Of a stretch of 64,000 nt of DNA, positions 1 to 64,000 are shown in pieces. Position numbers and translations under genes: made by a program. Positions within the stretch are counted from its first letter, which is position 1; each line of letters begins with the position of its first letter. A model generated the notes under the pieces. The model was not told the DNA's origin. It searched no databases and worked only from the letters and a program-made list of their open reading frames with translations. The stretch spans positions 26,144,240-26,208,239 of the forward strand of contig ML679954.1 of the NCBI GenBank assembly GCA_007922225.1. Reading direction: 5' to 3'. Source of the stretch: Emydura subglobosa (lineage: Eukaryota; Chordata; Testudines; Chelidae).

Positions 1-1850
1 GTATAGTAATGCAAGAGAGGGAACAGCTTTAGTAAAGTAAAACACTACACCTAGGGTGATAAGACTGGGAGGAAGCCATTTAGAGCCATTGCCATCCTGC
101 TGTGGCCATGCATCAAAGGACATGGAAAATAATTAAACTATTTAGTGTATTTATATTATATTTTATTTTATTTTATGAAGCATATTTGTGTGTGGAAGGT
201 GAAGACTTACTTTATGGAGTGCTTTACAGTAAATCAATATACAGTTGTATATGCAGTTTGTTTAGAGATCTGTACTGCAGCAGAGTGTTAATGGAGGAAT
301 CATTTAGGGCCAGAATGTGTAACAACTGGGGCGGGGGGACATGCAAAGCTACATCACCTAAGAGGGAAAAACAAGAGGCATTAGGCTATCTCCCCAGTTA
401 CCAGAGGAGAGTGCAAGTCGCACCTGGCCAGCTCCAGGGGGCAGGACTTTGACTCTGCCATTCCTGTTGGGGCAATTTTCTCCCTCAGGATGCATGGAGA
501 GAGAAGTCCCTAGGCTTTTCTAAGTGCAAGGACACTGCCTGTCCCTCGCTGTTGCAAAAGGCATCTGGTGTGAAGCTGGGAAGGAGGGATTCTCCTTATA
601 TTTCCTACCCCATACCAGGCCTGGGCCAACTTAGCTTTTAAATGATCTGGACTGAGTAAATTGAGGAAAAGCAAAGCCTTCTTTTATAGCATAAAACTAA
701 GCCCCACTGTGAGCTGCCATCTTTAATTGAATAGCTACTTTGCACTGCCAGAATGGTGTAACATAGGGGAGAGTCTTACTCAGAGTATCTAGACTGAATT
801 TTGGTCTATATTGACTTCAGTGGAATTTAACACCCTATGTTAAATCACTAAGGGTTAAATCCTCCAGTCCTTATTCAGTTAGAACTCATAATTTGTACTT
901 GTCTGAGATTAGGATCTCAGGGCATTAATATCTTGCATTCAATTAAACAGGATTTCTGAAATGCACAATGGATTATCAAATTCCTTTCCCAGTATAGGAT
1001 GGACCCTTAGGAAATGAGCATTTCAGTCCTAAAAGCTGTCTCTTAGTAAACATTCTCTATTATTTTTTTTTTAAAGATAGGGAATCCTGTTGTAGCAGGC
1101 TTGAAGGAAACCAAAAGAAAATCCTCATTATATGAAACTGAGTGTGCACAGTACATCTAGTCCTCAGCAGTAGAGAACTATAAAAGGTACATTTTGTATT
1201 CCAAATTGCCTGTGGTGTAATTAATTTTTTTTACATGGGATTACATTCATTTTATTTATACTGCGCAACAGCACTTGGGGTTTGACAGTCTCAGGTTCTG
1301 GATGTACTATCTTGTAAAAGGCCATTATGACTATATTCACACAAAAAGTCACTTGGGCATGCATAACTCAATTTATACACTTTTTAGGGCCTGTTCAACT
1401 TCTCACTTTTTCTGAATAAAAATCAGTCATAGTGTGGCAGGAAAGTAAGTAAGAAAGAATAGCATGCATGTTTATGCCAAATCTTTTGTCTTCATTTAAT
1501 TAGAGCAGTGTGAATAAATGGGCACTGTCAGGTGGAACAGGGCAAAATCTTGGGTTTTACTGGATTAATAGAAAACAGAAACGGTGCTGTTTCTGCACTA
1601 TGTTAGTCATTTCACTAAAAGGCAATGATTACACATGAAATCTCCTTTTTCCTTCCAGTGCCATTCAGCAGAAAAATATGCAACACTTTTGCCTGCAGGT
1701 CTAGACCCGATGAAAATGCAAAGAGTGGGCCATATTGCATCCATATATAAGGGTGATGGATGGCACAAGAAACCTTGCTCTCTTAAGACTCCCATGCAAT
1801 TGCTGGACATAATGGCAATCCCTTTGCTCCTCTGAGTGCAGGGACTGCTT
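1..1850. other. Anonymous intergenic sequence
   Basis: AT-rich sequence with only short chance reading frames. No repeat family, gene or RNA was recognised. Confidence 0.6.
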
Positions 1851-1879
1851 TCTCTTGGTGGCTCTGTGGGGGATAGAGG

Positions 1880-2400
1880 AGCAGGTGAGACTATGGCTCT
1901 CCCTGTCCTTTGCACAGACGGGGGGGCAGGCCTGCGGACAGGAGGGTGGGGGGAAAGGAGGGCAATTGCCCAGGGGCTTGGCAATTTAAAAGGGCCTGGG
2001 TGGATGGGAGGATAGCTACATCTCCTCCTCTCCTCTACACATCTCCCTACCCCTGAGGCCCCTGTTGCTCATGCTCTCCTCCCATCCCCTGAGCCGAGCT
2101 TATTTATTATGCACCATGCAGGTTCCCAGGCAGGGGAGGAGGCAGTATCTGCTACTCAGCTTCCCAGGTCCATCAGTAATCTCCCTGGGAGTCCCAGGGA
2201 CCCAGGAAGGTGAGTAACAGACATGCCTCATCAACCACCCAGGAACCTGCGTGGCACAGAATAAATAAGTAAAAACTTCCAGCAGAAGCCCCCTTGGACC
2301 TCAGCCATCCATTTCTAGGGGGGCATTTACTGTTCTGCCCTGGGGCCATAATTGCTGTTGGTAGGCCTGCTCAGGGACTAGGCACACAAGCACATGATGC
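1880..2400. repeat. GC-rich unclassified interspersed repeat
   Basis: This block is clearly more GC-rich than its flanks. It includes GGGCAATTGCCCAGGGG and a distant CCTGGGGCCATAATTGC near the other end, so it may be a nonautonomous DNA element with decayed inverted ends. The family is not established. Confidence 0.35.
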
Positions 2401-2530
2401 TATACTTTCTTTAGGGGGATAGAAGAGGGTTCATTTAACGCACACACTGGTGAGCTCTGGGTGGGATTGGACCTCACTGATCCACAATGCTTCTTTACTC
2501 AGGGTTGGACCTATTAGGCATAGCCAAGAC

Positions 2531-2714
2531 CATGGGTTCTCAAACTTTTTTTGCTGGGACCTCATCTGCAAACATTTCAGGCTGTGATGAGCCCCCAAAA
2601 AAGTGATGACCCCGATGCTATGCCATTCCATCTTTACCAGCATGTTTGGGGGCTGAGAGCTTGCAACCCCTCCCATAATAACCTCGCGATCCCCTGAGGG
2701 TTTGAGAACCCCTG
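2531..2714. mobile_element. Nonautonomous hAT-type element
   Basis: The left end CATGGGTTCTCAAAC is complementary to the right end GTTTGAGAACCCCTG. The flanks are GCCAAGAC (2523-2530) and CCCAAGAC (2715-2722), an 8-bp target-site duplication with one mismatch, as expected for hAT elements. Confidence 0.8.
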
Positions 2715-2929
2715 CCCAAGACCAATAATACTAACACTTTGTTTTTACAGACCTCCCATCAAACTTTGGGAAGGATCCCAGAGCTGTTTACAAACACACT
2801 AAAATAACTACACCTAAGGATCACTTCACACATCACTGAAAAGTTGCCCACCTCAGGAACTGAAATATTTAACAGTTTAACAACACAAAGCACCACAACA
2901 CTTTACACGGGAAGTCAAAAGATCACCAT

Positions 2930-3130
2930 GCCCATTTAAAACCAAATTATTATTATTTGTATTACCATTGTGCCTAGGATCCCTATTAATAGACCAGAAC
3001 CCCATTGTGCTAGATGGTATACGAACACAGAGCAAAAAAACAGTTCCTGTCCCAAAGAGCTCACAATCTAGGCATAAGTCAAGAGACGACAGACTGGGGA
3101 GTACAAGATAACAATGAAAAAACATTGACC
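2930..3130 (+). repeat. SINE-like repeat (MIR-related, reptile type)
   Basis: It contains the recurring pattern ATTATTTGTATTACC, CCCCATTGTGCTAGATGGT and CAAAGAGCTCACAATCTAGG. Related sequence occurs at 4260-4395 (opposite strand) and 12030-12215 in this window. Confidence 0.6.
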
Positions 3131-4259
3131 AGCATGCTAGGCTGTGGTCTCCCCAGTAGCCTAACTGTTTTCCCCAAACAGGGAATTTATGTTGGCAGAA
3201 AGTAAGAATCTGCTCAGGATACTGGGATTAATACCCTTCTGCTTGTGAAAAGTAACATAGAATTGTACCGCAAAATGTTAAGATGTTAATTGTGTGTCTA
3301 ACCTGAAAGATTTAACCTCCTGCAGTGCAGTCCTCCTAAACTCATACTGGGCATTAAGTAAGTACCGACCCAGTTGGAAGAGTGCCACCTATTGAATAAG
3401 TGACCTGAAATCTGCTAATCTCATTCCACCAGCCAACATGCAGAGTAAACCTCATTTTTTAAACATTTGTTCTGCATCAGACAACGTCTCTACCATAGAG
3501 AGACTTCTGCCATAGAATACCAATCAAAGATATGAGTGTTTCTGAGACTGACCTATATTTTGCTAGAATGGTTTTGTTGGAATAAATATTTAAAAAGCAG
3601 ATAGCACAGTGATAGTACAAGGTCTCTCGTGCTAAAAAAAATCCTGTAAAAGTGAATAGGGATTAAACCAATAGGTTTCTTTATCAGATGAATAATCTTC
3701 TATAGAAATGACATGAAAAGCTTACAGAACTGAATAACAAATTATATCCTTTCTTTGAGCCATCTTCTAAAATTCTATAGCAAGGATATAATTGTTTTTA
3801 AAATTAAATTCTACAGGATAGTCCAAAACACCTATTGAAAAGTTACCATTGTCCATTAAATTCTATCTAACACTCTTCACAGGGGATCATCCTGTTAGCA
3901 GGGCCTTTGCCAGCTTCACCCAGCATTCATAGCTAGGAAATTCAGAGACCCTCAGCCAGCATTCAGGGCAGATGCATAGACCTGGATGTACGATAATTCA
4001 GTTACATGCATCTGTGGTTATTTACGTGAACTGTGCCCTCATTTAGCTATCGATGTGTATGTGTATTTGCAGTCTCACACACTCAGGTAGGTGCACCTGT
4101 GCCTGAACACTTGTTTCACATCACTTCAGGTGCATCTATCTGGATCATTCCATATTTGCTTAAATGCACTTGTGTTAATGTGATCCTTTAAGACACGTAA
4201 ATAAAAGCTTTTGGGGGATCCTTCTCACTGAGTAATGCAGGTCATTATAGATGGTATAA

Positions 4260-4395
4260 AGAACCATGGGAACAATACAGTGGGATAGGTGCTATCTATT
4301 ACTATGTTTATGTACAGTACTTAGCAGAATGGGGCCTTGAATTTGGTTGGGACCTCTAAGCACTATCATCATAAAAATAAATAATAATAATTTAT
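4260..4395 (-). repeat. SINE-like repeat fragment, same family as 2930-3130
   Basis: It contains GTACTTAGCAGAATGGGG, TTGGGACCTCTAAGCACTA and a terminal AATAATAATAAT. This is the reverse complement of the pattern at about 2940-3030. Confidence 0.55.
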
Positions 4396-4497
4396 CTTAG
4401 CCCACAGTTTCATGCACTGCAAAGCACTGAACTGATTTCTGAAGGGCAAGTGTGGACTCTCCAATACCGCTGTGAAAACAGTTTAAGTTAAAATAAG

Positions 4498-4585
4498 GCC
4501 TGATTCACTTACACTGTTGTAAATCAGGAGCAACTCCATTGAAATAAGTGGCATTACCTCACTATGAGAGCAGAATCAGGCCCAC
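4498..4585. repeat. Short foldback repeat
   Basis: GGCCTGATTCACTTACACT and the downstream AGAGCAGAATCAGGCCC form inverted ends around AATCAGGAGCAACTCCATTG. This is a common reptile foldback pattern, possibly a tiny inverted-repeat element. Confidence 0.5.
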
Positions 4586-5335
4586 AATTAAATTGCTTCT
4601 GCAGTTTAAATCATGTTAAATTAAGTAGCTTTTTGAAATGTTTTAACTTTGGGGTGGTTCTGCTCTCACAGGCTCAGCCTTGGTTTGATTTGTATTTGAA
4701 TGCCCTGATCATGATTTACAACTGAGAGAACAATAGACAAAGAAGGAGACTGGAGGCACCAACTGACATCTGGACATGAGCATTTTTAAGAGTAATATTT
4801 AAAAAAGACAGAGAGAAAGCGAGAGAGACCACGAGTAGCATGCTCACTCAGGCAAAGCAAAGCGCTTTGCAAAGTGTGCTGCTAAATTATGGTGCATTGG
4901 CAGATGAGACCAGCCCCTCTTCCCGCTCTGCTCCTTGCTCCTCTCTGACTGAATACCACAGGGTTTTCTGTGTTTCACCAAAAGAGAGAGAATGAGAGCA
5001 ATTTTATTTCAAGACCAGCAATGCCCCTATGTATCCAAATTGTGGTTTTTCCTTCTAGGAAATAACAGATGTGCATATGAGATTAGCAGAGTACAGGAAA
5101 TGTGGGGCCTAATTCTATTCCCATTAAAGTTGATAGGTCTTTTACCCTAGATTTCAGTGACAGCGTGACTGGGGCCTATTTATCTCAGCTCTTGGTGCAT
5201 TCTGTGTTTTGCTCTCATCAGACTTGGTAATGCAAGGCTCTGATCCTCCAACTGTTTATACACGTATTTAACTTAAAGCACTTGTGTGTTTGCAGGATTA
5301 GAGACCACAGGTGAATTGGGAATTATTCAGGAGAA

Positions 5336-6425
5336 CATAAGAATGGCCGAAGTGGGTCAGACCAAAGATCCATCTAGACCATTATCCTGCTTTCTAACAG
5401 TGGCTGGTGCCACATGATTCAGAGGGAATGAACAGAACAGGCTATTAGCAAGTGATCCCTGTCATTTCGTCGCAGCTTCTGGCAGTCAGAAGCTTAGGGA
5501 CACCCTGAGCGTGGGCTTGCATCCCTGACCACCTTGGCTAATAGCCATGGATGGACCTATCCTCCATGAATTTATCTAATTCTTTTTTGACCCCAGTTAT
5601 ACTTTTGGCCTTCACAACACCCTCTGGCAACTAGTTCCACAGGGTGACTGTGCATTGTATGAAGAATTACTTCCTTTTGTTTGTTTTAAAGCTGCTGCTT
5701 ATTAATTTCATTGACTGATCCCTGGCTTTTGTATAATGTGAAGGGTAAATAACTCTTCCTTATTCCCTTTTTCCATACCATTCATGATTTTATAGACCTC
5801 TATTTTGTCCCCCCTTAGTCATCTCTTTTACAAGCAGAACAATTCCAATCTTTAATCTCTCCTCATATGGAAGCTATTCCATGCCGCTCATCATTTTTTT
5901 TTTGCCCTTTTCTGTACCTTTTCCAATTCTAACATACCTTTTTTGAGGTGGGGTGACTGGAACTGCACAAAGTATTCAAAGTGTAGGCATATAATGGATT
6001 AATATAATGGCATTATGATTTTTTTGTCTTAGTATCTATCCCTTTGCTAATATTCTATTGGCTTTTTGGACTGCTGCTGCACACTGAGCAGATGTTTCAG
6101 AGAACTATCCTTGATGACTCCAAGATCTCTTTCTTGAGTGGTAAAAGCTAATTTATGGGATTATCATTTTGTATGTTTAGTTGGGGTTATGCCTTCCAAT
6201 GTGCATTACTGTACTTTGCATTTTTCAGCATTGCATTTCATCTGCCATTTTATTGCCCAGTCACCCAAAGTTTTGTGAGATCCCTTTGTAATGCTTCACA
6301 GTCAGTTTTGGACTTAACTATATTGAGTAATTTTGAATTATCTGCAAACTTTGCCACCTATTTAATGGAAAACTTTGTTCTTCTGCATATATCAATGTCT
6401 GCACATTTTTGCAGTCTTTAATGTT
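5336..6425 (-). mobile_element. CR1 LINE, 3' part, reverse strand
   Basis: The reverse complement reads as the CR1 reverse transcriptase C-terminal half and 3' UTR. The catalytic GCAGATGA-like site is near 6345 on the reverse strand, CACTCAAGAAAGAGATCTTGG is near 6130, and the conserved 3' end CCGAAGTGGGTCAGACC / GAACATAAGAATGG is at 5336-5365 (+ strand text). It is interrupted by many indels and carries no usable ORF. Confidence 0.85.
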
Positions 6426-6870
6426 CAGTCTGTTACAGGTTGCTAGATGGTACAAAAGTATCATTCTGTATAAAATATATTTAATTAAGCTACATTTTAG
6501 GAAGGGTGGTGCTCCCATACTGTGCAAGGCAGATTTTTATTTTTGAATCCGCTCCTGGCAAACAATTAAAATAATTGTAATGCAGCTATGTTTTGGATTC
6601 TAAAAGATTGGGCCCCAACGAGGGAAGTTGATTTGATTTCTGCAAAAATACACGGCTCCTTTAATTCTGCCTCTGTGCAGCTGGAGATGTTGTCATGGAG
6701 ATGAGGATCTGTGATAGTGCTGCTCCACTTTTCTGGCCTTGTTCTGGGCCTTTGAGTGGAGGATGGTATTATATTAAGGTTGTAGAATTTTATCTCATGC
6801 CAGTAGAATGAATGTGATTCATTTTACTTTCCATTTTTTTTCTTGGTCAATCCTTTTCTTCTATAGAATG

Positions 6871-6912
6871 TGTTGTGTGTGTGTGTGTGTGTGTGAGTGT
6901 GAGAGAGAGAAG
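6871..6912. repeat. (GT)n/(GA)n microsatellite
   Basis: An alternating GT run is followed by GAGAGAGAGA. Confidence 0.95.
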
Positions 6913-7049
6913 CAATACTGCTGAGTGTTTTTCTGAAGGGCTGAATCTACTATGCAGTGTTTGCTTCATTGCACAGCAATGGCAGAATGAGCCACAGGCC
7001 CAAAAACACTGGGAGATACTGCAGAGCTTGGTGATAGTTTAGAAATGTT

Positions 7050-7064
7050 TGCCACCTGGTGGTA
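7050..7064 (-). promoter_or_regulatory. CTCF-motif-like site
   Basis: The reverse complement of GCCACCTGGTGG contains CCACCAGGTGGC, which fits the CTCF core CCASYAGRKGGC at every position. Short motifs occur by chance, and occupancy is unknown. Confidence 0.35.
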
Positions 7065-7623
7065 ACTATAGATAAATGCTAGCAAGATGGCTTTAATGCA
7101 TTGCTTTCTCTTTGAAATCATGGTCCCCCCCTCTCCCCTTCCAATGTGTAGATTCTTTGCATGGATTAAGACTAGATTATTTGATTATGGCCATACATGG
7201 GATTGATATACTGATACGAAAGCTTCAAATATGTTTTGAGTAGTGTAATCATATCTCCCATCTATCTGTAAACAGTCTGTTATATAAAATGGAAATTTTA
7301 TTTTTAAATTGCATTTTTATTAATCACCCATATTTTACTTATTATTTTACACACACATGCTCCTCTGAAAAATCTTTAGTAATTAGATATTTCAGTTAAG
7401 AATGATAATTGTATGAATTTTCCACAGTTATAGCAAAATGCATTTAGAAATCAGAAAAACCTGTATACCAAACCTAATGAATCAAAAGCGTTGTTTTCTG
7501 CAATAAATCCACATCTCACAGAAAGGTTAACATGTTAAATGTTGTTTATTTTAATCTCATGACTTCTCTTTCTCCCTTCTTGCCAACAGATGTGTACAAG
7601 GAATAATATTTTTAAATTTCAAG

Positions 7624-7638
7624 AGCCCCCTTGTGGTC
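7624..7638 (-). promoter_or_regulatory. Second CTCF-motif-like site
   Basis: The reverse complement of GCCCCCTTGTGG is CCACAAGGGGGC, one position off the CTCF core. It has the same orientation as the site near 7050 and lies just left of a Penelope insertion. Confidence 0.3.
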
Positions 7639-7658
7639 AGCTGTACACTTTCATCTAA

Positions 7659-8630
7659 AACAACCAGAGTCCTGTAGCACCTTAAAGACTAACAAATGTC
7701 TGCAGGCGTAAGCTTTCGTGGGCTGCAACCCACTTTGTCAGATGCATGAAGTGAAAATCATAGATAGGAAGTATATATATATATCCAAGGGTAAGAAACA
7801 ACAATGGGGAGGGCAAATGCTAACAAAGACAATTCAGTTAGGGTAGATGAGGCCTATTCACAACCGTTGATTAGAGGGTGAGAATGGGTGAACAGTGACA
7901 ATTACTTCTTGTAATGAGAGAACCATTCCAAGTCCCTATTCAGACCCAGTTTGATTGTGTCAAGTTTGCATATGAGTTCCAGTTTCTCGCTGAAGTATGT
8001 TTTTGAAGATTTTTTTTGAAGTATGGCAACTTTCAAGTCAGCTACAAAGTGTCCTGGGAGATTGAAGTGCTCTCCTACTGGCTTATGGATGGTACCATTT
8101 TTTATGTCTGATTTGTGTCCATTTATTCTTTTGCGTCGTGACAGTCCGGTCTGGCCAATGTACATGGCAGAGGGGTATTGCTGGCACATGATGGCATATA
8201 TTACATTAGTAGATGTGCAGGTGAATGAACTCCTGATGGTGTGACTGATGTGGTTAGGACCTGTGATGGTGTCACTAGAGTCGATGTGCGGGCAGAGCTG
8301 GCAACGGAGTTTGTTGCAGGGATAGGTTCCTGGGTTAGTGTTCTTGTTGTATGGTGTATGGTTGTTGGTGAGAATTTGCCTCAGGTTGGGGGGCTGTCTG
8401 TAAGCAAGGATTGGCCTGCCTCCCACGGCTTGAGCGAGTGAGGGATCATCTTCTAGGATAGGTTGTAGATCCTTAATGATGTGTTGGAGAGATTTTAGCT
8501 GGAGGCTGTGGTTGATGGCCAGTGGTGTTCTGTTGTTTTCTTTGTTGCATCTGTCCTGTAGTAGGTGACTTCTGGGTACCCACCTGGGTGTTTTTGCTGT
8601 ATACAGACTAATACGGCTACTCCTATGAAA
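7659..8630 (-). mobile_element. Penelope-like element, 5'-truncated insertion
   Basis: The insertion is bounded by an 11-bp target-site duplication, CTTTCATCTAA (7648-7658) and CTTCCATCTAA (8631-8641), with one mismatch. The reverse strand encodes a Penelope endonuclease domain. The + strand left end carries the terminal ACCAGAGTCCTGTAGCACC and AAGACTAACAAATG. The right end carries CAGACTAATACGGCTACTCC, which normally belongs to the opposite orientation, so the termini are inverted relative to one another, as seen in many Penelope copies. Confidence 0.85.
7902..8594 (-). pseudogene. Penelope endonuclease (GIY-YIG) fragment
   Basis: A mobile-element protein fragment, not a host gene. The open frame contains the Cys-rich linker CNKLRCQLCPHI, then VIYAIMCQQYPSAMYIGQT (the YIG half of GIY-YIG; GIY is degenerate as AMY), GHKSDI, GEHFNLPGH and LNRDLEWFSHY near the stop. 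These are typical of the C-terminal nuclease that follows reverse transcriptase in Penelope-like elements. No reverse transcriptase remains, because the copy is truncated at its 5' end. The frame is unusually free of stops and continues into host DNA up to 8732, but those first residues are flanking sequence. It is probably nonfunctional for lack of its reverse transcriptase. Confidence 0.8.
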
Positions 8631-9010
8631 CTTCCATCTAAGGGCTTTCAGAATTATTACAGTTAATGTGGCTACATAGTAACTGTAATATTGTTCACCT
8701 GAGACAGCACTATAAATAGCCTCTCTCGCCATAATTCAAAAAGGAAACCATTTTTGTAAACATAACCAGATGACTGATAGAAAAGATCAGTGCACCTTGA
8801 ACTTGAAAGTTCAGATGTTTAACAGGGCTAGCCCCTAATATAGCAATTGGAACAGAATTCATCAGCATTTGTCTTAAATTTTCGACACCATATTCTAATT
8901 AAGCAAACACATTTTTTTTCAATGTAAAAATTCAAGACAATTTATCACAGATCCACAGGATTGGTGCTATGGTCCCAGCTTTGGAACAGTCTCTGGGAGG
9001 ACTCCTTCAG

Positions 9011-9680
9011 TGTGACAGACCCCTTAGGGGTCTCACTCTACCCCCAGAATAAGCCGCATGGCTTCACATGCCTCTGTAGGCTGGACTTCTGGTCCTTCAG
9101 CACCTCTGCTTCACACTGTGAGCTCTGTTCAGCCAATCCAACTGAAACAGATCCCTGAGGGAGACTTGTACAATCTTAGGGAGGAATGCACCTCCTCCTT
9201 CATCATTTGCAGTGACACTCAGCCAGTATTGTAAAACAGAAGAGTTTATTAGTTGAATGGAACACAGCATAGAAAGTCCGTGGTTAGCAAAGAGAAAAGA
9301 AAGTTACAGCATAATCCATCCTGGTCAGCACAGAGCCCAAAGCCCTATCTCCTTGATTTCCCTTTGTCCCAGTTCAGGGGTGTCCCCTAACTCCTCCAGA
9401 AGTCAACCCTTAACAACTCAACTAGCATCTCCCAGTCCTTTGGTTCCCAGATGGGCAAATGCTGCTTGGCTTCCTGCCTGGTCATTGGTTGCTAGGTATC
9501 CAAGTCGCCATGACTGGATTTGTCAATGTCTTCTCAGATGCTTCATTAATTTAGGACCTAAGGTCCAGACAGCTAGGGGGTATTCACACTTGTGTCTCTG
9601 AGCCTCTGTAGAGAGAGCAAACAACCCTTTCTATCCCTTCGGTAATCCTGCTGCACATAGGGGAAACCGAGGCACACATA
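9011..9680 (-). mobile_element. LTR-like block (possible solo LTR)
   Basis: It starts TGTGACAGACCCC and ends near ACCGAGGCACA, with complementary TGTG/CACA-type ends and an internal GTTTATTAG (a reversed poly(A)-signal-like site). No internal retroviral coding sequence is adjacent. The boundaries are estimates and no target-site duplication was found. Confidence 0.4.
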
Positions 9681-9731
9681 GGCTACATTTAAAAAAATTG
9701 CAGAAGATCCCATTTCAAAGTTTAATAAACT

Positions 9732-9748
9732 GTATATATATATATATA
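9732..9748. repeat. (TA)n microsatellite
   Basis: A TA run of about 17 bases. Confidence 0.9.
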
Positions 9749-9859
9749 AAGAAGCCTCCTTAAGAGTTGGTGTATCTATTTCTGTTAATCTTGAATTAAC
9801 CAAATAATGTTTGAAGATGTATCTGATATAATAATAAAACCCCCTCAAATTAATGGATT

Positions 9860-10670
9860 ACAACTCACTGTATCACATACAATTGTCTTCCCTGTTTAAT
9901 CATGAAATGAAGTTCATTTCCGAGGCTTTATAAATATGTTCTGTTATGCTATTTAATGCACTGAGATGATGAGCATATTAGAAAAACTCAGCTAGATGGA
10001 TGGACAGCTCAAGTTAGGTTGGTATTTGACAAGACTAATTAAGGGGAAAGACTGCTTTTACTGAGCACAGTTTAATATGAACATTTGCTGTGCCTGAAGA
10101 AATCTTAGTGTAAAGGACACACATGAGGCTCTACTGCTTTAAAGTCTGGGACAAATCTATTTGCCTTGACATTCAGAAAACACTTCTTGAATTAAATGAG
10201 TGATGAATCACGTTATGTAAATAAGGAGATAAGCACTGCACAGCTGTAGCAAAAATAAAGGCAGCTCCTTTGGAAAAATGGAGTTTGATTTCTAACAGTT
10301 CATTTAATGGGCTGAATCAGGGCAAAGCTTGCAGTATTCAAATGGTATTGAGTGTGCTGATGTTAAGGGCTTAATGGAGAAGGAGAAAGACCACTGCAAA
10401 GCTATTTAAAAAAAATAAAATACTCAGTAAATTTGCAAGTTTCTTATTTTTTACTTTTTCATACACTTCAGGATTTTATCTTCATAAATAACAGAACTCC
10501 ATGCTTGCAAATCATTTGCGAATGTTGACAGCAGATATTTTCTGCAGTAGATATGTTATATTAAGTTCAGGAGGGAGGGATAAGACTCTTTTCCATATAG
10601 AATAATGTATACATTTACAGAAAAAGCTTGGGTATACTTTGCATACAGAATGATATCAAGAATGTGTAAG
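9860..10670. other. Anonymous intergenic sequence
   Basis: AT-rich sequence. No gene, RNA or repeat family was recognised. Confidence 0.5.
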
Positions 10671-10689
10671 TTTCAGGGCATAAGCTGAT

Positions 10690-10850
10690 CACCAACTGGG
10701 GTTGGGAAGAAATCCTTCCTTCCATCAATTAGTGCATTATTAGGGTTTAATATTTTCTGAAGCAGCAGCAATTGTTCAGACAGAATATCGGACTAGATGG
10801 ATGGATGGATCTCTGATCTGTTCCAGTATAGTGATTCTTATGTTCCTAAA
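10690..10850 (+). mobile_element. CR1 3' end fragment
   Basis: GAAATCCTTCCTTCC, then GACTAGATGGATGGATGG and TGATCTGTTCCAGTATAG / TTCTTATGTTC, match the CR1 3' terminal pattern also seen near 58930. Confidence 0.5.
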
Positions 10851-11084
10851 TTTCTATATATAGCTATAGTAGGAAAAAACCCAAAATTAAGAAACAAAAC
10901 AAAAACAAATGTAGGTCCAAATCCTGTCTGCCTTACTTACACAAGAAGTTCCACTGAAGTCAGTTTGACCACTTACATGCATACAGTGAACAGGACTTAG
11001 TACAAAAAATAATTTGATGGAAATATTAGATATTCTTGTGAGAGAAGAAAATTTAGGCATATTTGTCTCCCCCTACCCTCCCCG

Positions 11085-11118
11085 CCCCCCCCCCCCCCAA
11101 AAAAAAAAAAAAAAAAAG
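11085..11118. repeat. Poly(C)-poly(A) junction, C14A20
   Basis: Fourteen C are followed directly by twenty A. Such tracts are prone to length change and assembly error. Confidence 0.95.
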
Positions 11119-11217
11119 AAAAACAAGCAAGAAGACCTTTTACTCTGAAAAGGGAAGAAGTAGTCCGCTAGGGACATGGCTATTGCTATTGATTTACAGG
11201 GAAGGCACTAAGACCCA

Positions 11218-11293
11218 GATCCTCAAAGGTATTTAGGTACTTAGCTCCCATTTAAATCAATGGTAATTAGGTACCTAAATACCCTTGAGGATC
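11218..11293. repeat. 76-bp foldback element
   Basis: GATCCTCAAAGGTATTTAGG on the left is nearly the exact reverse complement of CCTAAATACCCTTGAGGATC on the right, with a short AT-rich centre. Confidence 0.85.
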
Positions 11294-11337
11294 ATGGCTG
11301 AAGATACTGTGGTGATGGACAGCAGCATAAAACCCTA

Positions 11338-11355
11338 AGATAGATAGATAGATAT
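11338..11355. repeat. (GATA)n microsatellite
   Basis: About four and a half GATA units. Confidence 0.9.
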
Positions 11356-11967
11356 TTGCTCTTAGCAAATGCTATGTTGACTTTTGTATACTTAGAATTG
11401 CATTGCTAAGGCATGTAACAGGATTCCTTAACTGTATCCACCAGATTAAGTGCCAAATAATTGACAGCCTGTGCAAGTCAGCTGAAGTCAAAAGGTTTGT
11501 ACAGGGTATCAGCAAACTTCTCCACCTGCCGGGACCAAATGTAGGACAAAGACCTCCCAGTGAGGCACACAAAGGAAGAGTCCATGCAGGAAACTTAAAA
11601 TGTGGCAGGATTCACCATTTTAGTGAAAATAACTTACTAGAATCTCTCATCCATGATTTTCTCTCTGATGGAAAGAATTTTCAACATTAAGAGTGAAGTG
11701 ACACCAAATTGTGTGGAATGTAAGTCATTTTAGACCCAAAATTAATACTGTCCATTGAAATAAGGTATGGGTGTAAAATCTCACAGAATTTTTCCTCCAG
11801 AACTCTCAGATAGGTATTGCTACAAGAGGGCCTAATCTGGCCTATAGAAAACTTCTATCCTGTTCTAGCTCAATGTTGGGAAAGAGACTTCTAACCATTT
11901 GATTTATTTTTTAGGAATGGTATTTGCTATAGTATGTGCAATCAAATTTAATCAAGTTGTGTGGGTT

Positions 11968-12029
11968 TCTCTGGATATCTTCTGGATCTCTGGATATCTT
12001 CTCTGGATATCTTCTCTGGATATCTTTCC
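11968..12029. repeat. 13-bp minisatellite
   Basis: CTCTGGATATCTT is repeated four times with one 6-base spacer. Confidence 0.9.
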
Positions 12030-12215
12030 ATGGTCCAGTCCAGCTAGGCCCATAACCTCATTGTGCTGCACACCATTCAAACATAAACCAAAATAGGTTC
12101 TTTGCTTCAGAGAGTGCACATCTAAGTATAGAACAAGAGACAATGGATGGAGACAATTGGGGGAGCAGAAGGAAACAATGAGACAAGCTGGTCAGCATGC
12201 AATGGTCTCAGTTAC
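12030..12215 (+). repeat. SINE-like repeat, diverged copy of the 2930 family
   Basis: CCTCATTGTGCTGCACACC, GCACATCTAAGTATAG, ACAAGAGACAATGGATGG and GAAACAATGAGACAA follow the order of the copy at 2930-3130. Confidence 0.55.
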
Positions 12216-12684
12216 ACTTGCAGCCCTGGAACTCTGCAATCCCACCTGTCCTGCAGGTAGGGAATCTCTCTTCTTCAGGAGCTCAGTGTTATTCAGTGGA
12301 ATTCAACCCCAGAGCTCAAAGTCACCTGCAGGACTGAGGGTAGTTTGAAGCTTCGAGACTGTATTGCAAGGTACTCAATAAATAATAATGATACATTAGC
12401 AGTACTGTGATTTCTTTTCAAGTCTGCAATGATTCAAACTGTGTTGCTTGACAAAACACTCAAGACTATACCTTACTGAAAAGGAGCTGGACCAAATTTC
12501 CACCTCTAACTAACATGCTTCAATGTATCCATGGCAATAGTCACTTCAAACACTGTGACCAAAACAAGCACTGACTTCTGTATTATTTTTCCTATTTACT
12601 AAATTAAATGGAAAAGTGAAAGCTTAAGTCTTCATTTTGATGACTCAAAGCACCATATTAAAATGATATTCTATTATTTTCCTT

Positions 12685-12960
12685 AGAGCTGGGTGAACAA
12701 TTCAGAAGGAACAATTGATTTGATGACTTTAGCCCTTTTTCTTTTTGTCAGTTATCTGCAAACAGATTGCAGTTTCTACCAATTCACTCATTGTGAGAAA
12801 TTGTTCACCTAGTGTTTTATGTGAACAGATTTCAGCCTCTGGATTGCTTGTGATCCATAAATCTATGAGTATACCATATTCATGATTTGATATTCCAGCT
12901 TTGTGATTGGTCACCCAACTCACATGACATCCAGTTGGTTCTCTATCCAGCTTACCTCGC
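12685..12960. repeat. Probable interspersed repeat, unclassified
   Basis: It begins AGAGCTGGGTGAACAATTC and contains AGAAATTGTTCACC and CTTGTGATCCATAAATCTATG. I associate this pattern with multi-copy reptile sequence, but only one copy is present here. Confidence 0.3.
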
Positions 12961-13005
12961 CTATATAAAGGACTTCCACTTCCACCCAGACTGAGGGTAT
13001 GTCTA

Positions 13006-13210
13006 CACTGCTGGTGGCTTTGTCGGCAGTGCAGGATCAGTTCCGCGGGATTGATTGAGTGGCAGTGCAGACCCGCTCAATCTATCCCGGAAGTTGACGC
13101 CGTTAATCCAACCCCGCAAGAAGAGTAACACTGAGTCAACCTGAGGGCATTTCTTGTTGGCTCAGTGCAGTGGGGATGCCGTGGTAAGTGTAAGTAAGTT
13201 GATGGGAGAT
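13006..13210. mobile_element. hAT-type element, one recognisable end
   Basis: The left end GAGGGTATGTCTACACTGC is the terminal motif seen (diverged) at 23594 and 15557. The right end is decayed or missing. Confidence 0.45.
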
Positions 13211-13699
13211 ATGCAAGCTACTCTACTCAGTGAGTAAGCACTAGTCCCTAAATTCCATCGAGTTGAGGAACTAGGACCAGTCTCTAAACTCCATCCTAAT
13301 TCTTGTCAGAGCAGTGAGAGCTCAACTCCACAACTGCTGTGGAGCTAGTTACTGTCTTATAATTGCATGCAAAATACCGTAAGGGCACTAACTAGCATGT
13401 TAGTCAAACAGCACAGATGTTTGGTATGTAGCATACAGATTATTTAATGAGATAAATATGGAAGGCTGCAGAATGTGCTATGCTATTTTCAGGGATGCTT
13501 AAATTTAAAGCAGGCAAATGTACAGTGTATGATGAATCTTGTGGGATGGGGTATAGTTTACCACTTTAGCAGCAATAGAAGGGAGTTGCTTATCTGATAT
13601 CTACAACATGGAGAAGAATAACTCCTTTTAGCAGAAGAAGCTCCAGCAAATAACATAGAGCTTGGCCATCCATTGCCAGATGGAAGTGATCTACTTAGA

Positions 13700-13790
13700 A
13701 CATAGAATCATAGAAGATTAGAGTTGCATGGGACCTCAGGAGGTCACTAATCCAACCCCCCTGCTCAAAGCAGGACCAATTTCTGAATCA
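13700..13790 (-). mobile_element. CR1 3' end fragment, reverse strand
   Basis: AGAATCATAGAAGATTAGAG, GGGACCTCAGGAGGTCA and CCCCCTGCTCAAAGCAGGACC are the reverse complement of the CR1 end at 19090-19170. Confidence 0.85.
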
Positions 13791-13799
13791 CAGGCTGAG

Positions 13800-15550
13800 A
13801 TGATATATTTAAAAAATGGATCTTTGGTGGGTGGATCCACAGTACAATAATGTTGCAGATGATGCTCACATATGCATACTGTGGTAATATTTCCTGTTTA
13901 CTTAGACGTCGCTTTGTAATTATGTATAATTATATGCTGGTACTGTTACTTACCAGCAAGTCCAGTATGAGATACTCAGTCCTTAGTGAGGTATTGCAGG
14001 GAGCATTGCAGGGAGAGATGCAGAATTTATTCCTAGGTTGTTAGAAGATGAAAACACAAAAAGGAATTCGTATTTTGCTTTCATTTGGTCTTGTGGAGTC
14101 TATAGAGGGTTAGCATCGGCACCCAGGAGGCCACACAAAAATCTACACTCTGTGGTAGTCAAATAAGGTTCTGATGGTTAAGGCACAGGACTGAGGGTCT
14201 GCTGAAGTGCTTTCTCTTCCTGGCTCACCCTTAGACTTGCTATGTGAAAAAGGATCTTATTTCTCTTTTTAAAAATTGTTTGGGAAATATTTGATGGGGA
14301 ATTTTCTCAGAGGAGAAGAAACCCTATACACCAACAGAACAAAAGAAACTTGGAGTAATTCTGCTATCTAATTTCCAGGGTCAGTTGATACTATAGTATT
14401 TCAGTTTTTTATGAGTTTAATGATATTTATCATGATTATACTACCTTTGGTATTTAATTGTGTTCATTTACATGTATTATTACATAGAAGCTAGGGAATC
14501 TCAACAAATATACTCTTTTTAATATGCCTAGATTATATAATTACAATGGGAGATAGGAATTAAATTGAATATGTAGTTTATCTGGCCTGCTCAAAGTACA
14601 GTGTATAACTATATCGTAAGGGGATAGAGTATAGGCATATGGTAGGGATTCTGAAACTTTTTCATAGTATAGAATACATCTTGATAAAAAGATTGCCTTG
14701 TGGACACCATCTCCCATTCAAAATTGCTCACACACCACCCCCACTTTCGTTGGAGACTATGAAGATCACCTCTTCTCTGATCCACAAATGTACATATCAT
14801 CTCTGCTCCTATTTGTAATTGCATCACATCCCCGTGGCAACTACAACAGTTACTTACGTGGTAGTAGTAGGAAAATATTTAATTTATTTTTAGCTACAGA
14901 TTACAGAAATGTAGCAGCTGAAAGATAGGCAGAGGAACCAGTACCATGTTATCACTCAACTCCCCATAAAACACCACGAAGTATTCTGCAGACCAACAGT
15001 CCAAGACAACATGAGAACTCTTGTAAACCTTTATATTAGTTAAAATTATTAACAAATTCAGGTGTATACTGATGCATGTATGACTGACCAAGATGGTTGA
15101 ACTATAGAGCTGGGTTAACAATACTAAACTATTGGTAGGATATTCGTTTGAATTATTACAAGAATATGCTTTGATCATTTTCACTGCTCTTTTTGTGAAC
15201 ATTAGAACAATTGAGCTTTTCCAGCAAAATATTCACGTGTAGCAAATTTCAAATCTCATATAGGAGTAAATGCAGAAAATCATTCATGATGGAAGTGCTT
15301 GAGGCTCATGAAATCATGTAGCAGAAACAATAAAGCATGATTTTTCTCTCTAGTTACAACTAAGCAAAATTTGAATATTCACTATTTATCACTAGAAAAA
15401 TAAATCAGAAAGAAAAATGTGAATAATGAATACATTTGAGGATATTCTGATCTGGCCTCAATTATTCTAGAATCAGAAAAACAAGCTAAATGCCCAGAAT
15501 GAATGAGTAGTTGTGAATTATTTGTTTAGGGCTGTTGAGCTTGCTGTTAA
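13800..15550. other. Anonymous intergenic sequence
   Basis: AT-rich sequence with short chance frames. Nothing was recognised. Confidence 0.5.
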
Positions 15551-15556
15551 AACCTA

Positions 15557-15670
15557 GGTTTTGTCTACAAGGAGAAACTGACCTGAAGAGCTATTGTGAA
15601 ACAGCTCCCTATGTGGACACCCTTATTCTGCAATAGCTATTCCAGTCAATTTCCCCATGTAGACAAGCCC
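15557..15670. mobile_element. Miniature hAT-type inverted-repeat element
   Basis: GGTTTTGTCTACAAGGAG on the left pairs with CCCCATGTAGACAAGCCC on the right. The termini share the TTGTCTACA core of the other hAT-like elements here. Confidence 0.7.
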
Positions 15671-16344
15671 AGTCTGTTATCTTACTGACTTTTTTAATGC
15701 CTTTTTAAAAATACATCTAAAGTGGCCAGTGTTGACAGTTATCATTGTACAAGATCTTTGTCACTTCAGTGTCTGATGTGATTTCACTGCAATATCAGGG
15801 TTTCATTCCCCAGCTTCAGTGCAATATTTTTTAAGTAAAAAGCTATAGGATTAAGATTTGCCTTGATTTCATAAATGAAGTTGTTCTAGAGAATTCTTTT
15901 ACAGGTTAATCCCATATTAATTTGCCTGCTTGCAAATTGTGTGCATTCGCCTTCATTTTCTTAACATAAAAATATCCTTGTTAGTCTCGATAATGCAGTT
16001 ATTGGGCGGGACCTAATCCTGTGTGCTACAAACATAATCCAGCGACTCCCCTTCTTGATGTTGGCACTTTATATTTTATAATATTGAACTCTTGTGAGAG
16101 ATGTTGATTCGGTGTTTGACAGGCTTTCAAAACCTCCCAGTACTAATGTCTAGATAATGAAAAATGTAAGAAAAAAAGAAGCTGTAGTTGTTCCTGAGCT
16201 ATCTTCTTTCATCTTGCATGGTAAAAAGATTCTTTCAATGCTGTTCACCCTCTGTATGTTTTACAGTCTTTTAAAAACTCCTTTTATTTAACTCCAAGGA
16301 AGGAAAACACCATTTAGCACTTCATGTCATTAAAATGCACAATT

Positions 16345-17405
16345 GTTAGATTCTAGCACAGGATGGGGAGACAAGTTTTTGTTCTCTGACCACTGTCACG
16401 CTGCCTGGTGTGGGTCACCACTGAGAATACCAAATTCAGAACCAACTATGAAACACAACAGACACATCCCACAACTGGTGGTATATTCTATAATTAGATT
16501 TCACCAAGCCCATAACAAAAATGAGCTTCTATATCACCACACTGGTTAACAAGAAGCCAAAACACAGTCCCCTTCGGCATTCAACCCCCCCCGGCTCCCC
16601 ACCCAGATAACTGGACTTCTGTGATAAATGATTATTAAAACCAGAAATTACATATATTAGATTCTTCCAGTTCCAAAGAACCAGACACACATCATAGGTC
16701 AAAATATACTTCAGATCTTACCCAAAAACCATGCTGGTAGCCAATCCTTCAGTAACTAAAAACTAAAGGTATATTAAGATATTTAGAAAAGAAGAAGAGA
16801 CTTATTAAATGGTTAAAATGAATCATATATATTACAGTTGATTTCAGAGTTTGTAGATCAAGATAGTATCAGTAATGTTAAATCTGCTAGCTTGGAATAA
16901 GTCTCTCTGGTTCACCCATTAGATTGGGCGTCATCAGTCCTTTGTTCAAAACTTCCTTGTTCTTAGAAATGACAGTCCAGAGAAATGGAACAGGATTGAA
17001 GACAAAAAGTGATGTTACAGTCTGCAATTTATACCCATAGCATATGTGCATGGAAGGTTACAGGCACAAACATGGAGTCCTGGCTCACATGTGCATTGCT
17101 GAGTCATGAGATATTCATTACCTACATGCTGTCTGAAGAGTCTTTGTGGGATCCCTAAAAGCAGTTCTTAATGGATCATCAATACATGGCTGGCTAGTCC
17201 TGATGTAAATCTGCCTTGTGGATATCACCCAAGAATACAACATATTTGAGATACAAACAAATAGCAAATATTCATAACTTCAGATACAGTGATAATACAT
17301 GCATATGAACATGATAATCATACTCAGCAAATTATAGCTTTTTCAAAGATACATTACATAGCATACTTTGTACAAGACTTGGTGCAATTGTTCAACTGTG
17401 GTGAT
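16345..17405 (-). mobile_element. LTR-like block, reverse strand
   Basis: About 1.06 kb whose reverse complement reads like a reptile LTR: GCACCAAGTCTTGTACAAAG, GCTATAATTTGCTGAGTATG, a TATA-like stretch, then AATAAG. There is no flanking internal coding sequence. I recognise the pattern but could not define the ends. Confidence 0.5.
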
Positions 17406-17499
17406 ACATTAGTGTGAACATAATCATCTTTCTTTTATACAGCCCCTTTTGTTCAGAGTGTATGGGATGCCAATAGTTAGGGCTGCAGCATCATCAATG

Positions 17500-17862
17500 T
17501 GCTGGTAACATTCAGCTTTACTTTCCAATTTCTTTTGACCTAGATGATGCAGGCACTTGGCTTTCTGAGTGCATGGCTGAGAGTGGGGCTTTGAGAAGAT
17601 TAAGTTGGCTAAAGCTCAGTTCAGACAAGAGGTGAGTCTGGTGGAAAGATACAAGTATCTAGAGGAAATACAAGACCAACTACCCTGAGTATTGAAGGGG
17701 AGGAGTATCCAGAATTTGTCAATGATATTTACAATTAATGGATGCTCCTAGATTCTCAGGTTGCAATAGAGATCAAGAGAGTCTTCTTCCATCAGCATCT
17801 GGCAATTACATATGTTAGATTTCCTTCCTCCCACCACATTATTGCAATCACTTCAGTCCCTG
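17500..17862 (+). mobile_element. Older LINE fragment (L2/CR1 clade), left part
   Basis: Decayed LINE ORF2 sequence (TTGGCTAAAGCTCAGTTCAG, GATGCTCCTAGATTCTCAGG). Its continuation resumes after the CR1 at 19176. Confidence 0.45.
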
Positions 17863-17865
17863 GAA

Positions 17866-19175
17866 AATTCATGAGCAGGTCCTCAAAGAATCCATTCTGA
17901 AGTCCCTGCAAGAGAAGAAGGTGATCAGGAACAGTCAGCATGGATTCACCAAGGGCAAGTCATGCCTGACCAACCTGATTGCCTTCTATGATGGTTCTGT
18001 GGATGTGAGGAAAGTGGTAGATGTGATATATCTTGACTTTAGCACAGCTTTTGATACGGTATCCCACGGTATTCTTGTCAGCAAGTTAAAGTAGTATAGG
18101 TTGGATGAATGGACTATAAGGTGGATAGAAAGCTGGCTGGATTGTCGGACTCAATGGATAGTGATCAATGGCTCGATGTCTAGTTGGCAGCTGGTATCAA
18201 CCGGAGTGTCCCAGGGGTTGGTTCTGGGGCTGGTTTTGTTCAACATCTTCATTAATGATCTGAATGATGGGGTGGATTGCACTTGCAGCAACTTCGCAGA
18301 TGACACTAAGCTGGGGGAAATGGTAGATATACTGGAGGGTAGGGATAAGATACAGAGTGACCTAGGCAAATTGGAGGATTGGGCCAAAAGAAATCTGATG
18401 AGATTCAACAAGGACAAGTGCAGAGACCTGAACTTAGGACGGAAGAATCCCATGCACTGCTACTGACTGGGGACCGACTGGCTAAGCAGCAGTTCTGCAG
18501 AAAAGGATCTGGGGTTACAGTGGACAAGAAGCTGGATATGAGTTAACACTGTGCCCTTGTTGCCAAGAAGGCTAACAGCATATTGGGTGCATTAGTAGGA
18601 GCATTGCCAGCAAATCAAGGGAAGTGATTATTCATCTCTATTTGGCACTGGTGAGGCCACATCTGCAGTATTATGTCCAGTTCTGGGCCCCCCTACAGAA
18701 AGGATGTGGACAAATTGGAGACTGTCCAGCGGAGGGCAATAAAAATTAGGTGGCTGAGTCACATGACTTATGAGGAGAGGCTGAGGGAACTGGGCTTATT
18801 TAGTTTACAGAATAGAAGAGTGAGGGGAGATTTGATAACAGCCTTCAACTACATGAATGGGGGTTCCACGGAGGATGGAGCTAGGCTGTTCTCAGTGGTG
18901 GCAGATGACAAAAGGAGGAATGATCTTACGTTTCAGTGGTGCAGGTCTAGATTGAATATTGGGAAAAAGTTTTTCACTAGGAGGGTGGTGAAGCACTGGA
19001 ATGGGTTCCCTAGGGAGGTGGTGGAATCTCCATCCTTAGGGATTTTTAAGGCTTGGCTTGACAAAGCCCTGTCTGGGATGATTTAGTTGGGGTTGGTCCT
19101 GCTTTGAGCAGGGGGTTGGACTAGATGAGCTCCTGAGGTCCCTTCCAGTCCTAATATTCTATGATTCTGTGAATG
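17866..19175 (+). mobile_element. CR1 LINE, reverse transcriptase to 3' end
   Basis: ORF2 remnants run in order. AFDTVSH-like sequence lies at about 18040-18070, then [18 protein letters not shown] (usually VPQG, so altered), the catalytic FADDTKL near 18293-18313, and the C-terminal LFSLQNRRVRGDLI region at 18673-19086. It ends GATGAGCTCCTGAGGTCCC and ATTCTATGATTCTGTGA. Frameshifts and stops break the frame between 18466 and 18673, so it is inactive. Confidence 0.9.
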
Positions 19176-19640
19176 CACTTCACATGAAGTTACATTTGAA
19201 GGTTGTCCAGAAGTTCCAGGCAGAATAAAGTCACCCACGCTACTTGATGGTGCAACTCATGGGTAGTGTATCCCACCTGGTAATATACTAGATGTCACTG
19301 GCTTCTCGGTTTACTTCTGGATGCAGTTCAAGGTATGAATTTTCTTTTACAAAGCCTTATATGATTTGGGCTCTGGCTCTCCTAAGGGATTACTTCTCTC
19401 CCTCTGTATCATCTTGACTATCTATATGAACAAGGTCACTTCTGCTGACCATCGCTGTATATACGGGGAGTTTATAGGGGATTGGATGCAGAACATTCTT
19501 ACTGGTGGACATTCAATTCTGTTGTTCTGGCAAATCCTGAACTTAGAATTACAGAGTCCTTCAAGGCATAGTGAAAACACAATCTTTTCCAGTTTTGCTT
19601 TGCAACTTTTTATAGCACAAATAGAGATATGGGGATATGT
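19176..19640 (+). mobile_element. Older LINE fragment, right part
   Basis: GGATGCAGTTCAAGG and ACAAAGCCTTATATGATTTGG correspond to the conserved C-terminal FKV...YKAL region of L2/CR1-clade ORF2. It continues the fragment ending at 17862. Confidence 0.5.
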
Positions 19641-20298
19641 CACACATTTGCTCCAGTGCAAAGAAGCAAACCATTTCACCAGTGACAGAGAGTAAAAGTT
19701 TTAACCCACAAACTTCTTCTTTTCCTCATCTAATGGGGAAAAATATATGTGAAACTCTGATATTTGATGCTCTAAATTTTGGTCTGATATCAGCTTTGCA
19801 ACACATGCAGCTATGATATGGAAGATCTGTGTTAGAGAACAGACTTCATCTCCATTTCTTTAGCTGTTCGAATGTGCTCTGTAGGCTGTGGATGTAATAT
19901 TATCATCTGAGGGATGGTATTAGCTGTCTCTTTGCTTTAGCATCTCTTCCTCCAAAGATCAGTGCTGGCATCAACATCAGAGAAAAGACTGATTTAATGG
20001 CTGTACCAGCAAAATGTAAGATGTGATGGAAACTTTTTAGGAAGAAGAGGAAAAAACCCAGCACAGAATAGTGGGAAGTCTAAAGGCAGATTCATTCTTG
20101 ATGTCTAGAGTTCTTTTCCACTGCTGATCAGTCAACTGCATTCTTCAATATTCACAGCATAAGTGACTCCACCAGAAAGGAAGACTTAGAAGTACTGTAT
20201 CCTGTATTATGAGATTTTTCCTGATCTTTTATATAATGTACAACTGATCAAAGCTAAAATGGTATTGCGATTCAGAATAAAGACCTAGTCAGCTAAGG

Positions 20299-20659
20299 CA
20301 GTGTTTCTCAATCAGGGGTACATGTACCCTCAGGGGGTACGCAGAGGTCTTCCAAGGGGTCCATCAACTCATCTAGATATTTGCCTAGTTTCACAGCAGG
20401 CTACATAAAAAGCACTAGTAAAGTCAGTACAAACTAAAATTTCATATAGACAATGATTTGTTCAAACTGTTCTATATACTAGACAGTAAAAATGAGAAAG
20501 TAAGCAATTTTTCAGTAATAGTGTGCTGTGACACTTTTGTATTTTTATATCTGATTTTGTAATCAAATAATTTTTAAGTGAGGTGAAACTTGGGGGTATG
20601 CAAGACAAATCAGACTCCTGAAAGGGGTACAAATTGTCTGGAAAGCTTGAGAGCCACTG
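20299..20659. mobile_element. Nonautonomous hAT (Charlie-like) element
   Basis: CAGTGTTTCTCAATC on the left is complementary to CTTGAGAGCCACTG on the right. The 8-bp flanks AGCTAAGG and AACTAAGT agree at 6 of 8 positions. Confidence 0.75.
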
Positions 20660-21104
20660 AACTAAGTACTTACTGAGTAAATACTCCCTTCTCTTTGTAT
20701 GTGAGGGGTCAATTACAGTTCGAAAAAAAAATTGTGGGGTTTGTCTGTGGGTGTGAGAGAAAGAAGATGGGCTGTTTTTGTAAAAACTTTTTCCTGAAAG
20801 GAAGGGGGATGGAAAGAAAAGGGAAATCTTCATTTTCAGTATTTTTTCCATGAGGAAAGTGTCGACTTAAATAAAAATCAGTTTAAAAAAAATCTTCTTT
20901 GTTAGTTCCTGTTAGGCATCATGATTGTCTAAGTACATCCCTTTTTCTAGCATCTGTGATATCACTGCCTAAGAGGAGCAGCTGAGAAAGATTGGAGTGG
21001 ACCAATTTACTATCCCCTTCTGCAGCACATCAGTTGCCTGTGGAAATCAGAACAAAATCAGTGTTTGTCATGTGACTCTGTATGTTCAGCCTAACTGTAA
21101 CCAT

Positions 21105-21234
21105 AGAAATTAGAGATGGAAAAGACCTAATTTGCTCCATCCACTTGCCTGTGCAAGATTGTTCCTTCCAATTTTCTAGGTAGTCTTTTGTCCAGTCTTA
21201 TTTTAAATACATCAAGAGATGGAGTGTCACGGTT
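21105..21234 (-). mobile_element. CR1 3' fragment, reverse strand
   Basis: CATAGAAATTAGAGATGG, AAAGACCTAATTTG and TCTTATTTTAAATACATCAAG follow the CR1 3' UTR in reverse. Confidence 0.55.
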
Positions 21235-21910
21235 ACTGGTCTAGTACACCTTTGAACCCTCGTTGGTCTCCCCTCGAGTGCATCCCCTCAGGTGCTAGGC
21301 TCTATGCCTCTGCCTCTTTCAAGTGGAATTCTGTGATTCTCCGACTCTTAGACAGGGTTCCTATGTATCATTTATGATTTCTCAGCACACCTGACTGATT
21401 ATGGCACCGCAAAATCTATCCTTCAGGAGCTTGTGACCAGTGGATAATAAAGGTGAAACGGCTGCTTTCTCAAACCAAAGCATTGTTTAATATTAATAGC
21501 AGGAACAAGGCAAACCATAAGAGAAAATGATTTTTAAAATAATAAACAGTCTATGTACATGTCTATTTTACCCTAAGCCCTACCACCCTATAGTAACAGG
21601 CTAGGCAGGGTTTGCTTCAGGTTTGCTTTGTGTAAACTTGTTCTTCTGAACAGCCCCTGACAGCTGCCTCTCTTCTCTCTGGAGAGTGGCTTTTTAACTG
21701 TTTAGTGCCCATCTAATCATTTGGCTCCCAGCCTTAGCAAAACAAGTCTTATAATTTGCTGATGCCTATAAATAATATCTTCCCTGCTAATAGCTCAGGT
21801 ACTGTTTCTTAATGCCCCTGCCATGTTACATTCCTGCTAGTTTCCTAATAGCCCTGCTATTAAACTAAGCCAACGTGCATTCAGTAAACATTCCAATAAC
21901 CCAATATTCA
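21235..21910 (-). mobile_element. LTR-like block (possible solo LTR)
   Basis: It starts TGTCACGG and ends ATATTCA, about 680 bp, with an internal TTTAATATTAATAG. It starts inside the trailing end of a CR1 fragment. No target-site duplication was confirmed. Confidence 0.4.
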
Positions 21911-23590
21911 GTCATTATTAGAGATCAGCCTGCATGTCATTCACATGGAGTTTCCTGACAAAATAATGCCACCATCTAAAAGATTTCACTGTCAGGCAAT
22001 GTTGCCTTAAAGCTAGTTTACATTGTAAACACTGCAATGATTGTTTCAGACAGCAAACCCAGGAGACATTGCAGGCCTGCCTGCACTTTGCGAAAACGTG
22101 TTTGTAGGCTACCGACCATGTGTGCACCATGCAATATTTACTGGATGGGAAGGGAGGCAAATAGCGAGTGATACCATCAATAGAAATTTCTCAGTGAAAA
22201 AACTTGCTTTCCCTGGCTATTGGTATATCCATTAGAGTTTTAATTCTTTCATGACACGGTATAGTTTTGGAAAGCTCTGAATTGTGTTCAGTAGTATAGT
22301 CATTGAGTTTCTGTAGTGCTTGTGCTGGTGTGCATACACGCAAAAAAATGGCACAATTGAAGCACCTCAGACAAATCAGATTGGGAGGACACTTTCAGCT
22401 ACATACATGCTAAAACACTACAATTAAATATTTTTCAAATTCACCATCATAAAGGAAGAATATATTCTCCGAAGATTAAGAGCCAGATTCCGGTATTTTT
22501 ACTCAGGCCTCTCAGCACAGGCAGACAGTGCTTCATGGATTAAGGTACTGCCTGATGTGAATAAGGAATTACTTTTAATTAGAAATTAGTTTAAAATGTA
22601 TTTTACTCATTCTGCTGCTGATTTATAAACAGAACTCCACTTTGAAAATAATAGGGAGTTTTGCTTAATAATTAAATACATGATATATGTAGAGGAATTG
22701 TTTAAGAATCAACTAAAATATTGGTTACTTGGATAAAAACCCTGCAGACTACAGCAACATCAGGATGAAATGTCCTTTAGCACATTCATATCCTTGTTTT
22801 ACTGTATGTCAAAATGTGATGCGGTTTCCACTCATAAAACATTTATAGAGTGTATACAAATTGCCTTTTATCAAAAGGAACTGAAGACAACAGATTTATA
22901 CTGCCAGAGCAATTTATTAAACTGACAACTGGATAAAATAACATAAAATCAAACAAAAAACTGACATTTTGCGGCATTTTCTTTTCAGATGGTGTTTCAA
23001 GGAGTAATCCGACCCTTGTCTTTGATTTTAAATGCTATTGCATCAAGAGTTCTGGGATAGTTGTTATGGAGCCAATGCCTCTTTTTGAACCCTTTCCTCA
23101 CTCAGAACCGTCAGACATAAGGATTTCAGGACTGGCTCCCAGTTTATGACCCCTCATTTGGAAGAACAACATTTACTTGCATTATTCTGACACAGCTGAA
23201 CGTTGAGGAATTGACTTTGTGAAACAATCAGTTGCAAAATCATGAAAATAAAATTAAACTTTGCAAAATAAAAGAAATTGTAGGGGAAAAAATCAATAAG
23301 GAACTGCAGGCAGCAAACGCTGACCCAAGTTTGGGAAAACACTTAAGCTCATGTGTAACTGCAAGCATGTGAGCAGTCCCATTGAAGTCAATGGGAATAA
23401 TCACATGCTAAAGTTGTCTTCCCGGCAGCGTTAGTTTGAATTATCAACACTTGAGTTAACTCCTCTCGGAAGAGTGCTCACACTATAAAACAACACTTGA
23501 GCTACCCAGAGTGTTTGGATTAGCAACTGAGTCCCCTCTCCATTACTGCTTGAGTGTCAGCAGCACGGATGCTTTAACCCCCCTCCCCCC
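21911..23590. other. Anonymous intergenic sequence
   Basis: No gene or repeat family was recognised. Parts could be conserved noncoding sequence, which one genome cannot show. Confidence 0.5.
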
Positions 23591-23591
23591 C

Positions 23592-23896
23592 CCGGTTATG
23601 TTTACACTGCAGCTGGGCGCATGCATCCTAGCTCTGATAGATAGATTCACACTAATTCTGCTCGAGGCAGCATGTTAAAAACAGCAATGTGGCATGGACA
23701 TGCAGCTTGGACTGGCCAATCAAGTTTGCACCCGGGGGGATGGGTGGACTTGGGTTTAGGCAGCTAGCCTGAGACACCATCCAGGCTGCAACAGCCAAAC
23801 TACTATTTTTAGTGCACTATCTCAAGCAGAGCTAGTGTGGGTCTGTCAGTCCAACCTGGTGAGCACATTCCCAGCTGCAGAGTAGACATGCCCTAA
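23592..23896. mobile_element. hAT-type inverted-repeat element
   Basis: The left end GGTTATGTTTACACTGCAGC and the reverse complement of the right end (GGCATGTCTACTCTGCAGC) match at most positions over about 24 bases. Confidence 0.75.
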
Positions 23897-24293
23897 AGGG
23901 CCAGCTAGCTTGAGTCTAAAGCAACAATCAATTGGAGCTAGAGATTTTTGTGTGTGGACAAGAGTCAGGTTAAGGGCAACATTGGAGTTGTATCTCAAGC
24001 TAACACTGCAATGAAGACAAGCCCCTAAAAGATAGAGCAGGAGATGTAATAGATAGAGATGACATTATATGAACAATATAAGATATTGGAAGAAGTTGCT
24101 GTCCATTAAATTTTACAGTAACTAAACATGTATTTTTCCGGGTCTGCTTGTTCCATTGTACTTAGTAATGTGCAAAACATCAAATAAAGAAAAATCCACA
24201 ATAGCAACAAATAACTTTAACTTTTGAAACTCTCTGGAGTTCTTTAATAATCATCTTTAAATTCATTTTGTTTGTGTTGGACATTACACAATA

Positions 24294-24359
24294 GGCCATA
24301 CCCTCAGTGGGTGTAAATCAGTGGTGTTACAGAGGTTTACACCAGCTGAGGCTCTGGCC
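24294..24359. repeat. 66-bp foldback element
   Basis: GGCCATACCCTCAGTGGGTG and CACCAGCTGAGGCTCTGGCC are near reverse complements. Confidence 0.7.
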
Positions 24360-26500
24360 CTACGTTAAAAGGTACATAGAATAATTTCCCTGCTTTAGGA
24401 AAAAGTTATTGACAATGGAAGTTGAACAACGGTTTATTTATATCATGCCAGGAGGTGCCTCTGATTATGCAGATTGCAGAAAAATAGGAAAAAGCTTTAG
24501 TACATTTTGTTTCACACAATACTAGAGCAAACCTTAAGCTCCGTGAATTCTCATAAGGATGAAAATGGAAGTAGATTTGTCTTTGTATAATCTGGTCTGT
24601 CAGATAAGACATGTGGCTTCACAGCTGCTTAGAGTTCTGCTCGCTGTCTCTAGAGGTGTCCTTGTGCTTTCCTATACCCCTGTAGCTTTTCACTCAGTGC
24701 AATTTTGTTTCATTTAGATTTCTGTCTCCCTGTATAAAGGGAAGCTCTTACTTCTGGCTGATGCATTGGTGTGAAGTAAGACAATCAAAGATCTTCTGGG
24801 GTGAAATTCACCCATGGTACAGAAGACCAGCTCAAGGCTCTCTGCACCATTTAAATAATGCAAAGGGACTGTGCAGAAGGACCGCTGCCACACAGAGATG
24901 ATTGTATAACGTCTGCCCACTGCAGAAAAAGTCTCTATGCTGGCCAAGCAGAGACTGGTGCAGAAGGCCACAATAGGGGGCAGTCAGGTTAACTCAGAGC
25001 CTGGTGGCCGAACATCCCCTGTGCAATTGGTGTGGACTCACTTGCCCTGGGTTGGGAGAGTGTGTTTCAGCTCCCCAGCCACTCTGCACAGTACCTGACA
25101 TCAACAGAGTCTTTGGGTCAGGCCCATAAAGCATTTGATCACTCATGCATTAAGACTGTGGTATGGATTTCCCCCTTCATGAATACATGATTTTTGTATC
25201 TTGGGGAAACATATGCTCATCCTTTTTCTCTTTTTCTTCATTAAAAGCCCATGTGCTTCCTCATCCTCACAAGGCATCTGATACAATGTGCCAGGTTTGG
25301 CACTGAAAGATATTTTCCTCTTATAAGGATTTTTGTTTTCCTTCATAGCACAGTGATGTTGCTCTTCTATTTTCCTGATACATTTACTATTCTCCAGTTA
25401 CGGTTTATGTCTACCTTCAGGAAGGAATTACATTCTCATTATTTTACATCCACTTTGCATTGGTGTAATGGACAGTACAAGGAGAACCTATACCATAATG
25501 GAGAACTTACCCGAGGCTGTCTACTTTGTCAGTGCTTCCATTTTTGTTTTGTTTTGCTTTTCAAAAGAAATCCTTAGAGGATAACTATGTGACCATGTAA
25601 ATGGCAGAAGCATGGAGTAGGCATGAAATCAAAGGGAGTTAGGTGCCTTAATACCTTTTAAAAATGTGGGCCTCCATCTCTCTAAAATTTCACGATGCTT
25701 AAATACTTCTGTAATGGGAGCCATCAGAGTATCTTGGATGATAGACATTTTTTTCTCTGTTACTGTAGTGGCTATTCGGATTTTACATATTCATAGGTTC
25801 ATGACAAATTTCAACACAACTTATGGGAACTACCCCATAGCAGCATAGAACTAATTTGATCTTCATGTTCATTCTCATCTCAGGCTTTGCGCTATGGATC
25901 ACATCCTTATCCCTCAAGTTTGGAGTCTCTGGCTCTTAACTCAAAATATTCTTGGGCCAGCTCTCCAGCTGGTATAACCCAGCATATCTCCTAGATCTGA
26001 CCTTTTACGTATATGCTGTCAATATAGTAGTTTTTGCTTAAGTTTTACAACATATTATGAAGAATTTCATCAAGTGGTGGTGAATTCTTTTTGCCTTGTT
26101 CAAATTTGTTAAATTTAATACCACAATGTATCATTTTTCACTATTAAAATATATTTTCAAGGCAGATTCCCTGAACCCCTTTTAATACAAGTCAATGCTG
26201 ATTTTAAATTCCTATCCTTCCTGGCACAAACCTTTGTCCATTATTTGGTCATATCCTTGGATCTCACTTCAAGACAAAGAAGGATTATATTTTTTTCTGG
26301 CATTTCTCAGTGGCTGCTTTACACCTGACCTTCCACACTCCAGGCAGCTGCTATGCACCATGCCAGGTAATGCTCAGAAAAGTTGGAATATGAGCCCTGT
26401 TCATATGCAGCAAAAATTATGCTCGAACCTTTTAGATGCTGAGCACCCTCAACTGCCAATGGGAGACATGCAGCACCTTACAGGCTCATATTCTGTCTTT
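24360..26500. other. Anonymous intergenic sequence
   Basis: No gene was recognised. A half foldback (GGGAGTTAGGTGCCTTAATACC, related to 11218-11293) lies near 25636-25660, and a GC-richer unclassified stretch lies at about 24780-25115. Confidence 0.45.
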
Positions 26501-26504
26501 GCAG

Positions 26505-26665
26505 CCTAAGACTCCATTTCAGCAAAGTGTTTAAGCAGAAATTGAAGTCCATCCTTTTCAGCAAAGCACTTAAGCAAGTACTTAACTTTAAGCACATGCT
26601 TATGTCCCATTACAATCAGTGGGACCATAACACAGGGCTAAGTGAATTGCTGAACGGAGATGAAT
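26505..26665. repeat. Foldback-derived repeat
   Basis: CAGCAAAGTGTTTAAGCAG and CAGCAAAGCACTTAAGCAAG repeat directly. AAGCACATGCTTATG and CCATTACAATCAGTGGGAC add short palindromes typical of reptile foldback elements. Confidence 0.55.
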
Positions 26666-26944
26666 TATTAGGGCTAGTCAAAACACAAAACACTTGCAAA
26701 AATTTAACTAAATTCCTTTTAGGTGTAAATTTGAATGTGGATGCTCTTATTTTGGAACAAACATGGCTACAGTCAACTTAGCACAGGCCAGTAACAAGCC
26801 AATTTTACTTAACTGAATTTGAATCACTTTTATTCCAGAATTAGTGTCTACATACAGACTGGCACTGATATAACTAAATCAGTTGTAATTCATACTTCTT
26901 ATTATTCTGCTGCAAGTTTGTGTGTAAACCAATTCTTATTCGGT

Positions 26945-29280
26945 CTGCTGTAGGCAAACTGTTCTCAGCAACGTCAAAATTTCCAGTAAGTTCTTGGAAT
27001 GTATCAAGGAGGAAGTAACCAGTGGGACAGCCTTTTTAGACTTGATTCTGACCAACTGGGAGGAATTGGTAGCAAATCTGAAGGTGAAAGGCAATTTAGG
27101 TGACAGTGATCATGAAATGATAGATTTCATGATTCGTAGGAAAGGAAGGCATGAGAGCAGCAGAATAAAGATAATGGATTTTAAAATAGCACACTTTAAC
27201 AACTGAGAAAACTGCTAGATAACGGCCCATGGGAAGAAAATGTAAGGGAAAAAGGAGTTCAAGAGAGCTGGCAGTTCCTCAAGGAGACACAACTGCAAAC
27301 TATTTGGATGCAAAGGAAAGATAAAAAGGATAGTAAGAGGCCAATATGGCTCCATCAGGAACTCTTTAATGACCTGAAAATCAAAAAGGAATTCTATAAA
27401 AAGTGGAAACATGGTCAATTTGATAAGGAGGAATACAAAAGAACAGCACAGATATATAGGGACAAAATCAGAAATGCTAAAGCACAAAATAAGTTAACTG
27501 TCAAGGGACATAACAGGCAATAAGAAGAGGTTCTTTAAATACATTAGGAGTAAGAGAAAGATGATGGAAAGTGTAGGTTTCTACTTAGTGGGGAAGGTGA
27601 GCTAATAACTGATGACATCATGGAAGCTGAGGTGCTTAATGCCTATTCTGCTTCAGTCTTCACTAAAAAAGTGAATGGTGACCAGATACTCCACACAATT
27701 AATATTATCAACTGGGGAAGAAACTCAAGCCAAAATAGGGAAAGAACAGATTAAAGACTATTTAGATATGTTAGAGGTATTAAAATTGGCAGGTTTTGAT
27801 GAAATTCATCCTAGGGTACTTAAGGAACTAGCAGAAGCAATCTTAGAGCGATTTGCAATTATCTTTGAGAACTCCTTGAGACGGGAATGGTCCAAGAAAA
27901 CTGGAGAAGGGCAAATATAGTACCTATATATAAAAGAGAACCAGGAGGACCCAGATGATTATAGACCAATCAGAGTAAGTTCAGTACTGAAAGATACTGG
28001 AGCAAATTATTAAAAAATCAATTTGCAGGTACTTGGAAGACAATAGGGTTATAAGGAATAGCCATCATAGATTTGTCAAGAACAAATCATGTCGAACCAA
28101 CTTAATTTTCTTCTTTGATAAGGTTATTGACCTAGTGGTTGTGGGGGAAGCAGTAGATGTGATGTGCCTTGCTTTTAGTTTCGCTTTTGACACAGTTTCA
28201 CCTGCCATTCTCATAAGCAAACTAGGGAAATGTGGTCTAGATGAAATTACTGGGGAGGTACACAACTAGTTGAAAGAATGTATTCAAAGAATAGTTATCA
28301 ATGGTTTGCTTCCACATTGGGAGGGTGTATCCATTGGGTCCTGCAATCACTCCTGGGTCCAATACTATGCAATATTTTCGTTAATGAATTGGATAATGGA
28401 GTAGAGAGTATGCTTGGAAAATTTGCAGGTGACACCAAGTGGGGAGGGGTTGCAAGCTCTTTGTAGGACAGATATAAATTTAGAAAGACCTTGATAGACT
28501 GGAGATTTGGTCTGAAATCAGCAAGATGAAATTCAGTAAAGGCAAGTGCAAAATACTTCACTTAGGAAGGAAAAATCAAACGCATAACTACAAAAGGGGG
28601 AATAACTGTTTAGGTGGTTGTACTGATGAAAAGGATCTGGGGATTATAGTGGACCACAAACTGAATATGAGTTGTCAATCTGATGCAGCTGCAAAAAAAG
28701 GCTAATATGATTCTGTAGTGTATTAACAGGAGTGTTGTATGTAAAACACAGGAGGTAATTGTCCCACTGTACTCAGCACTGGTGAGGCCCCAGCTGGAGT
28801 ACTGTGTCCAATTCTGGGCACCACAATTTAGAAAAGATGGGGACAAATTGGAAGGAGTCCAGACCAGAGCAACAAAAATGATAAAAGGTTTAGAAAACCT
28901 GACCTGTGAGGAAAGGTTAAAAAAACTGGGCATGTTTAGTTTTGAGAAGAAGACTAATGTGGGGGAAGCGAGACCTGATAACAATCTTCCAGTTTGTTAA
29001 GGGACGTTATAAAGAGGACAGTGATCAACTGTTCTCCATGACCACTGAAGGTTGAACAAGAGGTAATGGGATTAATCTTCATCCAGGGACATTTAGGTTA
29101 GATATTACGGGAAACTTTCTAATTATTAGGGTAGTTCACTGGAAGCTTTTAAAAACAGGTTGGACAAACACCTGTTAGGGATGGTCTAGGTTTATTTGGT
29201 CCTGCCACAGCACAAGGGGCTGGCTTGATGACTTCTCCAGGTCCCTTCCAGCCTTACATTTCTATGATTTTATAGTTCTT
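26945..29280 (+). mobile_element. CR1 LINE, from the end of the endonuclease domain to the 3' terminus
   Basis: The longest CR1 here, about 2.3 kb. The C-terminal endonuclease motif SDHEMI is at about 27102-27119. The linker is at 27300-27520, and reverse transcriptase palm segments lie at 27780-28480 (AFDTVS near 28182, a degenerate FAGDT in place of FADDT near 28424). The C-terminal [11 protein letters not shown] region is near 28789, and the 3' end ATTTCTATGATTTTATAG is at about 29258-29275. Many stops and frameshifts, and a lost catalytic Asp, mark it as inactive. Confidence 0.9.
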
Positions 29281-29294
29281 TATGGATGTGCACA

Positions 29295-29539
29295 ATGTGA
29301 AGGGGGAGGGCCCAGCCATCATGGGGGCTGCTGCAGCACCACGGCTTCTGTTGTGGCCAATCTCTGGAGTCCTAACCCTGTGCAAAGTTCATTTGCCTGG
29401 GTTGTGTATTGGGGGACAGTTTTGTCCCCAAGAGCGCACAAATAAATAACTGAATGACTTGCCAACAGCTTCAGCCAGTGTTATTTTAAGTTTATTCTGT
29501 AATAATAATGATTTAGTGTGTAAATCTGTCAGAAAAGTC
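29295..29539 (+). repeat. 245-bp direct repeat, copy 1 (upstream of the candidate exon)
   Basis: It begins ATGTGAAGGGGGAGGGCCC and ends CAGAAAAGTC. It matches 30210-30454 at a constant offset of 915 with no gaps and 3 mismatches that I could count. It lies between the 3' end of a CR1 and the acceptor of the 29569 exon. Confidence 0.95.
29334..29344 (+). promoter_or_regulatory. REST/RE1 left-half-like motif
   Basis: CAGCACCACGG equals the left half of the RE1 consensus. The right half is not recognisable. The motif is repeated in the second copy at 30249-30259. Confidence 0.25.
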
Positions 29540-29568
29540 ATACACAATGTGCTTTATTTTCTTCACAG

Positions 29569-29643
29569 GTGAACATGATTTCAAACAGCAGGCATCAGAC
29601 TCAGAGAAATGACACAATTTTACCATGCTTCATAGTAGTTGAG
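29569..29643 (+). CDS. PLPPR5: Candidate alternative upstream first coding exon of PLPPR5 with a PLPPR1-like N-terminus
   Basis: Seen: a pyrimidine-rich tract ending in CAG at 29566-29568, then GTGAAC, an ATG at 29575 (A at -3), 23 open codons and a GAG|GTAAGA donor at 29643/29644, phase 0. The peptide begins MISNSRHQTQRND and ends TILPCFIVVE. Human PLPPR1, from memory, begins with residues including NNTQR and ends its pre-helix segment IIPCFIFVE just before LVIMAG. PLPPR5 has MVIMAG at the same point, preceded by an acceptor-like AG at 52947-52948 that is also in phase 0. Inference: splicing 29643 to 52949 gives a second PLPPR5 isoform with a longer first membrane helix. The strong acceptor suggests a noncoding exon further upstream, perhaps outside the window. 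Alternatives are a decayed ancestral exon or chance, but homology, two splice sites and phase agreeing make chance unlikely. The coding part is 29575-29643. Confidence 0.72.
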
Positions 29644-29679
29644 GTAAGAAAACACTTGAGATACATTGAAAAGTACCAG

Positions 29680-29900
29680 TAGCTAAGGCTGTAGACAAAG
29701 GTTTAGGAGACCAAGGTCTTATTCCAGAAGCTCTGTATGGAAACTTGGGGGAAATCACCTGACCTTTCCGTGCCTGTGTCTCCTCATATATAAAATGTGG
29801 CTAATGTGGATTATTTTGCAAAGGGCTTTGAGACGCATGATCAAAAGCACTATTATACAATAATTATACTCTACTATATAAATACTAAGTATTATTATTA
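29680..29900 (+). repeat. MIR-like SINE
   Basis: AAATCACCTGACCTTTCCG, TCCTCATATATAAAATGTGG and AAGGGCTTTGAGACGC follow the MIR core and tail, and it ends in ATTATTATTA. It starts just after the candidate exon's donor. Confidence 0.65.
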
Positions 29901-30209
29901 CTATTCTTCATCATCAAAGGGCAGTGCATGTGTTGAACAGCTGTAACTTTTATTTTAAGCAAGAGAGGGGAGAAATATGTAATATTTGAGCTCCCAGTGT
30001 AGAGCTGAGCAGGCTGATGAAAAGGTTTGCTAGCTGCTTCAACATTCTTTCTGAAAACCCCATTTCACTTCTCTCATTTTTCCAGGAGCAGAAATTTGTT
30101 CAATCACAGTATCATCAAAGACATGATAGGGCATAAATGATATATTTGCTTTTACTGCAGAGGGATTTAGGAAAGGGCTAAGGGATGCGGATCAACCAGC
30201 CACATCCCT

Positions 30210-30454
30210 ATGTGAAGGGGGAGGGCCCAGCCATCATGGGGGCTGCTGCAGCACCACGGCTTCTGTTGTGGCCAATCTCTGGAGTCCTAATCCTGTGCAA
30301 AATTCATTTGCCTGGGTTGTGTATTGGGGGACAGTTTTGTCCCCAAGAGCGCACAAATAAATAACTGAATGACTTGCCAACAGCTTCAGCCAGTGTTATT
30401 TTAAGTTTATTCTGCAATAATAATGATTTAGTGTGTAAATCTGTCAGAAAAGTC
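30210..30454 (+). repeat. 245-bp direct repeat, copy 2 (downstream of the candidate exon)
   Basis: Near-identical to 29295-29539. The flanks differ sharply on both sides, so the shared unit is exactly this segment. No obvious target-site duplication flanks it. Confidence 0.95.
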
Positions 30455-30539
30455 TCCTTCTCCAGAAGGTGATAAATCAATAATTTCTTGACTGCTAGAA
30501 TATGTCTGACTGGAGACAAATACACATAATCTTATGTGA

Positions 30540-30790
30540 AGGGTTACATGTCTTTTTGTGCCCCTTGGGGGCAGAGGGAACTTTATGCCCTGCCACACTC
30601 CACCCTGGGCATTTCCTAGCACCAATTCCTAGTTACTCAGGCAGTGGCTGGGATTTGTGGGGTTAATTCCCAGCCAGGGTACATAGGCAGCTCAGAGAGT
30701 CACTCCCAGCTGGTTTTTAACAGGTGCAGCTGAGCCTGTTTAAGTCCAGCTGAGCTTATATAAGGCTCTACTTTCTAAAGCCAGAGAAGA
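30540..30790 (+). repeat. Unclassified block with TATA-like site (possible LTR)
   Basis: A GC-richer segment with short direct repeats (CCAGCTGAG, CAGCTGAGC) and TTATATAAGG at about 30756-30765. It may be an LTR with its own promoter. No coding sequence is attached. Confidence 0.35.
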
Positions 30791-32069
30791 AATGATGTGG
30801 TGTTGGTTAGTAGTTAAAGTAGGGAGTTCTGCAGATAGATAATCCCTCCTCTAGTTAGTTTCTATTGTTGAGTTTACTCCAGATAAAGATGTATGGAAGG
30901 AAGGGAACTAGCATTCTTGTTACCATTTCACTAACCCATGACTTTTTCATAGGTAGTAGCTAGGATCAGGAGGAAAAGAATTATACTGCTTATACTGGTT
31001 TAAATTTAGGGCATACTGAAGGGAATTGTTGTTGGTACTATAAAGTGGAATAAGATCTCTCCTTTCCTGAGATTCCGCTCCCATGCTTAGGCCAAACTTT
31101 CTGCTACTGTAATACTCCACTCTGTCTTGGCAGTATTTTTGTATACCTGGTTATTTAAAAACTGGGGGCAGGGAAACAAAAGTAGCCTTAAAGTACTCTA
31201 AGGGCTTTTTTATCTCGCTTTTCAGTGAGGTTCTATGTTTTCTGAGACCTAATCATGTTTAGACTGAACTTGTTCGGTTTACCAGAAAAAAAAAATTGAC
31301 TTAAAAAAAATGCTAGCCTGCAAACTTCCTTTGATCTGAAAGACAATCTGGGCTCTACGCTATACTTTTAGCAATCTTTTAGCACAAAAGATGTTAATGC
31401 AACTGTAAAGTTGAGAAGCCAAATTCTGTCATACAATTCCAGAAGTTATAGTTTCTCTTGCAATGCTGACTCAATCATTTTATACATCAGAGGGATATTA
31501 AGACATCTTAATAAGCTAGTCAATAATATATTAAAGTTTATACTTCACAAGAAAAACATGAAAAGGAAATTCTAAATATGTGCATTAATGCTCTGCAGCA
31601 GTTGTGACAAAATGTAACTTAAGGACCTTTCTGTGCATGATTATTCTCCAGTCAAACAGGTGCAAATCAGGAACTTAGTGGGGTTACACAGCTAACAAAC
31701 CAGTGCAATTCAGAAGAGAATCAGGTTTATGACTTAAAGTGCTTGATTTTTCTCAGCATGAAGGTTATACTAATAGATTATGCAGTGTAACTTTCCTGGG
31801 GCCTTTTGGCTTTTTTAATAGGGAAAAATCCAGAAGTGCATGTCTTCTGGAGCTTACAGGCTCTTCTGGCTTTGCTGATAAAGTTCAAAAATACTTTGGA
31901 CTGGAACTTTTGGGCTAGTAAAATAGACAAGCTCCACCTGATTTACAAATAGAGCTCAAATGTTCCCTGAATGGCATTGCACTTGCAGTATTTGTGATGG
32001 ATTAGATGATTAACAGAATTACTCCTACAGTCCTGTGGAGTTCAGGGAGCTCTGGACCTATTTGACTTT

Positions 32070-32280
32070 TGGAGATAATTAAATGCACCTTTAATTCAAC
32101 CATCCTTAACTGAAGCCTGCTTATCACTACCATCATTAATAGAGACTGTTTTAACTAAGTTGTCATTTAATGAAGTATACATCATTAAAACACACATCCT
32201 TAAATTAACTGTCCCTATCTGAGATCCTTAAAATAGCCATCCTTAATTGAGATGTCCTTAAATAGGTGTCTGTAGCACAG
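32070..32280. repeat. Degenerate repeat of an ATCCTTAA-type motif
   Basis: CCATCCTTAA, ATCATTAA, ACATCCTTAA, GATCCTTAA and TGTCCTTAA recur every 15-40 bases, with GAGATG-like spacers. Confidence 0.5.
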
Positions 32281-32564
32281 CTGTCCAAAGTGCCTTCTGG
32301 AAACATTCTTCTAACTATTCCAAAGCACATGCATAAAATGGCTTAGTTTAAAGTCCAATGCTCACTTTCACAGGCTTGGGGCTTAAATGTTCATACCATG
32401 AAAAATATTGAACCAGTACTGCTGGACAGGCCAAATGTGAAGTTTCTAGCTTTTATCTGTTTGAGTAATATTAGTGCAAAGTATCTGATTGGAATCAATG
32501 GGGAAACTATTTTTTTCACCTCAGTCATATACCTTTAAAAGTTGCTAGACTTATTTTTCTCCTT

Positions 32565-32588
32565 TATATATATATATATATATATATA
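32565..32588. repeat. (TA)n microsatellite
   Basis: A 24-base TA run. Confidence 0.95.
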
Positions 32589-34639
32589 GGCTAGAATTTG
32601 ACCTTAACTTTGACAGTCACTGCTTGCAAACACGGTAATGAATGTGTCAGAATATTGATTTTACTATTTGTAAGTCAGATGGTAGATCTACATTCTGCAA
32701 CTCCCTATCTAAATTTCAGGAAATCTTACATCAGTGCACTTGGGACATAGGCTTCTCAGAATAGAGCCCTACACTCTGTTTGGTCCTGATGATGGGATTA
32801 CTTTTTCAGTTTTGATCTTGTGGATAGTTTTGTGTAGCCATAGAGTGATGGTCTTTTTTTTATGTTCCTCAAGAGATTCTGACATGATATATATCTTGCT
32901 TTGGTTATGCATTCTGCAGAGCTCTTCATGCAATTGTTTTCCATTGAATCTTAAGTTTTCTCATAGCTGAGCACCAAAATGACTTGAATAATTTACAGCT
33001 GATTCAACAGTATGAAGTCAGTCTTATTCTTTACTTTACCCTTTGGGCTTTTCAGTATTTATTTTCTGTCTAGGAAAGGTATTTACAATTTACTACTCAA
33101 AAAATTGCCACATCCTACCAGTTTTTCCTCTCCTACTCCTCCCACCCCACTACCAGTACCTACATAACCTATTAACTGTTTCATAAATCTGACCAGTGGG
33201 TACTTTTACATAAGATGCAGTAACTAGTCATAACAAATTAGTACAACTGCTGCTCACTCACTCTATCAGTGATATTGGTAAATGAACAATAAAGTAAACA
33301 GAAAAGCCTGTTAGTATGAAGCTCTGTTATAAACACCCATCACTGCCATGCATTGCATGCCTTTAAAGAGCTTACATCATGGCTGAACAGCAGGGCAGGA
33401 CAAAGAAATTATTTTATACAATTGAAATTGCAAGGATTTATAATTAGAATTTAGGAAAAACCTATTTATTTAAACAAACATACAAAAACTGACACAAAAA
33501 AAAAACCCTTGATTTTTTTTAGTGGCCTCATCTGGCTGGGGCCTTTATTCACATGAAAGGTGACACCCCCAGTGCCTCTGATCATCTTTCTGGGTCATTG
33601 GTTCAATTCATACTCAGGGGAAGTATACCACCTACTGAATCTCCAGCAACATTTCCTGCAGTATCTAAGGTTTTCTTAAATATCTTGTATCCAAATACTA
33701 ACTGGATCCAACCTTATTTAGCTTTTGAGTTCTGATGGGATCACAGCCCAGAAGGCAGGATTGCTGAAGAAAGGTGTGGAGTACTGGATCTTGTGACACA
33801 GGAAGAAGCGATGAGTACTTTAGGCAGATCACATTACTGATCTAATTGCAAAACCGTGCACCAAAGGAGTTTTATTGCTAGGCCATCAAAAATCCTATTT
33901 GGATCTGGTATCTGGAACATTTAACAAGGAGCACTCAGAGAAATACATTCTTAGAAATTGAATATTTCTCCTCCATGGCCATAATTCCTACTTTCATGAG
34001 ATGAAAGCAATAGCCTATAGCCTGTTGTTTTTTGTTTTTTAACCCAAGTCTTTTGTACCACATTACTATATGCTGATGCTGCAGTAATCACCTAGATTGC
34101 TTAGCAGACTGCATTATTTAAACTTATTGCTGGATAGACTACTTTGTTAAAAAGGAGGAAAAAAGTAGAATGATTCACTACTAATTTCAATAATTTATTT
34201 TGGTACAGTTTTTGTATTTAAAAAGTTATATAAGGCAATCAGTCTTCTATTAGTCATTGGATAGGAACAATACATTATTAGAAAACAAAGCCAATGGTGT
34301 TTGGGATTTCCATTTTTAGAAATAGCAACAAATTATTTTTGGCAATGAACTGAAAAATTAAGCGTCCAAGCACATCTAATGTGGAGATAAATATCCATGA
34401 AGATTTCAGCACTAATCATTCACTGAGAGCAATGCAACTATAAAAGGAAAAGAACTGATGCTGATAAAAAATGCTAATCACATTTTTTTGTCTTCTCCTG
34501 ACAAGACAAGCACTGGAAAACTTCCACTTCTTTGAAAACAGAAAATACCAATAAAGTAGGATCATTCAGTGAATGCTCTTTATTTTTAGAGCAATTGTCA
34601 TATGCAATTCTCCAATTTGGCTTTTGTAAGCTAGTTGGT

Positions 34640-36360
34640 GTTACCAGTTTTGCCCGTCCCCATAGGGTATGCTCATTTATTAGGGTTACCTTCCTGTAAG
34701 GGGTGTGATTATAGGGGTATGATTAGGGTTACCTTCCCAGAAGGAGTGTGATTCTAGGGGTGTGATTCTATTAATGTACTGCTTGTGTTACTTGTGTGTT
34801 CATATGGCTACAAGTCCCCTCCCAATGCAGCTATCCTGCAGGACCTAAGGTTTTCAGGGCTGGGTTCCTCCAGCACCAGATTCAAATAAACCTCCCCCCC
34901 CCCCACACACACACATTTCAGATTAACCAAGTGTGTCTGAGCGGACTGGGCTGTCAGCACTCTCAGCTGATCACTTATGTGTCCCTGAACTCAGCAGGCT
35001 GGGTGACACAGCACTTTCAGTGACCACCCTTATATGACCCTTTGCCACGCACCAGAATAGAGCACACTTCTTGAGCAGGCTGGGTCCAAACAGCACTTTT
35101 TGGCTGCCCCTCTTATTTGCCCCTGGACTCTGTAGGCTAGGCAGAGCAGCACTTCTCAACTGTCCCCTTCATATGCCCCTTTACACCACAATTGTTCTAG
35201 CAGTAACCCCCTTGATGAGCAAATCCCATAGGATTTTTGGGCACTCCAGGGATCTTTGGCTTAGGTAAAGAAGCGTGGCTGCAGAGAAATATAGGGATGC
35301 CAAGAACACAAAGGAGTAAAATAAAGTTTGGAGAGAGAGAGCGAGAGTGGCAACCAGCTTGATTATAACAGTTATTTTATTGCTAGGTATATAAAACTTA
35401 TGATACTAATAGTAATATCATACAAGGAGAGAAAAACAATCAAATGCTTTTACAATACTACACAATTACAATTGGGGTATTGGAGAAAGCTATTCCAGGC
35501 TTGATTACAAATGTAGAATTTTATACCCGGACTGAGAGGGAGTGTGTGTGTGTTGGGGGAAGGGGAAATGGGGGGAGAGGGGGTCTCACCACTCTGTGTA
35601 GCTCAGAGGTTCCCAGGAGACAGTCTGGTCAGTTTAGGGTCTGGAGCGCTTTGAGACAGGCAGAGCCCCCAACACAATCAGTCAGGGAGAGGGGAAGTTC
35701 CAGTGGGACTGATGCAGCATTTTGGAATCAAGCATCAGAACAGAAGTTTGAACTTTGGTAGGGGGTTTTTGTAGACATCAGGTTTGTTTATGGATAAACA
35801 ATGTCTGGGCAAAAGGAGCTGATCATTCCTGGGTATAGGCAGTTTTCCTTGAAAGAGCTCACAATGCAATCAGGATTCAGTGTTTTACATATTAATAACT
35901 AGAATGGTCTGATAACTGCAGAGCAGGATGTGCACAGGTGTGAGTTCATTTACATCAAGAGCAGAGATCTCCCAACATACAGTGCGTCCCTGCTTTGCAG
36001 TCCCAGAGTTCGGTGCGGTCCCTGCTTTACCCATCCCAGAGTTCAGTGCGTGTTCCATCTTCCATGTAGATGAGGCTTCTGTTCTCCATTCGATGTGCTA
36101 ATTGAGATGCCTCCTTTTTACATCTTTGATGTAGATGAGGTATGGGGAGTTGCATCACCCTTGATGGGAGAGTTTTAGTTGTGTCTTCCACTTCCTTTTC
36201 ATACTGAGATGCCTTTGGTTTCTGTTTCAAGCAGCCTTTGGTTTCTGGTTCAAGCAGGGGCTGTGGGGGGACAGGGGGTTTCAGGTGAGCCAGAGAGAGT
36301 TGGGGTTTTGCACCCTGGTTCCCCAAGAACACAGAGTTGCCAGGTAACATTGGACCCTAG
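34640..36360 (-). mobile_element. LTR-like composite block
   Basis: A compositionally distinct block with many internal near-duplications: AGGGTTACCTTCC at about 34684 and 34726, TCCCAGAGTTC at about 36001 and 36034, and CTTTGGTTTCTG at about 36212 and 36236. TTTTATTGCTAGG near 35371 could be a reversed poly(A) signal. The ends are not defined, and no retroviral reading frame was found. Confidence 0.35.
34894..34915. repeat. Poly(C)/(CA)n tract
   Basis: A run of C is followed by CACACACACACA. Confidence 0.9.
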
Positions 36361-37207
36361 TAAGCAATAATTGTTTTTAAAATGTAAGGATTTGCTGAAC
36401 AGTGGAGAAACAGCTGTGAATAACTGATGCACGTGAGACTTATGAAAGGGGCAGTCATTTCTCAAAGATGGTCAGCAGTGCACTAACTACCATTCAGTGT
36501 TTCTCCTGAACTATGGGAGGAAAGCAATTGGAGTAGTTAATATCAGTGGAACCAGCATTCCCGTCCAAATGCCTTTTCCAAGGGAATTGGGCACAACAGA
36601 AAGAGGGAGCCAATGACAGCATGACTCCCTCAGGAGCCATACTGCCAGGAGAAGCAGAACTCTAGGGGTCAACTCGTCCTTAAAGCCCTTGAGTTTTAGT
36701 GAGGAGCCAGTTTTCCAGGTTTTGCCCCTCCCCATCCCTCCTGCCACTATGAATCTCCAAATATTATGCATTGAGCAGAGCTTAGTCAAGAAACTTCATG
36801 ATGAGGTGTACCTAAGAAGTAGTTTACCTCACCTGATAGTTCTCCCAGGGAAGGGGAATATGAGCCCCTTACACACTGATATGAAAAAGAACTCTAACTT
36901 TCTTCTTTTCTGTGAGCAATGAACTCCTGATGTAACGTCTTGATGTTTCCAGTAAAGTAAAAATGGAAGGTTTTTATCCTTCTATGTTTGTAACTATACT
37001 AGTGGCTTATAAACCTGATTACTTCGTATTTCTTTAAAACACCCATGTTGTCAATATTTCTCCTGGACACAAAGAAACCACTTGACGGGTTTAGCTGAAA
37101 GCACCTATTCAAGACATTATATAGATTTGACATTAAGTAGAAACTACTGACAGTGGATTAAATTGCTATGTAGAAACAGTGATGAACATTTCTCAGTCTA
37201 AGCTGCA

Positions 37208-37225
37208 CTCTCTCTCTCTCTCTCT
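37208..37225. repeat. (CT)n microsatellite
   Basis: An 18-base CT run. Confidence 0.9.
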
Positions 37226-37544
37226 ACCTTTAAGGAAAGGGCATATGGCAAGAGTTCCCAGTGTCCCCATTATCATTACTGTTTTTACCTGGAGTTGCTA
37301 ACTGCAAAGTCAAGAGAGCAAAGTTATTAAGTATAGGATGCATGAACACAATCTTATGCACAGATCTATGCATTTATTACAGACCCACAGGTAATACACT
37401 ATACCTGATCTTCTTAAGCTTATTAATGAGTTTAGCAATACTGTATATCTAACTGTGAGGTCAGTTGGAACAAATCTGAGATCATGTCCATTTCTCCTGG
37501 TTGTAGCTCTTTGCTAACAGGAATTTTAAATGTTGTTGGATAGA

Positions 37545-38170
37545 AATTCACCACTCAGCAGATCGGATTAACAAATCTTTATTAGTAAGGCAAACCACCC
37601 ATAAACAAGTGGGAAGCACATTGGAGAAGAGTCTTGTAGTGTCATCCCACTCAGTTCAGAGCTTCCCCAATTTTTTGTTACACTGGCTAAATATAACTTT
37701 TTGTTATCTTTTCTTATACATATGTATTAACCTTAAATTTCCCTATTAACTCTCCTCCCCTGTAAGTACAAGTTTTGTGCTGACTCAAACCAGTCTTTTC
37801 TAGCCTTATGGTTACTTTATCTTCTGTTTTCCTCACAAACATGATTATTCTGCACATGCACTATTCTGTTTATGCTAAGCTGTTAGACCATTAGATCAGA
37901 GCATGCTCTGTCAGGCATGAATGTGCTTTCACTCCCCACAAATGTGTTCCCGATAGAATTAAATATCTGGACATTAGAATGTTGAACAAGCTAAATAATT
38001 TGGTTAAATCCAATTTTGTTCCTGTCCTACTTACTATAAAGACACTCCTCAGCATGCTGGAAACCAACAATGACCTAATGGAACAAGGTTAACACCATGA
38101 AAATATATGGCCTCCCAAGACACACATTTTTTTAGCAAAATGCCCATTACATTTCCCAAAGGTTGTTTCA
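37545..38170 (-). mobile_element. LTR-like block, reverse strand
   Basis: AATCTTTATTAGTAAGGC near the left end and an overall layout like the blocks at 9.0 and 21.2 kb. The ends are uncertain. Confidence 0.3.
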
Positions 38171-38650
38171 TGAAGACTTAATAAGGAGGACATGGTTCTG
38201 CAGTCTTTATGCATGATATTTAGATCTCCTATTTATTTTAATATGTAAGTAGTTAAGAGAACAGAGGTCTTATGGGACAAAGACCAAACAATAAAATATC
38301 ATATTTTAAAATGCTTCTACGTGGGAGAGGGTTATATTTCATATTTACAAATTTCCCACACAGCATTCATTTTGAAATAAACAATTATTTGATAGTGGAG
38401 TAAAAATATGATATTCTTTGATGGGTTTATGTAGGCAAAAATTGCACAATGCTTCTGCTCCTTCCAAAGTCAATAGGAGACCATACAGGCAAGCTCTAGT
38501 GCCTTCTTAAGGACACCCTACCAAAGAAGTTTTGGCTGTGACTGTCAAAAATAAATAACCATAGTTCCTTTTATCATCAAAGTGCAATATCTCCATGATA
38601 TATTGATGTTTAGGAAGGAATAATAACCATTCCTAGGTCAATAAATTCAG
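38170..38650. other. Anonymous sequence
   Basis: AT-rich sequence. Nothing was recognised. Confidence 0.5.
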
Positions 38651-38654
38651 ATAA

Positions 38655-39050
38655 GAACATAAGAAAAGAACATAAGAATAGCCATATGGGGTCAGACCAA
38701 TGGTCCATCTAGCTCAGTCTTCTGTCTTCCAGTAGTGGCCAATGCTAGGTGCTTCAGAGGGAAGGAACAGAGGAGGCAATCATCAAGTGATCCATCCCCT
38801 GTCATTCACTCCCAACTTCTGGCAAAGAGAGGCTAGGGACACTCAGAGCATGGTGTTGCATCCTTGCCCATCCTAGCTAAGATGGACCTATCTTCCATTA
38901 ACTTATTTAGTTCTTTATTTAACCCTGTTATAGTTTTGGACTTCACAACATCCGCAGCAACAAGTTCCACAGGTTGACTCTGCATTGTGTGAAGTAATAC
39001 TTCCTTTTTTTGTTTGTTTTTGTTTTAAACCTGTTGCCTATTAATTTGTT
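38655..39050 (-). mobile_element. CR1 3' end, reverse strand
   Basis: GAACATAAG is duplicated at 38655 and 38668, followed by GGGGTCAGACCAATGGTCC, GGTGCTTCAGAGGGAAGG, TTGGACTTCACAACATCC and ACTTCCTTTTTTTGTTTG. The order is as in the copy at 5336-5700. Confidence 0.9.
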
Positions 39051-39599
39051 TGTTTGACATATGGATGAGATGTTCCAAGGGCAGTAGCCATTCAGATCTG
39101 GAAGATTTAAAATAACCCAGCAAAGGCACATTTCTGTGTATAATTTGACACTGTGCACTATTAATTCAGTTATAGGCATATCCTAACCTAATAAACTCCT
39201 TGCACTTTAGCGTCAGAGTTTATTTAGCACAGAATATGGTTAAATGAGAAACTCTCTAATATAAGCTTATCAACTAAGGCGTTGGAGGCTGTGGAGTTTA
39301 ATAATTCAAGATACCAGTAATAGTGAGTTGCCATGAAGTATTCTCAAGTTTTATTAATATTTTTTTCATTTTATTATACTATCATCTGTCTCTCACTTTC
39401 TTTTTTCCCCATCCTTTGCTGGTTTTAACTTCCCACATTCTCCTTATGCTTGTCTTGACAAGAGTTGAGAATTTGGTTCTGAAAGGTGTGTGGTCATTCT
39501 AACTCCCAGTGCCTGGGAAAACTTTCTCCCCAGCACTAATGAGCCGCTTCCTGTTGGTTGACTGTGTCCTTTTCTGATATAATGTAGCTGTTGTGGGCA

Positions 39600-40700
39600 G
39601 GTGATGGTTACTGAAGAAGGGGAAAGCTCACCGGTAGTTCAGGCTAATACTATAAAGGGCTTTGACTTGACTCTGCATTTAGTGGGGAACCAGTGAAGAG
39701 TGTGGAGTCTTGACTTTGGACTGGACTCTGGGGAACCCATGAAGAGTATGGAGCATCAGGGTGATGTGTTCATGGCAACCAGGGCTTTTTAGGAATCCAA
39801 TAGCTTTGAAGGGTATAAAAGAACCCAGAGGCTGGTGACCAACTTAATATTCACAGGGAAGATGCCTTTACTAGTGGGAGAAGTTATAGAGAAGGCACAT
39901 TCTTTGGAGTTCTTATCTCTTCTTACCAGCATTGCCTCAGTCTTGCCTAGATTCAGCTTTAGCAAAGCTGGGAATAGTGATGTAAGGGGGATGTAAGAGG
40001 AAAGTGTTCACATATTGCTAGAACTTCAATGTGTTTTGTCATCATTTATCCCGATGGCTTTGTGTAGATGTTGAATGTCAAGAGGAAGACAATCGAGACT
40101 TATGGGACACTGCATGTAAACATTTTGAAGATAGAGGAACAGCTGTCCTTAATGACTGTCTGGGTTTGGCCTTGAAGGAAGGATCTGAGCCATTTCAGGG
40201 CTTTTCGATTCATCCCTGCAGCCTCTTGGAAATGGGACAGACGTGACTGGTGATCCGTGGTATCAAATCCCATGGAAAGATTCAGCAGGATAAATGTGGT
40301 GTACCTCCCTTATCTAAGAATAGGGAAAGTAATCCACCAGAACAAGTGTTCTCTCTATACCATACAATAGCCTAAGACTAGCTATGAAGGATCCAGGAGA
40401 TTGACAGCTGGTAGGTTGCACTACAAACCATTTTTTCCTAAGTAAACTAGCTGAAAAGCTAACAAAGCATGGTAGTTTGCTAGGTTTCTAGTGTCAAGGG
40501 TCAGTTTCTCAAGTTCTGGTCAGTCTGTTGCATTTTTTAAGGAGAGCAGTAGTTTCCCCTCAGAGGGGGCATTGGAATTTGTTAGCTAAGCATTCTGTAC
40601 TGTCTTTACCATCCAGGAAGAGCAGTCGTCTGAGTCAAAGGCGGATGCTCCAATTGTTGTCAGTGCTCCTCTTGTGTTAACAGCCTAATTCTGAGAAAAA
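39600..40700 (-). mobile_element. L2-like LINE remnant, reverse strand
   Basis: In reverse complement this follows an L2-type ORF2 and 3' region. + strand landmarks in order are CTCTGCATTTAGTGGGGAACC, GGTGATGTGTTCATGGCAACC, TGTAGATGTTGAATGTCAAG with TTATGGGACACTGCA (the reverse transcriptase core), and TATCAAATCCCATGGAAAGATTC. It is heavily decayed. Confidence 0.55.
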
Positions 40701-40936
40701 GGATGTTGTTTCTGGTCTTGACCTTGACTTATTCTTTGTAGCCTATGAGATCATCTTGGAAGTGGGTGATCTTCTCTGAAATAAGATGACTTCTCACAGT
40801 CAGAGGTCCTGTGCCCTGGGATTGGTGGAAACAGGTTGGGTTTATGGAGCAATTTCCAACCTAGAAAAGTTCTATGGAGCATGACTTTGCTGGCTCTGAC
40901 ATCCTCCTTCACAGCAGCATGGGCTTGTAGAAATTC

Positions 40937-40953
40937 TTTCTCTCTCTCTCTCT
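40937..40953. repeat. (TC)n microsatellite
   Basis: A TC run of about 17 bases. Confidence 0.9.
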
Positions 40954-41078
40954 GCACCAGACTGTTTTGCCAAGTTTACACACATTTTCTTTCCTGAGTT
41001 TCCTGTTGCAGGTTGTCACAGACAAAAAAGTTATTATTTATTATTAGGACGATAAAAGGGATAGCCTTTTTCAGACTT

Positions 41079-41093
41079 TGTGTGTGTGTGTGT
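41079..41093. repeat. (GT)n microsatellite
   Basis: A short GT run. Confidence 0.85.
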
Positions 41094-41099
41094 AAAGTT

Positions 41100-43720
41100 A
41101 CTGAAAAATAAGCTATGCAAATAGCTACACTATGATTGGTTAAGGACTGTTACAAATCAGAGTTCAGGGATTTTCATACTGTAGAGTATTCCTGAATTTT
41201 TAGTAAAGAGAATCACTGGCTTTATTTACAGTGCCAGGGAAAATTATGCAGCAAATGAAACTTGGCTCAGAACAGCAAACACTTTTGTCCTTTCAGGAAC
41301 TCTGGCTAAAACAAAGTATGCTGAACATACACTTCATATACTTCTCTGGTTGTTCTGTAGAATAAATCATAATGCATATCAAAATATTAGGGGCTAGGGT
41401 TTGAGGTGCAACATAAATGAGAAATGTTTGGTATAATTTGTTAGCACATATGTAGATCGCCCACAGACCTGTATTTGAACTTATCCAAGAGAAAATAGTA
41501 GAGAAGGTACTGGGCTCCTGCCAGTATGAGAAGGCTGAAAACATCTAGTGATAATCAGCACTAGATATGTGCAGGTACTGCTGGTGATTATGGTGCATAT
41601 TTTATGAGATTGACCTATTGTTCTTCCCTTTTGAGAGGAAGTTAATGCATGGGTTAGTTTAATTTTACACATAGGCTTATATTCAGAAAATCTCAGGAAT
41701 TTCCAAGACATAACTGTTCCAGATTCATATGGGTGCTAAGGGCCAAATTCTCCATTATGTGGGAAAACCCAGTTGGAGGTAGGAAACCATACAAGTTTGG
41801 ATTTATAGTTTCCCCTGGTACATTCCGTTGCAGTGGGTTTTGTTCTTCTGTAGAACTGGCAGTAGTTCAGTGCCCTAAGCCTGTGGATGCCTCAAGATCT
41901 GCAGAGGCTGGAACCTCCAATCTGCTCCACAGGTTCCTTTGGCACGACATGGCAGCCCAGCGTTTTCGCTCATTCCTGGCTCCATCTCCCTCACCCCTGC
42001 TCAATATCTCAGAGAAGGTTTCACTGAGTGAAAAGGGAATCCATGTAAAATATTGGTGGCAGTAAGACAGACCTGAAAACTGAAGTATCACCTCTGTGTT
42101 TTATGTAGAAGTCAAAACCTGGGGAAAATTGAATCATCCAAGAAAAGACCAGGCTGAGAAACCCAACATCTATGAACTGATCGTTTTTAGCACTGCTTTC
42201 CCTGAAATAATGAACTCTCTCCTTAGTTACAGTAAACTGGGCCAAAAGGTTTATCTTCATCTCTCTTGTAATTGGATAAGCTATGTAAAGATGTTAGGGA
42301 TGAGTGCTCATCATATGTACAGAAGTGCTGGGAATTGAGTCGATGGGTTCCTATGGATGACTAAACGCTGAGTAAGAAAACAATTGCCACACAGAGGTGA
42401 CTAGATGGCCTGAGCACTTTCGTAGTTAACATCAACATAGATTTTTCAAGTTGATAAAAGGCTACATTTGTAACCTTGATGTGACGACAGATATGGTGCA
42501 TTTATGATCATCTTTATAATAGCTATACAAGATGTTTAAAAATAATCATTGTATTAATTAGTCTCACTATTTATTATGAATGATCTGCAAATAAAACTCT
42601 TTAGGAGAAGAGAAGTTGGATAAATAGCAACATTATCAGATCCAAATTGGTTAAATGAATTAAATATATTAAGGAAGTTTCATGAATTTGAACATAAGAT
42701 CTTTATGCATTGTGCAAATGTCTGAACTAATTTTAGAATGTGTATAAAGCCTAGGCATTTAGATTTGTGTTGTGTGTATATAGTGTAGGTCAGAGTAATT
42801 TTTCAGTCACTTGCTGCACTATTAATAAGACAGAATTTTGCTTATATTAACTATTGATTCAGCAGAATGCTGTCTCCACATTCCATGCTAATACTAATAT
42901 TCCCTGGCCATTGTTTCTTTCCCTAAGGAAATGCACTTCAAGGGAAATGACTATATACATTCTAAGCTGATGAGACTTGGAAGCTTATTCTTAATTACTG
43001 AGGTTGCACATGCAATTTTTATCTAATCAGTATTGCCAAAGAGTGAGTTAAAGTTTGCCAAATGTAGTGTAATTTACAGTCTTAAACTCAGTTACATTTT
43101 ATGTGATTGTAATGGAATACCATCTACCAGCAATGACAATAACTTTATAGCAGTGGCAATAATTTTCTAACTAATTTTCTAATTTATAGTTCTTACATCA
43201 GATAACATTATCATTATGACTCAAATATCTAAATTACATGAGTATGCTGATTTCTGGGAAATAGTTTAAACTACTAGACATAACCCACTGACTTATACAT
43301 CAACTAAAAATCTTGGTCTTTTTCTCATAGTAAGAGTTTAACTGTAGATACGCAAGTACAGGCTGCAATTTTTTTGGATGATGTACAGCCTCTATATATA
43401 ATGTCCCCTCTCCGTTCCCAAATATATTGTTCTATCCTGCTGAGAACTTGCACACAACAATACTTTTCTCTTCCACTTTCATCTGAAGATAGCAAGAAGC
43501 TTTACAAAAATTAATCACTTTTGCCATGTGCACGATGACTAAGCACTTGATGTGCTGCGACTGCTACTCCTTATATCAAACTCAATCACTTCTCGGTTAC
43601 CCTTTTCTCTCTCCCATTTGTTTTACTTCCAGCTGCTGTCTCTCTTCATAGGCTTAAATTGTATAAGCCCCTAAGCTTTTGGGGGCAGTGTGTGTCTCTT
43701 TATTTCACATGTGCTGTGTC
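41100..43720. other. Anonymous sequence
   Basis: No gene was recognised. 41735-42090 is GC-richer and may be an unclassified repeat. Confidence 0.45.
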
Positions 43721-43925
43721 AGAGCTAAGAGCTGTTGCAACACAAATAATACTAATTATTATCAGTCTCATAATACTATGTAATTCAAAAGTACTGTTAT
43801 TCCCATTTCTCAAATGAACTAAGGGAGGGTGAGAAATTTAATGTCTTTAGTGTCATTGAGCTGGGAACAGAACCACAAACTGCCGATTCTCTGTCATATG
43901 CTCCATCCCTTATGAAATATTCTTC
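43720..43925 (-). repeat. MIR-like SINE, reverse strand
   Basis: TTATTCCCATTTCTCAAATG, then AATGTCTTTAGTGTCATTGAG and GAACAGAACCACAAACTG, form a reversed MIR core. Confidence 0.6.
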
Positions 43926-43929
43926 CTTA

Positions 43930-45255
43930 CAACTTCCTCATTAAGGATGTGATTCCTCGTGTTAGTAACTAAAGAGCCCAATCCAGCTTCCAATGAAAAT
44001 ATCAGTAGTTTTTTCATGGACATAAATGGGAGTTGGTTTGACCTGTAGGTCAATGGAACTACTCATGTGAGTATAGTTATTCATTTGTGTAAGTGTTTAC
44101 CTGATGAGGCCTTAAATCAGACCTGGATCAGATCTGCCAACTTCCCCTAGTGAACAATTCAAAATACCCTTTTTGTTAACTTTTGGTGGTGTCTGAGTTA
44201 TCGAACATGAGAGAGAGAAATCAAGTGAACAGTTCTGAAGAGCTCAGCTGAATAAATCCTGAAATAGTGAATGAAGTCATGCTATTTGACTGGCTTTTTG
44301 TTACAAGTAAAAAAAAAATGTGGAGGTCACATCCCAAGAAATTAACACAATTTGTGTTGAGTAGAGAGACAAAATTGGAATTACAAGGAGGCTGCTGGTC
44401 TCGTATAGGTGCATTGACAGAGCTGTGTGGAGGGAGCTTGCACTGTGTCTAACTGCACTCTGCCTGGCTGCTGTCAAAGCTATTATTTCCTCAGTTTCAT
44501 TTACATCAAATTCAACCGCAACATGTTTAAAAGAAAATAAAAGAACCCACAATCATTATTTTCTTTGTCTTCCCCTACAGCTGAAGTAATCAGATATCAC
44601 AATTCGTAAAGAACACAGTCTTCATTTTCAGATGACTGTCAGTACCGTTCCTCCTTAATTTCTAATGTAATTCCGATGGATCATTTTGTGATCCATGGCC
44701 CATCAATATTTGTCTTAAAAAAAAATTCACCCTCCTATTTTCAGGAATACCTGACTAGATCTCACCTGATAAACTAGGGGCTCTTACCAGTTATTTTTCC
44801 CTCTCTTTCCAGAGCAAAGGAGCCTCTGAAGATTCTGTGTGCTTTGCCTTTTTTCATGTGCTGTACTAACAAGAAATACTCTCTACAGAAAAACTGGCTT
44901 AGTGTAGCATGGAAATGTGGCACTGGAATGCCAATAGGGTTGGCAGATTCTGTCACTCTGGTAAAGAAAGTGCTAAACAGGAGAATATATTTTGAAAACG
45001 GGGTAAATTATTCCTTCATACAACCATACATAGCTCTAATTGCAGTCAAGGGGAACTGTGGGCAAAATTAGCCCCCCTGCATGGGTCCTGCAAGGCCTAT
45101 TGCAACTCAAGGCTTAAGTGGTGTGTTGACTTTATACGAGTCCTCTGTACAAGGGTGAAAGTCACCTTGTGTGACTATATTCATAGGTGGAATTAGGCCG
45201 TTATTTCTTTGTTTTTAACTGGAATGGGGCCTGTTACTGATAGGGGATTGATAGG
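43930..45255. other. Anonymous sequence
   Basis: A foldback half with GGGAGTTGG and ACTACTCATGTGAG lies near 44030-44075. Otherwise nothing was recognised. Confidence 0.4.
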
Positions 45256-45260
45256 GGATT

Positions 45261-45351
45261 TGATGTGCCAAAATAACTTGCTGAAGGAGACCGTCTCATA
45301 TACAGGAATGGGACAAGAGATGGTCTCTTTCAGCAAGATATTTTGACATCA
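45261..45351. repeat. Long hairpin (about 35-bp arms, 19-base loop)
   Basis: The left arm 45261-45297 contains CTTGCTGAAGGAGACCGTCTC. The right arm 45317-45351 contains GAGATGGTCTCTTTCAGCAAG. The arms pair with only a few mismatches. This could be a miniature element or a pre-microRNA-like fold. Confidence 0.8.
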
Positions 45352-45612
45352 ATACTCACACTACCCTCGTGTCCTGAGGAGGTTCCTAAATCCTGCCCTG
45401 AATGTTTTTGGCCCTGATCTCAATGTATTTGAGTTCAAATGTACACCGACGTAGTTGAGGAAAGAATTTGGACCAATAGGTTTAACAACATAGAAGTAAA
45501 TATGTGAGAAAGATCCCCACCCGATGCCTTGTCAAGGACAATGAGCTGGATGTAGTTGCAGTAGTTGGTTCATCCTTTCTGACTCACCAGATTTCATTTA
45601 AATAAGTTATTG

Positions 45613-45659
45613 GCTTTGTCTCTTTACCACCTTTTGCTTTGTCTCTTTACCACCTTTTG
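45613..45659. repeat. 23-bp tandem duplication
   Basis: GCTTTGTCTCTTTACCACC plus TTTT occurs twice in a row without change. Confidence 0.95.
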
Positions 45660-48600
45660 TTATGAAGTTAGGAAATATTGTCAGAAATGATGTGAGGCAC
45701 CTGAAGGTAAATGAATGTCCCCAGTCTGAAGGTCACTATTTCAAAATAGTACAAGACGGTTAAGCTTCAGCTCTGTTTATGGGGGAAAAAACCGCAAGAA
45801 TCCATAAGGCCCTTCAATGGAACTATTTAACTGTACTTAGTACATTATTCAGGAATAGTCTAATTATTTGATATAGCTTTTGCCATCCACATTTGATCTA
45901 TGATTAGATGGGCAATTTGACCAATTTATTTTTATGCCATTTGCAGCAAGTGGTGAAACTGTTGGTCCCTGGCCTTTCTCTGCCAAACTGCCACTGCATA
46001 TTACTAGTTATAAATCAAATGAATGCTGTAAGTAGGGAATATACTTAGCAGATTGTATTAATCATTGGGGATTGTGTCCTCACTCTTGCATTTGATTTAA
46101 TAAATGTTTGAATATTTAATTGCTTAGCCAATAAATACTACATCCATGATATGTGTAGCTGTGGTTTTACTTTATCAGCCAACTGTGTATTCACAGAACA
46201 AGGCTATTGGTGTACGAGACATATTTGTGTTTGTACAGTATGTATGTTTATGAATATGAAAGCCCAAACCTTTGGCATGATTGAAATATTGCAGTTCTTA
46301 ATCCCTCACATATCATGCAGAGCCTGATCCTGCATTCCAAAAAGAATTTGTAAGCTTTATTTGCAATACCAATTTGTAAGCTTTATTGCAATACCAAACA
46401 GTTACCTACTACACTGAAACATGCATAGTTCTAGAAGTAAACAGTAGCAAACTCTCTTTTAGAGGTTTTGGTTATATTTCAGATATTAGCTTAAATCACT
46501 GGGCCTTAACCTGCCACTTTTTCTCATGCAAGCAATCCTTGCTCATGCAGATAACCTCACTGACAACACTACAACCTCTTCTGTGTGACTTTCCACCACT
46601 GGGGTCCCTGTATCTTGGTTTAAGACAACTGAACCGAGCATACAACTGGTATGTTTCTGGCTCATCCCCTCAACGGCCTAAGGAGAGGAAGAAGCAGAGA
46701 TTAATGGAAGATCTTATTGCTCTTAGATTCTAGAACATTTTCTTTAAATTACATTTTGAAAAAATTAGTTACTATTTATTTGTGTCTGTTAACACTGGGT
46801 TTTGTTAGTCAAACGCAGTAAAAGATATTTGGACTATGCGTGATTTTAATCAGAAATTTTATATTTCATTCATTTTAAGCTGCTTCTGATTTAACAAGAG
46901 AGCACACCCAATAGGCATGAATATCTATAATTCTGTAATCTTGCTGTGAGGTGTTTGATTATGTTTGTACTGTCATAGTTAAGGTTGTTTATCACCATTT
47001 ATATTATAAATCATGTTTTTAGAATTTTAAAACAGCCATAAATATTTACTCAAGTCTGAAACTTTGCTTTCAAAATCTCAGCCTAAAAGTTATTTTATGT
47101 TTTGCACTTTTTTGCATAAATATTTTTGTACAAAATATTTCAAGGAATGCCTATTTTAAAATTATGAATAAAAAAGGTATGGGGGAATTGCCCATGGGTT
47201 CTGGATGCTTGCTTATCTTCTTGTAATATAAAAAAATCATCTATTTAAAATTGATTTTGGGCTTGTCAAAGATGCTAGATTGATAGCCCTACAGAATGAA
47301 ATTCTCTGCGGATCCTCAGAATAGATATAGCAAGGGCAGCAGTGGCACAAGCCTGGTTACAGGTTTTGCAAAACATTATTCAGTATTGGGTTTGATCTTG
47401 CATCAGGATACAAAGAGCTATATATTTTTTTATATCTCTTACTGTCACTGTGCCTGCTTGTGTACCACTTCCAATATACAAGCAGGCTACCTAGAATAGC
47501 AGGGCTTACTCCACATGCTGCACTGATTTTGACAAGACTTGTTCACCCATATCTGCTACATCCTGTCAAGTAAGAAAAGGGGTATGTTAGGGTGGAAGAT
47601 TTGTATCAAGTCCAAATCAATGGAAATGCAAAATCGGGGAATATACCGCTGGGTCAGATTGTAACTGCCTTAGCATGGATGCACAATGGGGTGAAGGGAG
47701 TAAGGAACCGTTTCTGTCCCCTTATATGTCCACACAAAGGCTATGGATAATTGCACTCAAGGAGTGTAATGATGACTATGCTGTCTGTGCACCTGCCAGA
47801 GATGCCTATTGCCCCAAAGGATGTAGAAAGAGACAGGAGATGGTGGTGGTATTCACCACTGCACCATTCTGAGGAAAAATTCCTTCCTGAACAATCCCTG
47901 AGCCAGAGGCGCTATGTCCCCTCCCTGCTATGCCTCCATGCAGAACTGTGCCTTAAAGGCCCAATAAAACCCTCTATTTATAGTAATGGTATACAAATAT
48001 TGTATATGTCCCAGACCAGATTAGCATATGCAGATGTGGAGCTTCTACATAATCCATCGAGGAAGAAGGAGTAAGCCACATGTGTATGAACTTTGCAGTT
48101 GATCTTAACTTGGAAGGGCTGTAAATATTAATGAAGACCGGAAGAGGTTTCAAGATGAAATAGAAAGATTGGAAATGGACAGAAAATAACATTAGATCTG
48201 ACTAGAAGATAAATTCTAAAATTCAACAGCTAATTTATTCCAAATACAATGTGCCCTCAATACAAAAACTCATGCCCGTGAGCTAACTCTTTTACTTCAA
48301 GACTCCTTTCCCACATGCCTGAAAAGCCCTTCCACAGACCTCTCGAACATCTCACTTAGCTAGATACCCCCCACCTATTGGTGTATTTTTGTCCAGGATG
48401 TGGAGTAGACTAGAGTTTTATTAAAGTGAGTAGGGTTTTTCTTGTGCTGACAAACCCCCGGATTTAAAAAAGCATAGGAGCAAAGTCCTTGTGAAAAGTC
48501 TTTCACTAGAAGAATAAATAAATAGAACAAGGACAGCCTTATATATTCAGAAATGGTCACCACACCTACACAGAAACAGTTTTCAATAAAAATTGTATTA

Positions 48601-51030
48601 ACATTTCAGCACACCATCTACTTAAGAGATGAACTTAACAGATGCTTATTAGAATCTGGTTCATCTAGACAATTGCTAAGCTCAACAGAATGTTCAGTTA
48701 GATGACCTGAACCCTTCCCCCGTCCCCCCAATGTCCTTTACATTTAGAAGTTGGGGCTGAAGGTAGCAGGCTGGTCCTCACTAAGGACTAAAGTTGTTTT
48801 TGTTTGTTTTGAAGTTCCTGGATGCTAAGAACCACAGGCAATTGTACCTATGAATGTTTCATTTAAACATTTACAATTTTCCGTTAGAGTATTGATTCAA
48901 TTAATTAATAATGTTTGCCCTGATCATGCACAATTATTTTCAATGAAAAACAAAATGTCTAGATTTTTCTATATAACTTCTCCACTTCTTAGATTCACAG
49001 CCCCTGTGGAAGATGAAGATGTTGATGAAGATGACGTTAAACTCCAATTTGACTTTTGTGGTACAGGATCAGACCCTAGCTCTGTAAACCTATTAAATTA
49101 CTAATTCGCTTGATAAGATTTCCATTAAATTCCAGGTATGCTTTGTCAGGGAGGAGGATAGCTAATTCTCCATTTCCATTTGGACTGTGGCTTTTCTGCT
49201 GAGATAACCAACAAGGCACTAATTGTGTAGTGGTGTTTTTTCTGATTTACTGGGGACTAGATTGAGACAACCAAAATCTAATAAAAAATATATAAGATTC
49301 AATATGCTGTATGAGATCTATACCAGTTTGCTGCACAATGTAGTTAAATGTATCTGGAAACCACATATTATACAGTGCCCAGTTAGGATTTTACAGCATT
49401 ATAGAGCAAAAGAAAAACAAGAGTAAAGTCTCTTAATTATAAGCTTTTAATAATTCCTTTAACAGCCTCATGTTGAACTTAAAAACAGCAGCAGATAATA
49501 CATTTGTCACTCATATCAACAATGAAGACACAGCAGCTGTAACCTTATTTTTCACAAACATGCATTTCTGTAGTCTGCTACTGATGACCCTCTGTACCGC
49601 AGAGATGTCATCAGTTTTTAAGATGAACTTCAAACAAGTTCAGTTTACCAGCACAAACAAAAGGCCATTTCCTGCCCTTTATTAAGTATGAGGAGAATTT
49701 GGCACCCAGCAGGTATGCCAGAATGTAGAATGCTCACACATGTTGTATTAATTAGAAATTAAAAAGAACATTTTCTTGATGATTTTTGGCCTGCTCCAAT
49801 ACACATTCCCTGAAATAAATATTCAGTATTACCCCCAACAAGGAACATTTTACATTAGTAAAAACCCAAACTCCTTGATACACAGCACTACACCATATGC
49901 TGATACATTAAATGTCAAATATTGCCACTTTTCCTATGGCGCCTCCAGTGAAATACAGTGGAAATTATGGGTCTGAGCCAATGCCTATCAAACAGTGGGA
50001 GTCTTTCCATTGACTTCAAAGGGGACTGCATCAGGCCCTGTAATGATAGTTATATAATTTTTTTTAGCTAACTAACAATGTACTTAATAGTGAGAGATTT
50101 TGACACAGGTAAGTCACTTTCAGTGACTGCAGGCAGCTGCAGGAAGGAAAACTCTGTAAAATTATTGGGCAGAGCAGAGTTCGCCACTAGATGTCTCACT
50201 ACATATTAACAGTTTATCTAACAAACTAATGAAGTCTGATAACTACACATGAACTCTTTTAAGGCCTCTTTTGGAGAATAAGTTCAAAATGCACAAAAAT
50301 AGACTTGGTTGGTCCACTGCTGTAAAGAAAATTTTATTTCAAGCAGTGGCTAGAAATAAATGCATGTAGACTAACATCATTTTGCAATACCATGAGGATA
50401 ACAAGTTAATGCTCCTGAACCAGAAAGTAAACCAATTTTTCAAGGCTCAAGCATAGCCAGTAGGAAAACACGCATATATCACATGAACAGAGAAAGCAAA
50501 TCTGGTTACAACTGAGATCAGACTGATTTTATTAACAAAGCCAAGTAAAGTTTAAAATGAATTTAAGGTTAACAGTGTGGCCTTGTAAAAGACTGGTTGA
50601 GCTTTTTGAGCAAAGTTCCTGGCTTTTGTCTTCCTGGGGCACAACCTTAAAGTTAGTTTTTATCTGTATTTCTTTTTTGGAGTTCTGATCTCAGAGCATA
50701 ACTTCTTGAAGAATATACTGGTACATCTGTACAAGAATTTACCATTTTTGTTTAATCTTTAAAAATCCTTTTTCCATTTAGATTGGAAGTGTGATTTCTC
50801 CAAAAGATAGAGTATTTGTTTTTATTTTACCAAAGTTAAAAATACGTTGTCCTCTTTCAGGTAAGATCCTATTTGTGTGCTGGAGCAGCTTAGATGAAGT
50901 AGAATATACACATAAAGCATTCAAAGAACACATTTAACTGCTGTAAGATAATATTGTTATAGTACTATTGACAAGTAAGTATATTGTAGCTGTCTGAAAG
51001 ATTTTATTAGAAACTTAAAAATTCTTAATT
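45660..51030. other. Anonymous sequence upstream of PLPPR5
   Basis: AT-rich sequence with no recognisable gene. It contains the small duplication at 46.35 kb and a half foldback (CCATTGACTTCAAAGGGG, ATCAGGCCC) near 50010-50038. Confidence 0.45.
46347..46398. repeat. 26-bp tandem duplication
   Basis: AATTTGTAAGCTTTATT(T)GCAATACC occurs twice in a row. Confidence 0.9.
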
Positions 51031-51033
51031 CCC

Positions 51034-51592
51034 AAGTGATTATTCCCCTCTATTCGGCATTGGTGAGGCTGCATTTGGAGTATTGTGTCCAGTTTTGGGC
51101 CCCTCACTACAAAAAGGATGTAGACAAGTTGGAGAGAGTCCAGCGGAGGGCAACAAAAATGATTAGGGGGCTGGAGCACAGGACTTATGAGGAGAGGCTG
51201 AGGGAACTGGGCTTGTTTAGTCTGCAAAAGAGAAGAATGAGGGGGGATTTGATAGCGGCCTTTAACTACCTGAAAGGGGGCTCCAGGGAGGATGGGGCTA
51301 AGCTGTTCTCAGTGGTGGCAGATGACAGAACAAGGAGCAACGGTCTCAAGTTGCAGGGCGGGAGGTCTAGGTTGGACATTAGGAAAAAGGTTTTCACTAG
51401 GAGGGTGGTGAAGCACTGGAATGGGTTACCTGGAGAGGTGGTGGAATCTCCATCTTTAGAGGTTTTTAAGCTGAGGCTTGACAAAGCCCTGGCTGGGATG
51501 AGATAGCTGAAGTTAGTCCTGCTTTGAGCAGGGGGTTGGACTAGATGACCTCCTGAGGTCCCTTCCAACTCTAATATTCTATGATTCTATGA
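51034..51592 (+). mobile_element. CR1 3' end, well preserved
   Basis: A continuous frame of about 155 residues encodes the C-terminal end of CR1 ORF2: [55 protein letters not shown], ending KALAGMR and a stop at about 51504-51506. It then ends CTGAGGTCCC, ATTCTATGATTCTATGA. It is 5'-truncated. The open frame and the intact terminal ATTCTATG repeats suggest a relatively young copy. It ends about 300 bp before the PLPPR5 CpG island. Confidence 0.92.
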
Positions 51593-52572
51593 TCTCTTTA
51601 AATATTTGTCTAGGAATGAAGTTGTTTTCACATCAGAATCAGAGCATATAAAAGTGTGTGCTTAAAATCTGATGGGAGGCTCACAAAAGTCAATGGAAAA
51701 AGAAGACTTCAATGGATTTGGATGGTGTCTTATGGTCCAACCTTGTTAATGAAATTAAAACTGGCTAAGCCTGGGGGTGAGAGAGGCTTTGGGAAGCCTT
51801 CCCGCCATTCTCCTGTTCTCCCTGTCTCTCGTTGCCCACTGGAGTGCTCCAGGTGGGACTGTCTCGAGCGTTCTAGGGAGGTGCCCGCTGCCTGCTGAGC
51901 ACGAGAGGCACCCGGAGCGTTGGCAGTAAGGAGACAGCATCAGTTTGCTTGGCTTGCCAAACAAACCGCAGCAGGGCATTATTGGGGGAGGGGGAGGAGA
52001 GGTTGTTAAACTCCTTGGAATCCCCGCGCCGCATTTTGGAAAGCGAGTTTAAAGCAGATGAGGAGCAAGAGGAGTCTGGCCGCGTCTGTGTGTTTCTCAG
52101 GGGCTGGCATCGCGCCGCACTGCCAAGTCTAGCAAGCAGCTAGAGTGGAGGAGGAGGAGGCGGCGGCGGCAGGGGCTGTGCACAGGCTGCTCCGGGGGCT
52201 GAGCACTGGGAGTGATCGTTCCAGCTGTTTGGACAAAGACAGACGATCCCACGGGGAGAAACGCTGGCCGATTTGGCAGCCTGCGAGCGGGGGGCTGCGT
52301 TGCCTGCCCGGAGCCGGGCTCGCGCGGACTGAGCTGGCGAGCTCGGGCTCTGACTGACTGGGGGATTCCCGACCCTTGCGGGGGAGGCTGGCGCTGGGCA
52401 GAGGCTTCAGGCACCCGCCCGGGGGCGGGCTCGGCTCGAGCGCTGCGGCCCCATCGCCACTGGAGGGGAACGCTCGGATCCGCTTCTCAGCCGGGCCCCG
52501 CGCCGGTCCGGGCGCCTGCAGCCAGGGGCTGCTCCCGGGAGGGACCCGCCGCCCCCTGCACCTGCCCGGACC

Positions 52573-52830
52573 GAGCTGGTGCTGCTGCCCGAGTCTAGCC
52601 GCCGCTCGCTCCCCCAGTGCATGAGCCTGTGCCCGGACGGAGCCGCCTGACAGGAGCCCATGGGCATGGGCTTGTGCCCGGGCCGCGCTGGTGCAGCTGC
52701 CCGGCTCTAGCCGCCTCCCGCCCTGCCCATGGGCACGGGAACTAACCAGCCTCCTGCGCTGCCCATGTGCTCCAGCCTGCTCCCGGGCGCCGCCGTTGCT
52801 GCTGGCTGGGACTAGCCGCCTCCTCCCCCC
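52573..52830 (+). repeat. Degenerate GC-rich tandem repeat in the PLPPR5 5' UTR
   Basis: A unit built round CTGGTGCNGCTGCCC and CTAGCCGCC recurs. CTAGCC occurs at 52595, 52707 and 52812, so the spacing is 112 and 105 bases. Between these, GCCCATGGGC- or GCCCATGTGC-like segments recur at 52656, about 52728 and about 52761. The copies differ by indels and substitutions, so this is an old or fast-evolving array. Confidence 0.6.
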
Positions 52831-52933
52831 GGTGGATGCCGCCGGGGAGCGGGCGGAGCGCGCAGCCGGGGAGGGGGGGCTGCCGCGGCCGCCGGAGCCG
52901 GAGCGCCTGCCAGTGCCCTCTGCGCTCACCAGC

Positions 52934-53137
52934 ATGCTTTACTTCCAGATGGTGATCATGGCCGGGACCGTGATGCTGGCGTATTACTTCGAGTACACCG
53001 ACACCTTCACGGTCAACGTGCAGGGCTTCTTCTGCTACGAGGGCTCCTACCGCAAGCCCTACCCGGGCCCGGAGGAGAGCAGCGCCGTGCCCCCGGCGCT
53101 CCTCTACGCGCTGGCCGCAGGGGTCCCGGTGCTGGTG
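52934..53137 (+). CDS. PLPPR5: PLPPR5 first coding exon (partial CDS, 68 codons)
   Basis: Exon 1 of a brain-enriched, multi-pass membrane protein of the phospholipid phosphatase-related (plasticity-related gene) family. These proteins resemble lipid phosphate phosphatases but lack key catalytic residues, and are linked to neurite and filopodia growth. Seen: residues 6-20 (MVIMAGTVMLAYYFE) form transmembrane helix 1. They are followed by YTDTFTVNVQGFFC and KPYPGPEESSAVPP, the start of the first extracellular loop, and by a second hydrophobic stretch at residues 56-68. Apart from a few substitutions this matches human PLPPR5 as I recall it. The ATG at 52934 has A at -3 and is the first ATG in this frame after the stop at 52622-52624. 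The exon ends GTG|GTAAGC at 53137/53138, in phase 0. The family is about 320 residues long, so roughly four fifths of the protein lies beyond the window. The neighbouring residues favour PLPPR5 over PLPPR1. Confidence 0.95.
52947..52949 (+). promoter_or_regulatory. PLPPR5: In-frame 3' splice acceptor-like site inside PLPPR5 exon 1
   Basis: CTTTACTTCCAG precedes ATGGTGATCATG at 52949, and a branch-point-like CTCAC lies about 20 bases upstream. The site falls between codons 5 and 6 of the usual open frame (phase 0). That is where PLPPR1 appears to join its N-terminal exon, and it would accept the donor at 29643. Confidence 0.55.
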
Positions 53138-55904
53138 GTAAGCAAGAGCCGCTTCTCCCCTCCCTGCCCCTCTGCCTCGCGGCGGCGCTCCGGCTCCAGT
53201 CCCCTCTCCCGGCTCCGGGCTGCGCTGCCCAGCAGCCGGTGCCCACAAGTGAATGAACTTGTTGGCAAGGCAGCCCCCCCTCCCCTCCTCCGAGGGCGCT
53301 GCTGAGAGCCGGGCTGCCCTCCGCAGCCATGGCCCCGGGCTTTGGTGTAGGGCCAGCGATCTGCCGACGATCAGGCATCCGTCAGCGTAACGAGGTATTT
53401 TCTTGATGAGCAGAGATCTGCAGCCACCATTTGCAGTGATTGGGAGCCGGAGGGAGCCGATTCCTTTGGGGGCCTGTGGGGGAGAGGAGGGCTTTCCCTT
53501 TCTGTCCCTTCTGGGAAGGAGCCTGCTGCTTTCCCCCATACCAGTGTGTTTGGGCTGCCATCAGTGGCACTGGAACAGACCCTCTAAATCAGGGGTGACA
53601 AAGCCACTAACCCCCTCCCCCCAACGCCCGGGGCCATTTCCTAATGTCTTCAGGGGAGTCCCCCGAAGTTCATTTTTATCAGCATGTATTAAACTGCTCC
53701 CTTTACTCTGAAAGCAAAAATAGATTCCTTTGCAAAATAGTGTGACGTGCCTATTGGGTTTTGGGCTTTTTTTTTTTTCAAAGCATGTGGGTTAGTCACC
53801 GATCAGTGGGCTACATTCCGGAGAGCCAGTGCTGCTAACGTCCACATGCTCGTATTTCAGCTACTAGGAATGAAAAGCTATATTTGTATGTATTTATTTT
53901 CTGAAAATAAGTCCATCGGGAATAGACAGTGCTTCTTTTTAATGCCCTGGGTAGGGCAAAAGAAACCTGTGCACCTGTTACTTTGGTGGGGTCTTCTGTA
54001 AATAAGGATTATGTAAGATTAACGTCAGGGGTTTTCTTTGTTTAGAAACATGCAAATGGAAGCACAATAAAACATCTGCCTTTAAGTTGCTGAAGGCACA
54101 GGTTGTAATGTCAGATGACAGGGACGTTGGCATCATTTAGTAATCCCTGATCATATTGTGGAGGAAAAAGTCAGAGGATCAGCGAGGGGAGTATTTAACC
54201 ATTTGGGATGGAGTGCGCACAGACTCACACGCTGCTGTTGTTTCCTCAGCACTAAAGAGCAGAAGCTTGACAGACAAGAAAAAGAGCTCTCCAGATTGAA
54301 ATGATTTATTTTACAACCGTATTCCCCTTCAGCAAGTTATTTTTAAAGGCATATTTGAGAATAAATTGCTTTCTCATCAAGCAGGTTCTGTCAGTAATCC
54401 CTACAATCTAATTTCATCATGCCACTATATCACCAGGAGGCTTCTGATTGTGTCAGATCCTCCAACACAAAACCCTAGGGCCAAATTCTGACCTCATATT
54501 GAACTCATTGGGGTTGGGTGGATGTAACTATGGTAGATGTGGACCTCTTTTTCTGCTGATTGAAACGCTCCCTTTAGTAAAATGTGTTTGTGTAGGTTTT
54601 TAGTTCAGGATTCATTTTGATTTTAACAAGTGTTACTAAAACAACCCATTCTGTAATTGTTTAGGCGGGGGCAAGAGGGTGAGGGGAGGTTAGCATGTCT
54701 GGACTATTTTTTGCTGTTTTTGTTGCCCAAATGTTTGGGAGGGGGGTTTATGTTGTGTTTTTAAACTCTAACTTTCACAGCAGTTTGATGGCTCAGAGGG
54801 TTGTAGTAGGATTGGCTATAGTCCAAGATGGTAGTGACCAAAAATGATTAATGTTTGACAACCATTTGGTGTCCTAGGTGCAATAAGTTGGTGGTATCCA
54901 TCCATTTTCTAATTGTTATATATCTACATACTACCGCCGTTGGTATCAGTTGGCACCCTTGTTGACAGTCTCAGCACAATAAGCTACTGATTGAATTGAT
55001 AGCATAGTGGAGGGTAAACACAGATACATGGAGTTTACCCACTTCTTGTTTGGGGAATATGGAGTTGAATTTAGGTCAGTTTACCACTACACCGCTGCTC
55101 TTCTCTCCTCCTTTCCTCCCCAACAGAGGCCCTCTAGAAATGGGTTGAGACACATTGGCAAGTCAGGGCATGGAAGCTTGCACAGCAGTTGCCTGTGTTG
55201 TACCTCTCCCTTGTATAAACAAAGGACTTCAGCCTTTGGGGATGTCGAGCTGGCATCTGTAACAAACACTAAATGAAATTAATAAGGAAAACATATTGGG
55301 AAGGCCATAGCTAAATTCTACTCTGATTTATTCTGGGTAATCCTGTTGAACTCACTGGATTTTCATGGAATGTATTTTAGTGCACACTTCCAGCCCCATC
55401 ATGCTTATTACGGATGAGGTTCTTTTATTTTACTTTGTTGATTCAGGTTGTTTCTTTTTTGAGGAGACCTAAAGCTGTTTGTTCTTTCCAAAGCTAAAGC
55501 TATTTATAAACTGTGGACAAGTCAACCATGGTGGAACTCGACTGACAGAGTTTTCCTAGGGATGAATTTGGTTCTTTGCTATTGTACTAAGCACTCCTTT
55601 CTTCCTTTCTAGTTCTTCCACCTACTGGTCCCCCGTATGCAAAAGAACTAGTCTGTCTTTAAAAAAGAAATGCAGAAAAGATATAAAAAGCATATCACAT
55701 GGCCAAATGCATAGCTGAAAATGTAGGCTGAACGGGAGGATGTATTTCCACAAGTAAAGATATTAACCTTTTAAAAATGTTTGTTATGGAAAAACAGTTT
55801 CATAAATATTATCATATTTGGAAGTGTTTAAAAAAATCCCCCTACCTGCAAAGCTATAAATAGGAAACAAAATTCAAATGATACACTTATTCATGCTACA
55901 TAGT

Positions 55905-56009
55905 GGAGCTGGTTTGAAAATTCTGACAAAAACAATATTTTGATGAAAACTTGGGGAAAAAATCCACAAATTCTTGCAATGTTTTTGTGCCCGTTTTCCA
56001 ACCAGCTCT
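55905..56009. mobile_element. Miniature inverted-repeat element in PLPPR5 intron 1
   Basis: GGAGCTGGTTTGAAAATTC pairs with CCGTTTTCCAACCAGCTC. The AAAATTTT-rich interior is typical of such elements. Confidence 0.65.
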
Positions 56010-58064
56010 GATAAGCACATTTTTTTCTCCTTAAATTCACATTATTTCTACTCAAACTGATCAAGGAAAATGGCCTGGACTGAATGGAAGGACAGCAGGA
56101 AGAGCTCTCTGACCCGCTTTGGTACCAGATGAGCAAGAGCCAGCAGAGGGAAGTTTAAGGTGTTACTGTTGGGAAGGTTCTTTCTTTTATGAGGGAACAT
56201 TTCTTACTGAAATTTGGAGGCAACTGCACTAAATGGAGGAAAGGAGTGAGTTTCCCAACGACTTTTCTCTTCCCTAGTTCCTGCAGACTCTGCATAAGTG
56301 GAAAGAGACAGTTGGCGGTGAAGCATGTAATGTGTATGTTTGTTTTTGAATTGGCTGAGTTGTGACACAAACTATCATAGTATCTACTGTGATTTGCATA
56401 ATATTTTAATATTATACAGAACATGTTGCCACTAATGAGAAGTTCCATGGAAGACCTATTCAATTCAATAATAAGCAATTCATCATCCATGCTTATATAC
56501 ATCCAGCAACTAGAAAGCCCTATATACAAAGGGCGAGCTGCAGCTGCTATTGCTTCCCATTGAATGGAGTAGCAGCTGTGGAAGGCCTGGGGTAAAGTCT
56601 ACCAGCCTGCCTGCATGTTAGGGAAAATTCCATCACCAATGACACCCACGTACTTTACCTGTTTTATGTGGGCTTCATGCAGGGAGGCATGAATTTCAGC
56701 TTATCAGTATTTACGGTAGTCTAAGAAAGCAAAGTATGTGAGGTATTACATTGAGATCAGGCTCCCTGCAGTTCCCTGCAAACTGAAATATTTGTGAACA
56801 TTTCCCACTTTTGGTTATCCCTTTAGAGATAAAATCATGGCATCTACAGGACGAGACCTAGAGCAAACAGGCATACAGTTTACACTGGGGATATTAAGGT
56901 ATACATTTTTAGAACACACTAAGAATACAGTGCAGTGCAAAATGTGGAAGAGGTTGAAATTGAGATCTCAGTAGAAGAATTTAAATGGCTTTGGTGATCA
57001 AAACAGTATGAGGATCCAATAGATTGTCATAGAATCCATAGGCTTGGCTTTTCCTCCTGACCTTTAATGTGAGTTGAGATGAAGTGGCAGCTTCAGCTGA
57101 GACTCTCTTTGCTTTTGCTGGTTGAAGATAATAATGTCCAGAATGACACTTGTATCCTGAGGAATTATTAAAACCTTTATAACTTGAAGTCAAATTTATA
57201 GGTGAAAAGAAATATGCTTTTGATTGATTCTATTTAAAAATATGAAAAAAGAAGTATAGAAATAAGTTTTGTGTTCAGTGCTATTTTAAACCTTTTCCCA
57301 AAGTGCCAATTTTTGCTCAGCTGGCTGGTTGCTTTTTTAGTCTTGTTATGACAAATGTAGTTTGAGAAATATACGTCAGTCTAATCCTTCAGCTTCCAGT
57401 GGAAATGATTTGTAGAATTCTCAGGCTAGTTGCTCATGTGTTTTCAAAAACTATAAAAGGATCTGTTCTGCTCCATTTCTTTCTGGTAGACCTTAATAGT
57501 ATTTTGCAAAGATCAAAATGATTAACTGAATGAAAGAATGATTTTAGTGAATCCACATACTAGTGTATATGATTCAATTTGAAATTATTTAAGCAAATAA
57601 TCAGTATAAAACAATGGATGATAATGATAGGAGCTATAAATGTATACTGACTGCTTTATATAAACTGGGAGGAGATGACACATTTTCATTAATACATTGT
57701 ATAAACACTAAAAGTTACAGCATGCTAATGTTGTTTCTTTTTATATCCAAGTAATAAACAGCTGATTACAGTACTTATTCATAAAACATTCAGAGTTCTG
57801 TTTGTCTAGGCAGATTCCTAGTATATTCATATTTTCTCTGTAAATCAAATTAGTCAGTAATCTGTATTTTAGCATAATCCTCTTAATCTCATTGAAAAAC
57901 TGAGTTCCATTTAGAGACAATGTATTGTTTTTTTCGGTAGCCTGCCTAAACTTTTTCATTGGTGCAGCCTAAACAAGTAATTGATGTCAGTCAGATACTG
58001 TAAAAGCTAACCTAAATGCAAAAACTCCCTTCTCACTGCTCTTTTGGAGCAAGGACTCTTGCAT

Positions 58065-58957
58065 CATACGTTATGCACATTGGAAAACATAATCCCAAGC
58101 ATATATACAAAATGATGAGATCTAAATTAGCTGTTTCCAAGATCTCTTTCTTGAGTAGTGTCATTGTGGATTATTCTCTGAAAACATCTGCTCAATATGC
58201 AGCAGCAGTCAAAAAAGTTAAAGTTAGGAACCATTAGGAAAAGGGATAGATAATAAGACTGAAAATATCATCACACCACTATATAAATCCATGGTACTCC
58301 CACACTTTGAATACTGTGTGCAGTTCTGGACACTCCATATAAAAAAAGATATATTAGAATTGGAAATGTTACAGAGAAGGGCAATAAAAGTGATTGAGGG
58401 TATGGAGTAGTCCATCTGAGGAGAGATTAAAAAGACTGGGACTGTTCAGCTTGGAAAAGAGATGGCAAAGGGGGGATATGATAGAGGTCTGAAAAACATG
58501 AATGGTATGGAGAAAGTGAATAAGCAAGTGTTATTTATTCTTTTGCATAATACAAGAACCCTGGGTCATCTAATGAAATTAATAGGCAGCAGGTTTAGAA
58601 CAAAGAAAAGCAAGTATTTCTTCACACAATGCACAGTCAACCTGTGGAAATTGTTGCCAGGGGATGTTGTGAAGGCCAAAAGTATAATTGGGTTTGAAAA
58701 AGAATTAGATAAGTTCATGGAGAATAGGTCCATCAATGGCTATTAGCCAAGATGGCCAGGGATGCAACACCACGCTCTGGGTGTGCCTAGCCTCTGACTG
58801 CCAGAAGCTGGGAATGGAGGACAGAAGATGGATCACTCAATGTTTACCTGTTTTGTTCGTTCGCTCTGAAGCACTGGCATTGGCCACTGCTGGAAGACAG
58901 GATACTGGGCTGATATGAATCTTTGGTCTGATCCAGTATGGCCGTTCTTATGTTCTG
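58065..58957 (+). mobile_element. CR1 LINE 3' part in PLPPR5 intron 1
   Basis: ATGCACATTGGAAAACATAA, TTTGAATACTGTGTGCAGTTC, TAGAATTGGAAATGTTACAG, CCTGTGGAAATTGTTGCC and the 3' end GATCCAGTATGGCCGTTC / TTATGTTC. The C-terminal ORF2 frame is broken. A 23-bp segment is inverted at 58136-58158. Confidence 0.9.
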
Positions 58958-61900
58958 GAAAAATCACTGTAAAGCTTCATTTTTCATTTTTCTTTGTGTA
59001 TCAAATTATATATGTATTCTTGTCCACATGTGGAACTTAATTCACGTTAATGGTTTAGCAAGATCTGAACTGAGAACACATTGTGAACAATAAGAAAGAG
59101 GGGCTCTTGTAAGTGTTACCACAGCTTTCATAGATCTCTGCTCTTTCCTCAGCTGAGTGGATCAGACTTGGGACTACTAAATTTAATTAAGACTGGTTGA
59201 AAGTTGTAGGCCTTTTCATATGTGCTGCACAGTGCCAAAACTGCTTCTGTATAAAGCCATATGTGTGCTCCATTCCTAATTTTTGGGCAGAGGCACAACT
59301 GTTGTGAGGGGGTGCATCCTGTCCACATTGTTTTCATTCTGTTGATGCTCCTTTCAAAACTGCTGGAGGTCTCATACATTTTCCTACTTAAACCAATGAT
59401 TGATTTGTCATGCTTTTGTTCTGGGCACTGTTCTTGTGTCAGTAGCATAAGAGTGTTTAAAATGTTCTTGTTTAAGTATGGTGTTTAGTTCACTAGTCAT
59501 TTTATTATAATTTTTGTCCTGTGTAATTTAGTGTAGCGCATTTTGAAAAGAAGAGTGGCTGGATTTTGTTACATTTCTAGGGGACAGATGGGTCTGTCTC
59601 CCCGCTCCTTGGTGCTTGTTAAAGGATTCAAGCTCTGCCACAATATTTCCTGGCAATGTCCCTCAGTGAATTCACTGTGCCACATACAGGAACGTTTATC
59701 TCCAAGCATTCCATTAATTACTCACTCCTCAAACCCAATCAGACAGCAGAGCACCCTCACATTGAGTCCTCCATCCCCTTTGACATGGTCATTCTTTCCA
59801 CGCTCATCCATGGCACCAAGTGGATTTGTTTCTGTTTCTCAGGGTGCTTTGGCACCATGTGAAAAATCAAAGCAAAAGAAAAGGAATGCTTGATGTCAGA
59901 GATATTTTAAGATACTTCAATGCCTTTAAGTGAGCCACTAAAGCCCTTAATATTTGAGTGTGGCCATAGCATTGGGTTTCAAAGCACATGTACACTGAAC
60001 TCCTAGCTTTTCCCAAAGCTTATCCAGTTATCTGCCTTAGTATTGAATAGCTGGTCAGAACTGAGACAGGCAGATCTTTTTCATTCCTTGAAAAATACAG
60101 AAGTCACATTTGATGTCCTCTCTTGGTGCACACACACAGGCCTTCAGTTAGGATTCATATTCACCATTCACTATGCAGGAAGGCATACACACCCATAGTT
60201 CTTCTATCAGAGCAGTAAGTCACCAATTTCTGATGTCTTGGAATGATCATCTTTTGTGGGGCACAATGTTAATTACTTAGTCCTCCAGATAGTCATTTAA
60301 AGGTGTCATCCAAGAACCTTTGGTTCAGTCCAAATGTTCTGTCAGGGTGGATTTTATACTTGACACATTGCTGTAATATCTGAACATCGCTGAATGCTCT
60401 TCCACAAATAGTCATACAACCTCACATTAGAGTTGGATACCCCACTCCTAACAAATCCTACATTTGAAACCTCCACTTCCAAATCAAATAGAAATGTTTT
60501 TTTTCACTTGTATAATGAGGTCACATAGCAGGAAGGAAGATTTTGCTATTTAGTAGTTCTGAAACCTCTTTGATTAGCTGATTTACAAGTGATTTCTTTG
60601 ATGGTACTTTTGACAGCTATTAACACTTGCCATGAAAAGGGGGCCAATAAAGGTCTTTTTTCACCTCAGTTAATCAAATCGTTCCTGACGGGTCCCTCCA
60701 TCTTTATACCCTGCTTAAAGCCAAAATGCAACCTTGGGTATTAATTTAATTTCCATATGCTGAATTTAATATTTAAACAAATAAGTGAATGCCTGGTACA
60801 TTTCACTTGCTGAAATTGTCTTTTCTATTAACAATTGTCTCATCAAGACTAGTTAGTCGACTCAAAGCCGTTATGTCTTTACAGTACTTCCACATTTATA
60901 GTCTTGTATAAGGGCAAAATATTTTTCCATTTTCACACAGAGGTTTTCCTCCAAGTGCTTTCAGGATTCCATCTGAGCCAGCCATCTCAGCTTTAGTTTC
61001 TTTTGTGTCAGTTTTTTCCATCATCCTCATGCTTCGCAAGAAGCTAATTTCCACAAACTGTATGTATAACATGTTATCAGTTTTTACCTGTGAGAACAAG
61101 GTGTTTTAGAAAGTCTCTGAGTTTCTTTTTGGCACCTGATGGCTAAAACAAAGAGAAAACCTATATTGCATCAGTGTCTGTGTGAAGGAGTTAGTTGCAT
61201 TGCTAATTTTTTTTTTTTTAGTTTACCACTCTGAAGAAATTTTAAACTTTATTCGACCAGATCTAATGTTATTTAGTACTTATTTACTGACAGGCCAGGT
61301 TTATACCTTTTGGACTGTTGTTGGCACAGATGTCAGGACAAAAACATTGTTTTAGAGTCTCATTCTGCTCTTTCTTATCCCTGTATAAAACAATGAGGCC
61401 AGTGGAGTTGAAAGCTGTAAATCGAGGATACAAATCAGGACCTTAATCTTTCTTTTCTGGGAGTCATTCAGTGGCATATTTCTCTTCCTGCTGCCATTTT
61501 CTGGGAATCCAAACCACCATAGAAGATATTTTATTTATACCAAAAATGGAATTCATAATGCCCGCAGTGCTGCCTGCATGCAGTGCTTATGAATGCCAAC
61601 CAACTCTGGGACATATGTTTCATTCCATGGAAGGGGTCAGGAATCAGTTTTCAACAGCTGAATGCCTGTTTGTCCTTAATTGATGTATTTACAGTTAAGG
61701 GAGCTGTTGTGAGTTTGATTAATCCTGTGTATAAATTCCCAAATCGCAGGCATTGTTTTTAATCTAAAATGGAAAGAGAAAACTACTTACCATGCCAAGT
61801 AACTGTTATTCATTGTACATAATACAGGATTGAGGATTTATGTGGCCATATGATATGTAATAAATGACAGTCAAAATAGAATTGTAAGTAGCTTTTGCTT

Positions 61901-62104
61901 ATGGTTTTTTTTTTTTTACACTGAAAAATATATCATCATAAACACTAATACAAATAATGAGTAATATCTTTTAGGGATGTAGATAAAAGTTTAGCTGAGG
62001 CCACTTCTCCATAACCCAACAATTCTGTGTGACATCCTATATTAAAAATGAATGACCTCTTTGAACATTTTTTGTAATCCATCTTTTAGTATACAGTTAT
62101 ATGG

Positions 62105-62325
62105 AGGTGGCATGGTTTAGCTAGTAGATAAAGCAGCAGATTGGGAGTCAGGAGATTAGAGTTCTATTCTTGGCTATCACTCACCTGCTGTGGGACTTTA
62201 AGAAAGTCACTTCATTTTTCTGTGGCTCAATTTCCACATCTGTAAAATGGGGATAATATTCATTTTTCTTTGTAAAGGACTTTGAAATTACATAGAAAAT
62301 CACTATGTAAAATATTCGAGATTTG
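62105..62325 (+). repeat. MIR-like SINE in PLPPR5 intron 1
   Basis: GGTTTAGCTAGTAGATAAAG (decayed tRNA-like head), GGGAGTCAGGAGATTAG, AAAGTCACTTCATTTTTCTG and CACATCTGTAAAATGGGG match the tRNA-derived head and core of MIR. Confidence 0.75.
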
Positions 62326-63371
62326 ATTATTTTAATTTAATTTAGTCTACTTGCCTGATAAGAGATTGAGCACATTTAAAAATATAGGTCCTGATCCCAC
62401 ATGTACATGCTGTTTCATATGATTTCATGTTGTATGCAACATAAACCTATAGTTCTGTGATCATATTGAGCCCACTTCTGTGGTCTTTATTCAGGCAAAC
62501 TTTCCACTGATTGTAGATTCAATTTATGCTAAGAAATAGCTGCATTTTTTTCACTTGTAGTGCTAAACAATAGATGGTATAATTTTAAATTGCTTCTATT
62601 TTGAGTGCCTTCCTCCATTAAAAATTACAGTAGTTGATTTTTATTAGTTTCTTAGGCTATTTCTTTTTTGTTTAATGGTTTGGGGTTAGGGAGAATGAAT
62701 GCAAAACTTCTCTCACAAGCTATTTGGGAGCTTTGATAGAAATGATAATACACAGCTTTTCAAGAATTGAAATTAGCCCATTAATGTGGTTTGCTGATTA
62801 TTTTTCCTTCTCTATTTAACATTTTGAAACTCCATTTTGGTTGTGTTAGGCATCTAGGTGGCATGCAGTCAAAGGGATCTGACTCATGATTTCATTGTCA
62901 CTCAAACTCTGAATAATATTCTGCACATTTTCTTTAATCAGCTAGTAGCCTGTCTCTTTTTAATCATGAATTACATTGTAATCAATAAGTGGAACGTAGT
63001 TTCCATATGTAGTTGTCTTTGATTGTAATAAGGATTTGTATTAAACAGTTATAGCAACTAAGATCCCAGTTCAGGAAAACACACTTGAGTATGTGCTCAT
63101 TACTCTGTCCTTATTACTTAATTATGTACAATTTGTTTGTATGCATAATTAAAAATAAAACCATCAAAGATTTTTTTATCTTTAGTGCAGTAGTTTACAA
63201 ATGCAAATAGATGATATTGAAGTCTTGCACATTCTAAATAAGACAGTGTTTTCTCTGGTGGAACCAACTCCTCAAATCATCTTCTGGGAGGTGAGAGAAA
63301 AATAGTAATATATTTAAGTGAAACTATTACAATTAAACAGAATGGAATAAAATGCCATTGATGGATTGTAT

Positions 63372-63566
63372 GCAGTGTTGTTGTAGCTGTGTTGGTCCCA
63401 GAATATTAGAGAGACAAGGTGGGTGATGTGATATCTTTCACTGGACCAACTTCTGTTGGTGAAAAAGAGACAAGCTTTTGAGCTTATTCAGAGCTCAAAG
63501 ACTTGAAGAAGAGATCTGTGTAAGCTCAAAAGTTTGTCTCTTTCACCAGCAGAAGTTGATCCAATA
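63372..63566. mobile_element. Penelope-type terminal foldback
   Basis: Arms 63442-63486 and 63521-63563 are near reverse complements (GACCAACTTCTGTTGGTG and CACCAGCAGAAGTTGATCC). It begins GCAGTGTTGTTGTAGCTGTG, a Penelope-element terminal pattern of reptiles. No coding part remains. Confidence 0.6.
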
Positions 63567-64000
63567 ATTGGATTGCTAAATTCATAGAATATATACTCAT
63601 TTTTCCCTAGTTCCTAATAACTATCCTAACTAATTTCAAAATAACATTGTGTAGGTAAAGTGTCGTTTACCTCACAGAAAACAGTGTCCTCATATGGCCA
63701 TATCATGGAAGCATTTGGCCTGTTTATCCCTGCTGTAGCTTCACTGAAGTCAGAAGAGATGCAGCAGAGATGAATCTGGCCAGTTTTGTAATTGGAATAA
63801 TTTTTCACCAACTGTCCTAAAAAGTTAAATGCGGTGTTGTTTGTCCATCAGAGTTTGAACCCTAGACTAGGGAAAAAAAGAGTAACCGTGGCTTTTCCTT
63901 GCACTCTGGATAAGGGGCAGATAGTAGCTTTGCTACTTCAGGAGCTAACAAGGAACCAAACTGAGAGTCACAATTTGGTTCCTGGGTCCCTGCAGTGGGG

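Follow-up and report, generated by a model that had tools for sequence, protein, structure and literature searches.

A distal exon 23.3 kb upstream of the usual PLPPR5 start in the turtle Emydura subglobosa is probably a copy of the ancestral first coding exon of the family, in phase with an acceptor in which that start is written

The start of PLPPR5 lies on the forward strand of a 64-kb stretch of the 1.93-Gb genome of Emydura subglobosa (C19:26144240-26208239), referred to below as the window. The usual first exon of the gene reads ...ctcaccagc ATG CTT TAC TTC CAG ATG GTG ATC ATG GCC GGG, where the start MLYFQ (ATGCTTTACTTCCAG) occupies 52934-52948 (+) and is followed by the first-helix exon, 63 codons from MVIMAG to VPVLV at 52949-53137 (+), which ends at a gtaagc donor at 53138. 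This first-helix exon is backed by the sequence itself, by tblastn with PLPPR5 and by the score of its donor. Further on, still on the forward strand, stand later PLPPR5 exons (window coordinates 76400, 80665, 91904 and 94157). A composition scan (500-bp windows, GC >=0.5, o/e >=0.6) places a CpG island over the usual start at 51801-53500, the sole such island from 60 kb before the window to its end. We take MLYFQ to be the standard start of PLPPR5; the N-terminus assumed in the original prediction likewise lacks the distal exon described here.

That distal exon lies at 29569-29643 (+), and its coding part (29575-29643) holds 23 codons for the peptide MISNSRHQTQRNDTILPCFIVVE, ending in phase 0. 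Evidence for it comes from the sequence, from tblastn with paralogues and from database models. Read directly, the site runs ...ttttcttcacag/GTGAAC ATG ... GTT GAG/gtaaga: a pyrimidine-rich tract and cacag (29549-29568), six bases, the ATG at 29575, and the donor at 29644-29649, with its GT at 29644. Simple position weight matrices, built on typical base frequencies and ranked over the forward strand of the window, place the acceptor 5th of 4497 AG and the donor 8th of 3387 GT. An intron of 23.3 kb separates the donor from cttccag/ATGGTG at 52948/52949, an acceptor inside the usual first exon, between Q and M, that matches the donor in phase (rank 259 of 4497 AG, score 2.47; the corresponding PLPPR1 acceptor scores lower, 0.61). 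Joined in this manner, the distal peptide ends ILPCFIVVE directly before MVIMAG and fits the family pattern [IL][IL]PCF..VE. The original prediction had named the acceptor, the ATG, the 23 open codons, the donor, the ILPCFIVVE ending and a phase-0 acceptor-like site at MVIMAG, and all of these are present in the sequence.

It had further proposed that the exon is homologous to the first coding exon of PLPPR1, and the proposal held when checked within this genome on two genes, PLPPR1 and PLPPR4. The names PLPPR1, PLPPR4 and PLPPR3-like are presumptive, assigned by likeness to family sequences. In PLPPR1, the first coding exon (C75:9318277-9318339, minus strand) reads MALGNNTQRSYSIIPCFIFVE/gtgagt and stands about 48 kb before the first-helix exon. 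PLPPR4 neighbours PLPPR5 head to head: its first coding exon, MSAKERQKGKVTKDSVTLLPCFYFVE/gtgagt, lies near window position -38.8 kb on the minus strand and ends ...DSVTLLPCFYFVE/gtgagt, and its first-helix exon follows about 19 kb later, near -58 kb on the same strand. Both first coding exons are separate and small, and both end PCFxFVE at the phase-0 boundary seen in PLPPR5. A PLPPR3-like first-helix exon, on C50, begins directly after an acceptor.

The likeness to PLPPR1 (PRG3) comprises the small first coding exon, the PCFI.VE end, the phase-0 donor, the long intron and a TQR equally far from the donor. However, the small exon carries the standard start in PLPPR1, whereas the standard start of PLPPR5 is MLYFQ, and the likely PLPPR1 acceptor stands 41 bases before its ATG as against 6 in the PLPPR5 distal exon. 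PLPPR4 (PRG1) shares TLLPCFYFVE with a phase-0 donor, but differs in having no MLYFQ-type acceptor before its first-helix exon and a longer N-terminus. Over the last 15 codons, PLPPR5 and PLPPR1 differ at 15 of 45 bases, nine of them third positions, and keep 10 of 15 residues; on these 15 codons only, 54 of 5000 randomisations of the same base changes did as well. Over 12 codons shared with PLPPR4, 7 of 12 residues are kept, which 52 of 5000 randomisations equalled. Residues kept despite such base changes point to coding constraint on the distal exon.

Models from other vertebrates carry the same junction. Three protein searches, taken to the best 120 of 264, 131 and 148 matches, gave 173 distinct rows. 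Sorted roughly by script, the N-termini of these rows among the matches listed fall into 83 of the long type, 82 of the MLYFQ type, five others and three without the junction; fish proteins labelled type 2 sit in the long class, so that 83 is not a count of PLPPR5. In at least 14 tetrapod rows (P0004-P0017, 13 species), MVIMAG follows directly on the orthologous peptide: snapping turtle, duck (2), goose, two pigeons, jay, guineafowl and cormorant among reptiles and birds, together with woodchuck, hamster, Mastomys, raccoon dog and caecilian. Predicted long isoforms of this kind, such as P0004 of Chelydra serpentina (UniRef A0A8C3SZU4), run from the orthologous N-terminus into MVIMAG or LVIMAG, and fish versions of the distal peptide occur in reedfish (P0018) and sturgeon (P0019). 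In zebrafish, P0128 (isoform X1) is of the long type and lacks the PCF motif, P0158 (X2) begins MLYFQ, and the contigs listed for the two are of the same size. The database long isoforms of birds, rodents and fish (X1 to X4) are automated, and their residues and upstream extensions vary by species. Two rows, P0002 (Zosterops) and P0003 (Acipenser sinensis), show the first-helix exon twice in tandem and are perhaps artefacts of assembly or modelling. The two N-terminus types that had been foreseen for PLPPR5 therefore both occur among its database models; the description of the exon as hidden does not stand, since automated models of turtle, birds, mammals, caecilian and fish already include it.

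Given the PLPPR1 and PLPPR4 architecture in the same genome and the PLPPR5 models across species, the earlier view that PLPPR5 keeps an ancestral family exon is borne out: the distal element is very probably the PLPPR5 copy of a first coding exon that predates the separation of PLPPR1, PLPPR4 and PLPPR5. Sequence establishes the exon with its splice signals and phase, as well as the paralogous architecture; that the exon is joined to MVIMAG in other vertebrates is shown by their gene models.

Could an open frame have arisen by chance between good splice-like sites, with no relation to PLPPR5? Both strands were scanned for combinations of a strong acceptor with an ATG, 20 or more open codons and, 40-149 bases downstream, a strong phase-0 donor. 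Two candidates came out, the distal exon and an unrelated combination at 63191-63290 (+), which has a strong acceptor, a 30-codon ATG frame and a phase-0 donor, lies in the intron after the first-helix exon and encodes an unrecognised peptide; such combinations therefore do arise, which lends the idea some weight. When human PLPPR1, PLPPR2, PLPPR3 and PLPPR4 N-termini were compared with the 64-kb window by tblastn, the distal exon came top among the matches listed for all four, and the matches stop at the distal donor (E 4.5e-4, 0.004, 0.068 and 0.073). A 12-residue profile was drawn from 38 hand-picked long-type database rows, of which 37 yielded the segment, 21 of them distinct; the rows are mostly from fish, with one lamprey and one unnamed, and several are labelled type 2a, not 5. 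It scores 21.2 at the distal exon as against 10.5 at the runner-up site. The top score in 60 simulated windows was 19.8, and among 400 simulated windows 21.1 was reached in one anywhere, a point in favour of chance, but in none once an adjacent GT was required. Moreover, phase, strand and motif agree with those of PLPPR1 and PLPPR4 in this genome, and the orthologous peptide in the PLPPR5 models of other species weighs heavily, so that an origin by chance is scarcely credible. Alternatively, the element could be an exon of a separate upstream transcript, for instance a read-through or non-coding RNA, whose joining to PLPPR5 is an artefact of homology prediction. The database rows do not show whether a model was built from RNA or from homology, and no promoter was found here. 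With an acceptor in front of it, the distal exon should be preceded by another exon, non-coding, and a promoter. The peptides that the Chelydra, cormorant, duck and pigeon models carry upstream gave no convincing match in the window beyond the distal exon, nor did those of Chelydra and cormorant in 264 kb of the contig, and from 60 kb before the window to 51.8 kb there is no CpG island for a distal or a PLPPR4-shared promoter. Against a separate transcript, the frame and phase fit the PLPPR5 acceptor and the family N-terminal motif is present. Further, all five upstream-extended bird rows have VN before the start residue (M, or I in the two pigeons), preceded by MK (2), MNFQ (2) or MPGT (1). 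The VN matches GTGAAC at the exon start and so supports the acceptor position, and these extensions differ from the paralogue sequence and hence were not simply copied from PLPPR1. The extended Chelydra row, the sole upstream-extended turtle row, has GN instead of VN before M. Taken together, a separate transcript appears very unlikely.

A decaying relic, in which the ancestral exon is still open but no longer usefully spliced and only the short form from the CpG promoter works here, is less remote, although it too is improbable. In its favour, the exon changes fast: relative to the snapping turtle, 6 of 23 residues differ in the distal exon and 1 of 63 in the next, and the corresponding figures are 8-11 of 23 and 6-7 of 63 against seven bird rows and 11-12 of 23 and 7-8 of 63 against three mammal rows (P0007 and P0014 were set aside in these counts). 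The ATG of the distal exon is lost in two pigeon rows. Further, a 245-bp direct repeat (29295-29539 and 30210-30454, 98.8% identical) flanks the exon, and its first copy ends only 29 bp before it. On the other side, this genome retains the open frame, an acceptor and a donor that are both very strong, and the PCF..VE motif, and the exon is present in the models of many vertebrates. The motif CACAATGTG occurs only at 29291-29299, overlapping the start of the first copy, and at 29543-29551, that is, at both ends of that copy, a pattern that a recent duplicative insertion of one copy would leave, with older sequence pushed away from the acceptor. Strict yTnAy branch-point matches within 70 bases upstream of the exon fall only at -13 and -4. 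Judged from these sequence features, splicing of the distal exon might be weaker in Emydura subglobosa. That the repeat might be a mobile element of high copy number was rejected, as two copies were counted in the genome, repeat counts being lower bounds.

If the distal exon is the retained family exon, as we favour, the two ends of PLPPR5 may be explained as follows. A transcript from a predicted upstream promoter would splice 29643 to 52949; its protein would resemble PLPPR1, with a cytosolic tail that is polar and basic (MISNSRHQTQRNDT) before a first membrane helix beginning ILPCFIVVE. A transcript from the CpG-island promoter would start just before the ancestral acceptor and give the usual protein, which begins MLYFQ and has hardly any tail. 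The final bases of the ancestral acceptor double as the codons of the MLYFQ start: it appears that transcription beginning just before that acceptor, in the CpG island, lets the last 15 bases of the intron read MLYFQ. With two transcript types, the same letters would act as a splice site in one and be translated, start codon included, in the other. Two starts with common downstream exons are also what alternative promoters with alternative first exons give in general, but here the proximal start lies inside the 3' splice site of the distal form and its letters are read two ways. The locus is a neat candidate for a working splice acceptor that contains a start codon and coding letters. The choice of first exon would set the presence of the family N-terminal tail and could alter trafficking, partners and multimer formation. 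Over the best 19 residues, mean hydropathy is 1.52 in the short form and 2.34 in the long form, where a stretch of 14 residues, polar and basic, stands in front of them. Structure predictions were too poor to use (mean pLDDT 43.4 for long-form P0016 and 45.6 for short-form P0024), and a PDB sequence search with 86 residues returned no match.

The PLPPR1 intron in this genome ends ATGCTGTATTTTCAG just before LVIMAG (L002 about 1681-1697, minus strand, C75), which reads ATG-CTG-TAT-TTT-CAG, again MLYFQ. It differs from ATGCTTTACTTCCAG of PLPPR5 at three positions, all third positions and all synonymous. Since a pyrimidine tract also accommodates C/T exchanges, the identity suggests, and does not prove, that PLPPR1 uses, or formerly used, the same short start. 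It is tempting to go further and suppose that the N-terminal switch is older than PLPPR5, that the ancestor of PLPPR1 and PLPPR5 had the dual-use acceptor, that PLPPR1 still makes an unnoticed MLYFQ-LVIMAG form and that the choice of tail has been regulated since early vertebrates; we hold this as a tentative idea, with the balance somewhat against it.

In published work, the N-terminus of the PLPPR family is cytosolic (PMC9520309, figure legend), that of mouse PRG5 has only five amino acids (PMC11471602, 2024), and an N-terminal eGFP on PRG5 blocks membrane delivery unless a spacer is added (cited in PMC11471602). Given these observations, a PLPPR5 form with a tail of its own might be delivered differently or have other partners. 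A shifted LPPR5 splicing event has been described (PMC6399920), in text that, as far as available, leaves the event unspecified. The terms 'isoform' and 'splic' do not occur in the available main text of PMC9520309, PMC9657456, PMC9053830 or PMC11471602, the 2010 PRG5 paper (PMC2820418) being outside this scope, and 'isoform' occurs twice in the available text of PMC8952597, in one reference title and in one legend on collapsed gene models. The distal exon, already in automated models and without mention in the available text of the PLPPR papers searched by term, should be useful to PLPPR researchers. If the long form, with its family-type tail, is expressed, it could escape constructs, N-terminal antibodies and knock-outs designed on the usual first exon.

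Several minor elements share the window. An Rfam match resembling SNORD75 lies near the distal exon, far below its gathering score, and a 5S rRNA-like match at 33653-33768 (-) reaches 40.7 bits against a gathering score of 38, perhaps as a pseudogene or a SINE head. Judged by their translations, the open frames at 18095-18466, 18655-19086 and 50979-51506 (+) are putative CR1-type LINE pieces, and that at 7902-8735 (-) is a putative Penelope-like GIY-YIG piece.
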